NCBI GenBank assembly: GCA_022768465.1
Contig: JALELZ010000016.1
Location: 1-57,151 of the forward strand
Origin: Lachnospiraceae bacterium
Lineage (GTDB): Bacteria > Bacillota > Clostridia > Lachnospirales > Lachnospiraceae
Length of the DNA: 57,151 nucleotides
Reading direction: 5' to 3'
Position numbers and translations under genes: made by a program. The notes beneath the pieces are model-generated. The model was not told where the DNA came from, did no database searches, and was given only the letters and a program-made list of their open reading frames with translations. Shown here in pieces: positions 1-57,151 of this stretch (position 1 is its first letter; each line of letters starts with the position of its first letter).

Positions 1-69
1 TGACAGCAGCACCGCCGTGATGTGACATTGTCCATAAGGCTTCCGCAGAAGCCGCATCCGCCTCGCAGA

Positions 70-125
70 GCGCACAGTTGCCGCAGGCAATACCACCGCC
101 CCTTCGGGGTGGTGAGTAAGTGCGC
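70..125. other. oriT-like palindrome of a mobilisable element
   Basis: GCGCAC (70-75) and GTGCGC (120-125) form an outer inverted repeat around an inner hairpin (94-114) that has a TTCG loop between C-rich and G-rich arms. It lies just downstream, on the minus strand, of a DUF3847 gene remnant. In Firmicutes mobilisable elements that gene is often followed by such a palindrome and then by a MobA/MobL relaxase gene. The relaxase would lie left of the window, so the assignment as a transfer origin is inference from layout. Confidence 0.35.
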
Positions 126-174
126 CCTTCGGGATAAAAGAAACGGGACGCTCGGTTGCCCGGAGCGCATAAAA

Positions 175-380
175 TCATCGTATTGCTTTGAATACCTCGC
201 ACAAAAATTCCTCCAACTGTTCCAATGTCATCTGTGTTGTATGAGGTAATGCTTTCTCCAAAATCGCCCCCTCCTGGATCAGCCGCCGTGTCCTTGCTTT
301 TCGCTCCTTATTTCGGTCACGCATCTGCGCTTCCTCCAATCGGTGCTTCGCCTGTAATAGTTTTTTTCGTTTTCAGTCAT
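175..380 (-). pseudogene. DUF3847-family protein, frameshifted
   Basis: The minus strand starts with MTENEK at 380. After a run of seven A (complement of 361-367) the reading frame must shift to continue as LLQAKHRLEEAQMRDRNKER and then the KARTRRLIQEGAILEKAL segment typical of DUF3847 proteins, ending with TGA at 175-177. DUF3847 proteins are short, basic proteins of unknown function carried by conjugative and mobilisable elements of Firmicutes. The shift sits in a homopolymer, so it may be a true mutation, a slippage site or a sequencing error. A shorter protein could start at the internal ATG with the 49-residue tail. Identification rests on the recalled KARTHRLIERGAILES motif of the family. 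Confidence 0.6.
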
Positions 381-458
381 ATAGAATCATTTCTGCCAAA
401 GATGGCGGCAAACGCAAAACGGCGGCCTGTGAGATTTTTCGGATATTCAAAGTTTTGT

Positions 459-504
459 GGGGTCTGTGTTTTTTGGGGTCTAACTGTGGGGTCTGTCGTT
501 GGGG
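459..504 (+). repeat. Four GGGGTCT repeats
   Basis: GGGGTCT occurs at 459, 475, 488 and 501, with irregular spacing of 10-16 bases. Nothing here codes convincingly. Four G4 runs on one strand could fold into a long-loop G-quadruplex, or the repeats could mark the end of the adjacent ISL3 element. Confidence 0.6.
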
Positions 505-518
505 TCTGAATTATAACA

Positions 519-557
519 AAAAAACTGTCGTTACTTTCTATAGCGACAGTTTTTTTA
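519..557. terminator. Bidirectional hairpin terminator
   Basis: AAACTGTCG and CGACAGTTT flank a 12-base loop, with A-run upstream and T-run downstream, so it can stop transcription in both directions. It separates the DUF3847 remnant from the ISL3 transposase and may insulate the insertion element. Confidence 0.75.
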
Positions 558-648
558 ATAGAAAAAAGACAAGTTGCTTGTCTATGTATCACCTTTTTTT
601 CTATGATACTTTTGCTGAAATTTATTCATATTTGAAAGGAGGATACTC

Positions 649-1260
649 TTGGATAGTATCATAGAACTTTTAAACTTAGAAGACCCAAACATTATTGTGT
701 CTGATATCTCTATCGAAGGTAATACAAAGTTTGTAACGCTTGAAACAAAGCCATCTATACACTTCTGTCCCAGGTGTTGCTATCGCATGCATTCTAAAGG
801 TATCAGAACAAGAAAAGTCAATCATCCAATACTTCAAGAAACCTACAGCCTTATCCTTGCTTTAAAGCAACGCAGATGGAAATGCACTAATACTGAATGC
901 GGTTTCGAATCAAATGAATCATTTAACTTTGTTAAGCCCGGCAGAAGAAATACCAATGCCGCTGATTTCCTCATCGTGGATGCTTTCAGAGATCTTAATG
1001 CAACAGCCTCTTCTATTGCAAAACGCTTTAATACTACTGATACTAACGTCCTTGATATATTTGACAGATATGTCCATCTGGATCGTCTTCCTCTTACTGA
1101 TGCCGTATCTGTCGTTGATTCATTTCATGTAATCCAGTGGATCGTAAGAGAACTTTATACTTTCCTGAAACTGCTCATGAGACGTTTTAAACAGCGTGAT
1201 GAGGAAAAACTCAACGGAACACCTACTAATGTAAAGAACAAGAAAAAGAAAAAGAAATGA
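649..1260 (+). pseudogene. ISL3-family transposase, catalytic core deleted
   Basis: A TTG start at 649 lies behind AAAGGAGG. The 203-residue product begins like an ISL3 transposase: a zinc-finger segment with CPRC at about 42-45 and C-x4-C at about 83-88, then an HTH region (ATASSIAKRFNTT). The text then jumps from LPLTDAVSV, normally followed by the first catalytic Asp (VDEV), directly to VDSFHVIQWIVRE, which belongs near the second Asp. About 100 residues of the DDE domain are therefore missing, and the usual length is over 400. The C-terminus also departs from the family into a poly-lysine tail. The protein cannot be an active transposase, though the DNA-binding part might still fold. Confidence 0.8.
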
Positions 1261-1526
1261 CACATTATTTAGACCGCATATGGCTTTATTCTGAATTCTA
1301 TGGTGAACAGCTCCGAATTTCGGTACAATTACATGAGGAAGGTAACAGCTATGCTGCGTTCTTACTTTTGTTTAATATTCTTGAACTTCTCTGCAAGTCA
1401 TTAAAGGAATCTGATGACGGAAATGTCTATTCATTTGCAGATTCCGAGACTTGGGATATAGCATACGCAAACTATGCTCCTCACATAATTGAGATAATGT
1501 ACAATGCAATCGTAAATAAAGACTGA
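1257..1526 (+). CDS. Hypothetical 89-residue protein
   Basis: The start ATG overlaps the stop of the broken transposase (ATGA), so translation may be coupled. The product is mostly helical by composition, with a hydrophobic stretch AFLLLFNILELLCKSL in the middle and a Tyr-rich N-terminus. I do not recognise it with confidence. The pattern of a long amphipathic helix loosely recalls HEPN-like proteins, and it could be the C-terminal part of a longer gene cut by the insertion element. There is no separate ribosome binding site, only the purine-rich end of the transposase gene. Confidence 0.4.
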   Translation: MTHYLDRIWLYSEFYGEQLRISVQLHEEGNSYAAFLLLFNILELLCKSLKESDDGNVYSFADSETWDIAYANYAPHIIEIMYNAIVNKD

Positions 1527-1753
1527 ACAGCTAATAGTGCCTACCCTCAAAATATGGGGATGGGCACTACTTACATATATTTAGCAATTCCGTCTGTCCA
1601 CTCGTTAGTGAGAGTATCCGTCAAGTTCTTTCTCTTAATATTCTTGATAACAACCACAAATATGGAACAAATACCATACGGTAAAAAATAAATATCCATG
1701 ATGTACTTTTGCTCAAAAAAGAGCAAAAGAATGCGCAACCCAGCAAAACGAAA

Positions 1754-1791
1754 ACGACCATACAAGAGTATTTCTACTCTTGTATGGTCGT
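1754..1791. terminator. Perfect 17-bp stem hairpin
   Basis: ACGACCATACAAGAGTA and TACTCTTGTATGGTCGT are exact inverted repeats around a TTTC loop, preceded by AAAACG and followed by TATATTTT. A stem this long and exact is unusual for a bacterial terminator and could also be the footprint of a small palindromic element. Confidence 0.65.
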
Positions 1792-1914
1792 ATATTTTAG
1801 GCTTTCCGTTTGAAGGCATCACTCAAAATCTGTTTTTCTACAAATCCCTGTGTGAACGCTCCTAAAAGGTGCTCTTTTTTCATGCCATTTGAAGATACAT
1901 GAAACAATCTTCAC

Positions 1915-1943
1915 TTGACTGATAAGCCACTTTATTATATTAT
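1915..1943 (+). promoter_or_regulatory. tRNA-Ser promoter
   Basis: TTGACT (1915-1920), a 17-base spacer and TATTAT (1938-1943) lie 35 bases upstream of the mature tRNA 5' end. Confidence 0.7.
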
Positions 1944-1977
1944 TATCAGCAGTGCAATAAAAAGCACTAAACCGACT

Positions 1978-2066
1978 GCAGAAATACCCAAGTGGTCGAA
2001 GGGGCTCGCCTGGAAAGTGAGTAGGTCGTTAATAGCGGCGCGAGGGTTCAAATCCCTCTTTCTGCG
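1978..2066 (+). tRNA. tRNA-Ser (anticodon GGA)
   Basis: The acceptor arms GCAGAAA and TTTCTGC pair exactly, with discriminator G at 2066. The D stem CCC/GGG, the anticodon stem CTCGC/GTGAG with loop CTGGAAA, a long class II variable arm and the T arm GAGGG-TTCAAAT-CCCTC are all present. Anticodon GGA reads UCC and UCU. CCA is not encoded. An intrinsic terminator follows within 20 bases. The gene is intact and lies beside decayed mobile DNA, a common arrangement at integration hotspots. Confidence 0.95.
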
Positions 2067-2084
2067 TAATAATCCTATCGGATG

Positions 2085-2124
2085 AAAAAGCTGTCTATCT
2101 GCTTGCAGAAAAGACAGCTTTTTT
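2085..2124. terminator. Terminator of tRNA-Ser, shared with the Nudix gene
   Basis: AAAAGCTGTCT and AGACAGCTTTT form the stem, with A-run and T-run on either side. It ends the tRNA transcript and can also stop the convergent minus-strand transcript. Confidence 0.85.
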
Positions 2125-2189
2125 ATTTGATAGGTAAACTGCATGAGCATGAAGGACGGTAGTCCGGAATGCGACGGTTTAGCGCTCCG

Positions 2190-2897
2190 TTATGTTCTTG
2201 CATACAGCGTCGGGATCCCGCGCTTCTCATTAGTATTCCTAAAATCCGTAAGCGGCAATGCATCATGTTCGCTCAGCGCAGCTCTTATCAGATATTTAGT
2301 AAGATCCGGCACATCATCTCTTTCAAGCGCTTCATCTATTGGAAGCCATTTAACCTCACTGTTTTCTTCATGATCGCTGTGAGCCTTACCGCCTACATAT
2401 TCCAGAGAAAATGCAACATACCAATCATGGTTATTAAAACGTATGCCTATTACACTTACAGGCCTTACTTCTACTCCGGTTTCTTCAAGATACTCCCTTA
2501 CAATAGCCTGCTCGGGAGTCTCACCTATGGTGAGATAGCCGCCTGGAACTATAAGCTTTCCTTTTCCTGCACCGTAGGTGTGTCGGCCCAAAAGAACTCT
2601 TCCTTCCTTTATAAGAACTCCGGTTACCGATTGAGTCCAGGAGGTTTTTTTTATGCCGATAACACGATCAGTATCGAAGGTTACGGTATTGTCATTAAGC
2701 AGATAGCACGGAATACCTATTTCTCCGCATTTTCTTTTATCGATAAATTTATCTTCTCTGTCTCTGAGACTTAAAAATTCTTTTAAATTATCAACGGAAG
2801 CATTGATATCTATAAAATCATATTCAACGCCGGCTTCCTTAAGTTTGTCTGCAGCAACTCTGCAGTCATCGCAATTAAGCGAACCGTAAAACTTCAT
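2190..2897 (-). CDS. Glutaredoxin-like / Nudix hydrolase fusion protein
   Basis: The N-terminus (about 1-75) is glutaredoxin-like: MKFYGSLNCDDC with a CxxC pair at C9 and C12, a following helix, and a GIPCYL segment matching the cis-proline loop. Residues about 90-215 form a Nudix hydrolase, with the full box G-x5-E-x7-REYLEETGV at 120-142. Nudix enzymes cleave nucleoside diphosphates linked to another group, and substrate cannot be told from the box. The fusion suggests redox control of the hydrolase or a thiol-linked substrate. The start is clear (AGGAGAAACC before ATG). The gene follows the DUF362 gene by 25 bases on the same strand, so they are probably cotranscribed. Confidence 0.85.
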   Translation of the reverse strand: MKFYGSLNCDDCRVAADKLKEAGVEYDFIDINASVDNLKEFLSLRDREDKFIDKRKCGEIGIPCYLLNDNTVTFDTDRVIGIKKTSWTQSVTGVLIKEGRVLLGRHTYGAGKGKLIVPGGYLTIGETPEQAIVREYLEETGVEVRPVSVIGIRFNNHDWYVAFSLEYVGGKAHSDHEENSEVKWLPIDEALERDDVPDLTKYLIRAALSEHDALPLTDFRNTNEKRGIPTLYART

Positions 2898-2922
2898 GGT
2901 TTCTCCTATATTTAATGTATAC

Positions 2923-4095
2923 TTAGCTTCGACCCTTGACTTTTATAGCGTACTGCGGGCACATTTCCTGACAGCAGTAGCAGCGTATGCATTTGCTGTA
3001 GTCATATGACGGCGGAGCATTTCTGTTTTCGGTGGTGAAATTAATGGCTTTTCCTGGTACAGGACAATGTTCAACACAGATCCCGCAGTGGATGCATTTT
3101 TCCTTTTCAATGTACGGCTTTCTTGCAAGCTCGGTCATTATGTCAGAGTAACGGCTTAACAATGTTTTTTTATCTCCGGTTCTGTCAACATTAAATTTAG
3201 AATTGCCGAAGCGCTCCTTAAGCTCTTTAAAATCAATTCTATGACAGCTGTATTCACCGTTTATAAGCTCACAGAGTATAGGCTCAATATTTTCTTCCTT
3301 ATAATGGCCTATACCCATGACCTCACCCTGAACACATGTCGGAACAAGTTCCGGATCAAGATAGACCAGATTACAGAATATTGAATCTATAGCTACAGGA
3401 TCGGAAGAGATGATGATAAGATTCATGTCTATTGGATCACCCGAACCGGGGCCGTTTCCTTCCATAGCAGTAATGGCATCCATTACAGTAAGCTTTGGAC
3501 TCTTATACCTGTGAATGTCACAAAGCATTCTGGCAAATACACCTGCATTTGGATAGCTTACATGTCCGGCGGCCTTTCTTGCACCGCATATGTAACCATA
3601 TACGTTTTTCACGGCACCTGTTATCTTTTCAAGCGCATGGGTCTTCATCTTGCATACACTTATGATGGAATCAGCTTCTGTAACCGCTTTTGTAAAGTGA
3701 AAGCTTTTGGCTGTAAGTCCATCTGTAAATACAGTAAGCTTTTCATGCTGCATATCAGCATTTTTGATTCCGTATTTTATAGCATATGTGCTGTGCCCTG
3801 ATTTTTCTGCTGCTGCATCCATGCTTCCATGTCCGGGAGAATCTCCGTAGCTTAATGATTTATACCCCTGCTCTGACAGAAGCCTGAAAATTGCAGCCGT
3901 CACAGCAGGATGCGTTGTTACTGCCTTTTCAGGAACTGCGGGTGATAAAAGGTTAGGTTTAATGAGAATATTATCCTTTAAACCTATAAAACCTTCGATT
4001 CCACCCAAAATATCTATGCCTGCCTTCACGGCTTTATATACTGTTTCTTCTTCGTAGCTGCTGCAAGGTATTATTGCGACTCTTGATCTGTTCAT
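2923..4095 (-). CDS. DUF362 protein with C-terminal 2x[4Fe-4S] ferredoxin domain
   Basis: The N-terminal 300 residues match the DUF362 family (RSRVAIIPCSSY, ILIKPNLLS, YGDSPGHGS, KMKTHALEKITGAVKN, DPVAIDSIFCNLV). The last 70 residues carry two ferredoxin motifs, CIHCGICVEHCP and CIRCYCCQEMCP. Family members are of uncertain function; they are iron-sulfur proteins found widely in anaerobes and presumed to act in electron transfer. The protein is cytoplasmic with no signal peptide. The start is uncertain: the frame is open to 4137, but only the methionine at 4095 begins at the family's usual N-terminus, and a TATAAT at the upstream end of the frame argues against the longer forms. No strong ribosome binding site is visible. 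Confidence 0.85.
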   Translation of the reverse strand: MNRSRVAIIPCSSYEEETVYKAVKAGIDILGGIEGFIGLKDNILIKPNLLSPAVPEKAVTTHPAVTAAIFRLLSEQGYKSLSYGDSPGHGSMDAAAEKSGHSTYAIKYGIKNADMQHEKLTVFTDGLTAKSFHFTKAVTEADSIISVCKMKTHALEKITGAVKNVYGYICGARKAAGHVSYPNAGVFARMLCDIHRYKSPKLTVMDAITAMEGNGPGSGDPIDMNLIIISSDPVAIDSIFCNLVYLDPELVPTCVQGEVMGIGHYKEENIEPILCELINGEYSCHRIDFKELKERFGNSKFNVDRTGDKKTLLSRYSDIMTELARKPYIEKEKCIHCGICVEHCPVPGKAINFTTENRNAPPSYDYSKCIRCYCCQEMCPQYAIKVKGRS

Positions 4096-4208
4096 GTTTT
4101 TTACCATTGAAGATTTTCTGTGATTATACATAGTCATTTATTACAATATGAGATTTTATGTGGCTTTTCAAGGATCAGTACAGCCTGTATGATGTGTGCG
4201 ACATAGGT

Positions 4209-4691
4209 TCATGCAAAAACTGCTGTCATTATGCATCCCGCAATTATAAAGAAATCGGAGATATTAAATACTATTCCGCTTACAAAGCGGCCTGCTTTTT
4301 CACCAAAGATGCAGGCAGTCAGTTTTCCCAAAAACGGAAAGCTGACATAATCGACAACATAGCCTCTTTTTAGCCTGTCATAGGCATTTGACCATGCTCC
4401 GCCTAAGAGCATTGACAGTGCCACCCTGAATCTTGAAACTCTTCCGCAAAAAAGACTCATAATAAAAATGACACTGAGCGCAACGCACAGTGACACTGAA
4501 ATATAAGCGACGCGCTCCGGATGAGCATCTCCGGTGTTAAGCATCGCTCCTTTATTACGAAAAAGCTTCAATCGAATATTGTTATGAAAAAGATCCTTCT
4601 CTTTGCCGCCAGAAAGACAGGCTTCTGCCTTGTTCTTAATGAGCTTATCGCCAAAGAAGACGATAGGTATCATGAGGATGTATCTAAGCAT
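4209..4691 (-). CDS. lspA: Lipoprotein signal peptidase (signal peptidase II)
   Basis: LspA is the membrane aspartyl protease that removes signal peptides from lipoproteins after lipid attachment. The 160-residue length is normal. The catalytic aspartates are visible in GGAWSNAYDRLKRGYVVDYVSF-like sequence (GNxxDR block, with W-S replacing the usual loop residues) and in FNISDFFIIAG (FNxAD block). An N-terminal D-K-x2-K and the N-KGAM segment match conserved regions. Four hydrophobic helices are present. It lies only 6 bases after the Fur-family gene on the same strand, so it is the third gene of the metal operon. The sequence is more divergent than usual and may be a second, specialised LspA copy. 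Confidence 0.85.
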   Translation of the reverse strand: MLRYILMIPIVFFGDKLIKNKAEACLSGGKEKDLFHNNIRLKLFRNKGAMLNTGDAHPERVAYISVSLCVALSVIFIMSLFCGRVSRFRVALSMLLGGAWSNAYDRLKRGYVVDYVSFPFLGKLTACIFGEKAGRFVSGIVFNISDFFIIAGCIMTAVFA

Positions 4692-4697
4692 GCTGAC

Positions 4698-5114
4698 TCA
4701 TGCCTCCTTCTTGGCACATTCTGAACATACTCCGTATATTATAGAGTTTTTGCATTGAATAGAAAAGCCATGCTCTGCCTTGATATGTTCGGATATTTCC
4801 TGCATAAAATCACAGTCAAGGTGAAGTATGGTTCCGCAGTGTACGCATTTAAGATGAAGATGCTCATCACAGCGATGTCCCGGTTCCGAATATTGGTAAA
4901 CAGAAGAGCTTCCGTTTTCACTGCTGTATTTCATAACAATGCCTTCAGAGGTGAGCTTATCCAAATATCGGTATATGGTAGTTGGGTTAACGTCACTGCC
5001 TATGGAATGAAGGTATTCGTGTATGTCGTTGACATTTACAGCGATGCTGCTGTTTTTCTTTAAATATTCAAGTATTTTTGTTCTTGCTGCTGTTATATAG
5101 CCCGAACCTGCCAT
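4698..5114 (-). CDS. Fur-family metal-dependent repressor
   Basis: This 138-residue protein has a winged-helix DNA-binding half (DVNPTTIYRYLDKLTSEGIV), then the Fur dimerisation half with HRCDEHLHLKCVHCG and a C-terminal CSEC. The two CxxC pairs form the structural zinc site. The EHLHLKCVHCG arrangement matches Fur/Zur/PerR proteins, but specificity (iron, zinc, manganese or peroxide) cannot be decided. The gene sits between a putative metal exporter and lspA, 10 bases after the former. A palindrome just downstream of the operon promoter is a plausible autoregulatory site. If the neighbour is an exporter, this regulator may sense an excess metal, unlike classical Fur. Confidence 0.9.
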   Translation of the reverse strand: MAGSGYITAARTKILEYLKKNSSIAVNVNDIHEYLHSIGSDVNPTTIYRYLDKLTSEGIVMKYSSENGSSSVYQYSEPGHRCDEHLHLKCVHCGTILHLDCDFMQEISEHIKAEHGFSIQCKNSIIYGVCSECAKKEA

Positions 5115-5124
5115 AATATCCTCC

Positions 5125-5976
5125 TCAGAAGACTATATTCATTGCATCTATGATAATACCCCAAAATACGCTCATAAGATAGAGCATTATTATTATAAAA
5201 CTATTTTCACGAGCACGTCTGTTCAATCTTATGAGCACGAGCAGACCTACACCGGCATTTACCAAAAGACCTGACATGAGTGCTCCGGCACCGATGATGC
5301 CTTCAAGATACATCTGAGTAATGACTACAGAGGATGCACAGTTTGGAATGAGACCGATTAAGGAGGTCACAAGCTCCGGGATCATCGGCATTTTATAAAA
5401 CAGCGATGAAAGAGTATCTGTTCCTACTGTGTCGATAACATAGTTTAATGCCAAGGTGATTATGAATATGTAAATGAATATCTTCAGCGTATGCACGGCA
5501 GCCGAGTGCAGTATTCCGTGCTCGCAGTGGCAGTGCTCTTCTTCACACACTGTATGTATGTCGGATTCATTTTCCTGTTTGGTATGCATTAAGCGGAAAA
5601 TAAGCGAGGCAGCATATCCGGAAATAACAGCAATGACAACCTTTACAGAAAGAATTTTAATAATAGTACCTGCCGGAACGGAGGATGAAATGAATATCGG
5701 GAGCATTTCATCTGAAGTCGAAAAGAATACCGCTGTCAATGTTCCTATGCCTATAACACGGCCTGCATAAAGGCTTGCCGCTGCTGCAGAAAAGCCGCAC
5801 TGAGGAAGTATTCCGATAATGCCTCCGATAAAAGGACCGGCCGGCCCTGCTTTATGGATCGCATCTGCGCTTTTACTGCCTGCGTGGTGCTCTAAAAACT
5901 CCATAGCGGCATAGGTTATAAAAAGAAACGGTATAAGACCAAGACTGTCTTTTAGTGAATCAATAAAAAAATCCAT
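5125..5976 (-). CDS. ArsP_2-type putative heavy-metal/manganese permease
   Basis: A polytopic membrane protein of 283 residues with 8-10 hydrophobic helices. It has an internal duplication: LPQCGFSAAAASLYAGR (about 57-73) and IPNCASSVVITQMYLEG in the second half share a P-x-C and a small-residue helix. A cytoplasmic-type loop between halves holds CEEEHCHCEHG (144-154), a likely metal-binding cluster. These features fit the ArsP_2 / 'putative manganese transporter' family, thought to export metals or arsenicals. The start at 5976 has AAAGGA 8 bases upstream; a longer frame to 6024 lacks one and overlaps the operator. It is the first gene of the permease-fur-lspA operon. Confidence 0.75.
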   Translation of the reverse strand: MDFFIDSLKDSLGLIPFLFITYAAMEFLEHHAGSKSADAIHKAGPAGPFIGGIIGILPQCGFSAAAASLYAGRVIGIGTLTAVFFSTSDEMLPIFISSSVPAGTIIKILSVKVVIAVISGYAASLIFRLMHTKQENESDIHTVCEEEHCHCEHGILHSAAVHTLKIFIYIFIITLALNYVIDTVGTDTLSSLFYKMPMIPELVTSLIGLIPNCASSVVITQMYLEGIIGAGALMSGLLVNAGVGLLVLIRLNRRARENSFIIIMLYLMSVFWGIIIDAMNIVF

Positions 5977-6019
5977 GATAAATCCTTTAAATACAACGAA
6001 AAAGCATCCAAAATGCAAA

Positions 6020-6034
6020 TGCAAACGATTTGCA
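6020..6034. promoter_or_regulatory. Palindromic operator for the metal operon
   Basis: TGCAAACGATTTGCA is a perfect inverted repeat (6+3+6) beginning about 5 bases after the predicted transcription start. An additional TGCAAA copy lies at 6014-6019. Fur-family operators are A/T-rich palindromes of this kind, and a fur-type gene is in the operon. Binding is inferred. Confidence 0.55.
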
Positions 6035-6045
6035 AATCAAAGAGT

Positions 6046-6073
6046 ATTATACAGACTTACATGGATTTGTCAA
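6046..6073 (-). promoter_or_regulatory. Promoter of permease-fur-lspA operon
   Basis: On the minus strand, TTGACA (6073-6068) and TATAAT (6051-6046) are both perfect consensus hexamers separated by 16 bases. Such a strong promoter suggests control by repression at the adjacent palindrome. Confidence 0.8.
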
Positions 6074-6105
6074 TATTTGTATTTTTGGCGTAAGGGCTGT
6101 TATTG

Positions 6106-6708
6106 TCAGCGCAGGGTTTGATTAATAAAGGCCGCGGTTATTTTGGCAAGCTCCTCCGGAGATTCCTTCATACCGTCGGCAAACCAATACTGCAGCAGAC
6201 TTAAGCAGCCTCCGACTATAAAGCTGTAATAGGCATCGAAATGCTCGAGTCCTGATTTTCTGAGATTTTGACTCCAGTCATTAAGACACTTATCACGCAT
6301 AAGTCTCTTGAGCTTATTTAAAAACTTAATGTCTCCGTTTTCGGATATGAGTATGCGCACCATATCGGCATTATCTCTGCAAAGTCTGTAAAGACCGCTG
6401 AATAAGACTGCCGGATCATTTTTTACAGTTTCGGCAGAATAGAGATTGACCGTAGCTTTGAGCTCATCTAAAAGATCATCCTCAGACTGAGAAAGAAGAT
6501 CCGAAACATCCTTATAATGCAGATAGAAGGTACCTCTGTTTATGTCGGCAAGATCTGTAAGCTCTTTAACAGAGATAGAGTTGATATTTTTCTGCTTCAT
6601 AAGAGTTGTAAGAGCGCTCTTTAAGGCTGTTCTTGTTTTTCTAACTCTACGGTCGCCTGTTTCAGCTGCTCTTTCACATTCGGATTTTTTTTCTGCGATG
6701 CTTGTCAT
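6106..6708 (-). CDS. TetR-family transcriptional regulator
   Basis: The N-terminal HTH (about 46-66: SVKELTDLADINRGTFYLHYKD) is typical TetR, and the remainder is a helical ligand-binding/dimer domain ending in AAFINQTLR, like the C-terminal domain common in Firmicutes TetR proteins of the DhaS-like group. The start at 6708 follows GGAGGGGC at correct spacing; the frame is open to 6729 but that start has no such signal. It is transcribed away from the MMPL exporter operon starting at 7207 and is the obvious candidate repressor of it. GACAG-CACA-CTGTC at 6730-6743, just upstream of its start, is a possible operator. Confidence 0.9.
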   Translation of the reverse strand: MTSIAEKKSECERAAETGDRRVRKTRTALKSALTTLMKQKNINSISVKELTDLADINRGTFYLHYKDVSDLLSQSEDDLLDELKATVNLYSAETVKNDPAVLFSGLYRLCRDNADMVRILISENGDIKFLNKLKRLMRDKCLNDWSQNLRKSGLEHFDAYYSFIVGGCLSLLQYWFADGMKESPEELAKITAAFINQTLR

Positions 6709-7206
6709 ATAAGCCCCTCCATTCGTCACGACAGCACACTGTCACAATAGGTTAAAGAGAGCTGTTTTATAAAAAAAACGGCCCTCAGTGATGCTATTAA
6801 TATTTTTAAAACAACAAAAAACGGATATTATTAAAATAAATAACCAATAATCAATATTAAATCAATAGATGTTAATAAATAAACTCAGTGACCAAAAATG
6901 ATTATTGCCATTCCGCTGACTTGTTTATATAATACATTACAGTAAAAATGAACGCGTGTCAATAAATAGAATAGTGCTTTTTAAGACACTGCAATCTAAT
7001 AAGATACTACGATCCGATAAGGAACTATAATCGAAAAAATATGAAGTTCTATCGAAAATAGTGTACCCTGTCAGACATTGTATCGGATATAGGCACGAGG
7101 GTTTTAAGACTTTAATATTTTGTTATTACTGATTCAATTAAGCGTATAAGCGTTATAATATGCGTCAGTAAAGCTGCAGCAGACGAAAAAGACGATCGGA
7201 GGGCGC
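6709..7206. promoter_or_regulatory. Divergent intergenic region, TetR gene and MMPL operon
   Basis: About 500 bases of very A/T-rich DNA with no gene. It has the inverted repeat GACAG-N4-CTGTC (6730-6743) near the TetR start, and a TATAAT (7154-7159) about 50 bases before the MMPL gene with only a weak -35 (TTCAAT or ATTCAA). GCGTATAAGCG and GTTATAATATGCG around this -10 are partly symmetrical and could be a repressor site. The length suggests more than a simple promoter pair, but nothing else is clear. Confidence 0.45.
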
Positions 7207-9486
7207 ATGGGAAAGTTAAAAAGGCGTTCAAATTTCAGAAAAGGAAATCTTGCGGATTTCATAGTTGATCATAATAAGCTCATAAGAAATATAGTTATTG
7301 TGCTTGTTGTGTTTTTTGCATTCTTTGCACCATTTGTCGGAATCAATTATGATCTTACATCATATCTGCCGTCATCTGAGCCGTCAAAGATAGCAATAGA
7401 TAAAATGGATGAGACATTCGGATATCCGGGTACCGGCAGACTCATGCTTAAAGATGTTTCTATATATGAGGCTAAGCAATATAAGGACAGGATAGAGAAG
7501 CTTGACGGTGTTGACCAGATAATATGGTGTGATCTTACTACTCAGATATACGGCAGTTCAGAGTTCATAGATTATGATGATATTGATGATTACTATAAAG
7601 ACGGCGATGCCGTAATGGACATTACCTTTAAGGGCGGCGATGCTTCCAAGTTTACACATCGAACCATTGATCAGATACATGACATCATAGGGGACAAGGG
7701 AGAGCTTGTGGGCATGTCACCTACCAATAAATTCGTCGAAGAAAATGTTTCGAGCGAAATGAAGATGATTCTTGTCATTGCAGTATCTATGATATTTGTC
7801 ATACTGCTTGTCACCACAACGTCCTGGTTTGAACCTATATTGTTCCTTACGGTCATAGGCTGTGCGGTCGTTCTGAATAAGGGCTCCAACATTTTCCTTG
7901 GAACTATTTCCTATATTACCAATAATATATGTATAGTTCTTCAGCTTGCGACCTCGATGGACTATTCAATATTCCTGCTCCACAGCTATGAAAGAGAAAG
8001 AGAAAACGGTCTGGATAAGGTCTCTGCACTTAAGAAGGGACTTAACAGCACGATAACAACTATACTTGCATCATCACTTACTACCTTCTTCGGATTCATA
8101 GTGCTTGTATTCATGAAGTTTACTATCGGCTTCGATATGGGTGTGGTAATGGCAAAGAGTATTATTTGTTCATTGCTCATGGTAATATTCCTGATGCCGT
8201 CACTGCTGCTTTCATGGTCTGATCTGATAGATAAATACAGACATAAGTCGTTTATACCGGATCTTAAGAAGTTCTCAGAGAAGGTCGTAAAAATAGGACC
8301 TACGGTAGTTATAGTTAGCCTCGCTCTTGCAGGACCTATATATGTAGGTCAGAGCATGAATAACTTCATGTACGGAACGGATGCTACAGGCGCAGGTCCG
8401 GGAACTGAAATATATGAAGCAACAAATGATATAAATGCTAAGTTCGGCAGATCTAATATGATAGTTGCTATTTTCCCTGACACAGACGCTCAGAGAGAAA
8501 AGGAAATGAGCGATGAGATAGAGGATAAGGAATATGTGACCAATGTAATGGGGCTTTCAGCTTATCTTCCTGACGGAGTGTCGGAGAACATACTGCCGGA
8601 ATCGGTAAGAGAGCTGTTCCATAAGGATGGCTATGCAAGACTTCTTATATATATAGCGACAAGACCTGAATCCAAAACTGCATATAAGGATACCAATGAA
8701 ATAAGTGATATTATAAATAAGTATTATCCGGAGGATTCCTATATAACCGGCAATACACCTGTAACAATGGATATGGAAAGAGTTCTCGGACCTGACTACA
8801 GAATGGTCAATGCCCTTGCTATGACGGCAATATTCATTGTAGTTGCATTGTCATTCCATTCACCGGTAATGTCTATAGCTGCCATGATACCTATTATGAT
8901 GGCTATATATACCAATATGATATTCCCGTACCTCGAAGGTCAGGAGCTTATATTTATAGCTTATGCAGTAGTTTCCTGCATACAGCTCGGAGCAACTATA
9001 GACTATGCAATTTCGGAAACCTCGAATTATCTTCAGATACGAGAGGTTGAGCATGATAAAAGGAAGGCTGCCGTACAGATGACAGAGGTATCTTTCCCGT
9101 CCATACTTACGTCAGGAACCATACTTGTAGTCTGCGGCTATACTATAAGCTTTGCTTCAAGTATTCCTGCCATCAGTGAGGTAGGACATCTGGTAGGACG
9201 AGGTGCTGTGCTTTCAATGTTCTTTGTTACCTGCATGATGCCAGCTATCTTAAGACTTATTGATCCGTTCATTACTAAGTCGAGAAAGCAGCGCCGAGAG
9301 GAAAGAAAAGTAAGGATAGCAGAAGCAAAAGCAAATAAGAATGGAGCAACTGTTGATAAAGAAGAAACAGCAAATGAAGCAGAAACTGTTCATAAAGAAG
9401 AAACAACCAACGATGTGAAAACTGCAAACAAAGAGGAGACCGCAAATTCTGAGGGGAACGGTGCAGAAGGAGAGGTAAAAGCATGA
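7207..9486 (+). CDS. MMPL/RND-family exporter
   Basis: A 759-residue membrane protein with two repeats, each an extracytoplasmic domain plus about six transmembrane helices (TM1 near 28-47, clusters near 190-350 and 530-690). The motifs GTISYITNNICIVLQLATSMDYSIF-like and CIQLGATIDYAISETS carry the paired Asp-Tyr of MMPL transporters, which use proton flow to export lipids or hydrophobic compounds. The C-terminal cytoplasmic tail (about 700-759) is charged with repeated KEET units and may bind a partner. The start follows GGAGGG. It overlaps the next gene by 4 bases (ATGA), so export and the secreted partner are coupled. The TetR gene upstream probably regulates it. Confidence 0.9.
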   Translation: MGKLKRRSNFRKGNLADFIVDHNKLIRNIVIVLVVFFAFFAPFVGINYDLTSYLPSSEPSKIAIDKMDETFGYPGTGRLMLKDVSIYEAKQYKDRIEKLDGVDQIIWCDLTTQIYGSSEFIDYDDIDDYYKDGDAVMDITFKGGDASKFTHRTIDQIHDIIGDKGELVGMSPTNKFVEENVSSEMKMILVIAVSMIFVILLVTTTSWFEPILFLTVIGCAVVLNKGSNIFLGTISYITNNICIVLQLATSMDYSIFLLHSYERERENGLDKVSALKKGLNSTITTILASSLTTFFGFIVLVFMKFTIGFDMGVVMAKSIICSLLMVIFLMPSLLLSWSDLIDKYRHKSFIPDLKKFSEKVVKIGPTVVIVSLALAGPIYVGQSMNNFMYGTDATGAGPGTEIYEATNDINAKFGRSNMIVAIFPDTDAQREKEMSDEIEDKEYVTNVMGLSAYLPDGVSENILPESVRELFHKDGYARLLIYIATRPESKTAYKDTNEISDIINKYYPEDSYITGNTPVTMDMERVLGPDYRMVNALAMTAIFIVVALSFHSPVMSIAAMIPIMMAIYTNMIFPYLEGQELIFIAYAVVSCIQLGATIDYAISETSNYLQIREVEHDKRKAAVQMTEVSFPSILTSGTILVVCGYTISFASSIPAISEVGHLVGRGAVLSMFFVTCMMPAILRLIDPFITKSRKQRREERKVRIAEAKANKNGATVDKEETANEAETVHKEETTNDVKTANKEETANSEGNGAEGEVKA

Positions 9487-11957
9487 AAAGGATAATAAAG
9501 AAGAAAACTGCATACAGAATAGCGGCTGTCACACTTCTTACAGGAATGCTGATGTCTGAGACTATGCCTCTTGTAAGCTATGCGGCAGGAGCAAAGGTCG
9601 ATGTCGATGAGACCATGTACCTTAACCTGGATTATTACGGACAGATAAGCAAGGCCAATGTTGTTAAGGGCATAACCTTTAATTCAAGTAAAAGCTATAC
9701 GGATCATGGAAACTATACAGCGCTTACCAACATGTCTACAAGCGAGCAGCTTGAGGATAATAATGGTTCTGTAACTGTCAAAGCTCCTGAAAATGGTGGA
9801 AAGCTGTATTTTCAGGGAACACTTGATCCTAAGAAGGTAGTTGTTCCGTGGACCTTTGATGTCACCTATAAGGTTAACGGTGTTGTGACTGATGCAGATC
9901 ATGTCGGCGGAGCAAAGGGACTAATTGAGATGGATATCGATGCCATCCCTAACGAAAAGGCTTCTGAGTATATGAAGAACAATTTCATACTCATGGTAGG
10001 CATCCCTGTAGACAGTGAAAAATACTATTCGGTCGATGCACCTGATTCACAGGTTGCAAATATGGGAGAATACAGCTGCGTGGTATTTGAAGCGCTTCCC
10101 GGAAAAGAGGGACATTTTGTTGCCCGTTTCGGAACAGACAGCTTCGAGACTGTTGGTGCAATCATCATGATGTCACCTGCTACCGTAGGTGATTTAAAGG
10201 ATGTAAAGGATCTTAAGGAGCTAAAGGATAAGTTCCGTGACAATACCAATGCCATGTTCGATGATGTTGAAGCTATCATGGACAATGTCACAAATGTTTC
10301 TGAGCAGCTTTCACTTACCAATCAGATGCTTCAGAACCTGCAGGAAGGAAAAAACAAGATCCATTCACAAAAGGATGCTATATTTAACGGAAATGATGTA
10401 GCTATTCAGGATCTCAGAGATCTTTCAGGCACACTCACACCGCTTGACAGCTCACTTAAGACCACTCAGTGGCTCGTATATGACGTCAATAAAAACCTTA
10501 ATACACTCGATCAGGATCTTCTTGATACGAGCTCAAAGATGAAATCCTTAAGCAACAGACTTAAGAATCTCGGAACCTCAATGTCCGATGTTGATGCAAT
10601 AACCGAGGATGAGCTTAAAAGGGAGCTCGGAGGCATTACAACAGGACTTAACAAGGTTACAAGCGGCATCAAGAACAGCACTCAGGCAGGAGCCAATATC
10701 GGGTCTATAACGGCGAACAGTTCAAAGGACATAGATGATCTTATAACCAATGCCGGCATCACAGAAGCTGCTGACGGATACCTTCCTTCTGCGGTAATAG
10801 GATTTTTAAATAACTGTGTAAATGCCGGAATGGTAGATATGACTGCGGATCTTGGAGATAAGAATGTTGTTGAACAGCTTGAAAAAAAGCTTATTGCGGC
10901 ACAGTATTTAAATGATTATTTAACCACACTTATTCCTTCTATTGAAGCGCCTGTTACATCCAAGAAGCTTATTTCAGGGTTTAACGGTATGGTTGAAACC
11001 AAAGTCAAAACGGAAAATAAGACAAAAGAAGTTGCTATTGAAGAAGTTATTGAAGAGGGCGTAACAGGAGCTAAAACCGTCGGAAAATACAGCGATTATA
11101 AAAAGAATGCCGATGATTTTATAGAATCTGTAGCTGCTGTAAAGGACCTTAAGGATAAGGCTGATGATATATCGAAGAATACGGCATCAGACGGCACAAA
11201 TGTTGCAGCTAATCTTAAGACACTTACCGATGGTCTTCAGGATATTTCTGACGGTATTGATGATATCGATGATCCTGCTGTCGTGATGTCACTTATGGGA
11301 CAGATAGCAGCTGTTTCTGCGGATATCGAGGAGATATCAAACTACGGCGGAGCCGTTGCCTTCCAGACAGCAAGATTCATTAACAGTGCCAGAAACCTTG
11401 CAGGCGATATGGATACGCTTATAGCAACCATGAACAACTATTATCAGGATGTTCAGGATGCTATAGAAAATACAGACAACGTGCTTTTACAGATACAAAA
11501 GACTACAGATGATGTTGCGGGTACTCTTCAGACTGTTAATGATACTATCCGTTCAGCGGAGGAAAATCTCAGCAACGCCGCAGACGAGGGTCTTGAAGCA
11601 GGCAGACAGGCTGTTGACAACACCGGTAAGATAGTTGAAAATGTTAAGGATCTCAAGGCTTCGGGAGCTGATCTCAGAAAGTCTATAAATGATGAGCTTG
11701 ATGAGAAGGAAGCTGAGAACAATTTCCTTAATATGGATCCTTATGCGGTCAAGGAATCTCTTACAAGCAATAAGAATCCGGAGCCTTCATCGATTTCTAT
11801 TATCTGCCGTACAGATGAGATAAGCGCGGATGACGAAGAGGCACAGAAGGTGCTTGATGCGGAAGAGGCAGAGGCGCAAAGCTCCGTATGGGAAAGAATA
11901 ATAAATGTCTTTAAAAAGATATGGTATGCAATAACAGGAATTTTCAGTAAAGACTGA
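9483..11957 (+). CDS. Large secreted helical protein, MMPL partner
   Basis: The 824-residue product starts with a Sec signal peptide (KRIIKKK, hydrophobic core, likely cut after SYAA near 35). Residues about 40-235 look like a beta-rich domain. From about 240 to 760 the sequence is long helical and coiled-coil, with heptads and many D/N/K/S residues (DLKDVKDLKELKDKF, LSNRLKNLGTSMSDV, NDTIRSAEENLSNAADEG). The end (WERIINVFKKIWYAITGIFSKD) is amphipathic and could sit on the membrane. I know no precise family. Proteins of this shape accompany MMPL or YhgE/Pip systems, so a role as an extracellular adaptor for the exporter is inferred. RBS and start are coupled with the MMPL stop. Confidence 0.75.
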   Translation: MKRIIKKKTAYRIAAVTLLTGMLMSETMPLVSYAAGAKVDVDETMYLNLDYYGQISKANVVKGITFNSSKSYTDHGNYTALTNMSTSEQLEDNNGSVTVKAPENGGKLYFQGTLDPKKVVVPWTFDVTYKVNGVVTDADHVGGAKGLIEMDIDAIPNEKASEYMKNNFILMVGIPVDSEKYYSVDAPDSQVANMGEYSCVVFEALPGKEGHFVARFGTDSFETVGAIIMMSPATVGDLKDVKDLKELKDKFRDNTNAMFDDVEAIMDNVTNVSEQLSLTNQMLQNLQEGKNKIHSQKDAIFNGNDVAIQDLRDLSGTLTPLDSSLKTTQWLVYDVNKNLNTLDQDLLDTSSKMKSLSNRLKNLGTSMSDVDAITEDELKRELGGITTGLNKVTSGIKNSTQAGANIGSITANSSKDIDDLITNAGITEAADGYLPSAVIGFLNNCVNAGMVDMTADLGDKNVVEQLEKKLIAAQYLNDYLTTLIPSIEAPVTSKKLISGFNGMVETKVKTENKTKEVAIEEVIEEGVTGAKTVGKYSDYKKNADDFIESVAAVKDLKDKADDISKNTASDGTNVAANLKTLTDGLQDISDGIDDIDDPAVVMSLMGQIAAVSADIEEISNYGGAVAFQTARFINSARNLAGDMDTLIATMNNYYQDVQDAIENTDNVLLQIQKTTDDVAGTLQTVNDTIRSAEENLSNAADEGLEAGRQAVDNTGKIVENVKDLKASGADLRKSINDELDEKEAENNFLNMDPYAVKESLTSNKNPEPSSISIICRTDEISADDEEAQKVLDAEEAEAQSSVWERIINVFKKIWYAITGIFSKD

Positions 11958-11974
11958 TAAGCGGAGGTATTTAC

Positions 11975-13297
11975 ATGAAAATAAAGAATAAAATAACAAG
12001 TGCTGCGGCCTTGGGCCTTATGCTTTCAGCCTCCATGGCTGTTTCGGCATTTGCAGCAGTGAAAAATGTCGATCTTACAATAGATACTGACAATATAAGC
12101 GGCTGGACTCCGGGAGTTGCATTCTTCCCGGAGATAGAGCTTGACGAGGATGACAGTGATTCTATTGATCTCAGGGTGGATACTGCAGACATAATGAATG
12201 CAAATCCGACAATGGGATATACACTGAGGTTCACATTGGATGCTGACAGTGAGATCCTTGATGAGGATTTAAAGGTACACGGAAACGGTATCAGAGCCAC
12301 ATATGTAGATACTGTCGGAATGGACGGAACGAGCGCAGAGGGAAGACTGCTTGTCTATCCTTATTATCAGCTTCCGGCTCCGGCACCTCATATAGATTTT
12401 ACGGCAAAGACTGTATCATGGGAGCCGATAAAGTATGCAGGCAATTATGAGTTGGTAGTTTCCTACACTACGAAAAACGGCAGTGATAAAACGGTGCATT
12501 TTAAGACCAAGGATACATCAAAGGATATATCAAGCTATATCAATGCAGCTGCTGACGGCGGACAGATAGGTGTAGCTGTAAGAGCATTAGCCTCTGATGA
12601 AGAAGGCTATATGGATGCAAAGGTAGACTATGCAGCAAAGACAGCAAGCTGGGATTCTATATCCGGAGTTGAAAAGTATAAGGTTACAATAAGATATACG
12701 AATTCAAGCGGCATGTCAGTCAAGAAGAATCAGACTGTCACAGGTCATTCCTTAAGCGTTTCAAGCTATATCATGGCTTCGGGAGACGGCAAGGTGAGTG
12801 TGACTGTAAGAGGAATCCCTACGGGTAATGACTCAAAGTATTACAACATTGCACCGTCTGATTTTGCGGATGCCTCAGGAAGCACGACTTCTGCTGATAC
12901 TTCGGATTATGAGGTGGATAATGTCTGGGATTTCACAGCGGATTATCAGGCTGTTGTGGACGGAAATTTTGCAGCTGTAGCAAATCCTGCAAGAGCATAT
13001 TCCTATGGAAGCACAGGGATAGGCACTGCTGACGGAAGCTGGAACAGGATCACATATAAGTGGCAGTATTTAGTAAACGGTCAGCCGTTTAACAGCGGCT
13101 GGAAGCAGATAGGAAGCAGCTGGTATTTCTTTGATGCAGACGGCTTTATGCACACCGGATGGCTTAAGGATAACGGCAAATGGTATTATCTTGAGAGTAA
13201 GGTCGGAAGCACTTCAGGTGTAATGTACACAGGAACTCATCAGATAAACGGAAAGAGCTATGTCTTCGGAGCTGACGGAGCCTGCACAAACAAATAA
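11975..13297 (+). CDS. Secreted protein with cell-wall-binding repeats
   Basis: It has a signal peptide (cut near AFAA, residue 28), then a beta-rich N-terminal part (30-130). Two repeats follow, each starting with a short 'kTVSWEPI..'/'kTASWDSI..' Fn3-like strand pattern (about 137-290). The C-terminus (about 360-440) has aromatic GW repeats of the choline/cell-wall-binding type (GWKQIGSSWYFFDADGFMHTGW and NGKWYYLE). It should be surface-bound through these repeats. GGAGG lies 8 bases before the ATG, 17 bases after the previous stop, so it is the third gene of the MMPL operon. No catalytic domain is seen. Confidence 0.85.
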   Translation: MKIKNKITSAAALGLMLSASMAVSAFAAVKNVDLTIDTDNISGWTPGVAFFPEIELDEDDSDSIDLRVDTADIMNANPTMGYTLRFTLDADSEILDEDLKVHGNGIRATYVDTVGMDGTSAEGRLLVYPYYQLPAPAPHIDFTAKTVSWEPIKYAGNYELVVSYTTKNGSDKTVHFKTKDTSKDISSYINAAADGGQIGVAVRALASDEEGYMDAKVDYAAKTASWDSISGVEKYKVTIRYTNSSGMSVKKNQTVTGHSLSVSSYIMASGDGKVSVTVRGIPTGNDSKYYNIAPSDFADASGSTTSADTSDYEVDNVWDFTADYQAVVDGNFAAVANPARAYSYGSTGIGTADGSWNRITYKWQYLVNGQPFNSGWKQIGSSWYFFDADGFMHTGWLKDNGKWYYLESKVGSTSGVMYTGTHQINGKSYVFGADGACTNK

Positions 13298-13349
13298 TTT
13301 TTGTACAAAATTTCGCATAAAATAAGAAAGCTTAATTTTGTATACAATC

Positions 13350-13378
13350 TTTACATGAAAATCATCATCGCTTATAAT
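13350..13378 (+). promoter_or_regulatory. Promoter of the lar operon
   Basis: TTTACA (13350-13355), 17 bases, TATAAT (13373-13378). Transcription would begin near 13385 and leave a leader of about 180 bases before larE. Confidence 0.7.
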
Positions 13379-13490
13379 GCTACATAGTATTTGGATGGTT
13401 GCATGAAGCAGCCTCGATCGTATTAAGCTGTTTTAAACAGCACAAAGTTTAGTAAATATTAAAGCAATATAGATCGATGAAGTATCATGA

Positions 13491-13530
13491 AGGTACATTT
13501 TTCCTTAAGCGGGGAGAGTGTACCTTTTTG
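13491..13530 (+). terminator. Terminator-like hairpin in the larE leader
   Basis: AAGGTACA (13491-13498) and TGTACCTT (about 13520-13527) pair around a 21-base loop, and the second arm runs into TTTTT. It lies inside the predicted leader about 35 bases before larE, where it could attenuate transcription. An upstream hairpin, GCTGTTT-T-AAACAGC, lies at about 13428-13442. Confidence 0.5.
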
Positions 13531-13565
13531 CGCATATTAATATTTACACGGGGAAGGTAAATACA

Positions 13566-14312
13566 ATGGATCTCAATCAGTTTTTCAGAGAGAATAATAA
13601 GGTTGCAGTCGCATTTTCAGGCGGAGTAGATTCTTCTTATCTGCTTTATGCAGCAGTTAAGGCAGGAGCACAGGTTACAGCGTATTATGTAAATGCCGCA
13701 TTTCAGCCGCAGTTTGAGCTTGATGATGCAATCAGACTTGCAGCTGAGGTTGGAGCTGAAATGAAGGTGCTTGAGGCTGACGTGCTCTCATGTGAGGATG
13801 TAGTTAAAAATCCTTCAAACCGCTGCTATTACTGTAAACAGCAGGTATTCGGCAATATATGGAAGGAAGCAAGAGCTGATGGCTACAGTGTGCTTTTAGA
13901 CGGCACTAATGCATCGGACGATGTAGCTGACAGACCCGGCATGAAGGCTCTTAAGGAGCTTACTGTAAAGTCACCTTTAAGAGAATGCGGACTTACCAAG
14001 GCAATGGTAAGAGAGCTCTCAAAGGAGGCAGGACTTTTTACATGGGATAAGCCTTCCTATGCATGTCTTGCAACAAGGATCCCGGCAGGAACAAGGATAA
14101 CCAGGGAAGCCCTTGAAATAACTGAAAAAGCAGAAGGCTTCATGGCAGCAAAGGGATATTCGGATTTCAGGATAAGAATGACCACAGACGGCAGTGCCAA
14201 GATACAGCTTAAAGAGGCACAGCTTTCAAAGCTTATGGCTGAGCGTGAGGATATCCTTAAGGAGCTTAAAAAGTACTATAAGGCAGTTACACTTGATCTG
14301 GAGGTTCGCTGA
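13566..14312 (+). CDS. larE: LarE, sulfur transferase for nickel-pincer cofactor
   Basis: LarE converts the two carboxylates of pyridinium biscarboxylate mononucleotide to thiocarboxylates during synthesis of the nickel-pincer nucleotide cofactor. The PP-loop SGGVDSSYLLYAA (18-30) binds ATP. Three cysteines, C87 and C90 in NRCYYCK and C167 in PSYACLATR, match the form that holds a [4Fe-4S] cluster; in the sacrificial Lactobacillus enzyme only the last Cys is present. The start at 13566 follows GGGGAAGG, and the longer frame from 13518 lacks such a site. Its stop overlaps the larB start (TGATG). Confidence 0.95.
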   Translation: MDLNQFFRENNKVAVAFSGGVDSSYLLYAAVKAGAQVTAYYVNAAFQPQFELDDAIRLAAEVGAEMKVLEADVLSCEDVVKNPSNRCYYCKQQVFGNIWKEARADGYSVLLDGTNASDDVADRPGMKALKELTVKSPLRECGLTKAMVRELSKEAGLFTWDKPSYACLATRIPAGTRITREALEITEKAEGFMAAKGYSDFRIRMTTDGSAKIQLKEAQLSKLMAEREDILKELKKYYKAVTLDLEVR

Positions 14313-15067
14313 TGAATACAGAGATAAAACGAATACTTGAGGATGTTAAAAGCGGAGCCATGTCTGTAGAGGATGCAGAGCTTAAGATAAAAATGGAACC
14401 GTTTTCAGATCTCGGCTATGCAAAAATAGATCATCACAGAAAGATTCGTCAGGGAGCTGCAGAGGTTATATACGGAGCCGGAAAGACTCCTGAGCATATT
14501 ATAGGAATTGTTAAAAATCTCAAAGAACATGGACACGATGCCATTCTTATAACGCGTATGGATAAGGAAAAGGCTGCTGCTGTTGCAAAGGAAGTGGAGC
14601 TTAACTATCATTCTGACTGCGGTATCGGAATAGTCGGAGAGCTGCCTGAACCTGACGGAATCGGGAAAATAGTTATCTGTACAGGCGGAACAAGCGACAT
14701 TCCTGTTGCTGAGGAAGCGGCGCTTACGGCAGAAATATACGGTAATGAGGTAGTAAGGCTTTTTGACGTCGGTGTAGCCGGACTTCACAGGCTGCTTGCT
14801 CATTCAGAAGAGCTTATGCAGGCAAGCGTTATAATCGCCATAGCCGGAATGGAAGGAGCCCTTGCAAGCGTTGTAGGTGGTCTTGCCGATTGCCCTGTAA
14901 TCGCAGTTCCTACAAGTGTGGGCTACGGGGCAGCCTTCAATGGTATAGCAGCATTGCTTTCTATGCTTAATTCATGCGCAAGCGGAGTTTCAGTTGTAAA
15001 TATTGATAATGGTTTTGGTGCAGGCTATCTTGCAAGTATGATAAATCATGAGGTGAGAAGAAAATGA
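14312..15067 (+). CDS. larB: LarB, NaAD carboxylase/hydrolase
   Basis: LarB carboxylates nicotinic acid adenine dinucleotide at C5 and releases AMP, the first step to the nickel-pincer cofactor. The 251-residue length is normal. The C-terminal two thirds are AIR-carboxylase-like (IVICTGGTSDIPVAEEAA, GVAGLHR, IAIAGMEGALASVVGGLADCPVIAVPTSVGYG). The N-terminal FSDLGYAKIDHHRKIRQGAAEVIYG is the LarB-specific part. It overlaps larE (TGATG) and larC (ATGA), so the operon is tightly coupled. Confidence 0.95.
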   Translation: MNTEIKRILEDVKSGAMSVEDAELKIKMEPFSDLGYAKIDHHRKIRQGAAEVIYGAGKTPEHIIGIVKNLKEHGHDAILITRMDKEKAAAVAKEVELNYHSDCGIGIVGELPEPDGIGKIVICTGGTSDIPVAEEAALTAEIYGNEVVRLFDVGVAGLHRLLAHSEELMQASVIIAIAGMEGALASVVGGLADCPVIAVPTSVGYGAAFNGIAALLSMLNSCASGVSVVNIDNGFGAGYLASMINHEVRRK

Positions 15068-15906
15068 AAACATTGTATTTGAATCTTGGAATGGGCGCAG
15101 CAGGAGATATGCTGACAGCAGCTTTATTTGAGCTTTTAAGCGATACAGATAAGGAAAAAGCACTTGAAGCACTTAAGGAGCTCAATATACCTGGTGTTGA
15201 ATTTGTACCTGAAAGATCCGAAAAATGCGGTATTGTCGGAACACATATGAGTGTTATAGTTAACGGTACAGAGGAAAGTGAGGAGATGTTTGCTCACAGC
15301 CATGCACATACTCACGACCATGAACATTCACATGATCATGACCACAGCGCTTGTGAAGCAGGCTCTGCAGAGGCATCAGATAATATAGCGGCAGAGGCTG
15401 ACAAGAATGAAAGTGCTGAAAATGCAAAGGTTAAAATGAATCTGCCGGATGATGTCAGAGCCGATTTCAGAGAAATATACAGGATCATCGGAAAGGCTGA
15501 AAGCAAGGCACACGGAGGCCCTGTTAAGCAGATACATTTTCATGAGGTAGGTGAAATTGATGCTGTAGCTGATATTTCTGCTGCATGTCTCCTTATGAGA
15601 ATGATAGCTCCGGAGCAGGTAATAGCTTCTCCTGTCAATGTTGGCTGGGGCCAGGTAAGATGTGCGCACGGAATCATGCCTGTGCCTACTCCTGCAACTG
15701 CAAACATACTTAAGAACGTGCCTATCTACAACAACAATATTAAGGGTGAGCTTTGCACACCTACAGGCGCTGCGCTCCTTAAGCATTTTGTTACAACATT
15801 CGGGCCTATGCCTCAGATGAAGGTGTCAAAAATAGGCTACGGAATGGGCAAAAAGGATTTCGAAGCAGCAAACTGTGTTGTGGCTATGCTTGGAGAAACC
15901 GACTGA
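15064..15906 (+). CDS. larC: LarC N-terminal part (LarC1), separate cistron
   Basis: LarC is the CTP-dependent cyclometallase that inserts nickel into the cofactor. This 280-residue protein covers the N-terminal domain: NLGMGAAGDMLTAAL at the start, HFHEVGEIDAVADI, INVGWGQVRCAHG-like segment, PTPATANILKNVP and GELCTPTGAALLKHF, ending after GYGMGKKDFEAANCVVAMLGE. A His-rich stretch at about 78-94 (H-S-H-A-H-T-H-D-H pattern) probably binds nickel. The protein stops at TGA 15904-15906, where most LarCs continue. The C-terminal domain is encoded separately 79 bases downstream. Confidence 0.95.
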   Translation: MKTLYLNLGMGAAGDMLTAALFELLSDTDKEKALEALKELNIPGVEFVPERSEKCGIVGTHMSVIVNGTEESEEMFAHSHAHTHDHEHSHDHDHSACEAGSAEASDNIAAEADKNESAENAKVKMNLPDDVRADFREIYRIIGKAESKAHGGPVKQIHFHEVGEIDAVADISAACLLMRMIAPEQVIASPVNVGWGQVRCAHGIMPVPTPATANILKNVPIYNNNIKGELCTPTGAALLKHFVTTFGPMPQMKVSKIGYGMGKKDFEAANCVVAMLGETD

Positions 15907-15985
15907 CAGCCTGACTTAAGATAGGGACAAAGACATTTCATACGAAAATCCTGCTTTAAGCATTATGAAAGGTAATAGCTGATTT

Positions 15986-16450
15986 ATGACTGCGGATATT
16001 GATTTAGAACTGAATGATGAGATCTCAGAGCTTTCTGCCAATGTCGACGACATGACGGCAGAAGAGATAGGCTATGCCTTTGACAGACTGCTTGAGGCAG
16101 GAGCCGTGGATGTTTATGCTCTTCCGGCAGTGATGAAAAAGAACAGGCCCGGTACTATACTCAATGTTTTATGCAGAGAGGATAAAAAACAGGATGTGAT
16201 AAGAGCTATGTTCAAGCACACGCGTACGATAGGAATACGCGAAAAGCTTATGTCAAGATATATACTTAAGCGTGAGTTTGAAACGATAGAAACACCTGAC
16301 GGAGATGTAAATGTGAAGCATGTTTTTGGCTACGGAACAAGCAGAGAAAAGCTTGAATATGATGATCTTGCTGCTATCGCTTCTAAGCGCGGCATAAGCA
16401 TTGCTGAGGCAAGACAGTATGCGGAGAGCTTCAGGAAGCAGGATAAGTAG
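15986..16450 (+). CDS. larC2: LarC C-terminal part (LarC2), separate cistron
   Basis: The 154 residues match the C-terminal domain of LarC: ELSANVDDMTAEEIGYAFDRLLEAGAVDVY, MKKNRPGTILNVLC, TRTIGIRE and the final KYD-type region. In Lactobacillus this half is joined by a programmed frameshift. Here the larC2 frame has stops at 15917 and 15980, so a shift cannot join the two halves. It must be translated on its own, from ATG 15986 with a weak GAAAGG about 13 bases upstream. A 7-bp inverted repeat (TTTCATA 15936-15942, TATGAAA 15964-15970) overlaps that site. Confidence 0.9.
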   Translation: MTADIDLELNDEISELSANVDDMTAEEIGYAFDRLLEAGAVDVYALPAVMKKNRPGTILNVLCREDKKQDVIRAMFKHTRTIGIREKLMSRYILKREFETIETPDGDVNVKHVFGYGTSREKLEYDDLAAIASKRGISIAEARQYAESFRKQDK

Positions 16451-16500
16451 AGCGGAATTATATAAATAAAGAGAATTGTTATAGAATAAGTATTGGTTGA

Positions 16501-16544
16501 AACCGCCGATAAGCTGTAGACATAGGGCTTGTCGGCGGTTTTAA
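16501..16544. terminator. Bidirectional terminator between lar operon and MFS gene
   Basis: AACCGCCGATAAGC and GCTTGTCGGCGGTT pair with one mismatch around a short loop and are followed by TTTT. It ends the lar operon and the convergent MFS gene. Confidence 0.9.
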
Positions 16545-16549
16545 AAATT

Positions 16550-17815
16550 TCATTCCGCTTTAGATCGGGATCTGCGCATATTTGCAATATACATATACTG
16601 TATGGCAGCAGTGATGATCACACAAAAAGCTGTGAAGATCAAATATGCCGGAAGGTAGGAGCCGTGACTGTGGTCAGCAACTACTCCCGGGAATAGTGCA
16701 AATACTATTGCACCAAAGCTGTACATTTGCTGAAAGCGCTGTATAGTCGAGTCAAATTGCTCTCTTGAGCTAAGATCACCTGCCCAGGCTGAAGGTCCTA
16801 TGACAGTGATTCCGACACCTGCAACAAAGAGAGTTATGCCAATATACAGTCCCATATCTGATCTTGATATACAAAGCACGATAAGACCGGCCGTCATCAT
16901 TATTCCGTACAGAAAGTTACAAAAAAATACAGAGACATGATCTGAAAGCCATCCGAAAAAGAATTTGCCTGCTGAGCCTGCAATTCCGGAAAATGATAAC
17001 GCAATTGCTATAGCTGACGGTGAGAAGCCTTCTCCGTTAAAAAATACAGACATATGATTATAAGCAGGGTTAGCTATGACACCGACAAGAAATAATGTCG
17101 GCAGAAGAATAAACCAGTCGTGCGGTCTGATTTCACCGTGTATCCTGCCAAATTTTGCATCGGAAGAGTGATCAGCGATACCTGAGTCGGAAGGCTCATG
17201 GTGCTTAGCCGTGTTCTTTTCATATATGGATAATGACATATCTTCGGGATCGTTTCGGATCAGCAGGAAGCAGACAAAGCCCAGAACAGCCATTAATAAT
17301 GCCTGAATAAGAAAGGTCTGCTTTAAACCGATATTTTCAATCAGATTAGTTATTAACGAAGGAATGCCGATCACTGCAATAGTGGTACCCATTGCACTTA
17401 TAGACATTGCTGCATTGCGGCCGGATTTGAACCATCTGTTTAAAAGCATGGAAACGGGAAGGGTCGCACCTATACCGAATCCGATACCGGTAAGGGCTGC
17501 ACCAAGGATTATCATAGGAAAACCTGAGGCAATGCTATACACAACATAGCTGAGAGCCGAAATAAGTGCAGCTATAAACATGCCTGTGCGCATGTTTAAA
17601 CGCTTATAATAACGTCCTGCAGCTGATACCGCCAGAAATACAAAGATACTTCGGGTAAGCAGTATGGATGACGACTGCGTATTGCTTATACCATAATTTT
17701 TTAATATGTAGGGCATATAGATAGAAAAGTCATTGCAGGCAAGCCCTGTGCATACAAAAAGAGTTATTGTGCAGGCAAAGCATATCACGAAGGCATAATG
17801 AAATTTCTTATTCAT
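16550..17815 (-). CDS. MFS transporter
   Basis: A 421-residue, 12-helix major facilitator. Visible features are the first-helix region ACTITLFVCTGLACNDFSIYMPYI, a GxGxG turn (ALTGIGFGIGATLPVSMLLNRWF) in helix 5 and a charged central loop (about 185-215). The second half has FFFGWLSDHVS, the repeat of the GxxxDR-type motif. The overall pattern (helix 1 NDFSIYMPYI, RWF after TM5) resembles the oxalate:formate-antiporter-like group of carboxylate transporters. Substrate is unknown; the neighbouring lar operon makes a hydroxy-acid possible but is not proof. The start at 17815 follows GGGGGAAGAGGT. Confidence 0.85.
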   Translation of the reverse strand: MNKKFHYAFVICFACTITLFVCTGLACNDFSIYMPYILKNYGISNTQSSSILLTRSIFVFLAVSAAGRYYKRLNMRTGMFIAALISALSYVVYSIASGFPMIILGAALTGIGFGIGATLPVSMLLNRWFKSGRNAAMSISAMGTTIAVIGIPSLITNLIENIGLKQTFLIQALLMAVLGFVCFLLIRNDPEDMSLSIYEKNTAKHHEPSDSGIADHSSDAKFGRIHGEIRPHDWFILLPTLFLVGVIANPAYNHMSVFFNGEGFSPSAIAIALSFSGIAGSAGKFFFGWLSDHVSVFFCNFLYGIMMTAGLIVLCISRSDMGLYIGITLFVAGVGITVIGPSAWAGDLSSREQFDSTIQRFQQMYSFGAIVFALFPGVVADHSHGSYLPAYLIFTAFCVIITAAIQYMYIANMRRSRSKAE

Positions 17816-17926
17816 ACCTCTTCCCCCTAAAGATATACGAATTTCCATATGATTATAATACAAATAGATAAGAGCGGTCCTAACAAGGATTCAGGTTTTT
17901 TTCTGTAAAAGATTTTTCATACAAAG

Positions 17927-17943
17927 AATTGTATGATACAATT
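17927..17943. promoter_or_regulatory. 17-bp perfect palindrome between MFS and regulator genes
   Basis: AATTGTATGATACAATT is an exact inverted repeat (8+1+8), the typical shape of an operator for a dimeric repressor. It lies 44 bases before the response regulator gene and 112 before the MFS gene, so it could act on either or both. No protein can be assigned. Confidence 0.5.
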
Positions 17944-17986
17944 AACAGGTATTCAGAAAGTAGTACATATAATAGGAGAGCATAAA

Positions 17987-18670
17987 ATGGATGATAAGGT
18001 ACTGATAGTCGATGATGACAAATCGGTAATAGAGATACTTTATAAGGTTATAAGGAGCAACGGCATTGACGCCGATCTTGCTCACAGCGGAGAAGACGCT
18101 ATATTGATGGTGGAAAAAGGAAAGTATGACTGCATACTTCTTGACATTAACATGCATGGTATTGACGGCTTTGACGTTATCAAGATATTAAGAGAGCGTA
18201 ATATAACAACACCGATAATCGTTGTCAGCGGAAGAAAAGAGGATTATGATCAGCTGTTTGGACTTGATATTGGTGCTGATGATTATGTGACGAAGCCATT
18301 TAATCCTGTTACGCTCGGAGCCAAGGTCAAGGCTATGATCAGGCGAAGCAAGGGCAGTCATCAGGGTGAGGATAATACTATATCAGCAGGCCCGTTCATG
18401 TATAACACAAGCACATTAAGATTATATAAGAACGGTGAGGAGCTTAATCTTACCTCTAAGGAAAATGCTATGATGAAGCTGTTTATCGATAATGTCAACA
18501 GAATATTCTCAAAGGATATGATCTATGAGATGGTTTGGGGAGACAGTGTCATCGATGAAAATGCGATCATGGTTTACATTAACAGATTGAGACAAAAGGT
18601 TGAGGATGATCCTTCCCATCCAAAATTTATTCAGAATGTAAGAGGACTCGGATATAAATTTGTAGTTTAA
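17987..18670 (+). CDS. OmpR/PhoB-type response regulator
   Basis: The receiver domain has the acidic pair at about 9-11, phosphorylation site D53 (CILLDINMHGIDGFD) and K103 (YVTKPFN). A C-terminal winged helix (about 130-227) ends YINRLRQKVEDDPSHPKFIQNVRGLGYKFVV. It is the DNA-binding partner of the next gene, an NtrB-like kinase, which is an unusual pairing (OmpR-type regulators normally pair with HAMP-HisKA kinases). Its position immediately upstream of the surface-fibre operon makes that operon the leading target. The start at 17987 follows GGAGAG. Confidence 0.9.
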   Translation: MDDKVLIVDDDKSVIEILYKVIRSNGIDADLAHSGEDAILMVEKGKYDCILLDINMHGIDGFDVIKILRERNITTPIIVVSGRKEDYDQLFGLDIGADDYVTKPFNPVTLGAKVKAMIRRSKGSHQGEDNTISAGPFMYNTSTLRLYKNGEELNLTSKENAMMKLFIDNVNRIFSKDMIYEMVWGDSVIDENAIMVYINRLRQKVEDDPSHPKFIQNVRGLGYKFVV

Positions 18671-18674
18671 ATGT

Positions 18675-20441
18675 ATGAAGCATGGCGGTGTAGATAGAAA
18701 AAAATATTTCAAGGTTATTCTCTTAGGAATTCTGTTTGTAATCGCAGGTGCGCTTTTTACAATTAACAGCAACAGACAAAGCCATAGGCTTGTATTTTCC
18801 CAGCAGAAGGAAAATCTTTTAGAGCTTGCAAAGTCGACGGATAAAAACCTCGAGAATATCATATCGAGAATTCAGAATCAGATTTATTATATAACCACAG
18901 ATGTGGATTTTAAAAAGGCTGAGCAGGAATATATTAACGAAGGTCTGGCCTATAATCTTTGGAACACCCTGAGATATAATTCTCTTTGCGATACCGATCT
19001 TATCGCAAGTATTGTGGTCACGGTCGGAGATAAGGCGGTAATGGTCTCAAAGGAATCTTACAGAGGGGAATATACCTTCTATGACAGTCTCGGCAACTAC
19101 AGACTCAGACTCTGCAAGGCACCTGACGAAAAATATTATATGGCCTTTGCCTTCAAAGGAGGCTATGACCAGATTCGTTACTATGCCTTAATGGATCTGG
19201 AAGAGCTTTACATGCAGATAACCGATGAGGAGCTTGGAGACATTAACAAGATCATTTTATATAATGATAAGCTGAGTTTTATTATCACCAATAGCGGAAA
19301 CAGGGTCAGAGCGAGCAGGATAATTGATTATCTCTATGAAGGAAATGAGAGTCTCGGCAATTACATAAAATCAAAATGTGAGAAAAAAGAACCGTCTGCA
19401 GATGTATTGGAATTTGTAAGCGGACTTGGCGTAAAAGAAAAAAAATACGTTGCGGTATATCCTGTTGCAGTCAGTGAAAACAAACTCTTCACATTGGCAA
19501 TACTTACAGATTATGCCAGAGTTATTTCACCTATAAAAGGCATCAATTACAGTCTTATAATAAGCATATTGATATTTACTGTAGGAATTGCACTGCTGCT
19601 GTTTGGCTTCTCGCAGATGAAAGAGGATCATGAACAAGCAGATAAAACACTTGTTGAGCTTCAGGAAAAAAATAAGGCAATGAAAGCTCTGCTCAGGCAG
19701 ACACGAGAGCTTGAGCATGTGCAGCGTCTGGAGCTGCTCGGAACCATGACATCCGGAATTTCGCACGAGTTCAACAACCTGTTAACGCCTATTATGGGAT
19801 ACAGCATAATGTCGCTGGAAATGCTTCCGGAGGGCAATGATGAGCTGTCAGAAAATATAATTGAGATTTATAATGCTTCAAAGAAGGCAAAAGATATTGT
19901 AAAGAGAATATCCGAGCTTTCTAAAAAGAACAGCTTAGATTCTTTAACTATTATAGACATAGATACACTGTGCAGTAAGGTTTTATTAATGCTTAATCCG
20001 GCAAAGCCTGAGAATGTTGAAATTAAAACAAATTATGCAACATACGGGTATAAGACAAAGGCTAATGAAACACAGATGACACAGGTGCTGATGAATGTCA
20101 TAATCAATGGTTTTCATGCAATGAGTGAGAAGGGCGGCACACTTACTGTGTCAACGTCAATATCTGTGAACAGCATGATCAGCATTTCTATTAAGGACAC
20201 AGGAACAGGTATACCGTCTGATGTTATCTCACATATTTTCGATCCGTTCTTTACAACAAAGGAGGCCGGCAAAGGAACGGGACTAGGCCTTGCAATAGTA
20301 AAGAATATCATAGATGAACTGAACGGAAAGATTGAGATCCATTCGCAGGAGGGAAAAGGCACTGAATTTATTGTAAAGCTGCGCATCTATGACGAAAGAT
20401 TAGATGAAGAAAAGATAGAACCGTCCGAAAAAGATCAATAA
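18675..20441 (+). CDS. Membrane sensor histidine kinase
   Basis: The 588 residues give TM1 (about 13-30), an extracytoplasmic sensing domain (31-290) with no recognised fold, TM2 (291-312), a short coiled coil (315-345), a HisKA domain with H364 in SGISHEFNNLLTP, and an ATPase domain with DTGTGIP, FDPFFTTK and GKGTGLGLAIV. The H-box HEFNN and wide N-box resemble the NtrB subfamily. It follows the response regulator by 4 bases. The start has no clear ribosome binding site, so translation is probably coupled. The C-terminal tail is charged. Confidence 0.9.
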   Translation: MKHGGVDRKKYFKVILLGILFVIAGALFTINSNRQSHRLVFSQQKENLLELAKSTDKNLENIISRIQNQIYYITTDVDFKKAEQEYINEGLAYNLWNTLRYNSLCDTDLIASIVVTVGDKAVMVSKESYRGEYTFYDSLGNYRLRLCKAPDEKYYMAFAFKGGYDQIRYYALMDLEELYMQITDEELGDINKIILYNDKLSFIITNSGNRVRASRIIDYLYEGNESLGNYIKSKCEKKEPSADVLEFVSGLGVKEKKYVAVYPVAVSENKLFTLAILTDYARVISPIKGINYSLIISILIFTVGIALLLFGFSQMKEDHEQADKTLVELQEKNKAMKALLRQTRELEHVQRLELLGTMTSGISHEFNNLLTPIMGYSIMSLEMLPEGNDELSENIIEIYNASKKAKDIVKRISELSKKNSLDSLTIIDIDTLCSKVLLMLNPAKPENVEIKTNYATYGYKTKANETQMTQVLMNVIINGFHAMSEKGGTLTVSTSISVNSMISISIKDTGTGIPSDVISHIFDPFFTTKEAGKGTGLGLAIVKNIIDELNGKIEIHSQEGKGTEFIVKLRIYDERLDEEKIEPSEKDQ

Positions 20442-20489
20442 TAATAAACAAAAATTCAAATGAATGCTTGAACATAAGCACGAAAAACT

Positions 20490-20534
20490 AATCGTCAGCA
20501 GATAAAAAACAAAAATTCTGTTGACGATTTTTTT
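20490..20534 (+). terminator. Terminator after the kinase gene
   Basis: AATCGTCA (20490-20497) and TGACGATT (20522-20529) plus CAG/CTG form the stem, followed by TTTTTTT. It closes the two-component transcript. The promoter of the next operon begins inside its second arm. Confidence 0.85.
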
Positions 20535-20549
20535 GATGACTACTACAAT
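20521..20549 (+). promoter_or_regulatory. Promoter of the surface-fibre operon
   Basis: TTGACG (20521-20526), 17 bases, TACAAT (20544-20549). The -35 box lies in the descending arm of the preceding terminator hairpin, so one sequence serves both. Confidence 0.65.
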
Positions 20550-20559
20550 AGGCAGTACT

Positions 20560-20616
20560 CGAAAAACAAATCTAAAATCTGAGTTTCTTAAATCAGCGGT
20601 CTGTTTTCGTTTTTTT
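20560..20616 (+). terminator. Second terminator-like hairpin, in the fibre operon leader
   Basis: CGAAAAACA (20560-20568) and TGTTTTCG (20602-20609) pair with one bulge, enclose a smaller CTGA/TCAG hairpin, and lead into TTTTTTT (20610-20616). It sits between the promoter and the ribosome binding site of the first gene, where it could act as an attenuator. Confidence 0.55.
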
Positions 20617-20637
20617 CAGAGGAAAGGACAAAAGAAT

Positions 20638-22161
20638 ATGAATAGGGAACTGAGCATGGATAAACTGCGCTTATTTTTCCTGACGGCTTCTGTAAGCCTG
20701 ATTGCCTTGGGCTCATGTATGCGTACGGATGCAGCAGACAGAAAAATTCGTCTGTTTAATGATTCCGGAAGCATAAAGCGTGAGATAACAGGCAGCAGTT
20801 TATTTGAAAAACCTGTGATGCCAGGCAGCAATGAAACTGCCGATCTGACCATACAAAACGGGCTTGATAAGTCTGTTTATTATGATGTCAGATGCTCATC
20901 GGATGCTGCGAATGAGTTCTATGATGCCTTGCTTTTGAAAATTTCTGATGAGAATGGAACGATCCTTTATAATGGATTAGCTAAAGACACAGCTGTATCT
21001 ATAGGACCGCAAAATTCCGGAAAGACAAAAAATATCACTCTTGAGCTGTCGCTTCCAAAATCTGCTGATGAAAAAATAGCAGGCAAAAAAGCAAATTTTG
21101 ATTTGCAGCTTAGCTTTAAAAGTGAGGCTGTATCTTCAGGAGAAAGCAAACCGTCGGAAGGTGCTGACGTAGGTTCGGCCGGAAATACCGGCAGTACCGG
21201 AGGCAGCACAGGTTCGTCGGGAGGTTCAAGCAGCAGTGAAGGCATAGCGTCAGGCGGAGGCACTTCATCAGGCAGTAATTTTTCCGGAGGAATATCTAAG
21301 CCGGGAGGAAATTCCAAGCCGGGAGGACATGGATCATCAGGAACAGGTTCAGGAGGAACCGGAAATAAGGGATATCATACCGGTACTTCCTCATCCGGAG
21401 CAGCAAATCAAGACAAAAACATTGGTGATTCAAACGGTGTTTCAGAAGAAGGAAATATAGTTACGGGAAGCCGTTTTGACAGAAACTTTATTTCCGGAGC
21501 TTCGGATAGTTCACCCGAAACAAATTCAGCAAAGCATGATTACAGTATAAGTGATTTTTTCGGACATCATAGTGCTTCAGGAGGCGGAGCCGAACGGATC
21601 TATGGGAAACCGGATATTACGCTTACAAAAGGAATTGACAGCGGAAGCTGGGAACAGGATAAGGAAGGCTTCTGGAGATATGTTTTAAAAGGCGGAAATC
21701 ACATTAAATCCGGCTTTGCATTTATAAAAAATCCATACAAAAATAACAGCGGTGAATATTGCTGGTATTTCTTTGATGATGAGGGAAGACTTTGCATAGG
21801 CTGGATAAAAAGAGAAAATGACGTATGGTATCATTCACATGAGGTTTCGGACGGAGATCTTGGAGCAATAGAAGCGGGCTGGATCAAAGATTCTGAGGAC
21901 AAAGCACTCTATTATACAAGTGAGCTTGATGCCAAAATGCATACAGGCTGGATAGGCTTCAGGGCTAAAAAGGATCAACCGATAGACTATTATTATTTTG
22001 CTTCACTTAAGGATACCTACAGACAAAACTGGTTTTTCAATACTGCTGCAGGCAGATGGCTTTATGACAAGTTGGGCTACAGATGTTATGGTTCAATGTT
22101 TAAGGATGAGAAAACACCGGACGGATACAGAGTAGGTAATGATGGAAGATGGATAAGGTAA
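20638..22161 (+). CDS. Secreted fibre-associated protein with Gly/Ser linker and wall-binding repeats
   Basis: A 507-residue protein. It has a signal sequence (10-27) with LGSC at 24-27, a possible lipobox. Residues about 35-165 form a beta-sandwich like that of SipW-dependent surface proteins: PGSNETADLTIQNGLDKSVYYDV, a 'DENGTILYNGLAKD' hairpin, and 'LELSLPKSADEKIAGKKANFDLQLSFK'-type ending. Residues 170-285 are a Gly/Ser-rich linker with repeated GGSSG and KPGG units. Residues about 340-507 carry GW-type cell-wall-binding repeats. It may anchor the fibre to the wall. The start at 20638 follows AGGAAAGGA. It overlaps the signal peptidase gene by 13 bases. Confidence 0.8.
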   Translation: MNRELSMDKLRLFFLTASVSLIALGSCMRTDAADRKIRLFNDSGSIKREITGSSLFEKPVMPGSNETADLTIQNGLDKSVYYDVRCSSDAANEFYDALLLKISDENGTILYNGLAKDTAVSIGPQNSGKTKNITLELSLPKSADEKIAGKKANFDLQLSFKSEAVSSGESKPSEGADVGSAGNTGSTGGSTGSSGGSSSSEGIASGGGTSSGSNFSGGISKPGGNSKPGGHGSSGTGSGGTGNKGYHTGTSSSGAANQDKNIGDSNGVSEEGNIVTGSRFDRNFISGASDSSPETNSAKHDYSISDFFGHHSASGGGAERIYGKPDITLTKGIDSGSWEQDKEGFWRYVLKGGNHIKSGFAFIKNPYKNNSGEYCWYFFDDEGRLCIGWIKRENDVWYHSHEVSDGDLGAIEAGWIKDSEDKALYYTSELDAKMHTGWIGFRAKKDQPIDYYYFASLKDTYRQNWFFNTAAGRWLYDKLGYRCYGSMFKDEKTPDGYRVGNDGRWIR

Positions 22162-22679
22162 AGCCTGAGGTAAAGCCCAAGGTAAAGCCTAAGGTAAAAG
22201 TCGCTTCAAAATCACATCATAACATAATTCAAATAACATCCCCAAAAATGAAAATTAAGATGAGGCAGTATTGCGCACTCATTGCAGAATGTATATCAGC
22301 AGTTGTGACTGTCACTGCGATTCTGATAACGATAGGCTGTGCATATATCAATATAAATGAGCGTATAAGCGGAGAAATGACTTTTTTAGCAGGTCACAAG
22401 CTTGTTTATATTGAGAGCGGCTCGATGGAACCGGCAATAAAGACAGGCGCTGTCATAATCATCAGAAAAGCAAAATTTGAGGATGTTGAAAACGGAGACA
22501 TAATAACATTTGAGACTCCGGAAGGATATGTTACTCACAGACTTGTAGGAGAAGATGCAGAAGCTCGTAAAAACGGAGCCGAGGCTTTCCTTATAACAAA
22601 AGGCGATGCCAACAGTATAGATGATATAGAAAGGCTTGATCCTGAAGACATTAGAGGAGTTGTTGTAAAGATTTTTTAA
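22149..22679 (+). CDS. SipW-type signal peptidase I
   Basis: A 176-residue S26B (ER/archaeal-type) signal peptidase. Catalytic S92 is in ESGSMEPAI, H130 replaces the bacterial lysine in VTHRL, and D153 lies in TKGDANS, giving a Ser-His-Asp set. One transmembrane helix is present at about 44-66. Such SipW enzymes process TasA/camelysin-type precursors in Bacillus, and the adjacent genes encode such precursors. The N-terminus has a tandem lysine-proline repeat (KPEVKPKVKPKVKV) not usual in the family. Its start overlaps the preceding gene and has only a weak GGAAG directly before it; a later start such as M34 is possible. Confidence 0.9.
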   Translation: MDKVKPEVKPKVKPKVKVASKSHHNIIQITSPKMKIKMRQYCALIAECISAVVTVTAILITIGCAYININERISGEMTFLAGHKLVYIESGSMEPAIKTGAVIIIRKAKFEDVENGDIITFETPEGYVTHRLVGEDAEARKNGAEAFLITKGDANSIDDIERLDPEDIRGVVVKIF

Positions 22680-22691
22680 ATAGGAGAATTT

Positions 22692-23384
22692 ATGAGAAAA
22701 ATGTTTAATAAACGTAATTCAGTAAAAAGAAACATCAATAAGCATGCAGTAAAAACATTTTCAGTTGCAGCGGCTGCAATCTGCCTTATCGGAACAGCAG
22801 CAGCCTCATCGGCATATTGGACAGATAAAATAAGCTTAAATCAGGAAGTGAGCGCAATGACTATAGGTGTAAGATATGATTCCAACAGTCTTGGACTTGA
22901 GCAGGCTGATGCATATCTTCCGGGAGAAAGCAGAGATTTTAATTTTAAAGTCATTAATTCAGGAGATATTTCTGTTGATATCAAACCTGTTATAACAATA
23001 ACTTCAACAGAGGATATGAAAAAGGGCGGATCAGAATTTCTGATTGCAGATGAATCCGGAAATGAGATAAATGGATATACAAAAAAATGTTATAAGGATA
23101 ACGGAACAGCTCTTTCAGAGTCTGAGGTATCAGAGGGAGGCACCTTTAAAAAGGTTGAGTATACATTGACGGATGAAAAAACATTAGCGGGAAGCAGACA
23201 AAAGGAAAGCGCTGAAGGCGAAATCGATACGGAGCAGCAGTATAAATACAAGCTTGTTCTGAGCGATAATACTGAAAATGATTTTAAGGGCGCATCTGCC
23301 TCAATTGATGTCAGCACATATGCTATACAGCACAGAAACAGAGAAGAGGGCGGTGATTGGATCAGCATCGCAAGTAAGAAATGA
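22692..23384 (+). CDS. TasA/CalY-type fibre subunit candidate
   Basis: A 230-residue secreted protein with a basic N-terminus, a hydrophobic core (24-40) and the SipW-type signal motif SSAYWTDKISLNQEVSA at the end, followed by a mature part of beta-strand character (PGESRDFNFKVINSGDISVDIKPVITI). The final part is charged. The layout matches TasA and camelysin, the fibre proteins processed by SipW: the AYW/FxD signature right after the core, then GVRYDSNS. It follows the signal peptidase by 12 bases and overlaps the next gene by 4 (ATGA). A role as fibre subunit is inferred from this; identity to TasA itself is low. Confidence 0.75.
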   Translation: MRKMFNKRNSVKRNINKHAVKTFSVAAAAICLIGTAAASSAYWTDKISLNQEVSAMTIGVRYDSNSLGLEQADAYLPGESRDFNFKVINSGDISVDIKPVITITSTEDMKKGGSEFLIADESGNEINGYTKKCYKDNGTALSESEVSEGGTFKKVEYTLTDEKTLAGSRQKESAEGEIDTEQQYKYKLVLSDNTENDFKGASASIDVSTYAIQHRNREEGGDWISIASKK

Positions 23385-24310
23385 GGAAATTAAACAGTCT
23401 TATTTTGCCTTGCGCCATTTTTACAGCAGCGGTCAGTGTTACAGCTACCGCTGCCTACTATGAAGCCATGATAAGCCATGAAACCTGTCTGGTGAAAGCT
23501 GCTGACATTTCTTTTGGAAGCTCAGAAGGGATAAGCTCTGACTTAAGCTCACAAAATAACAGGCTCCTTCCGTTTGAAGAAGGCGAAAGCTTTGATATAA
23601 GCTTTAGTACCAGGTATGACGGAGATATAGCAGCATACGCAGTACCTGCACTGAAAACATTTATTAGCGGAATGGATAAAGATGACATTATCAGAATTTC
23701 TGACGGGAAAAATGACATCTGCATAGATTCATCCGGAAGCGGAATACTGTATTCGGATATAGCTTTGCTTAAGCCTGGCGATGTAATAGAAAAAAACTAC
23801 CATATCACTGTCATAAAGCACAGCGGAACTAAGCCACTTAAATTAGGATATGAATTTTCACTTGCAGCGGTACAGAAAAAAGGAAATGAAACGCTTATTG
23901 AAAGCGGTATTAGTTCAAAAGACCTGTATGGTGCTATCACAAATAGGAATGGTTTATCAGGGGAAATAAAAGGCTTCAGTGAACTTATTACAAAGCGTGA
24001 CGGTGCAGCAGAATCCGATGAAGAAGGCGGCATAAGATATTATTCAGTCAGTCTGACACCGCAGACAGAAAAGACAACAACAAACAGCGAAACCTATAAA
24101 TGGTATGCAAAAACATCTGATACAGAAGAAAAAATAGTTAGTTTAAATAAAATATTAGAACTTACTATAAATAAATACAATATATCAAATGGTTTGAGTG
24201 TGAGATATGAGGTAGCCAATGAAGCCGGTTATATATCATCAAAGCGATATATATTCGAAATAAACGCTGATGAACTTGAATGCAGAACGGAGGACTATGT
24301 GTATGAATAA
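23381..24310 (+). CDS. Second SipW-type secreted protein
   Basis: The 309-residue protein begins with a short hydrophobic core ending VSVTATAAYYEAMISHE, again the AYY-x-A pattern expected of a SipW substrate. The mature part is beta-rich with a 'LKPGDVIEKNYHITV' segment like the PGD... strand of TasA-type domains, and a later segment ending TYKWYAKTSDTEE that resembles Ig/Fn-like surface repeats. No enzyme motif is seen. It may be a minor fibre subunit or tip protein. It overlaps the genes on both sides by a few bases. Confidence 0.7.
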   Translation: MRKLNSLILPCAIFTAAVSVTATAAYYEAMISHETCLVKAADISFGSSEGISSDLSSQNNRLLPFEEGESFDISFSTRYDGDIAAYAVPALKTFISGMDKDDIIRISDGKNDICIDSSGSGILYSDIALLKPGDVIEKNYHITVIKHSGTKPLKLGYEFSLAAVQKKGNETLIESGISSKDLYGAITNRNGLSGEIKGFSELITKRDGAAESDEEGGIRYYSVSLTPQTEKTTTNSETYKWYAKTSDTEEKIVSLNKILELTINKYNISNGLSVRYEVANEAGYISSKRYIFEINADELECRTEDYVYE

Positions 24311-25463
24311 TAGCAGTGAGTCTTTACATAGCGTTATTCAAAAGGCTGTTAAAGCTGGTGTGCTTATGCTTCTTATAATCAGCTTTATCTGCGTGACTTG
24401 TGATGAAAGCTTTGCAGGAATCACTGGTGAAGGAATTGAGTCGGATCCGCTGACAGGAATCGTGCAAAAAGGAGATTATTTTAAAGCTGACAGCTTCGTG
24501 AAAAATCTTGCAGAAATCAACGGAGCTATTATTACACTTGAAAATTGCTTCGAAGCTAAGCGCTTTGAATTTATTCTTGATGCAGGAGACGGAGCATTTC
24601 CGGATGGGGATAACAAAAAGAACGGAAGCATCTATTACGGAGAGCTTCTGAATGATGCTATAGGAAGGGTGACTTCTGTTCAGGCGGTACCGGAACTTAA
24701 GGACAGTACTTTTACGGGCTGGTATATACGCGGAAATCACGTTTTAAAATCATCTGCCGTGGCTGATGGAGCAAAATCTAATAACAGGATTATGGAAGCA
24801 GGCCTTAAAGGAGATGAAATTGCTTCAGATGGGGTGCGATTCCTGATAGACACTTCCTATACAGAGGATATAGAGCTTGCAGATGTAGATGATAGCGGAG
24901 CATGCATTATCAGAGCAATGTGGAGAAAGAACAAACCCTGTGAGCCTGGTGACGGGAATGAAGCATTGGATAAGACATTAACTGATGCTGCGGCAAAGCT
25001 TGATATTTGGGACAGTGATAATGTTTGTAATAAATCTATCGAATATTTAGATAGTTGTTCGGATGCAAAAGCTTACAGTGCAAGACATGGAACAACAAAA
25101 TATCAGTACGGGAGAATTATGCTTACTGCTGAAACCAGCAATGCTAAAGATTACACATGGTTTGTAAAAAGAGCAGGTGATAACGGATATACAATGCTTT
25201 CAGAAAAAGGCGAGACTTGTCTTTTGTCAAAACTAAAAGGCATTGATAACGGAATGCTTGTCAAATGCCGGGTCGGAGTCGCCGGCAAAGGAAATGAACA
25301 GACTGAAAAAGGTAACAGTTTTATCGAATATGAGACAAAGCTCACAATATATTCTCTTCCGAAAATACTGGATACAGGTATCCTGATAGATGGTAATAAG
25401 GCTAATATAAAAGTTAGTGAAAGTGCAAGATCTGATAATAATAAAACAGAAGGAGGGGTTTAA
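24303..25463 (+). CDS. Secreted protein, probable Ig/InlB-like repeats
   Basis: A 386-residue protein with a signal peptide (hydrophobic core about 17-34, LMLLIISFICVTC) and a segment FILDAGDGAFPDGDNKKNG...FTGWYI (about 85-145) like the InlB/Listeria-Bacteroides repeat, which ends in F-x-G-W. A later part (about 255-350) has YTWFVKRAGDNGYTMLSEKG and CRVGVAGKGNE, resembling an Ig-like domain. No sorting motif is seen. The start at 24303 follows GGAGG at 9 bases; an in-frame ATG 6 bases earlier is too close to it. It is likely exported with the fibre proteins. Confidence 0.7.
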   Translation: MNNSSESLHSVIQKAVKAGVLMLLIISFICVTCDESFAGITGEGIESDPLTGIVQKGDYFKADSFVKNLAEINGAIITLENCFEAKRFEFILDAGDGAFPDGDNKKNGSIYYGELLNDAIGRVTSVQAVPELKDSTFTGWYIRGNHVLKSSAVADGAKSNNRIMEAGLKGDEIASDGVRFLIDTSYTEDIELADVDDSGACIIRAMWRKNKPCEPGDGNEALDKTLTDAAAKLDIWDSDNVCNKSIEYLDSCSDAKAYSARHGTTKYQYGRIMLTAETSNAKDYTWFVKRAGDNGYTMLSEKGETCLLSKLKGIDNGMLVKCRVGVAGKGNEQTEKGNSFIEYETKLTIYSLPKILDTGILIDGNKANIKVSESARSDNNKTEGGV

Positions 25464-25464
25464 G

Positions 25465-26673
25465 ATGAACAGCTCAATAAGCCGTTCCACGGCTGCTGTT
25501 TTAACAGCGAGTATTTTTGCATTATGTATCTGTACTGTCAAAGGCTCTGCGAATATTTCGTCTGCAAAAGAAACTGATTCAATTAATAAGATATATACCG
25601 CTACAAAAGAAGAATATCCAACTGAGAAAGATCTTTTGATAAACGATAGGGTGCCATTAGGTGAGGATATGTCAGACGACGGAACAGTGTCTGATGAAGA
25701 TACTTTCGACGACAGAATACTTTTTGATGATACGAAAGCAACGGCATCTTTGAAAAAAAGCTTTACTGACAACATGCTTATTGAGCCTGCGTCTATGTAT
25801 AAAACGCTTTATGTAGACTGGGAGAGACACTATTGGACAGCGTCCTACAACGGTTCAAACATAATTCTTTCATTTGATATTGATTTTTATGCAATCGGTG
25901 GCGGTGCTGACAGCTTTGCACCTAAATACACATTCGGCTTTAGTAAGACCAGTAGTAATCCATCCAACGTTTTAGAATGTACGAATGCAAATAATGCTTC
26001 TAAAGTATCTTCACGTGTGGGAAGCGTTAATGTGACAAGCTTTACAAGAACCGGCGGAGATACGCCTTACAGCAGGCATCTTATACTTAAGGGATATGTG
26101 ACAGTTGATGCCGGAAGAGTGTCATCGTTTGCAACCGGAAGATTCAGATATTTAGCAGGCGGATGGAAGGATGGAGACTGGTCAGCGGCAGATAATAATG
26201 ATTTTAATGTAACCAATTTCTGGTCTGTTTATAAGCAGGCGTCCTGCGGACATCCTTCATGGAGCTACAGCCAAAACGGAGCCGGAGGACACATTGCAAA
26301 ATGCAACAACTGCGGCTTTAGTAAGCAGCTTGGTCATAATATAGTTGACGGAACGTGTTCATTATGCGGATATAAAAGCCTTGTAAAGGTGATGCTTAAC
26401 TATGAGCTTAATAACAGAACCTTAAGCGAGGAGCTTGAACTTGCACCGGGCTTGACATATCAGCCCAAAATGATAAAAGGCTATAAAAAACCGGAGCCTG
26501 TGACTATACCAAACGATGGAGGAAGCATAAGCATAATATATGAACCTATAACTTATACAATGTCGGATGATGAGGATGAGTATCTGCTTAAATATGATGA
26601 CAGCCTCTTCCTTCCGTTAAAGGAAAGAAAAGGCTATATACATAAAGGTTACAGAGTTATTCAGGTTTCATAG
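25465..26673 (+). CDS. Secreted Cys/His-rich surface protein, last gene of fibre operon
   Basis: A 402-residue protein with a signal peptide (to about 30), a linker, and a beta domain (about 100-255; [20 protein letters not shown]). A C/H block follows (CGHPSWSY...[10 protein letters not shown]...LGHN...CSLCGY), typical of Clostridia surface proteins and likely zinc-bound. The end (about 310-402) has a MucBP-like segment ([19 protein letters not shown]) and a last InlB-like strand [13 protein letters not shown]. The C-terminus looks short for such a repeat, so the gene may be truncated. AGGAGGGG precedes the start. The last 13 bases overlap the convergent uvrB stop. Confidence 0.7.
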
Positions 26674-28646
26674 AGGGCTTTTTTCACCTCTGTGAGTTTG
26701 TCTCTCAAGGCGATTGCCTCTTCAAAATTGAGCTCTGCGGCAGCGGCACGCATACGCTTATCAAGAGCGGTTTCAAGAGCTTTAAGCTCACGTGTATTCA
26801 TTGATTCGATATCCTTATCATCAGTTCCGCGGGTTCCGGCTTCGACAGCTTTTGAAATAGTCATAAGCTCACGGACAGCTTTCTTTATGGATCGAGGAGT
26901 TATTCCGTGTTCGATATTATAGTCATTCTGTATGCGGCGGCGTCTGTTAGTTTCATCAAGCGCTTTTCGCATAGAGTCAGTTATTTTATCGGCGTACATA
27001 ATGACGTGTCCGTTTACATTACGGGCAGCACGGCCTATGGTCTGAATAAGTGAGGTCTCGCTTCTTAAGAAGCCTTCTTTATCGGCATCGAGAATTGCGA
27101 CAAGTGAGACCTCCGGGATATCAAGACCCTCACGAAGAAGGTTGATGCCTACGAGTACGTCAAATTCATTGAGTCTCATATCACGTATGATCTCGCTTCG
27201 TTCAAGAGTATCGATATCAGAGTGCAGATAACGGACTCTGATACCTATATCCTGCATATACTTAGTAAGATCCTCGGCCATTTTTTTCGTGAGAGTGGTG
27301 ACAAGAACCTTATCACCGTTTTTGGTAGCTTTATTTATCTCACTGATAAGATCATCTATCTGTCCCTGAACCGGATGAATTTCGCAGAGAGGATCCAAAA
27401 GACCGGTTGGTCGTATTATCTGTTCTGCACGAAGAAGCTCGTGTTCAGCCTCGTAGACATTAGGCGTAGCAGAAACGAAAAGCATCTGATCTATTTTCTG
27501 CTCGAATTCCTCAAAGTTAAGAGGTCTGTTGTCTAATGCTGAAGGAAGTCTGAAGCCATAGTCCACAAGGACACTTTTTCTGGAGTGATCCCCCGCATAC
27601 ATTCCTCGTACCTGCGGGAGCGTGATATGTGACTCATCTACAATGATAAGGAAGTCCTGCGGAAAATAATCCATAAGCGTATATGGAGGAGCACCTGCCG
27701 GAGAGCCTGCAAGGTGTCTTGAATAGTTTTCAATGCCGGAACATATTCCTGTTTCACGAAGCATCTCAACATCAAAATTAGTACGCTCTTCTATACGCTG
27801 AGCTTCGATGAAACGGTCTTCAGAACGAAAATACTTTACTCTTTCTTCCATCTCGGCAAGGATTGCAGAACAAGCTCGTTCCATCTGTTCCTTGGGAACT
27901 ACATAGTGAGATGCCGGAAATACGATGCAGTGGTTAAGCTCGGCACGTACATGTCCGGTCACCGAATCGATAGAGGTGATCCTGTCTATTTCATCACCGA
28001 AGAATTCCACTCTGTAAGCCTCGCCACCGGAATAGGATGGATATATTTCAAGAACGTCACCGTGAACTCTGAAGGATCCTCGTTTAAAATCGATTTCATT
28101 GCGTGAATACTGCATATCGACCAGTCTTCGCATTACATCACGCATGTCATGATTTTGTCCGGGACGTAAGGATACAGTCATATTTTTATAATCGATAGGA
28201 GATCCGAGACCGTATATACATGAAACTGATGCAACTATAATAACGTCATCGCGTTCTGAAAGTGCTGCGGTGGCGGAATGCCTCAACTTATCGATCTCAT
28301 CGTTTATAGCTGAGTCCTTTTCAATATAGGTGTCTGTTGACGGCACATATGCCTCAGGTTGGTAATAATCATAGTAGGAGACAAAATACTCAACTGCATT
28401 TTCAGGAAAAAACTCCTTAAATTCTCCGTAAAGCTGTGCGGCTAAGGTTTTGTTGTGGGCTATGATCAGTGTAGGCTTACCGAGCTTTTTGATGACATTG
28501 GCCATTGTAAAGGTTTTACCTGAACCGGTAGCACCTAAAAGTGTCTGAAATTGATTACCGGCCTTAAAGCCGGCAACAAGTTCATCTATTGCCTGTGGCT
28601 GGTCGCCCGTAGGCTCATATTCCGAATGTAAAATAAAGTCTGCCAT
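26661..28646 (-). CDS. uvrB: UvrABC excinuclease subunit B
   Basis: UvrB is the helicase that verifies DNA damage and loads UvrC in nucleotide excision repair. Walker A is GATGSGKTF, the beta-hairpin region is [21 protein letters not shown], helicase motif DESH is present ([16 protein letters not shown]), motif VI is QTIGRAARN, and a C-terminal UVR domain ends [16 protein letters not shown]. Length (661) is normal. The start [10 protein letters not shown] at 28646 is preferred. A TATAAT with an upstream TGC (28654-28662) lies 7 bases before it and there is no ribosome binding site, so the mRNA may be leaderless; the ATG at 28655 overlaps the -10 box. Confidence 0.97.
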
Positions 28647-28653
28647 GGATAAC

Positions 28654-28662
28654 ATTATAGCA
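28654..28662 (-). promoter_or_regulatory. Extended -10 promoter of uvrB
   Basis: On the minus strand TGCTATAAT gives an extended -10 box. The predicted start is about the A of the uvrB ATG at 28646. No good -35 is seen, as is allowed for extended -10 promoters. Confidence 0.5.
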
Positions 28663-28689
28663 TAGCGGTTTATACAAATTAATATCAGC

Positions 28690-28718
28690 TTTCACTTTAT
28701 TTGTGCCTATGCTAAAAT
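28690..28718 (+). promoter_or_regulatory. Promoter of gpmI
   Basis: TTTCAC (28690-28695), 17 bases ending in TGC, TAAAAT (28713-28718). The TATGCTA(A/T)AAT core matches the divergent uvrB promoter 50 bases away. Confidence 0.55.
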
Positions 28719-28819
28719 AGCAGTGTTTTGCATAGTATTTTCATTGGTAACGGGAGAGGGCTGCGGACAGCAGCGTTTTCCTAAATAAATATTCATTTTA
28801 ATTTTTTAAGAGGCAAGTA

Positions 28820-30379
28820 ATGAGTAAAAGACCGGCAGTTTTGATCATTATGGACGGATTGGGGCTTAGAGAAGAATCTGAGGGGAATGCTTTAAAAGCG
28901 GCCAAAACACCTGTCCTTGATAAGCTTATGAAGGAATGTCCTTTTGTAAAAGGGTATGCTTCAGGCTCCTATGTGGGACTTCCTGACGGACAGATGGGTA
29001 ACTCAGAGGTAGGACACCTCAATATGGGAGCCGGACGTATAATATATCAGGAGCTTACACATATATCCAGATGTATATCCGACGGCAGCTTTTTTGAAAT
29101 ACCTGAGTTTAAGGAAAATATAGAAAATTGCAGGAAACATGATTCCGCACTGCATCTGTACGGACTTTTGTCCGACGGAGGAATACACAGCCATATTTCA
29201 CATTTATACGGACTGTTAGAGCTGGCAAAAAGAAACGGCTTGAAAAAGGTATATGTTCATTGTTTTATGGACGGAAGAGATACTCCTCCGACCAGCGGCA
29301 TGAAGTATATCAAGGATCTTGAAAAAAAGATGAAAGAGCTCGGCACCGGAAAGATAGCAACGGTTATAGGCCGATACTATGCGATGGATCGAGATAAAAA
29401 CTATGATCGTATCGAAAAGGCATACAGAGCCATGACTATGGGAGAAGGCGTTAAGGCTGACTCTGCTGAAGATGTACTTATTAATTCATATGCTGACGGA
29501 GTAACGGACGAGTTTGTGCTTCCGTCAATAATAATGGACGAAGACGGTCCGGTTGCAACTATAAAGGACAATGATTCCATTATCTTCTTTAATTTCAGAC
29601 CTGACAGAGCAAGACAGATAACAAGAGCCTTTTGTGATGATGATTTCCCTTATTTTGACAGAGGAAACGGAGGAAGGAGACTCAATGTCGACTATACCTG
29701 CTTTACTCAGTACGATGAGACGATAAAGCATGATCAGGTTGCGTTCAAAAAAGAAGTTTTAAATAATACCTTCGGAGAATATATATCAAAGCACGGAAAG
29801 AAACAGCTGCGTATTTCAGAAACAGAAAAATACGCGCATGTTACATTTTTCTTTAACGGCGGACGTGAAGAGCCTTATGAAGGCGAGGACAGGATACTTG
29901 TTCCTTCAAGAAAGGATGTTGCGACATATGATCTTCTGCCTGAAATGAGTGCTGATGAGGTCTGTGACAAGCTTTGCGAGGCCATAAAAACAGAACGATA
30001 TGACGCTATAATATGTAATTTCGCCAATACAGATATGGTTGGACATACAGGAGTTATGAGCGCGGCAATAAAGGCGGTTGAGACTGTAGACAGCTGTGTA
30101 GGACGTGTATGTGATGCGGTTAAGGCTGTAGACGGAGTTATGTTTATATGTGCCGATCACGGAAATGCTGACATGATGTGCTATCCGGGAACCAAGAATC
30201 CTCACACCGCACATACTACAAGCCCTGTACCGTTCATTCTTTTTAATGCAGATAAGGGTATTGGCTTAAGAGAAAACGGTGTTCTTGCGGACATAGCACC
30301 TACAATGCTTGAGCTTATGGGACTTGACGTACCGAGTGAAATGACGGCAAGATCACTTCTCATCAGGACAGGACAATGA
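28820..30379 (+). CDS. gpmI: 2,3-bisphosphoglycerate-independent phosphoglycerate mutase
   Basis: GpmI interconverts 3- and 2-phosphoglycerate in glycolysis using manganese. The alkaline-phosphatase-fold metal site and catalytic serine are visible: IMDGLG near the start and QMGNSEVGHLNMGAGR. HGVRDTPP-like MDGRDTPPTSG, NFRPDRARQITRAF, YAHVTFFFNGG and CADHGNADMM follow. Length 519 is usual. AAGAGGCAAG precedes the start. Its stop overlaps the comEC start (ATGA), a coupling between glycolysis and a competence gene that is probably coincidental. Confidence 0.97.
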   Translation: MSKRPAVLIIMDGLGLREESEGNALKAAKTPVLDKLMKECPFVKGYASGSYVGLPDGQMGNSEVGHLNMGAGRIIYQELTHISRCISDGSFFEIPEFKENIENCRKHDSALHLYGLLSDGGIHSHISHLYGLLELAKRNGLKKVYVHCFMDGRDTPPTSGMKYIKDLEKKMKELGTGKIATVIGRYYAMDRDKNYDRIEKAYRAMTMGEGVKADSAEDVLINSYADGVTDEFVLPSIIMDEDGPVATIKDNDSIIFFNFRPDRARQITRAFCDDDFPYFDRGNGGRRLNVDYTCFTQYDETIKHDQVAFKKEVLNNTFGEYISKHGKKQLRISETEKYAHVTFFFNGGREEPYEGEDRILVPSRKDVATYDLLPEMSADEVCDKLCEAIKTERYDAIICNFANTDMVGHTGVMSAAIKAVETVDSCVGRVCDAVKAVDGVMFICADHGNADMMCYPGTKNPHTAHTTSPVPFILFNADKGIGLRENGVLADIAPTMLELMGLDVPSEMTARSLLIRTGQ

Positions 30380-32784
30380 AAAGACCGCTTGTATATGCGG
30401 CGGTCATGACAATATGCGGCACTGCCTGCGGTATCGGAGACTGCTCCGGTGCCGTCAGGCTGTCAGCGGCGATAGCTGCACTTCTTATAATTCTTTCATT
30501 CAAAAAAAATTCACTTTTACTTATCTTTTCTGTTCTATTATTTTCAACGGCATTTTTCAGAGGTGCAATAGTATATCAAAGGTATACTGGGGAAGAGTGT
30601 TTAGAATTCTTTGAAAAATATAAGGCCTCCAATCCCGGACAGTTTGATTACAGCATATATCTAAAGTCACTCGGAATCTGCAGTTATTCTGATTATGAAG
30701 CTTATATGCAGAAGAAAAACAACGAGACTGAAGATAAAGCTGAGGCCACATATAAAATCAGAAGTATATGCTCCGAAGTATTGGATGAAGAGCTTGATAA
30801 TGAGGATGCCGGACTCTATAAGGCTATACTTTTAGGAGACCGTTCAGATATGGACACAAATACAAGTGAGCTTTACAAAGCAGCCGGAATATCACATCTT
30901 TTAGCGGTAAGCGGACTTCATATAGGTATAATAGGCGGAGGCTTTTTCAAACTGCTGACGAAATTGAAAATAAAGAAAAGGAAAGCGACACTTATAGCAT
31001 CTGCGGCAGTATACTTTTATATGCTTTTATGCGGGGTATCGGGGTCGACCTTAAGGGCGGCAATAATGCTGATAATTGCTTTCGCAGCAGCTGATCACGG
31101 CAGGAGCTATTGCATGAGATCGGCACTGGCGATAGCTTCAATTATAACTGTATTAAGGAATCCGTATATGATATTTACCGCAGGATTTCAGTTATCATTC
31201 GGGGCTGTCATCGGTATAATTTATACCGGAAAGCTCATGACGAAAGCAGTGGAGAATCAGCTATCACGGCTCAGAGATAAAAAGGAGCTTAAGACAGTGC
31301 CGGTATCTGACCTCGGGTTTTCCGGTAAACGCATAAAAAATGACTGCAGACTACCGGCTTTGATAAAAACAATAATTATAAGTGCGGCAATACAGCTTAC
31401 ACTGCTTCCGGTTACTGCATGGCATTACTTTGTGTTTCCGGTATAAGGAATTGCCCTAAATCTTATTGTCATCCCGCTTATGACAGCAGTGGTATATTCA
31501 GGTCTTGCTACACTTGTTTTGGGTTTAGCAATAAAGTTTACGCTGACAATAACCGGATATTGGCATATGATTTTTATCAGAAAGCTCTCAGATATACTGG
31601 CTTCGATTTGTATTGCTCCCGGACATTTTATATTGAGAGCTTATGACCTTATGTGCAATGCGGTGCTTAAGCTTCCCTATGCACAGGTATGTATCGGAAG
31701 GCCTAAGCCTTTTAATATTCTCTTATACTATATTATATTGGCAGTAATGATTAACTATGCGGCAAACGGAAAGAACTCAACAGGCGCAATGCCGAGTGCT
31801 TATATCAAAGAAAAAACTGTTTGGCCCGACAGATATTTAAATATCTCATTATTTCTCAAAATACTTATCTTTAATATAATTTTCATCTTAAATGCCGATA
31901 TGCTCAAATTCAGAGATAATGAACGCTTTTATGTAACTGTGCTTGATGCCGGGCAGGGCGACAGTATGGTTATTAAATATAAGGAGCATTATATTCTTGT
32001 GGACGGAGGCTCTAATTCAAATAAGAAATTCGGAGAACGTGTGCTGTATCCCTATCTGCTGTCAAAAGGTGTGACAAAAATCGATGCCGCCGTAATAAGT
32101 CACAGTGACAGTGATCATACAAACGGAATCAAATATATTATCAGTGAAAGGAAGGATATAAACATAGCTAAGCTTGTGTTTCCTAAAGCCGCAGCTTTTG
32201 AAAATGAAAGCTATAGAGAACTTGAAGATCTGTATAAGAATAGGAGTGATACTAATAAAAGTGATAATAAAGGCAAAGGAGAAGTCATTTATCTGGAAGA
32301 CGGCATGATGCTTATGAAGCAGGATGAAATGAGTTTGAGCTGTATTTATGCCGGAAATGCTTCAGGCTATACTGATGCAAATAATGAATCAGATGTTTTG
32401 TTACTTAAAAATGCGAACTTCAGCATGCTGTTTACCGGAGATATGCCAACAGAAGAAGACGAAGCATTTCTAAGCAGATATCAGAACTACAAAAAAAACG
32501 GCAGCAGCTTTGATAATGATGGAGAAAAAGCTTATTCAAAGGCTGATGAAGGTATAACAGTGCTCAAGGCTGCACATCACGGAAGCAAAACATCGAGCTC
32601 TGACAGATTCTTAGATGAAGTATCACCGGAAAGTGCTGTACTTTCATACGGTAAAAACAACCGTTACGGTCATCCTTCAAAGGAAGTGGTAAATCGTCTT
32701 GAGGATAGAGATATCATAATGGTATCAACCAGTGAATGCGGAGCACTGCATATAAATGAAAAGGGGATATTTGCTGCAAAATAA
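30376..32784 (+). pseudogene. comEC: ComEC/Rec2 DNA-uptake channel, interrupted by an in-frame stop
   Basis: One frame of 803 codons reads through ComEC with a single TAA at 31444-31446 (codon 357). Before it lie the N-terminal part and the competence domain (ILLGDRSDMD, GISHLLAVSGLHIGI, CGVSGSTLRAAIMLI). After it come GIALNLIVIPLMTAV, more membrane helices, and the C-terminal metallo-beta-lactamase-like domain (VLDAGQGDSMVIK, SHSDSDHTNG, FTGDM, AAHHGSKTSSS). Homologues usually have a Tyr (FPVYG-type) where the TAA stands, one base away. ComEC carries single-stranded DNA across the membrane in competent cells. Both parts look otherwise intact, so the break is recent or a sequencing error. Confidence 0.85.
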
Positions 32785-32796
32785 AGCTGTGATATA

Positions 32797-32806
32797 ATAG
32801 CTGATA
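32797..32806 (+). promoter_or_regulatory. Extended -10 promoter before yggS
   Basis: TGATATAAT near 32797-32806 gives an extended -10 with a weak TTTGCT at the -35 position 17 bases upstream. A perfect 12-base palindrome GCGGCATGCCGC follows at about 32841-32852. Confidence 0.45.
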
Positions 32807-32879
32807 CGGCATTAACTATGGGCCTTTGTAAAGGACAAAGCGGCATGCCGCATTAATAAAAATATGCGGAGATGATATT

Positions 32880-33590
32880 ATGAGCAGAATCGGAGATAAT
32901 ATTGATTATGTAGAAAGCCGAATAGATGAGGCATGCAAAAGGAGTGGAAGAGACAGAAAGGATGTCACACTGATATGCGTCAGCAAAACAAAGCCTGTTC
33001 CTGATCTTAGGGAAGCTCTTGAGCACGGTCATAACATTTTCGGAGAGAATAAAGTTCAGGAAATCAGAGACAAGGTCGAAGCTTTAGGCACAGAAGGAAT
33101 ACACTGGCACATGATAGGACACCTTCAGGCAAACAAGGTTAAATATATTGCCGGAGTGGTGGATCTGATTCATTCTGTTGATAATGACAAACTTGCAGAG
33201 GAAATCGAAAAGCAGGCAGCAAAGCGTGACATTATTATAGACGTGCTTTGCGAGGTCAACATGGCAGGAGAAGAGAGTAAATTCGGACTTAAGCCTGGGG
33301 AAACTCTTGAATTTGTTAAGCGCATCTCTGCACTTAAGCATTTAAAGATACGCGGACTGATGACAATTGCACCGTATACTGAGGATCCGGAATCCAACAG
33401 AGTGTATTTTAAAGGACTCAGAGAGCTTAAGGATGAAATAAACGCTGCCGGTATAGAAGGTGTTAACATGGATATACTTTCAATGGGAATGACAGGAGAT
33501 TATGAAGTCGCCGTCGAAGAGGGTGCTAATCTTGTCAGAGTCGGCACAGGTATATTCGGCGAAAGAAATTACGCTGTAAAAACTGAGTGA
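32880..33590 (+). CDS. yggS: YggS-family pyridoxal phosphate homeostasis protein
   Basis: A 236-residue PLP-binding TIM-barrel protein. The PLP lysine is in LICVSKTKP, and FGENKVQEIRDK, WHMIGHLQANKVKYI, HSVDNDKLAEEI, VNMAGEESKFGL, LKIRGLMTIAPY and LSMGMTGDYEVAVEEGANLVRVGTGIFG are family blocks. It has no enzyme activity and helps keep free PLP and amino acid pools balanced. GCGGAGATG precedes the start. Its stop overlaps the holA start. Confidence 0.95.
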   Translation: MSRIGDNIDYVESRIDEACKRSGRDRKDVTLICVSKTKPVPDLREALEHGHNIFGENKVQEIRDKVEALGTEGIHWHMIGHLQANKVKYIAGVVDLIHSVDNDKLAEEIEKQAAKRDIIIDVLCEVNMAGEESKFGLKPGETLEFVKRISALKHLKIRGLMTIAPYTEDPESNRVYFKGLRELKDEINAAGIEGVNMDILSMGMTGDYEVAVEEGANLVRVGTGIFGERNYAVKTE

Positions 33591-34717
33591 TGAAAAATAT
33601 CATACTGATATACGGCAATGAGGAATACCTGAAAGAAAAGAAAAAAAAGGAGCTGCTCAAGGCGCTTAATGCCGAAGGCAGCATAAACTTTAATTCCTTT
33701 TCAGATGAGAATCTGGATCTTCTTGAAATCAGAAGACTTATTGATACGGTACCGCTGTTTGAAGAATACAGAAAAATATTGATAAGTGATTCCGGATTAT
33801 TCAAGAAGACCTCTGCTAATCTTCAGGAGGGTCAGGAGATCGAGGGTGAGGCCGTAATGACGTCGCCTGAAGAGAGTTTGTCTGATAATGGTCAGGATAA
33901 TAAAGACCGGGCAACAGGCGGTGCGGAGAGTGTAGATGCATCATCCGGCAATCGTGCAAAATCTTTAGGGGATGCTTATGATCCGACAGAGGTATTTTCA
34001 GATATTCCTGAAACTGCAGTTGTTATATTTGTTGAGAATAATGTGTCTCAGGCATCACCGATGTTTAAGCTTGTAAAAAAGCAGGGCGAGATCTTCAAAT
34101 TTGAAACTGTCGAGACTAAAAGAGGACAGGAGCGCAGGATCAGTGAAACAGAGGTGAGAAACTGGGCGGCGGGAATGTTTAAAGCTGCAGGACGCCGTAT
34201 AGACGGTCCTGTGCTTAATTATATGATCCAGCTTGCAGGATATGATATGGAAAACCTTTCGGGTGAGATAGAAAAGCTTATAAGCTATATGCTTGATAAG
34301 CCTGAGAAGCAGAAGATAAACATAGATGATATTAATGCTATTTGTTCTAAAACACTGTCTGACAGAGTGTTTGTTATGCTTGAAAGCCGCATGAAGGGAA
34401 GGACCGGCGAAGCTCTGGCTATGCTTGAAGAGCTGTTTGCATTAAAGGTTCCGCCTATGAAGACACTTTATCTTTTGACAAGACATTATAATCAGGCACT
34501 GGCTGTGAGAGAATGTCAGGATGCACGCATGAGTGATGCTCAGATATGTGCAAAAACCGAGATGAAGGACTGGCAGCTGAGGAGAATTAAAGAACAGACT
34601 TCAGGAATATCTGCAGGAGAGATAAGGGCAGCATTGGAAAACTGCGCTGATATGGAATACAAGATAAAGCGCGGAAATATGAGCGAAAGGATAGCGCTTG
34701 AGGTATTGATGCTGTAA
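33590..34717 (+). CDS. holA: DNA polymerase III delta subunit, with internal insertion
   Basis: HolA opens the sliding clamp as part of the clamp loader. The N-terminal IILIYGNEEYLKEKKKKELLKAL, the middle LIQLAGYDMENLSGEIEKLISY-type segment and the C-terminal RHYNQALAVREC, ALENCADMEYKIKRG are normal. Between residues about 74 and 128 a Ser/Asp/Glu/Gly-rich, low-complexity stretch interrupts the usual AAA+ fold, where a short loop before the VVIFVEN strand is expected. The start is ATG 33590, which overlaps the previous stop (TGATG); GTG 33587 in the same frame is possible. Confidence 0.93.
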   Translation: MKNIILIYGNEEYLKEKKKKELLKALNAEGSINFNSFSDENLDLLEIRRLIDTVPLFEEYRKILISDSGLFKKTSANLQEGQEIEGEAVMTSPEESLSDNGQDNKDRATGGAESVDASSGNRAKSLGDAYDPTEVFSDIPETAVVIFVENNVSQASPMFKLVKKQGEIFKFETVETKRGQERRISETEVRNWAAGMFKAAGRRIDGPVLNYMIQLAGYDMENLSGEIEKLISYMLDKPEKQKINIDDINAICSKTLSDRVFVMLESRMKGRTGEALAMLEELFALKVPPMKTLYLLTRHYNQALAVRECQDARMSDAQICAKTEMKDWQLRRIKEQTSGISAGEIRAALENCADMEYKIKRGNMSERIALEVLML

Positions 34718-34754
34718 GAGTTGATAAAAATACAAGAAAAACCAAAGTTGAACC

Positions 34755-34783
34755 TTGACACGGCGAAAGTTTATATATAGAAT
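34755..34783 (+). promoter_or_regulatory. Promoter of rpsT
   Basis: TTGACA (34755-34760), 17 bases, TAGAAT (34778-34783), upstream of a ribosomal protein gene. Confidence 0.85.
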
Positions 34784-34859
34784 GTCTTTGTTTGCACAAA
34801 ACTGTCCGTGTCCGGGATTAGTGGAAACATCTAAAAATTGCAGAAGGAGGTGTAACACA

Positions 34860-35123
34860 TTGGCAAACATTAAATCAGCTAAGAAGAGAGTACTCGTTGC
34901 TCAGACTCGTGCAGAGCGTAATAAGGCTATCAGATCAAAGGTTAAGACTTTTGTTAAGAAGGTACTTGCTGCTGTTGAGGCTGGTGATAAGGCTGCTGCC
35001 GAGGCTGCTCTTAAGGTCGCTATTTCAGAGATCGATAAGGCTCAGGCAAAGGGCGTATATCACGCAAATACAGCTTCTAGAAAGGTAGCCAGACTTTCAA
35101 GAGACGTTGCTGCTATGCAGTAA
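34860..35123 (+). CDS. rpsT: 30S ribosomal protein S20
   Basis: S20 binds 16S rRNA early in 30S assembly. The 87 residues (LANIKSAKKRVLVAQTRAER...KGVYHANTASRKVARLSRDV) are typical: very basic and helical. The start is TTG at 34860, placed by GGAGGTG 8 bases upstream; the in-frame ATG at 34782 overlaps the promoter. A TTG start is common for rpsT and allows translational autocontrol. It has its own promoter and terminator. Confidence 0.97.
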   Translation: MANIKSAKKRVLVAQTRAERNKAIRSKVKTFVKKVLAAVEAGDKAAAEAALKVAISEIDKAQAKGVYHANTASRKVARLSRDVAAMQ

Positions 35124-35148
35124 GCTTAAATTTGGTTTTTTAATATTT

Positions 35149-35186
35149 GGAAAGCCCCCGGGAGTAACCCACCCGAGGGCTTTCTT
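35149..35186 (+). terminator. Terminator of rpsT
   Basis: GAAAGCCCCCGGG and CCCGAGGGCTTTC pair closely around a short loop, followed by TTT. Confidence 0.9.
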
Positions 35187-35238
35187 TAGACTTAGTACAT
35201 AAATATTAACCGCAATATATAAATATAAGCAGGTAGAT

Positions 35239-37059
35239 ATGGCAGATATACATTTCGAACAGAGTAAAATAAGAAATTTCAGTATTATAGCTCACATTGA
35301 CCACGGTAAGTCTACGCTTGCCGATCGTATCATAGAGATGACAGGCCTCTTAAGCGAAAGAGAAATGCAGGAGCAGGTGCTCGACAACATGGAGCTTGAA
35401 AGAGAAAGAGGCATTACCATAAAGGCACAGACCGTAAGAACTGTATATAAGGCTGATGACGGCGAAGAATACATGTTCAACCTTATAGACACACCGGGGC
35501 ATGTAGACTTTAACTATGAGGTGTCAAGATCACTTCATGCCTGCGACGGAGCCGTGCTTGTAGTTGATGCGGCTCAGGGCATTGAGGCGCAGACTCTGGC
35601 GAATGTTTATCTGGCGCTCGACAGTGATCTCGAAGTGGCTCCTGTTATTAATAAGATAGACCTGCCAAGTGCGGATCCTGAGAGAGTTGCGCATGAAATT
35701 GAGGATGTTATAGGCATTGAGGCCATGGATGCGCCGAGGATATCCGCAAAAACGGGACAGAATGTGCATGATGTCCTTGAAATGATCGTTAAAAAGATCC
35801 CTGCCCCGACAGGAGATATTGAAGCACCTTTAAAGGCGCTTATATTTGATTCAGTATATGATCCTTACAGAGGAGTAGTTGTTTTCTGCCGTGTCAAGGA
35901 AGGAACCGTCAGACGAGGCATGAAGATAAAAATGATGGCTACTAAGGCGGAGTATGATGTTGTCGAGGTCGGATATATGGGAGCCGGCAGATTGAACCCA
36001 TGTGATGAGTTAAGAGCCGGAGAAGTAGGATATATTACAGCCAGCATCAAGAATATTCAGACTACCAGAGTCGGTGATACAGTCACTGAGGCTGAAAGAC
36101 CGGCTGCAGAGGCACTTCCCGGTTATAAAACAGTTACACCTATGGTATACTGCGGACTTTATCCTGCTGATAATGCAAAATATCCGGAGCTCAGAGACGC
36201 GCTTGAAAAGCTCAAGCTTAACGATGCTTCACTTTTCTATGAGCCGGAAACATCTGTTGCGCTCGGTTTTGGATTCAGATGCGGATTCTTAGGACTTCTT
36301 CATCTTGATATTATTCAGGAAAGACTTGAAAGAGAGTATAATCTCGACCTTGTTACAACTGCACCTTCAGTTATATATAAGGTATATAAGACGGACGGAA
36401 CAGTTATAGACCTTACAAACCCTACAAACCTTCCGGATCCTTCAAAGATAGAATATATGGAGGAACCTGTAGTTACTGCAGAGATCATGGTAACGACAGA
36501 ATTTGTAGGTTCCATTATGAAGCTGTGTCAGGAACGAAGAGGTGTTTATCTCGGCATGGAATATATGGAAGAAACAAGAGCGCTGCTTAAATACGAGCTT
36601 CCGCTTAACGAGATAATCTACGATTTCTTCGATGCCCTCAAATCAAGAAGCCGCGGATATGCTTCATTTGACTATGAGCTTAAGGGCTATGTTAAATCAA
36701 GCCTTGTTAAGCTTGATATACTCGTAAACAGAGAAACAGTTGATGCACTTTCCTTCATCGTATTTGCTGACAGTGCTTATGACAGAGGAAGAAGGATGTG
36801 TGAAAAGCTTAAGGATGAGATTCCGAGACAGCTGTTCGAGATACCTATTCAGGCAGCAATAGGCGGAAAAATCATAGCAAGAGAGACTGTTAAGGCACTC
36901 AGAAAAGATGTTCTTGCAAAATGCTACGGAGGAGATATTTCGAGAAAGAAGAAACTTCTCGAGAAACAGAAGGAAGGAAAGAAGCGTATGCGCACCTTTG
37001 GAAATGTAGAGATACCGCAGCAGGCATTCATGAGCGTGCTCAAGCTGGATGATGAATAA
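35239..37059 (+). CDS. lepA: Elongation factor 4 (back-translocase)
   Basis: LepA/EF4 is a ribosomal GTPase that acts in 30S maturation and can reverse translocation. The G motifs are clear: [17 protein letters not shown] and NKIDLP. Length 606 is normal, and the C-terminal LepA domain ([22 protein letters not shown]) is present. The ribosome binding site is weak (CAGGTAG). In many spore-forming Clostridia gpr and spoIIP stand directly upstream; here rpsT does, and the next gene is an amino acid ABC transporter. Confidence 0.97.
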
Positions 37060-37128
37060 AAATGCTTAAAAACTAATATTAATACACATAATAATTAGTG
37101 CAATTAGTGATGATAAAAATAAAATGGG

Positions 37129-37159
37129 AATATTTATGCGAAAAAGATGCATAAATATT
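37129..37159. promoter_or_regulatory. 11-bp perfect inverted repeat upstream of ABC operon promoter
   Basis: AATATTTATGC (37129-37139) and GCATAAATATT (37149-37159) are exact inverted repeats around a 9-base loop. The right arm ends 9 bases before the -35 box. It may be an operator, or the end of the lepA transcript, though no T-run follows on the plus strand. Confidence 0.5.
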
Positions 37160-37168
37160 AAAAAACTA

Positions 37169-37196
37169 TTGACACGGCTTCTGTGTGGAGTATAAT
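37169..37196 (+). promoter_or_regulatory. Promoter of amino acid ABC operon
   Basis: TTGACA (37169-37174), 16 bases, TATAAT (37191-37196): two perfect hexamers. Confidence 0.85.
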
Positions 37197-37289
37197 GCAG
37201 AAGTGGTTATCAATAGTGCATCACCCGTAAGAAATAAGGCATATAAAGTTATCGGTTTATGCACAGCTATATAAAAGGGGAGAATTATC

Positions 37290-38249
37290 ATGAAAAAGTT
37301 TTTTGCAGTAGCTCTTGCAGCAGCAATGACAGCATCATTAGCTGCATGCGGATCATCAACAACTGAAACAACAATAGCAGCCGCTGAGACAGAAGCAGCT
37401 GAGTCAACAGAGGAAACAGAGGGAGTTGAAGCTGTTCAGACAGTAACACCGGGTAAGCTTACAGTTGCAACAAGCCCTGACTTCGCACCTTATGAGTTCT
37501 ATGCTATTGACGAGAACGGAGAGCCTCATCTTGCTGGCTTCGATATGTCACTTGCTCAGTACATCGCTGATTATATGGGACTTGAGCTTGAGGTTATCCC
37601 TATGGACTTCGACGGAACCATCATGGAGCTTTCACAGGGTAATGTAGATCTCGGAATGGCAGGATATTCACCATCTCCTGATCGTGAGGATATAATGGAT
37701 TTCTCAGATATCTACATTTCAGGCGGACAGTCATTCGTATGTCTTAAGGATAATGCTGATAAGTTTGCTTCACTTGAGGATACCAACAAGGCTGAATATA
37801 CTATCGGTGCTCAGACAGGATCAATTCAGGCAGACCTTGCAAAGAGAAATTCACCTGATGCAGACATCATTGAGATGGCAAAGGTTACAGATATCATTGC
37901 AGAGCTTCTTGCAGGCAAGATGGACGGCGCTTACATTGAGACAATGGTAGCTGAAAGCTATGCAAAGAACTATCCTGAGCTTGACATCGTTCTTGATGTT
38001 CCTTATGAGGCTGTAGGATCAGTAATCGGTGTTAACAAGGGAAATGCGGCTCTTCTTGAGACTGTAAATGCTGCAATCAAGGAGTGCAAGGACAGCGGTG
38101 AGTTCGATAACTACGTATTCGAAGCTAACGAGCTTGCAAGCGGAGACATCGTTGAGGGTCTTATCGAAGACGATGCAGCAGCTGCTGAGACAGAAGCAGC
38201 AGATGCTGAAACAGCTGAGACAGAGGCTGAGGAAACAAAGGCAGAGTGA
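37290..38249 (+). CDS. Amino acid ABC transporter substrate-binding lipoprotein
   Basis: A 319-residue lipoprotein with lipobox LAAC (Cys20), an acidic Thr/Glu/Ala linker (21-50), then a family 3 solute-binding domain: LTVATSPDFAPYEFYAIDENG, GFDMSLAQYIADYMGLELEVIPMDFDGTI, VDLGMAGYSPSPDRE and GAQTGSIQADL. The TSPDFAPYEF segment and the later DGAYIE suit a polar or branched amino acid such as glutamine or cystine. An unusual C-terminal tail (about 285-319) repeats AETEA and AEE. Loaded ligand is passed to the permease encoded downstream. The neighbouring terminator lets it be made in excess. Confidence 0.93.
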   Translation: MKKFFAVALAAAMTASLAACGSSTTETTIAAAETEAAESTEETEGVEAVQTVTPGKLTVATSPDFAPYEFYAIDENGEPHLAGFDMSLAQYIADYMGLELEVIPMDFDGTIMELSQGNVDLGMAGYSPSPDREDIMDFSDIYISGGQSFVCLKDNADKFASLEDTNKAEYTIGAQTGSIQADLAKRNSPDADIIEMAKVTDIIAELLAGKMDGAYIETMVAESYAKNYPELDIVLDVPYEAVGSVIGVNKGNAALLETVNAAIKECKDSGEFDNYVFEANELASGDIVEGLIEDDAAAAETEAADAETAETEAEETKAE

Positions 38250-38330
38250 TCCGATCCTGTGATCCTGAGCAGGGTTACGAGATAAAACGGAACACAAAAT
38301 AAACGAAGGTAAAAGTATTATAATTAAGCT

Positions 38331-38358
38331 CCTCTCCCGGAAATTACTCCGGGAGAGG
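38331..38358 (+). terminator. Intercistronic terminator between binding protein and permease
   Basis: CCTCTCCCGG and CCGGGAGAGG form a perfect 10-bp stem with an 8-base loop, followed by ATATTATATTTT. Partial termination here would give more binding protein than membrane parts. Confidence 0.8.
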
Positions 38359-38403
38359 ATATTATATTTTATAACATTAAGCAGAATCTGGAGGAAATAG
38401 CCG

Positions 38404-39180
38404 GTGTTTACTATAGCTGGATTTAAAAAGGCCTTTGATTACATCGATCTTTTCAAGCAGGGTCTAATTTGTACTGTATCACTGTCATTTTTTACTGTTA
38501 TATTTGGCTTTGTGCTTGCTTTGATATTGGCTGTAATGAGATTATCTGATGTTCGTCCGTTCAGATCTTTCGGTCTTTCAAAGGACGGCCGCGAGATCGA
38601 GGAAGGCTTCAGAGCAGCTGTAGGACGTTTTAATCCTATCAGCTTTATAGCCGCTGTATATGTAGAGGTATTCAGAGCAACACCTATGCTTGTACAACTC
38701 TTTATTATCTACTATGTAGTATTTGCTAATGTCAGCTTTCCGGCATATAAGATCTTCGGCTTTATAAGGGCGGATCGTTTTATTCCTGGTGTTGTTGCGC
38801 TTGCAATGAACTCCGGAGCATATCTTTCAGAAATAATCCGTGCCGGAATTCAGTCAATAGACGGAGGCCAGACGGAGGCGGCAAGATCGCTCGGACTTTC
38901 ACAGATGTCAACGATGAGATATATCATTCTTCCGCAGGCTATTAAGAACATACTTCCTCCTATAGCTAATGAGTTCGTTACTATAATCAAGGAGTCATCT
39001 ATCTGCTATACGATAGGTGTTCAGGAGATAATGTATGCCGTAGCAGCAACTAAGGGAGCTACGTACAGGATCGCAGAGCCGCTTATAATAGCCACCTGCG
39101 TATACTTCTGTCTGACATTCCCGACATCAAAGATCATTGCATACTTCGAAAGGAGAATGAGCCGTGGAGACAAGAGATAA
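38404..39180 (+). CDS. Amino acid ABC transporter permease
   Basis: A 258-residue HisM-type inner-membrane permease: about five helices and the EAA loop [28 protein letters not shown] that contacts the ATPase. GTG start at 38404 follows GGAGG. Between the first two helices there is an enlarged charged loop (about 48-75, [26 protein letters not shown]). The gene overlaps the ATPase gene by 17 bases. Confidence 0.95.
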
Positions 39181-39943
39181 TGTTCTTATATCAGTAAACG
39201 ATCTGCAGAAATATTACAATAAAGGAACTATCAAGGCGCTTGACGGCATTTCTGTAGATATCAACAGAGGCGATGTTATGGTAATTATCGGACCTTCGGG
39301 CTCCGGTAAATCCACACTGCTTAGAAGCTTAAACCTTATGGAGCATCCTACCGGAGGAACGATAGTATTCGATGGTGTTGACATTACCAAAAAGAAGATA
39401 AAGACTCCGGACGGCAAATGGGAAAAATTAGATATTGATAAGCATCGTCAGAAGATGGGCATGGTTTTCCAACACTTCAATCTGTTCCCTCATATGACCA
39501 TCATGGATAATATTACTCTTGCACCGATCAAGGTTCACGGAGTTTCAAAGGAGCAGGCTGAAAAAACGGCATTGGAGCTTTTGGACAGAGTAGGACTTAA
39601 GGACAGAGCGAATGCCTATCCTATACAGCTTTCCGGAGGACAGAAGCAGCGAGTTGCTATAGTAAGAGCTTTGGCAATGGAGCCGCAGGTAATGCTTTTC
39701 GATGAGCCTACCTCAGCACTTGATCCTGAGATGGTAGGAGAGGTTCTTGATGTTATCAAGGAGCTTGCAAGAGACGGAATGACCATGGTCATAGTAACTC
39801 ATGAAATGGGATTTGCAAAGGAAGTAGGAAACAGAGTACTGTTCATGGCAGACGGAAAGCTGTTGGAGCAGGGAACACCTCAGGACATCTTTGAAAATCC
39901 TCAGAATCCAAGATTAAAGGAATTTTTAAGCAAGGTACTGTAA
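39164..39943 (+). CDS. Amino acid ABC transporter ATPase
   Basis: A 259-residue GlnQ/HisP-type ATPase. Walker A is GPSGSGKST, the Q-loop is [10 protein letters not shown], the signature is LSGGQKQRV, Walker B is [14 protein letters not shown], and the switch His is in VTHEMGFA. A small extension between Walker A and Q-loop ([17 protein letters not shown]) is usual in this group. GTG start at 39164 follows AAGGAG inside the permease gene. Confidence 0.95.
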
Positions 39944-39973
39944 GATGATGCCATGCATTAATATAATTTATAT

Positions 39974-40005
39974 TTGACAAAATATCAGCTGTATATATCT
40001 ACAGC
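39974..40005 (+). promoter_or_regulatory. Possible promoter/operator upstream of the M20 peptidase gene
   Basis: TTGACA (39974-39979) is followed, with a weak -10 (TATCTA region), by the inverted repeat GCTGTA-N6-TACAGC (39988-40005), which would overlap the -10. It lies 220 bases before the gene. Confidence 0.4.
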
Positions 40006-40070
40006 GGTGATCAATACAGCTTAGGGAATGCTTGAGCTCTGTATAGGTTGGCGCTTAGATGTATGCAGCT

Positions 40071-40175
40071 GTTTTGTAATAAAAATGAAACTATTATTCA
40101 AATAAAACAGTTTTATAATAAAACGTAAATTGTAATAACAAATTGAAGCCGGTTTTATAATAAAATTGAAACCGG
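40071..40175 (+). repeat. Three degenerate GTTTTrTAATAAAA repeats at about 40-bp spacing
   Basis: Copies begin near 40071, 40110 and 40152: GTTTTGTAATAAAAATGAAAC, GTTTTATAATAAAACGTAAA and GTTTTATAATAAAATTGAAAC. The third is also an inverted repeat (CCGGTTT...AAACCGG). The 40-bp period puts the copies on one face of the helix, as binding sites for a regulator might be. Confidence 0.55.
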
Positions 40176-40218
40176 TCTGATAATCTAATTAGATATTTTT
40201 AATCAAGGGGTAAAACAT

Positions 40219-41667
40219 ATGGACAAGTTTCAAAAGATCGCAGTTGATGCAGTTGAGAATAAAAGGGAGCTTATAGGTAATGTTGCAGATGAGATCTGGT
40301 CTCATCCTGAGCTTTCCCTAAAGGAATATAACTCATGTGATGTATACTGCAGAACACTTGAACAGGAAGGCTTTGAGGTTAAAAAGGGTATTTCCGGAAT
40401 TGAAACTGCATTTTCAGCGAGCTTCGGTTCAGGACATCCTGTAATCGCAATACTTGCCGAATATGATGCTCTTTCAGGGCTTTCACAAAAAGCTTTCTGC
40501 ACAGAGAAAATGCCAAGAGATAACGGAGATACTGAATCTGACTGCGGACATGGCTGCGGACATAATTTGCTTGGTGCAGGTGCATTTGCCGCTGCATTGG
40601 GAGTAAAGGCTTATTTATCAGAAACCGGAGAGAAGGGAACAGTAATTCTTTACGGCTGTCCGGGTGAAGAGGGTGTTGCTTCAAAGGCCTTCTTTGCAAG
40701 AGACGGGGTATGGAACGGCATCGATGCAGCATTCAGCTGGCATCCGGATGACTGCAACGAGGTTGCAGAAGGAAGCTCAAATGCATGCATACAGACACTT
40801 TATGAGTTCAAAGGAATATCTGCACACGCGGGAAATTCTCCTGATGCGGGAAGAAGTGCATTGGACGCAGTTGAGCTTATGAATGTCGGAGTTCAGTTTT
40901 TAAGAGAGCATATGAGCGACAGAGCGCGTATACATTATGCAATCACAGATGCAGGAGGAATGAGCCCTAATGTTGTACAGGCAAATTCATCAGTGTTATA
41001 TATGGTTCGTTCCGACAAGGTCAAAGAAGCGCTTAAGCTTCAGGAGAGAGTTGATAAAATTGCGGAAGGCGCTGCCCTCATGACAGAAACAAGTTTTACA
41101 AAGACCTTTGTGGACGGCCTGTCAGAAACCGTGCCGAACCATGTTCTTGAGAAGCTGCTTTATAAGAATTTCTCTGAGATAGGCGTGCCGCAGTATACAA
41201 AGGAGGAAACCGAGTTTGCAGAAAAGCTTTCAAAAACCTATAATTCATCGGACAAGATACCGGGATGTGCAAGTCCGTTCAGTAGTGATTATGCGAAAAA
41301 TGCAGCAAAGCTCAGAGGTAATAAATCGTTAAATGATTTTCTTCTTCCGCTTTACGGCAATGATACCTTTAATCCGGGATCCACAGATGTAGGAGATGTA
41401 AGCTGGTGCACACCGACAGGACAGATACATGTCGCAGCGTGGCCGAACGGATGCCCGGGACATACCTGGCAGAGCACAACCTCGGCAGGAGGCAGTATAG
41501 GAAGAAAATCGGCAGTTCATGCAGGAAAGGTACTTGCAGCAAGTGCAGTTGAGCTCATGAGAGATGCAGAGCTTCTTAAAAAGGCCAAGGAAGAGTTTTC
41601 AGAAAGAACAGAAAGCGGCTATATCTGTCCGGTTCCTGAGGGAGCTGTAGCCAAAGCTGTGGTCTGA
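40219..41667 (+). CDS. M20 peptidase, AbgB-like amidohydrolase
   Basis: This 482-residue protein resembles p-aminobenzoyl-glutamate hydrolase subunit B. Metal-binding motifs are AEYDALSG, DCGHGCGHNLLG and PGEEG-x-ASKAF. GSTDVGDVSW and PGHTWQ are near the end, with the dimerisation lid (about 195-310). Enzymes of this type cleave aminoacyl or acyl-peptide amide bonds such as p-aminobenzoyl-glutamate. No AbgA partner or AbgT transporter is nearby; the amino acid ABC transporter upstream could feed or use its product. The ribosome binding site is a weak AAGGGG. Confidence 0.88.
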   Translation: MDKFQKIAVDAVENKRELIGNVADEIWSHPELSLKEYNSCDVYCRTLEQEGFEVKKGISGIETAFSASFGSGHPVIAILAEYDALSGLSQKAFCTEKMPRDNGDTESDCGHGCGHNLLGAGAFAAALGVKAYLSETGEKGTVILYGCPGEEGVASKAFFARDGVWNGIDAAFSWHPDDCNEVAEGSSNACIQTLYEFKGISAHAGNSPDAGRSALDAVELMNVGVQFLREHMSDRARIHYAITDAGGMSPNVVQANSSVLYMVRSDKVKEALKLQERVDKIAEGAALMTETSFTKTFVDGLSETVPNHVLEKLLYKNFSEIGVPQYTKEETEFAEKLSKTYNSSDKIPGCASPFSSDYAKNAAKLRGNKSLNDFLLPLYGNDTFNPGSTDVGDVSWCTPTGQIHVAAWPNGCPGHTWQSTTSAGGSIGRKSAVHAGKVLAASAVELMRDAELLKKAKEEFSERTESGYICPVPEGAVAKAVV

Positions 41668-41710
41668 TATTATTAAATTTACAATTAATTTAACCCGCTT
41701 GAACCTGTAA

Positions 41711-43165
41711 ATGTTATATGATAAAGTCTATTTCATGAATAAAACAAATCAGAAAAATTGTAATACAGTATATGGCGTAATTAATAAGCTGATGAGGGCT
41801 GCTGTTTTGGCAGCAGCCGTATCGGCTTTGATTCCGGGTATTAGTACATTTGCGGCCACAAGCAGTAAGACGATATATCAGGATAAGACTGGCAATGATC
41901 AGAAAAAGGCAGAGGGCCAGGTTGTTTCTGAAGCAACTGTGCCTATAAGTGAGCAGATAACCGACAGCAATGATGGAAAGGCGTCTCGTGATAAGGTCGT
42001 AGTTTCAAAGAGTACGCTGAATGACACATCAATAACCTTAGCAGGTAAAAATATCATAGCTGTGTCAGACTCTGAAAAAACTGCTGGTGGCGAGAACTCC
42101 ATGACAACTGCAGAGAATAAAGTAAGCAGTGCATCAGATAATGCTTCTGATAGCAAAATTAAGGTTTCTGAGACTTCTGCCAATAAAGCCGGAGGACCAT
42201 TAGATACTGAAGCGGACAACAATCAGGCTGCATCTGACAGTGAGGCAAAAAACGCTGAGTATTTGGAAAATCAGGCAGGCAGCCTTATAAGCGGCGGAAG
42301 ATTCAGTCTGATGCAGAAGGAATGCTACGATAATCTGGATGAAGCTCCTGTACTTGCCGGCGGTGAAGTGAGATTCCTTGCTAACAAAGGCAGTGCTGCA
42401 CAGCAGCTTTCAGCTGTTTTTAAAAGCAGTGACGGAAAGGTAATAGTTGTGGACGGAGGCCAGAAAGCAGATACTGAACATCTTATATCGGTCATAAAGG
42501 AGTTCGGAGGAAGGGTTGATGCATGGCTTATAACTCATCCGCAGACGGATCATGTAGGAGCGCTTAATTATATTCTTGAAAGCGGCAGAAACGACATAAG
42601 CATTGAAGGAATATATTATAATTTTGTTGAGCAATCCTGGTATGATGAAAATGATCCTGATGAATGCGGTATGGTGAGATTTCTCAGGAAAAACATGGAG
42701 GCTGTTCCTGCTTCAAGGCTTCATTCGGACATGAAAGCAGGAAGTAATACTGTTTTATCTGAAAAGCTGTCATTTAAAGCACTTAATGAGCCTCAGCTTT
42801 CGAAGGGAATATTTGCCGGAAACAGTGCAGGAATCATGTATGACATAAGCATTGACGGCAAGCATTTCATTATTCTTGGAGATATGGCTGCGGAAGTTGG
42901 AGACAAGCTTATGGAAGCAGGCGCATTTGACGGAATAGTCTGCGATTATGTTCAGATAAGCCACCATGGTCAGACAGGAGTCAGTGATGACTTCTATAAG
43001 AAGCTGAATCCAAAGAATTGTATTTGGCCTACAAATGAATACATATATTATGCAGAAGGCGTGACAAAGAGCGGACTCGGAACGACTCTTACAAAAATGT
43101 GTATATCCAAGCTTAAGGTTAAACGTAATTTTGTTACTCTCGGAAGAGACGTTGTAATTAAGTAA
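41711..43165 (+). CDS. Secreted ComEC-like metallo-beta-lactamase-fold protein
   Basis: A 484-residue protein with a signal sequence (about 24-46, cut near TFAA), a Ser/Asp/Lys-rich low-complexity linker (about 50-200), and a C-terminal MBL-fold domain: VIVVDGGQKADTEHL, LITHPQTDHVGALNYI, FIILGDMA and QISHHGQTGVSDD. As in ComEC, the second His of HxHxDH is not His (here Gln). No membrane channel is present. Function is unknown; an extracellular nuclease or phosphodiesterase is possible. The start is uncertain: no ribosome binding site precedes 41711, and MNKTNQ at 41735 is an alternative. Confidence 0.75.
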   Translation: MLYDKVYFMNKTNQKNCNTVYGVINKLMRAAVLAAAVSALIPGISTFAATSSKTIYQDKTGNDQKKAEGQVVSEATVPISEQITDSNDGKASRDKVVVSKSTLNDTSITLAGKNIIAVSDSEKTAGGENSMTTAENKVSSASDNASDSKIKVSETSANKAGGPLDTEADNNQAASDSEAKNAEYLENQAGSLISGGRFSLMQKECYDNLDEAPVLAGGEVRFLANKGSAAQQLSAVFKSSDGKVIVVDGGQKADTEHLISVIKEFGGRVDAWLITHPQTDHVGALNYILESGRNDISIEGIYYNFVEQSWYDENDPDECGMVRFLRKNMEAVPASRLHSDMKAGSNTVLSEKLSFKALNEPQLSKGIFAGNSAGIMYDISIDGKHFIILGDMAAEVGDKLMEAGAFDGIVCDYVQISHHGQTGVSDDFYKKLNPKNCIWPTNEYIYYAEGVTKSGLGTTLTKMCISKLKVKRNFVTLGRDVVIK

Positions 43166-43222
43166 TATACAGGCTGAGGGCATTCTTCATAAGAAGACCC
43201 TGCTATATATTAGGAGGTAAGT

Positions 43223-43855
43223 ATGCTTAATGTTTCTATACTTGTATTAGGACCGGTGCAGACGGACTGCTACATAGTTCATAATAACGCAGGCACATGT
43301 GTGATAATCGATCCGGGCGATCAGCCGGACAAGATATTTTCAAAGCTTGATACTCTTGGATTAAAGCCTGAGGCAATACTTCTTACACATGGGCATTTTG
43401 ATCATATCGGAGCTGTCAATGCAGTTCGCGAGAAATATTCTGATATTCCGGTTTATGCATATAAAGAGGAACAGGCTATTCTTGAGGATCCGGTACTTAA
43501 TGAAAGCTCTGTTATGGGAACTGAAGAGCTGAGACTTAAGGATATAAGCTATCTTGATGACGGTGCAGAGCTTTCGCTTGTCGGAGAGAACTGGAAGCTT
43601 ATAGCTACACCGGGGCATACAGTCGGAAGCTGCTGCTATTTTGTAGAAAGCGCACCGGTGCTTTTCTCAGGAGATACTCTTTTTTCAGGCAGCTGCGGAA
43701 GGACGGATCTTGCAACCGGCAGCATGCCTGCAATAATAAACAGCATCAGGAATGTGCTCATGAAGCTTCCTGATGAAACGATGGTTCTTCCGGGACACGG
43801 ACCGAATACATCAATAGGAATTGAAAGAAAACAAAACTTTATAATGCGTATGTAA
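43223..43855 (+). CDS. MBL-fold hydrolase, glyoxalase II-like
   Basis: A 210-residue cytoplasmic protein with the full metal set: LLTHGHFDHIGA, TPGHTVGSCCYF, FSGDTLFSGSCGRTDL and LPGHGPNTSIG. This matches the YcbL/GloB-like group, which are thioester or related hydrolases in many Clostridia. GGAGG precedes the start. A small hairpin (GGGCATTCTT/AAGAAGACCC) lies in the 57-base gap after the secreted MBL gene. Confidence 0.9.
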   Translation: MLNVSILVLGPVQTDCYIVHNNAGTCVIIDPGDQPDKIFSKLDTLGLKPEAILLTHGHFDHIGAVNAVREKYSDIPVYAYKEEQAILEDPVLNESSVMGTEELRLKDISYLDDGAELSLVGENWKLIATPGHTVGSCCYFVESAPVLFSGDTLFSGSCGRTDLATGSMPAIINSIRNVLMKLPDETMVLPGHGPNTSIGIERKQNFIMRM

Positions 43856-43894
43856 TTGGCAGAAGCTTACGATTTACGGAAGATATATTTACAA

Positions 43895-43992
43895 AAAGAC
43901 CTCTTTGCTTGACTAAAACCTAAGACTGATGATAAAAAAGGGTACAGAGCCCTTGGACCGGGTATCTGAGTTTCAAGAAATGAGAGGTCTTT
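43895..43992 (+). promoter_or_regulatory. Structured leader that can sequester a ribosome binding site
   Basis: AAAGACCTCT (43895-43904) is exactly complementary to AGAGGTCTTT (43983-43992), which holds the Shine-Dalgarno sequence of the next gene. The pairing extends, after an internal loop, with CTTGA (43908-43912) and TCAAG (43973-43977). An inner hairpin AAGGG/CCCTT lies near 43938-43954. This could be a cis-acting translational switch. Confidence 0.5.
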
Positions 43993-44664
43993 ATGATTAA
44001 AAAACTGAGGTCATTTATAATATGGGCGGTTGCAGCCGTGATGTGTATATCTGCGCTCAGCATCAGCTCCTTTGCGGCAACAGCTGTTGACATCAGCCTT
44101 ATAAACGGATATAAACCGGGACCGGGAGACCATTCCGATGCATCGGGTAATATAGTTTCTCTTAGCGGCGAAACGCTGGTTGATTCAAAAGGCAATATAA
44201 TTAAAAGCAATACTGTAAATGATACTAAAGAAGAAGATGCCGAAGAAAAAGCAATAAGTTCATCGGCAAACTACACCTATGAAGTCAAAGACGGTGTCGG
44301 GATTTATACCTTTGAAGGAAAAAAATATAAAGCTGGAGCTTCATACGGTGTTCATAAGCTCACAGGCTACAGCGCCGAAGAGTTCGGAACAAGTATGACG
44401 GCTTCAGGGAAGAATGCCAGAGCAAAGCATACAATTGCAGCAGCCGCCAATCTTCCTATGGGCACGGTTCTTATCCTCAAAGGAACAGCCGGACCTTACA
44501 GCTCAGATTATGACGGACTCTATGTTGTTGAAGACAGAGGCGGTTCCAAGTTAGAAAACGAGGGCTGGCTTGATATTTACTTTGATACAGCTAAGGAAGC
44601 AGCACATACTACCGACGCCGGTTGGAATTATGCGGAGGCATGGATAGCAGAACCAGCGGAATGA
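43993..44664 (+). CDS. Secreted 3D-domain protein
   Basis: A 223-residue protein with a Sec signal peptide (cut near SFAA, about 29), a linker, and a C-terminal 3D domain (about 135-223), named for three aspartates: SMTASGKNARAKHTIAAAANLPMGTVL, YDGLYVVEDRGG and WLDIYFDTAKEA. The fold is a double-psi beta-barrel related to lytic transglycosylases (RpfB/MltA type), so it probably acts on peptidoglycan. GAGAGG precedes the start and lies in a possible anti-SD stem. It overlaps hemW by 4 bases. Confidence 0.88.
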   Translation: MIKKLRSFIIWAVAAVMCISALSISSFAATAVDISLINGYKPGPGDHSDASGNIVSLSGETLVDSKGNIIKSNTVNDTKEEDAEEKAISSSANYTYEVKDGVGIYTFEGKKYKAGASYGVHKLTGYSAEEFGTSMTASGKNARAKHTIAAAANLPMGTVLILKGTAGPYSSDYDGLYVVEDRGGSKLENEGWLDIYFDTAKEAAHTTDAGWNYAEAWIAEPAE

Positions 44665-45824
44665 AACAAGCAATAGAACTATACATTCATATACCGTTTT
44701 GTGTACGTAAATGCAATTACTGTGATTTTTTGTCATTTGCATCAGATGAGGATACTCAGGAAAAGTACGTTTCACAGCTTATAAATGAGCTTACATTCAG
44801 AGCTGCACTTTGCAGTGATTACAGTGTAAGCTCTGTTTTTATTGGCGGAGGCACACCTTCAATAATATCCGAAAAGCATATTGCGGATATACTTGAGACG
44901 ATAGATAAAAATTATTATATAAAGCCTGACTGTGAGCTCACCATTGAGTGTAATCCTGCATCCGCAATGCGTCACAAGTTCTCTGCCTATAAGAAGGCGG
45001 GCATAAACAGACTGAGCCTTGGACTGCAGTCTGCAGACAATGCTGAGCTTAAGGTGCTTGGCAGGATACATACATTTGAGGATTTTCTTAAAGCATACCA
45101 GTCTGCCCGCATGGAAGGCTTTGATAATGTCAATGTCGATCTTATCAACTGCTTTCCTATGCAGAGTCTGAAGACATGGAAGAGAACGCTTAAAAATGTG
45201 CTCATGCTTAAGGTTGAGCATGTTTCTGTATATAATCTGATAGTTGAGGAGGGCACTCCGTTTTATGATATGAGACAAAGGGGTCTGCTGCTGATGCCAT
45301 CTGAGGAGGAACAGACAGCAATAGATGAGTTCACTAAGGAGTGTATGGCAAAATACGGCTATGAGAGATATGAATTCAGCAACTATGCAAAGCCCGGACA
45401 TGAGTGCAGACATAATATCGGATACTGGAGCGGTGTTCCGTATATAGGCTTTGGGCTCGGTGCATCTTCAATGTTTGAGAGGATGAGATGGAAGAATACG
45501 TCGTCAATGTCCGGCTATATGAATATAGATTTTGAGTCGGATGCGGATACTGTATGCTCAGGACTTATGACCGAAATCACTGCTTTGAGCCGAGAAGATC
45601 GCATGTCTGAATTTGTTTATCTGGGAATGCGTCTTACTAAAGGTGTATCAGCAACTGATTTCAGAACTGAGTTCAGTGCTCAAATTGAAAATGTATTCGG
45701 TGAGCAGCTTGAAAAGAATATAGGATTAGGACTTATTGAATATGACGGGGATCGCTACAGGCTGACGGAGAGAGGAATCGATGTGAGTAATGTTGTGCTG
45801 AGTGATTTCCTTCTTGAAGAGTAA
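44661..45824 (+). CDS. hemW: HemW-type radical SAM protein
   Basis: HemW is a heme chaperone related to HemN, often misnamed coproporphyrinogen oxidase. It has the radical SAM cluster motif C-VRK-C-NY-C in YIHIPFCVRKCNYCDF, followed by FIGGGTPS, TIECNPAS, RLSLGLQSAD and the C-terminal RMSEFVYLGMRLTKGVS. Length 387 is normal. The start at 44661 forms an ATGA overlap with the 3D-domain gene and matches the family N-terminus; an upstream TTG (44622) and ATG (44640) remain possible. In relatives it stands directly before hrcA; here a repeat block intervenes. Confidence 0.93.
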   Translation: MKQAIELYIHIPFCVRKCNYCDFLSFASDEDTQEKYVSQLINELTFRAALCSDYSVSSVFIGGGTPSIISEKHIADILETIDKNYYIKPDCELTIECNPASAMRHKFSAYKKAGINRLSLGLQSADNAELKVLGRIHTFEDFLKAYQSARMEGFDNVNVDLINCFPMQSLKTWKRTLKNVLMLKVEHVSVYNLIVEEGTPFYDMRQRGLLLMPSEEEQTAIDEFTKECMAKYGYERYEFSNYAKPGHECRHNIGYWSGVPYIGFGLGASSMFERMRWKNTSSMSGYMNIDFESDADTVCSGLMTEITALSREDRMSEFVYLGMRLTKGVSATDFRTEFSAQIENVFGEQLEKNIGLGLIEYDGDRYRLTERGIDVSNVVLSDFLLEE

Positions 45825-45840
45825 AGAATGAAGCATTCGC

Positions 45841-46130
45841 ACTGCGTACTCATAAAACTATGAATGAGGCATTCGCACAGTGTGCTCATTCCTCATTCCA
45901 TAAGCTACATAAAGCATTCTGCCTGCAAGCATTCTGCCTGCATCACATATTCGCAGTCATCCTTCGGATGTCTGCTCATAAGGAGGCGGGGCTTAAGAGT
46001 CATGGCGGATGTTTCAAAAATAATAATCATAGTTTTAATCGTACTGCGTACTCATAAAACTATGAATGAGGCATTCGCACAGTGTGCTCATTCCTCATTC
46101 CATAAGCTACATAAAGCATTCTGCCTGCAA
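45841..46130 (+). repeat. 91-bp exact direct repeat pair, with internal repeats
   Basis: Bases 45841-45931 and 46040-46130 are identical over 91 positions, 199 bp apart start to start. Each copy contains the inverted pair GAATGAGG/CCTCATTC around GCACA-G-TGTGC, so each can fold into a hairpin. The first copy ends in a tandem 15-bp repeat (AAGCATTCTGCCTGC twice, 45912-45941), and a diverged partial copy precedes it at about 45827. This 520-base stretch between hemW and hrcA has no other gene. It resembles a repetitive extragenic element. Confidence 0.85.
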
Positions 46131-46229
46131 GCAGTCAGCCTGCTTTATATACCTTCTGGATTATTTTTGCACATTGTTTAATACGTTTTTCTTTACACAT
46201 ACTTTTCACATTTTTATTTTTTGTACCGC

Positions 46230-46258
46230 TTGACTTTTGTCAGGCGGTATTATATTAT
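46230..46258 (+). promoter_or_regulatory. Heat-shock operon promoter
   Basis: TTGACT (46230-46235), 17 bases, TATTAT (46253-46258), directly upstream of the CIRCE operator. Confidence 0.85.
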
Positions 46259-46265
46259 TATGACG

Positions 46266-46292
46266 TTAGCAATCGAGTGGATTGAGTGCTAA
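46266..46292. promoter_or_regulatory. CIRCE operator (HrcA binding site)
   Basis: TTAGCAATC-N9-GAGTGCTAA matches the CIRCE consensus with one change in the left arm (A for C). It lies just after the promoter, so HrcA bound there blocks the hrcA-grpE-dnaK-dnaJ transcript until heat or misfolding frees it. Confidence 0.95.
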
Positions 46293-46345
46293 CAAAGAAA
46301 CGGTAACTTTAGCAGAGCTTTTTGCGAGCCTGACAGGATGTTCTT

Positions 46346-47470
46346 ATGGTGAATGAATTAGATGAGAGAAAAGTTATTATACTGAGAGCGATTATCAAGA
46401 ATTATCTTGAGACCGGTGAGCCGGTAGGATCGCGTACTATCTCAAAGCTTAGCGGATTGAATCTTAGTTCAGCCACTATCAGAAATGAGATGAGTGATCT
46501 TGTGGATATGGGCTATATTATTCAGCCTCATACTTCTGCAGGCCGCATTCCGAGCGATAAGGGTTACAGGTTTTATGTAGACTGCATCATGAAGGAGAAC
46601 AGTGCAAATATGACAGCTGTTACCTCACAGATGGGAAAGCGTATCGATAAGCTCGAGATGCTGCTTAAGGACATGGTCAAGATGATAGCTGTCGACACAA
46701 ACTATGCAGCGCTTATCAGTGGACCGAGTACTTCAACGACGAAGATAAAATATCTTCAGCTCAGTATTCCGGCGGACAGACAGATCCTGATGATCCTGGT
46801 TCTTGACGGTAATGTTATCAAGAACGAGGTCCTTAATGCTGTAGAGGATATCGATTATGAGACTGCTATGAATGTCACGGTTATGATGAACAATCATTTG
46901 AGCGGCTTGAGTCTCAGAGAGATTTCACCGAAAATTATTACCGAGATCATGGTTCAGGCAGGAACTCAGCAGGGCAATGTTAAGCTTGTGCTTGATGCTG
47001 TGACGGAGATGCTTGAAAGCGGAGAAAATAATCGTGATATCTTCACATCCGGTGCAAAGAACTTATTTAAATATCCGGAGCTTGCGGAGGTCGATAAAGC
47101 TTCTAAGCTGATAACAGCATTTGAAGAAAAGGATGCTCTGCAGGAAATGGTGAGCGAAGTTACTTCACTTACAGCAGCGGACGGCGGCGAAAACAACGTT
47201 CAAGTCTACATAGGCGGCGAGGGCCCTATTAAAAATATGGAGGACTGCTCACTGATTACAGCAAACTATGAGCTTGGTGATGGAATGAAGGGTATCATCG
47301 GAGTCATAGGACCAAAGAGGATGGATTATGAAAAAGTAGTTCAGACTCTTCAAAACCTCAGAACTCAGATTGACGGAGCATTACCTGATAAACAAAGTAA
47401 AAAAACGGACAAGAAGGGCAGTAAATCAAAAAAGTCCGATGAAATAAAGGAGACCAAAGAAGGAATCTGA
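46346..47470 (+). CDS. hrcA: Heat-inducible repressor HrcA
   Basis: HrcA represses CIRCE-controlled chaperone genes and depends on GroEL to fold. The N-terminal winged helix (ELDERKVIILRAIIKNYLETGEPVGSRTISK, LNLSSATIRNEMSDL, GYIIQPHTSAGRIPSDKGYRFYVD) and the GAF-like C-terminal domain ending GIIGVIGPKRMDYEKVV are normal. An extra Lys/Ser-rich tail of about 30 residues follows. The ATG at 46346 has a poor ribosome binding site. It precedes grpE by one base. Confidence 0.97.
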   Translation: MVNELDERKVIILRAIIKNYLETGEPVGSRTISKLSGLNLSSATIRNEMSDLVDMGYIIQPHTSAGRIPSDKGYRFYVDCIMKENSANMTAVTSQMGKRIDKLEMLLKDMVKMIAVDTNYAALISGPSTSTTKIKYLQLSIPADRQILMILVLDGNVIKNEVLNAVEDIDYETAMNVTVMMNNHLSGLSLREISPKIITEIMVQAGTQQGNVKLVLDAVTEMLESGENNRDIFTSGAKNLFKYPELAEVDKASKLITAFEEKDALQEMVSEVTSLTAADGGENNVQVYIGGEGPIKNMEDCSLITANYELGDGMKGIIGVIGPKRMDYEKVVQTLQNLRTQIDGALPDKQSKKTDKKGSKSKKSDEIKETKEGI

Positions 47471-47471
47471 T

Positions 47472-48116
47472 ATGGCAGAGAAAACTAATAAGATGGATAT
47501 AGATGAGGAAATAAAAAAAGAAACAAAGGCAGAAGCCGAGACTGAAAAAGAAATCACCGAAGAAAATTCATCAGAAGTGAAAACCGAAGCTGAGCAGGAG
47601 CCTCAGGATAAGGAAGCTGATGCCGGATCTGAAGAAAAGAAGGAAGAGACTGATGCGTCTGAAGCAGCTGTAAAGCCGGATAAGAAGGACAAGAAGATCG
47701 CAGAGCTCAATGATAAATATGTAAGACTTTTTGCTGAGTTTGATAATTTCAGAAAAAGAACAGATTCAGAGAAGGCCGGAATGTTTACAGAAGGCGAACG
47801 CACGGTGCTCTTAAAGGTGCTTCCTCTTATAGATAACTTTGAGAGAGCTTTGGCAACGATACCTGAAGAAGAAAAAGGAACGCCTATGGCTGACGGACTT
47901 GAAAAGGTATACAGAGCATTTACAGATCAGCTTAAGGAGCTTGGTGTTGTACCGATAGAAGCAGTAGGACAGGAGTTCAATGCGAATCTTCATAATGCAG
48001 TGATGCATATAGATGACGAAGAACAACCTGAAAATGTAATAGTTGAGGAATTCCAGAAGGGCTATATGTTCGGAGATAAGGTACTCAGATATTCAATGGT
48101 AAAGGTTGCAAACTAA
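47472..48116 (+). CDS. grpE: Nucleotide exchange factor GrpE
   Basis: GrpE releases ADP from DnaK. It has a long acidic N-terminus (about 1-75, KETKAEAETEKE-type), then a coiled coil and head domain with LNDKYVRLFAEFDNFRKRT, LLKVLPLIDNFERAL, GVVPIEAVGQEFNANLHNAVM and VIVEEFQKGYMFGDKVLRYSMVKVAN. The acidic leader is longer than in many relatives. GAAGGAATCTG before the ATG serves as the binding site. Confidence 0.97.
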   Translation: MAEKTNKMDIDEEIKKETKAEAETEKEITEENSSEVKTEAEQEPQDKEADAGSEEKKEETDASEAAVKPDKKDKKIAELNDKYVRLFAEFDNFRKRTDSEKAGMFTEGERTVLLKVLPLIDNFERALATIPEEEKGTPMADGLEKVYRAFTDQLKELGVVPIEAVGQEFNANLHNAVMHIDDEEQPENVIVEEFQKGYMFGDKVLRYSMVKVAN

Positions 48117-48172
48117 ACATAGATACAATTGAAGCATTATAAATACTTCATAAAGTATAAACATTAAACAGC

Positions 48173-48188
48173 TTCCGCGAAAGCGGAA
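48173..48188 (+). other. GAAA-tetraloop hairpin between grpE and dnaK
   Basis: TTCCGC-GAAA-GCGGAA forms a stable stem with a GNRA-type loop 50 bases before dnaK. No T-run follows, so it is more likely an RNA processing or stability element than a terminator. Confidence 0.6.
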
Positions 48189-48236
48189 AATACAATATTG
48201 ACATTTAACTTTGATCGGTTTCAGGAGGTATAGATC

Positions 48237-50111
48237 ATGAGCAAGATAATAGGTATAGACCTTGGTACAACAAACAGCTGCGTAGCAGTTATGGAAGGCG
48301 GAAAGCCAACAGTTATCCCTAATGCTGAGGGACAGAGAACAACTCCTTCAGTAGTCGCATTCTCAAAGACAGGCGAGAGACTTGTAGGTGATCCTGCAAA
48401 GCGTCAGGCAATTACAAACCCTGACAGAACAATTTCTTCAATAAAGAGACATATGGGTACCGATTATAAGGTAACTATCGACGGAAAGTCATATACACCA
48501 CAGGAAATCTCAGCTATGATTCTGCAGAAGCTTAAGGCAGATGCAGAGAGCTACCTCGGTGAGAAGGTAACAGAGGCAGTTATTACTGTTCCTGCATATT
48601 TCAATGATGCACAGCGTCAGGCAACAAAGGATGCCGGTAAGATAGCAGGCCTCGATGTAAAGCGTATCATCAACGAGCCTACAGCAGCAGCCCTTGCATA
48701 CGGACTTGAGGAAGAGAAAGAGCAGAAGATCATGGTATACGATCTCGGCGGCGGAACCTTCGATGTATCTATCATTGATATCGGTGACGGTGTAGTTGAG
48801 GTTATGGCTACCAACGGAGATACACATCTTGGCGGAGATGACTATGATAATGTTGTTATGAACTGGCTTGTTGATGAGTTCAAGAAGGCAGAAGGCGTAG
48901 ATCTTTCAGCAGATAAGATGGCTATGCAGAGACTTAAGGAAGCTGCGGAGAAGGCTAAGAAGGAGCTTTCATCAGCTACTACTACAAACATCAACCTTCC
49001 ATTCATCACAGCAACACAGGATGGACCTAAGCACCTTGATATGACTCTTTCAAGAGCTAAGTTTGATGAGCTTACAGCTTCTCTTACAGCACGTACAGCT
49101 GTTCCGGTACAGAATGCTATGAAGGATGCAGGTCTTACAAATGCAGACCTCGGAAAGGTTCTCTTAGTAGGTGGTTCAACACGTATGATCTGCGCACAGG
49201 AAGAGGTTAAAAAGCTTACAGGCAAGGAGCCTTCAAAGACACTTAACCCGGATGAGTGCGTCGCTATCGGTGCAGCCGTTCAGGGCGGAAAGCTTGCAGG
49301 TGATGCCGGTGCCGGTGATGTTCTCCTTCTTGATGTAACACCGCTTACACTCGGAATCGAGACACTCGGAGGCGTTGCTACTCCTCTTATCAAGAGAAAT
49401 ACAACTATCCCTACATCAGCTCAGCAGGTATTCTCAACAGCAGCAGATAACCAGACAGCAGTTGATATCCACATTGTACAGGGTGAGCGTGAGTTCGCTA
49501 AGGATAATAAGACACTCGGACAGTTCAGACTTGACGGAATTGCTCCTGCTCCAAGAGGAATACCTCAGATCGAGGTTAAGTTCGATATCGATGCCAACGG
49601 TATCGTAAACGTATCTGCAAAGGATCTCGGAACAGGAAAGGATGCACATATTACTATTACATCCGGATCTAACATGTCTCAGGATGACATCGATAAGGCT
49701 GTCAGAGAGGCACAGCAGTTCGAGGCTGAGGATAAGAAGAAGAAGGAAGCTATCGATACAAAGAACGAGGCTGATTCATTCGTATTCCAGACAGAGAAGG
49801 CACTTAACGAGGTTGGCGATAAGGTGTCAGACAGCGATAAGGCTGCAGTTCAGTCTGATCTTGATGCTCTTAAGAGTGCACTTGCAGAGCTTCCACAGGA
49901 CGGATCACTTAATGATGATCAGGTTGCTAACATCAAGTCTCTTAAGGAGAAGCTTATGAACTCTGCACAGGGAGTATTTACAAAGATGTATGAGCAGGCT
50001 CAGGCAGCTCAGGGTGCAGCAGGACAGGGCGCAGCAGGACAGCAGGATGGCGGAGCTCAGGGCGCAGGTAATGATGACAATGTAGTTGACGGAGACTACA
50101 GGGAAGTATAA
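48237..50111 (+). CDS. dnaK: Molecular chaperone DnaK (Hsp70)
   Basis: The 624-residue protein is a typical Hsp70: [19 protein letters not shown], the ATPase signatures [13 protein letters not shown] and [10 protein letters not shown], the linker and substrate domain ([15 protein letters not shown]), and a lid. The C-terminal tail is rich in Gln, Gly and Ala. GAGGTATAGATC precedes ATG with good AGGAGG. It hydrolyses ATP to bind and release exposed hydrophobic peptides, with DnaJ and GrpE from the same operon. Confidence 0.98.
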
Positions 50112-50180
50112 AATTAATCGGCAATGCATTAACAGCAAAGTGTTGATTAATGACAAAGAAAAGAAATGATAATTAACTTT

Positions 50181-50204
50181 ATGGCGAAGTCTGCACTTCG
50201 CCAT
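50181..50204 (+). other. Hairpin between dnaK and dnaJ
   Basis: ATGGCGAAG and CTTCGCCAT form a perfect 9-bp stem with a 6-base loop, 26 bases before the dnaJ start. No T-run follows. It may set the amount of dnaJ mRNA or mark a processing site. Confidence 0.6.
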
Positions 50205-50229
50205 GAAGTATGTTAAGGAAAGAGAAGCA

Positions 50230-51357
50230 ATGGCTGAAAAGAGAGATTATTATGAGGTGCTCGGAGTTGATAAAAACGCCGATGATGCCGCAATAAAAAA
50301 AGCATACAGACAGCTGGCCAAGAAATATCACCCTGACTCTAACCCGGGAGATAAGGATGCTGAAGCTAAATTTAAGGAGGCAGGTGAAGCCTATGCCGTT
50401 CTGTCAGATCCGGAAAAACGTGCAGCCTATGACAAATACGGACATGCTGCATTTGATCCGAACTCGGCTGCAGGCAGAGCTTCTGGCTTCGGCGGATATG
50501 ATTTCGGCGGAATGGATTTCTCTGATATATTCAGTGATCTGTTCGGCTTTGGCGGAGGCTTCGGAGGCTTTAGCGGAAGAGGCTACGGAAGTACTACGGC
50601 AGCCAGAAGAGGTGCGGACTTAAGAGCTATGGTTCGCATAAGCTTTATGGATGCTATAAACGGCTGTGAAAAGGAAATTGAGATAAACTTTAAGGAAACC
50701 TGTTCTTCATGCTCCGGAAGCGGTGCTAAGAAGGGTACGTCTCCGGAAACTTGTCCTAAATGCGGAGGCAGAGGAAAGATCAATATTACACAGAGTAATC
50801 CTTTCTTCGGACAGATGCAGACTACTACAGTATGTCCGGATTGCCGAGGAACCGGTAAGATCATTAAGGAAAAGTGTCCGGACTGCCGAGGAACCGGATA
50901 TATTCAGGCTAAGAAACGTATCAAGGTCAATATTCCTGCAGGAATTGATGACGGACAGGCTATCAGACTTTCAGGAATGGGAGAACTTGGAGCAAACGGA
51001 GGACCAAGAGGTGATCTTCTTGTAGAGGTTGCAGTTAGCGACGATCCTAAGTTCAAGAGACAGGGCAATACCATATTCTCAACGGTATCTGTACCTTACG
51101 CTAAGATGGTTCTTGGTGGGCCTATACATATAAATACTGTAGACGGAAAGGTTGAGTATCAGATAAAACCGGGAACACCTACAGATACTAAGGTGAGATT
51201 TAAGGGTAAGGGCGTTCCTTATATCAATAACAGAGCGGTAAGAGGCGACCATTACGTTACACTTATGGTTCACATTCCTACTACACTTAATAAGGAGCAG
51301 AAGGAAGCTCTTAAGGAATTCTCAAAGCTTTGCGGAGAGGATCCTGAGAAACCATAA
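50230..51357 (+). CDS. dnaJ: Co-chaperone DnaJ (Hsp40)
   Basis: The 375-residue protein has a J domain ([31 protein letters not shown] with HPD), a Gly/Phe region ([13 protein letters not shown]) and four CxxCxGxG zinc repeats ([16 protein letters not shown] and CPDCRGTG twice). The C-terminal substrate domains follow. It stimulates DnaK ATPase and delivers clients. The start at 50230 (MAEKRDYYE) has GGAAAGAGAAG upstream; a longer frame from 50203 begins in a hairpin. Confidence 0.97.
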
Positions 51358-51372
51358 AATAATAGCTACTGT

Positions 51373-51425
51373 AAAGACACGAGAAAATGCAGATAAAGAT
51401 ATTCTGCATATACTTGTGTCTTTTT
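51373..51425 (+). terminator. Terminator of the heat-shock operon
   Basis: AAAGACAC and GTGTCTTT form the outer stem, ATGCAGA and TCTGCAT the inner stem, and TTTTT follows. Confidence 0.75.
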
Positions 51426-51522
51426 GCTATAAAGAAAACCAGATTATTAAGAAAGAGAGGCCGCCGCTTAGTGCGACAGCCCCATAAAAACTCGAATTTA
51501 TCTAAAAATGACAACAAATGGA

Positions 51523-52620
51523 TCATACATTGAAGCGGAAGAGGATGGTATCTCCGTCCTGAACTACATATTCTTTGCCTTCGGAACGAACAAGACCTTT
51601 TTCTCTTGCTGCGGCAAGGGAACCGCAATCAAGAAGATCCTGGTAGTTGATGACTTCAGCTCTGATAAAACCTCTTTCAAAGTCTGAGTGGATCTTACCG
51701 GCTGCCTGTGGAGCCTTAGTTCCCTTCTTTATAGTCCAGGCACGAGTCTCGCTTTCTCCTGCAGTTAAGAAGCTCATAAGACCTAAAAGATCATAGCTCG
51801 CAGTGATAAGCTTATCGAGGCCTGATTCTGTAAGGCCTAAGGTCTCAAGATACTCAGCCTTTTCTGAATCGTCAAGTGCTGCGATCTCTTCCTCGATCCT
51901 TGCAGAAATTACAAATACTCCGTTATGTGTCTCTACTGCATATTCACGAACCTTCTGAACGTATTCATTAGAAGCTCCGTCATCAGCAAGATCATCCTCG
52001 GCAACATTTGCAGCAAATATAACCGGCTTTGAAGTAAGAAGATATAATGAATCAACGAATTTTGCTTCTTCATCATCGGAAGCTTCAAATGCGGAAGCCA
52101 TCTTACCTGCCTCAAGTACTGCCTTTAGCTTCTTGAGAGTTTCAAGCTCAACCTTAGCTTCCTTAATGTTGTTGGCAAGCTTTGCTGTCTTTGCAATTCT
52201 TTTATCAAGTGTATCGATATCTGCAAATATGAGCTCAAGGTTGATGGTTTCAATATCTCTGATAGGATCGACAGAGCCCTCAACATGAATTACATTAGGG
52301 TCATCAAAGCATCTTACAACATGAACTATCGCATCGCATTCACGAATGTTGGCAAGGAACTGGTTGCCAAGACCCTCACCCTTGGAGGCACCCTTTACAA
52401 GCCCTGCAATGTCAACGAATTCGATAACGGCAGGAGTTGTCTTTTTGGAATTATATAATGCAGTAAGCTTATCGAGTCTCGCATCAGGAACTGCAACGAT
52501 ACCTACGTTAGGGTCGATGGTGCAGAACGGGTAATTGGCAGATTCTGCTCCTGCCTTTGTAATAGAATTAAAAAGTGTAGACTTTCCGACGTTAGGAAGT
52601 CCGACGATACCTAATTTCAT
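51523..52620 (-). CDS. ychF: Ribosome-binding ATPase YchF
   Basis: YchF (Obg-like ATPase) is a P-loop protein that hydrolyses ATP and acts in translation and redox stress. G1 is GLPNVGKSTLF, and FVDIAGLVKGASKGEGLGNQFLANIRE and the C-terminal TGS domain ending KEYVVQDGDTILFRFNV are clear. Length 365 is typical. The start at 52620 (MKLGIVGLPN) fits the family; a frame 12 bases longer has AAAGG too close. It is convergent with dnaJ. Confidence 0.96.
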   Translation of the reverse strand: MKLGIVGLPNVGKSTLFNSITKAGAESANYPFCTIDPNVGIVAVPDARLDKLTALYNSKKTTPAVIEFVDIAGLVKGASKGEGLGNQFLANIRECDAIVHVVRCFDDPNVIHVEGSVDPIRDIETINLELIFADIDTLDKRIAKTAKLANNIKEAKVELETLKKLKAVLEAGKMASAFEASDDEEAKFVDSLYLLTSKPVIFAANVAEDDLADDGASNEYVQKVREYAVETHNGVFVISARIEEEIAALDDSEKAEYLETLGLTESGLDKLITASYDLLGLMSFLTAGESETRAWTIKKGTKAPQAAGKIHSDFERGFIRAEVINYQDLLDCGSLAAAREKGLVRSEGKEYVVQDGDTILFRFNV

Positions 52621-52767
52621 ATATGATGTCATACCTTTCTGTAATTATTTCTTAATATAAATGCACAGATAAGTATAAGCTCTGAATGCTTATTTTACAA
52701 GCGGAACGGGAACGTGAAAAATATTTCCTCTTTGCAAATACAGGCCTTTAATAGGGCAACGGTCCGG

Positions 52768-53415
52768 TCAGATATGGAAACATTTTTGCAGTGCCCTATA
52801 CTCACCTAATGCCAAAATTGTAATATCATCGGACAATATAGTATCTGATGTAACCGAAACATCTGTTTTTCCGGAGTGCTTAATACCGAGGATATTGATA
52901 CCGAACTTTTTGCGAATATTAAGCTCTCCAACACTTTTTCCAATCCAGGCCTCTGGAATCTGAACTTCAAAAATAGCATGCTGCTCGTCAATTTCAATAT
53001 AGTCGAAAATGTGGTCGGCAGTAAATCGAATAGCTGCCCAATTTGCCACCTGCTTCTCCGGGTAGACGACATTATCTGCACCGTTGCGAAGGAGAAACTT
53101 TGCCTGAACGTCACGTTCAGCGCGCGACACAACGCATTTTGCACCAAGCTCCTTCAGCAAAGAGGTTGTTTCCAATGAATTTTGAAAATTGCCGCTGATG
53201 GTTACAAAACATATATCATAATTTCCTATACCAAGTGAACTCAGAAATTCTGCGTTCGTGCTGTCACCGATCTGAGCATTTGTAACAAAAGGAAGCACAT
53301 CATTAATTCGCTCCTCATTTGTATCTACAGCCATGACCTGATGACCAAGATGAGAAAGCTGGGTAGCTATATGCCGCCCAAAACGACCGGCTCCGATTAA
53401 TAAAACATTTTTCAT
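52768..53415 (-). CDS. ktrA: Potassium channel regulatory subunit (KtrA/TrkA type)
   Basis: A 215-residue RCK protein. The Rossmann motif GAGRFGRHIATQL and acidic AVDTNEE bind NAD(H) or ADP/ATP. The C-terminal RCK_C domain (about 135-215) has GKSVGELNIRKKFGINILGIK. It forms a cytoplasmic ring on the membrane subunit encoded 21 bases upstream and gates potassium uptake. It follows the ktrB gene on the same strand. KtrA and TrkA names are used alike for this type; c-di-AMP control through RCK_C is known in relatives but not shown here. Confidence 0.92.
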   Translation of the reverse strand: MKNVLLIGAGRFGRHIATQLSHLGHQVMAVDTNEERINDVLPFVTNAQIGDSTNAEFLSSLGIGNYDICFVTISGNFQNSLETTSLLKELGAKCVVSRAERDVQAKFLLRNGADNVVYPEKQVANWAAIRFTADHIFDYIEIDEQHAIFEVQIPEAWIGKSVGELNIRKKFGINILGIKHSGKTDVSVTSDTILSDDITILALGEYRALQKCFHI

Positions 53416-53436
53416 GGAATGAATTTTCTCCTTTTC

Positions 53437-54777
53437 TTATCCAATAGTAATTTTTTCCTGCGGCAGTTTTGCAGTGATGCTCTTTTTACTGTTCACCGTT
53501 GCATAGATGAGTGTAAGTCCGCCTACTCTTCCAAGAAACATAAGTGAAATCAATACAATCTGTGATGGAATATGCAGCTGCGGAGTAATACCCAATGTAA
53601 GCCCTACAGTTCCTACTGCTGATGCTGTTTCAAACATGCACAAGGAAAGCGGGAAGCCTTCATATGTACTGATAAATATAGCTCCGCCACAGAACAGAGT
53701 AAGGTACATCACAAGTATAGTTGCGGCGGTCTTGACCGCATTGCAATCAATTCTGCGGCCAAAAAAATGGGCGTCGTCATGTTGACAGAAGGTGGCAACA
53801 GCATTGGCAAACAGAACAGCCAAAGTCGTTGTTTTCATTCCGCCGGCTGTGGAGCCGGGAGAACCGCCAATAAGCATTAAAAGAATCATAATGCCTATCG
53901 ATGCATCAGACATTGCACCCAGATTCACAGTATTGAAACCAGCGGTCCTTGGCGTTACGGATTGGAACAGAGATGTCTGAATCCGCTCGTCGAGCGGCAG
54001 GGTATTAAAGTCCGCAAAGAAAAAAAACAGCGCCGGAAAAATAATCAAAAAGAAAGTTGTGACAAGAATCAATTTACTTTGCATTCTATAGAAGTGGAAG
54101 TGCAGCTTGTTTTCATAAATGTCATCCCATGTCAGAAATCCGATACCGCCGGTTATAATGAGCAGCATGATAGTTGCATTGATCACCGGATCATTGACAT
54201 ATGCCGTGAGGGAAGGATACAGGTTATTATCGGTTCCCAGGATATCAAACCCGGCGTTGCAAAAGGCTGAGATAGAATGAAATATTGCCAACCAAATGCC
54301 ATGCCGTCCGTAGTCACGGTAAAATACCGGCAGCATAACAAGCGCCCCGGTCAGTTCAATCAAAAATGTTCCGCGCAGGATAAAACGGGTCAGTCTGACG
54401 ATTCCTCCGACCTTCGGAGCTGAAATTGCATCTTGCAGGGTACTGCGCTGCATCAGGGAAATCTTTCGACCTGACAGCATTGCAAAAGATGCTGCCACAG
54501 TAACAACACCAAGTCCGCCAATTTGAATCAGCAATAGAATAATCGCCTGACCAAAGCTTGACCAATAGCTGCCTGTATCCTGCACTACAAGACCGGTCAC
54601 ACAAACGGCTGAGGTAGCTGTGAACAACGCTTCATGGAACGGCGTCACACAACTATCTGCTGACGAAATCGGCAGCATCAGAATAAAGGCACCAAACAGG
54701 ATCACTCCTGCAAAGCCTAATATAATAATTTGAAAAGACGAAAGACGGCATTTCCTAAAAAGAATCTCTTCCGACAT
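53437..54777 (-). CDS. ktrB: Potassium uptake membrane subunit (KtrB/TrkH type)
   Basis: A 446-residue membrane protein with the four-repeat SKT fold: SAVCVTGLVVQDT, SAFCNAGFDILG, SVTPRTAGFNTV and ASAVGTVGLTLGI are the four pore loops with their selectivity glycines. It moves potassium with sodium or protons. The start at 54777 follows GGAG; the longer frame has no ribosome binding site. The ktrA gene follows. A divergent KdpD/KdpE-like pair starts 265 bases away, which suggests that the two are linked. Confidence 0.93.
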   Translation of the reverse strand: MSEEILFRKCRLSSFQIIILGFAGVILFGAFILMLPISSADSCVTPFHEALFTATSAVCVTGLVVQDTGSYWSSFGQAIILLLIQIGGLGVVTVAASFAMLSGRKISLMQRSTLQDAISAPKVGGIVRLTRFILRGTFLIELTGALVMLPVFYRDYGRHGIWLAIFHSISAFCNAGFDILGTDNNLYPSLTAYVNDPVINATIMLLIITGGIGFLTWDDIYENKLHFHFYRMQSKLILVTTFFLIIFPALFFFFADFNTLPLDERIQTSLFQSVTPRTAGFNTVNLGAMSDASIGIMILLMLIGGSPGSTAGGMKTTTLAVLFANAVATFCQHDDAHFFGRRIDCNAVKTAATILVMYLTLFCGGAIFISTYEGFPLSLCMFETASAVGTVGLTLGITPQLHIPSQIVLISLMFLGRVGGLTLIYATVNSKKSITAKLPQEKITIG

Positions 54778-54984
54778 TATTCCAACTCCTTTCATTGCAG
54801 AAAAGAATGTATAGTGCTTTATACACAAACAGACTATATAAGTGTTGTTGAAGGCATCGCTTTAACTAATGAATTCAACGAATGATTCCATAATTATTCA
54901 TTGCGGGCAAATATCATAGCATTTATCCGGTGTAGATTTGGTAAAGAAACGTGTATAGGATAATATATAACAATATGAGTAATC

Positions 54985-55013
54985 TTGAGACGCTGACGCT
55001 TGTGCAGTATAAT
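54985..55013 (+). promoter_or_regulatory. Promoter of the KdpD/KdpE-like pair
   Basis: TTGAGA (54985-54990), 17 bases, TATAAT (55008-55013), 30 bases before the kinase gene. Confidence 0.7.
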
Positions 55014-55042
55014 ATTTTTGTATTATTTTCAGGAGACATCTG

Positions 55043-56104
55043 ATGAGGAATAATCAACGCCAAAAGGATATTTTTTATTCAATTATTATTTTTTGCAGTG
55101 TATTCAGTATCAATTTTCTTATCCAGAGATATTTTGCAGCACAAGCATTGGTTCCGATGATATTTGTATTTGGTGTTTTTTTGATCTCACTGAAAACTCA
55201 CGGGTATTGTTACGGAATCATTTCAGCTATTGTCAGTGTTTTTGCTGTAAATTTCGCCTTTACCTCGCCTTATTATGTGTTTGATTTTGTTGTAGAAGAA
55301 AGTATTCTTTCAGCTATAATCATGCTTGTAGTTGCTATTTCTACAAGTGCACTGAATATTCGTATTCGTGATCAGGAAAAGCTGCGCGCAGAAAGTGAAA
55401 AAGAACGAATGCGCGGCAATCTGCTGAGGGCTATTTCACATGACCTGCGAACGCCACTTACTGCTATATATGGATCGTGTTCTACGCTGATCTCCAAGTA
55501 CGATGCATTGTCCAGGGAACAGCAGATAAAGCTTATGAAGGAAATTCAGGAGGATAGTGAATGGCTCATACGTATGGTTGAAAATCTCCTGTCTGTAACA
55601 AGAATTGACGGAGCAAAGGTTGCGGTTATTAAAACACCTACAGTTCTGGATGAATTAATTGATTCTGTCATTATGAAGTTTTCAAAAATGCATCCTGAGC
55701 AAAGGATTATTACCAGGATACCGGATGAATTTATAGACATTCCCATGGATTCACTGCTCATTGAGCAAGTACTGTTGAATCTTCTGGAGAATGCTGTCTT
55801 TCATGCGAAGGGTATGACAGAGCTGACACTGTCAGTATCAGTGCAGGGAGATAAGGCGGTATTTGAAGTTGCAGACAATGGCTGCGGGCTTTCAAACGAG
55901 ATGCTTAATGGAATATTTACCGGGAGCTTCGAGAGAACAGCTGCACCTATAGATGGTACACGCGGCAATATGGGAATAGGATTGTCAGTATGTGCAGCAA
56001 TTATAAAAGCACATGGCGGTGAGATATGTGCAGAAAACCGAAGCGGCGGTGGCGCGGTATTCTGTTTTTCTCTGGAAAGAGGGGATGATTACGATGGGCA
56101 ATAA
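55043..56104 (+). CDS. KdpD-like sensor histidine kinase lacking the N-terminal domains
   Basis: A 353-residue protein with four closely spaced helices (about 11-105), the DUF4118 membrane module of KdpD, then a HisKA domain with H133 (RAISHDLRTPLTAIYG) and an ATPase domain (LLENAVFHA, VADNGCGL, GNMGIGLSVC). The cytoplasmic KdpD and Usp domains (about 400 residues) that KdpD has before this part are missing. The AGGAGACATCTG upstream makes the start sure. It overlaps the regulator gene by 11 bases. Confidence 0.92.
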   Translation: MRNNQRQKDIFYSIIIFCSVFSINFLIQRYFAAQALVPMIFVFGVFLISLKTHGYCYGIISAIVSVFAVNFAFTSPYYVFDFVVEESILSAIIMLVVAISTSALNIRIRDQEKLRAESEKERMRGNLLRAISHDLRTPLTAIYGSCSTLISKYDALSREQQIKLMKEIQEDSEWLIRMVENLLSVTRIDGAKVAVIKTPTVLDELIDSVIMKFSKMHPEQRIITRIPDEFIDIPMDSLLIEQVLLNLLENAVFHAKGMTELTLSVSVQGDKAVFEVADNGCGLSNEMLNGIFTGSFERTAAPIDGTRGNMGIGLSVCAAIIKAHGGEICAENRSGGGAVFCFSLERGDDYDGQ

Positions 56105-56807
56105 CAAGTACAAGATCCTGATAGTTGAAGATGAGGCTAATATTCGCAGTTTCATAAAAGCTAATCTGGAAATAAGCGATTATCAGGTGATGTGTGCAGA
56201 AACCTGTGCACAGGGCATAATGATGCATGCTTCTCATAGGCCTGATCTTATTATTCTGGATCTGGGACTGCCGGATCGTGACGGTATGAGCTTAATTCAG
56301 GCGGTTAGGGAAAATGATACTGTACCAATCATTGTGCTTTCCGCCCGCTCAAACGAAAGAGATAAGGTTGAGGCACTGGATCAGGGAGCAAACGATTACA
56401 TCACAAAACCCTTTGGAACAGAAGAATTACTTGCTCGTATCCGTGCTGTTATTCGCAGTCATCGATATAATGAAGGGAATGAAAATATACCCTGTGGTAA
56501 ATTCAAAGTAAAAGATTTGCTGATCGACTATGATAAAAGACAGGTATATCTTGGAAAAGATGAGATTGAACTGACACAGACTGAGTACAACATTATGTCA
56601 TTTCTTTCTATACATGCAGGCAAGGTTTTAACATATTCCGCTATAATCCACGCAGTCTGGGGCTATTCGGACTACGGAAGTGTGAAAAAGCTGCAGGTGA
56701 ATATGAAAAACATTCGTAAGAAAATGGGAGTGACGCCCGGAGAAAAACGTTACATCATAAATGAGCTCGGTGTTGGATATCGTATGCTTGCGGATGACGG
56801 ACAGTGA
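56094..56807 (+). CDS. KdpE-like response regulator
   Basis: A 237-residue OmpR-family regulator: receiver with D56 (LIILDLGLPDRDG), K in YITKPFG, and a winged-helix domain (LTQTEYNIMSFLSIHAGKVLTYSAIIHAVWG, VKKLQVNMKNIRKKMG). The wording LGLPDRDGM and the C-terminal VNMKNIRKKM resemble KdpE. No kdpFABC genes are in the window, so it probably controls the divergent ktrBA operon. The start follows GAGGGG. A possible intergenic target lies in 54778-55042. Confidence 0.92.
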   Translation: MGNNKYKILIVEDEANIRSFIKANLEISDYQVMCAETCAQGIMMHASHRPDLIILDLGLPDRDGMSLIQAVRENDTVPIIVLSARSNERDKVEALDQGANDYITKPFGTEELLARIRAVIRSHRYNEGNENIPCGKFKVKDLLIDYDKRQVYLGKDEIELTQTEYNIMSFLSIHAGKVLTYSAIIHAVWGYSDYGSVKKLQVNMKNIRKKMGVTPGEKRYIINELGVGYRMLADDGQ

Positions 56808-56853
56808 ATATCCAAAGAGAATAATAAAAGATAAAATAAAAGTAAAAAAGTTG

Positions 56854-56882
56854 TTGACAAGGAAAGTAGTGTGTGATAAGTT
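56854..56882 (+). promoter_or_regulatory. rRNA-type promoter P1
   Basis: TTGACA (56854-56859), 17 bases, TAAGTT (56877-56882). It shares AAGTnnnnTGTGATAA with the second promoter 84 bases downstream. Confidence 0.6.
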
Positions 56883-56937
56883 AGACAGGCTGTCGCTTGA
56901 GAGCGGCGATCACAGAAAAAACTTCTTAAAAAAGAGG

Positions 56938-56966
56938 TTGACAAAGAAAAGTCACTGTGATAACAT
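56938..56966 (+). promoter_or_regulatory. rRNA-type promoter P2 and leader
   Basis: TTGACA (56938-56943), 17 bases, TAACAT (56961-56966). A boxA-like GCTCTTAAAGA follows at about 56990-57000. The remaining 150 bases to the window end are purine-rich and uncoded, as in an rRNA leader. No rRNA sequence is reached. Confidence 0.55.
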
Positions 56967-57151
56967 AATGAAGCTGTCACGAAAGAGCATCGCTCTTAAA
57001 GATACAGCAGGAACCATAAAAAGTCAATAAAGAATTAATGCACAGACCCCGAAGATTCTAAGAAAAGACAAAAAAGGATCTTTGGAAGCAAACAGTAAGA
57101 ACGGAAGAAGCTTAAAGCTTAATAGTAAGTAGAAAGCCAGAAGTTTTGAAA

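Follow-up and report, generated by a model that had tools for sequence, protein, structure and literature searches.

The window analysed here, a contig of 57,151 nucleotides from a gut or rumen Lachnospiraceae bacterium, carries a six-gene operon that probably makes a sortase-independent surface fibre of the TasA/BsaA type, bound non-covalently to the cell wall. The genes lie at positions 20638-26673, all on the + strand, and are tightly packed in the analysis of the open reading frames of the window. As a sequence-only reading of this DNA had described, all six frames are present, some of them overlapping, and among their products are a signal peptidase, a pair of proteins whose signals end in the SipW manner, and two larger secreted proteins. 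The operon and the features upstream of it are as follows.

17933..18670, + strand: OmpR-type response regulator, probably a neighbour and not part of the operon (Response_reg, 6.2e-29; Trans_reg_C, 4.5e-23)
18675..20441, + strand: sensor histidine kinase, a neighbour (HisKA and HATPase, weak dCache)
20490..20536, + strand: terminator-like hairpin followed by a U-tract, downstream of the kinase gene (stem of 13 bp, -17.5 kcal/mol, z -5.75; none of 200 shuffles as good)
20521..20549, + strand: sigma-70-type promoter-like site TTGACG-17-TACAAT (10 of 12 consensus bases), overlapping the 3' arm of the hairpin
20638..22161, + strand: A, with signal peptide, anchor domain, Gly/Ser linker and choline-binding-type repeats
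22149..22679, + strand: SipW-type (ER-type Ser/His) signal peptidase (TIGR02228, 84.7 bits for a curated cut-off of 51.85; invariant motif residues)
22692..23384, + strand: B, putative main subunit of the fibre, related to the TasA superfamily, its signal end of SipW type (hhalign, Foldseek, structure model)
23381..24310, + strand: C, the other protein whose signal end is of SipW type; its structure model has two beta-sandwich domains
24303..25463, + strand: D, secreted, of a family with Listeria-Bacteroides repeats (PF09479)
25465..26673, + strand: E, secreted, with an invariant eight-residue Cys/His block

The gene for A overlaps that of SipW by 13 nt, and a gap of 12 nt separates the latter from B. 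Overlaps of 4 nt (B/C) and 8 nt (C/D) follow, then a gap of 1 nt between D and E, and the end of E overlaps the convergent uvrB by 13 nt. The names of the neighbours (UvrB, GpmI, LarB/LarC), and the transporter labels near the distant two-component pairs discussed below, are presumptive assignments from the sequences. In the list of open reading frames A starts at a TTG (20521), which falls inside the promoter-like region; an ATG at 20638 precedes the signal peptide and is the best predicted start. Position 20490, given earlier as the beginning of the operon, is instead the foot of the hairpin and U-tract behind the kinase gene. The signal ends of A, D and E are, by eye, ordinary small-residue sites.

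The operon is conserved as a unit. The order A-SipW-B-C-D-E is identical in 11 loci of the same genus, the window included; nine of them are complete and two (L024 and L027) are truncated at the end of a contig. The six frames go beyond what chance would produce, since all are open and in the same order in the nine complete loci despite mean identities of 28-43% (A 37, SipW 43, B 39, C 28, D 36 and E 29%; UvrB 85%). The distances of each gene track those of UvrB (rho 0.48-0.81, p 0.002-0.008, 500 permutations). Among the six proteins themselves rho ranges from 0.29 to 0.74, with p > 0.05 in three of the 15 pairs (SipW-C, SipW-E and C-D). This pattern fits vertical descent combined with fast divergence, as would be seen in surface proteins.

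SipW matched 17 of 61 genomes at E <= 1e-10, and 11 genomes of the genus besides that of the window match it at E <= 1e-24; in G014, one of the 11, SipW stands next to uvrB and the remaining five genes are missing. In G007 and G010 only E was seen of the unit, again beside uvrB. When these two are counted, the unit or a part of it occurs in 13 of the 25 genomes of the genus. In G008 and G011 larC is directly beside uvrB, and the site has neither MFS, nor two-component genes, nor operon. A search of contigs with SipW alone as query found no relative, and the alignment of B retrieved ten loci, nine from Lachnospiraceae metagenome-assembled genomes (MAGs) and one from an Eubacteriales MAG. Gut sites are named in the titles of four of these MAGs: cattle, goat (two) and roe deer. 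The A-SipW-B-C-D-E proteins that we aligned from genomes reappear, identical, in the ten loci, so the two sets are not independent. Finally, the profile of B matched six of 397 genomes of the family, strongly in the window's own and weakly in five (E 5e-6 to 8e-4). Three of the weak matches (L055, L056 and L058) are in or next to a cluster with BsaA-like subunits and a gene that looks, by eye, like SipW.

The signal peptidase exceeds the curated cut-off of the ER-type signal peptidase I family and keeps its Ser and His. All 12 members of the alignment share S92-M93-E94 and H130-R131. The score together with the invariant S92 and H130 bears out the earlier proposal of a Ser-His peptidase and of SipW-type processing. 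The protein is far under the curated cut-off of the Bacillus SipW equivalog NF046067 (68.8 for 190 bits).

The signal peptide of B ends in AYW, the W being invariant in 10 members; that of C ends in AYY in the window and in AYY, AFF, AWF or AYF across nine members. Profile comparison relates B to the TasA/camelysin superfamily: hhalign against members of the TasA family (PF12389) gave a probability of 90 over columns 6-186, with E 1.7e-6 for the single comparison, and the controls gave 0.4 (SipW), 0.5 (D) and 0.1 (E). The top Foldseek hit of the structure model is the TasA fibre (8aur), the sole PDB chain with E <= 0.001 (4.7e-4), with a TM-score of only 0.45 and an rmsd of 11.8. The 50 rows of VIA-align for B include integrins and pilins; TasA is not among them, which does not exclude TasA. 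The first 16 residues of B have pLDDT < 50 in the model, yet A1, W3 and T4 are invariant, as would be expected of a donor strand that lacks its partner (the donor strand of TasA is described in PMC9674648). Direct searches with family models returned less. The Pfam model PF12389 matched neither B nor anything else in the window's genome at E <= 0.1. The SipW-dependent signal TIGR04088 has matches at E <= 0.1 in 4 of 10 B members (best 0.0028), and the window's B is under the cut-off (14.3 for 19 bits). The BsaA family TIGR04090 matched one of the 10, not the window's, at E 0.015 and below the curated cut-off. Against the BsaA-like set, hhalign gave B a probability of 8.5, and among PDB sequences the profile of B found a single match, at chance level (E 0.89). 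One B member matched the NCBIfam entry 'TafF' at 7.2e-4; a literature search on TafF gave unrelated work.

C is not clearly TasA-like. Its hhalign probability against the TasA family is 2.1, the best Foldseek hit of its model is a shaft pilin (4.5e-6), and its N-terminal part resembles B with a probability of 49. The sequence-only reading had made a TasA-type beta fold in the two small proteins a test of its proposal. For B, profile kinship and Foldseek rank point to such a fold and VIA-align does not; for C, none was evident. The earlier interpretation is supported in part: SipW-type processing, the kinship of B with TasA-like proteins, a wall-binding module on A and the conservation of the six genes as a unit all find support.

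These data leave room for a rather unlikely alternative, in which no fibre is made and B and C, once cut by SipW, are held at the wall by A as a coat of single, non-polymerising adhesins. Polymers of B and C are predicted here from sequence, and the VIA-align rows for the two proteins include adhesins, pilins and the biofilm scaffold RbmA besides unrelated beta-sandwiches, TasA being absent from the 50 rows for C as well. The fast divergence of all six proteins would also suit any exposed protein. However, TasA (PMC9674648), CalY/TasA (PMC13082335) and BsaA (PMC7395162) all form filaments, and the N-terminus of B is kept invariant although unstructured. A secreted protease of the camelysin kind is a highly improbable identity for B. 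The one pointer to it is a name, the family of B's relatives, PF12389, being called Peptidase_M73. We rejected it, as HExxH occurs in none of 10 B members, and the superfamily includes TasA, which serves as the subunit of a fibre (PMC9674648).

A is the candidate for tying the fibre to the wall, through a wall-binding domain where a covalent anchor would be usual. Three families of choline-binding repeats were considered (PF19127, PF19085 and PF01473). Choline_bind_3 (PF19127) occurs in 9 of 11 A members at E <= 0.1 (best 2.8e-11), and the best match of the window's A is Choline_bind_2 (PF19085), at 20 bits, under the cut-off of 27. The wall-binding module and the Gly/Ser linker announced earlier are present, with repeats of the choline-binding type that are predicted to bind the wall. 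The profile of A matched five of 392 genomes of the order at E <= 1e-30, and the listed matches other than the window's own cover only the C-terminal module. The N-terminal domain of A matches anchor-like proteins of L058, L056 and L055 (37.9, 19.2 and 6.3 bits; profile probability 96.2, and 0.5 or less for the controls SipW, C, D and E). The anchors of L058 and L056 end, by eye, in sortase-type tails with KTG and a membrane segment. A protein of another genus (L116) has a C-terminal module 47% identical to that of A over 185 aa, together with a weak match to the anchor domain (9.1 bits), and on its sequence forms a bridge between the two kinds of anchor, sortase-tailed and choline-binding-type. 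Beside it lies a protein with a SipW-type signal end; SipW was not seen in the 19.5-kb stretch of L116. Repeats with weak similarity to those of A occur in one other protein of the window's genome (6.5e-9). No match to a TapA family was found for A in the family scans made. We found no sortase in the window's genome, and 14 of the 25 genomes of the genus have one. An association between the absence of sortase and the operon was not borne out over the genus: sortase is present in 6 of 13 carriers and in 8 of 12 non-carriers (p 0.43).

PF09479 is found in 7 of 9 D members (best 2.4e-7), not in the D of the window. E has no clear Pfam family; its Cys/His block, noted earlier, is indeed present, and the eight Cys/His are invariant in nine members. 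Such a block would suit a metal site. From their position and composition, our guess is that D and E are accessory or tip adhesins.

From the gene order and its conservation, the class of SipW, the domain make-up of A and the profile kinship of B, we infer the following route of assembly. A, D and E would be exported via ordinary signal peptides, and the operon's own SipW would cleave B and C after their AYW/AYY-type ends, which would free the N-terminal strand. B would then polymerise by donor-strand exchange, in which the N-terminal strand of one subunit completes the beta-sandwich of the following one, and C may start, cap or decorate the fibre. A would form the base, with its N-terminal domain in contact with the fibre and its repeats holding a wall polymer. 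This role of A is suggested by the parallels with TapA of B. subtilis (PMC10151520) and CapP of B. cereus (PMC13082335), as well as with the sortase-tailed anchors of SipW clusters in other Lachnospiraceae. D and E may serve as accessory proteins or adhesins at the tip.

The nearest described system is sipW-bsaABCRSD of C. perfringens, in which BsaR/BsaS drive the operon and BsaA forms filaments without sortase (PMC7395162). Since this SipW-dependent filament with its own two-component system has been published, the earlier suggestion of an undescribed fibre in anaerobic Clostridia was too strong. Both systems are from anaerobic Clostridia and have SipW, a SipW-dependent secreted subunit, further secreted proteins and a two-component pair nearby; polymerisation without sortase was shown there and is predicted here. 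The two-component genes are inside the operon in C. perfringens, whereas here a hairpin and a promoter-like site set them off. Here, moreover, the operon would have a dedicated anchor with wall-binding repeats, whereas the authors of that study suggest that BsaA polymers are not tightly wall-bound (PMC7395162), and B is below the cut-off of the BsaA family. With tapA-sipW-tasA of B. subtilis (PMC9674648, PMC10151520), the operon shares the order of anchor/assembly protein, SipW and subunit, the overlap of the first two genes and a subunit of the TasA superfamily. Unlike TapA, A has choline-binding-type repeats and no TapA-family match, and C, D and E have no counterpart there. The TasA-CalY-CapP system of B. 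cereus (PMC13082335) likewise has two SipW-type subunits, sortase-independent filaments, which we predict here, and a protein whose C-terminal domain holds the wall. That domain of CapP is described as disordered, whereas that of A consists of recognisable repeats; the likeness of the two is one of proposed role.

The clusters of L055, L056 and L058, from other Lachnospiraceae, share with the operon BsaA-family-like subunits, the SipW-like gene and the anchor domain of A. TIGR04090 is matched by five scanned proteins of these clusters (1.5e-17 to 1e-8), of which one exceeds the cut-off. Those of L056 and L058 differ from the window's operon, which has neither their sortase-type anchor tails nor their adjoining thioester-domain adhesins (TED_2). 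We tentatively propose, with somewhat less than even confidence, a fibre system at the level of the genus in gut and rumen Lachnospiraceae, with a TasA-superfamily filament, a swappable anchor (the domain plus either a sortase tail or a choline-binding-type module), a fibre kept without sortase, and D and E as fast-diverging tip adhesins. In the open-licence literature we did not find a choline-binding-type anchor or the D/E pair in such a system, nor an account of how fibres are anchored to the cell in gut Clostridia; SipW-dependent fibres have been studied in Bacillus and in part in C. perfringens. Here one 6-kb operon encodes both the subunits and a modular, recognisable anchor, whose domain recurs with another kind of tail in related clusters. 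This makes the anchoring of the fibre, and its part in colonisation of gut and rumen, testable via one operon.

The operon had also been described as linked to a two-component system. An OmpR-type regulator and a kinase do lie upstream, but the hairpin and the promoter-like site stand between them and the operon, which would form its own transcription unit. A scan for consensus terminators did not list this hairpin, whose 14-base loop exceeds the limit of 8 of the scan. Promoter-like sites with 10-11 of 12 consensus bases precede A by 57-92 bp in 10 of 11 loci (none in L048). Promoter-like sites in general occur often by chance in this region (40 found for 24.8 expected), and the window's site is the least exceptional of the ten, with 0.087 of shuffles as good, compared with 0.017 or less for the others. 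We gave up the pair as a defining part of the system. A doubtful reading, compatible with the fibre, keeps it as the controller of the operon and a member of the system, as in C. perfringens, where BsaR binds the sipW promoter (PMC7395162). The pair is adjacent and co-directed in the window and in G012, but these are the only two of six loci with at least 1 kb upstream where it adjoins the operon, and homologous pairs lie away from it in three further carriers. Full-length homologues of the kinase occur in four other genomes of the 25, in one of them adjacent to the operon, which amounts to 5 of 13 carriers and 0 of 12 non-carriers (Fisher p 0.039, kinship not corrected for). Against this, at E <= 1e-40 a full-length homologue is lacking in eight of the 13 carriers, and partial homologues occur in three non-carriers. 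A regulatory link that does not define the system is possible. In L046, what precedes the operon is the end of a 23S rRNA gene.

The regulators encoded at two of the compared loci (L075 and L077) share 83-85% identity with the OmpR-type regulator upstream of the operon, whereas the kinases partnering them are only 43-44% identical to the window's histidine kinase. A permease-like gene adjoins the regulator/kinase pair in both loci. This pattern would be that of a sensor changing fast next to a stable regulator.

Upstream of gene A, which encodes the anchor-like protein, inspection by eye showed AGTAACTT/AGTTACTT-type repeats flanking the -35 site of the promoter, common to L040, L041, L043, and L044. 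They are perhaps an operator in these four loci; none was seen by eye upstream of gene A in the window.

In other Lachnospiraceae, BsaA-type SipW clusters have as neighbours genes for large proteins that combine SpaA repeats with a thioester domain (TED_2):
L056 9198-11813
L058 6958-9999
They suggest that BsaA-type fibres are paired there with covalent adhesins.

Genome G014, of the same genus as the window, has a SipW-type gene between uvrB and other genes, without A-E, which is perhaps a remnant:
L028 7944-8492, the same gene as L105 969-1517

A gene which we take to be larC-like is undivided in G008 and divided in the window and in G012, where a spacer of ~60-80 bases separates two open, non-overlapping frames:
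window 15064-15906 and 15986-16450, two ORFs
L026 (G012) 935-1744 and 1806-2282, two ORFs
L085 (G008) 1-1344, single ORF

The window also contains:
30376-31446 and 31480-32784, two adjoining ORFs in the same frame, presumably a ComEC-like protein
1978-2194, a tRNA-Ser gene with a match to the Clostridiales-1 sRNA immediately after it
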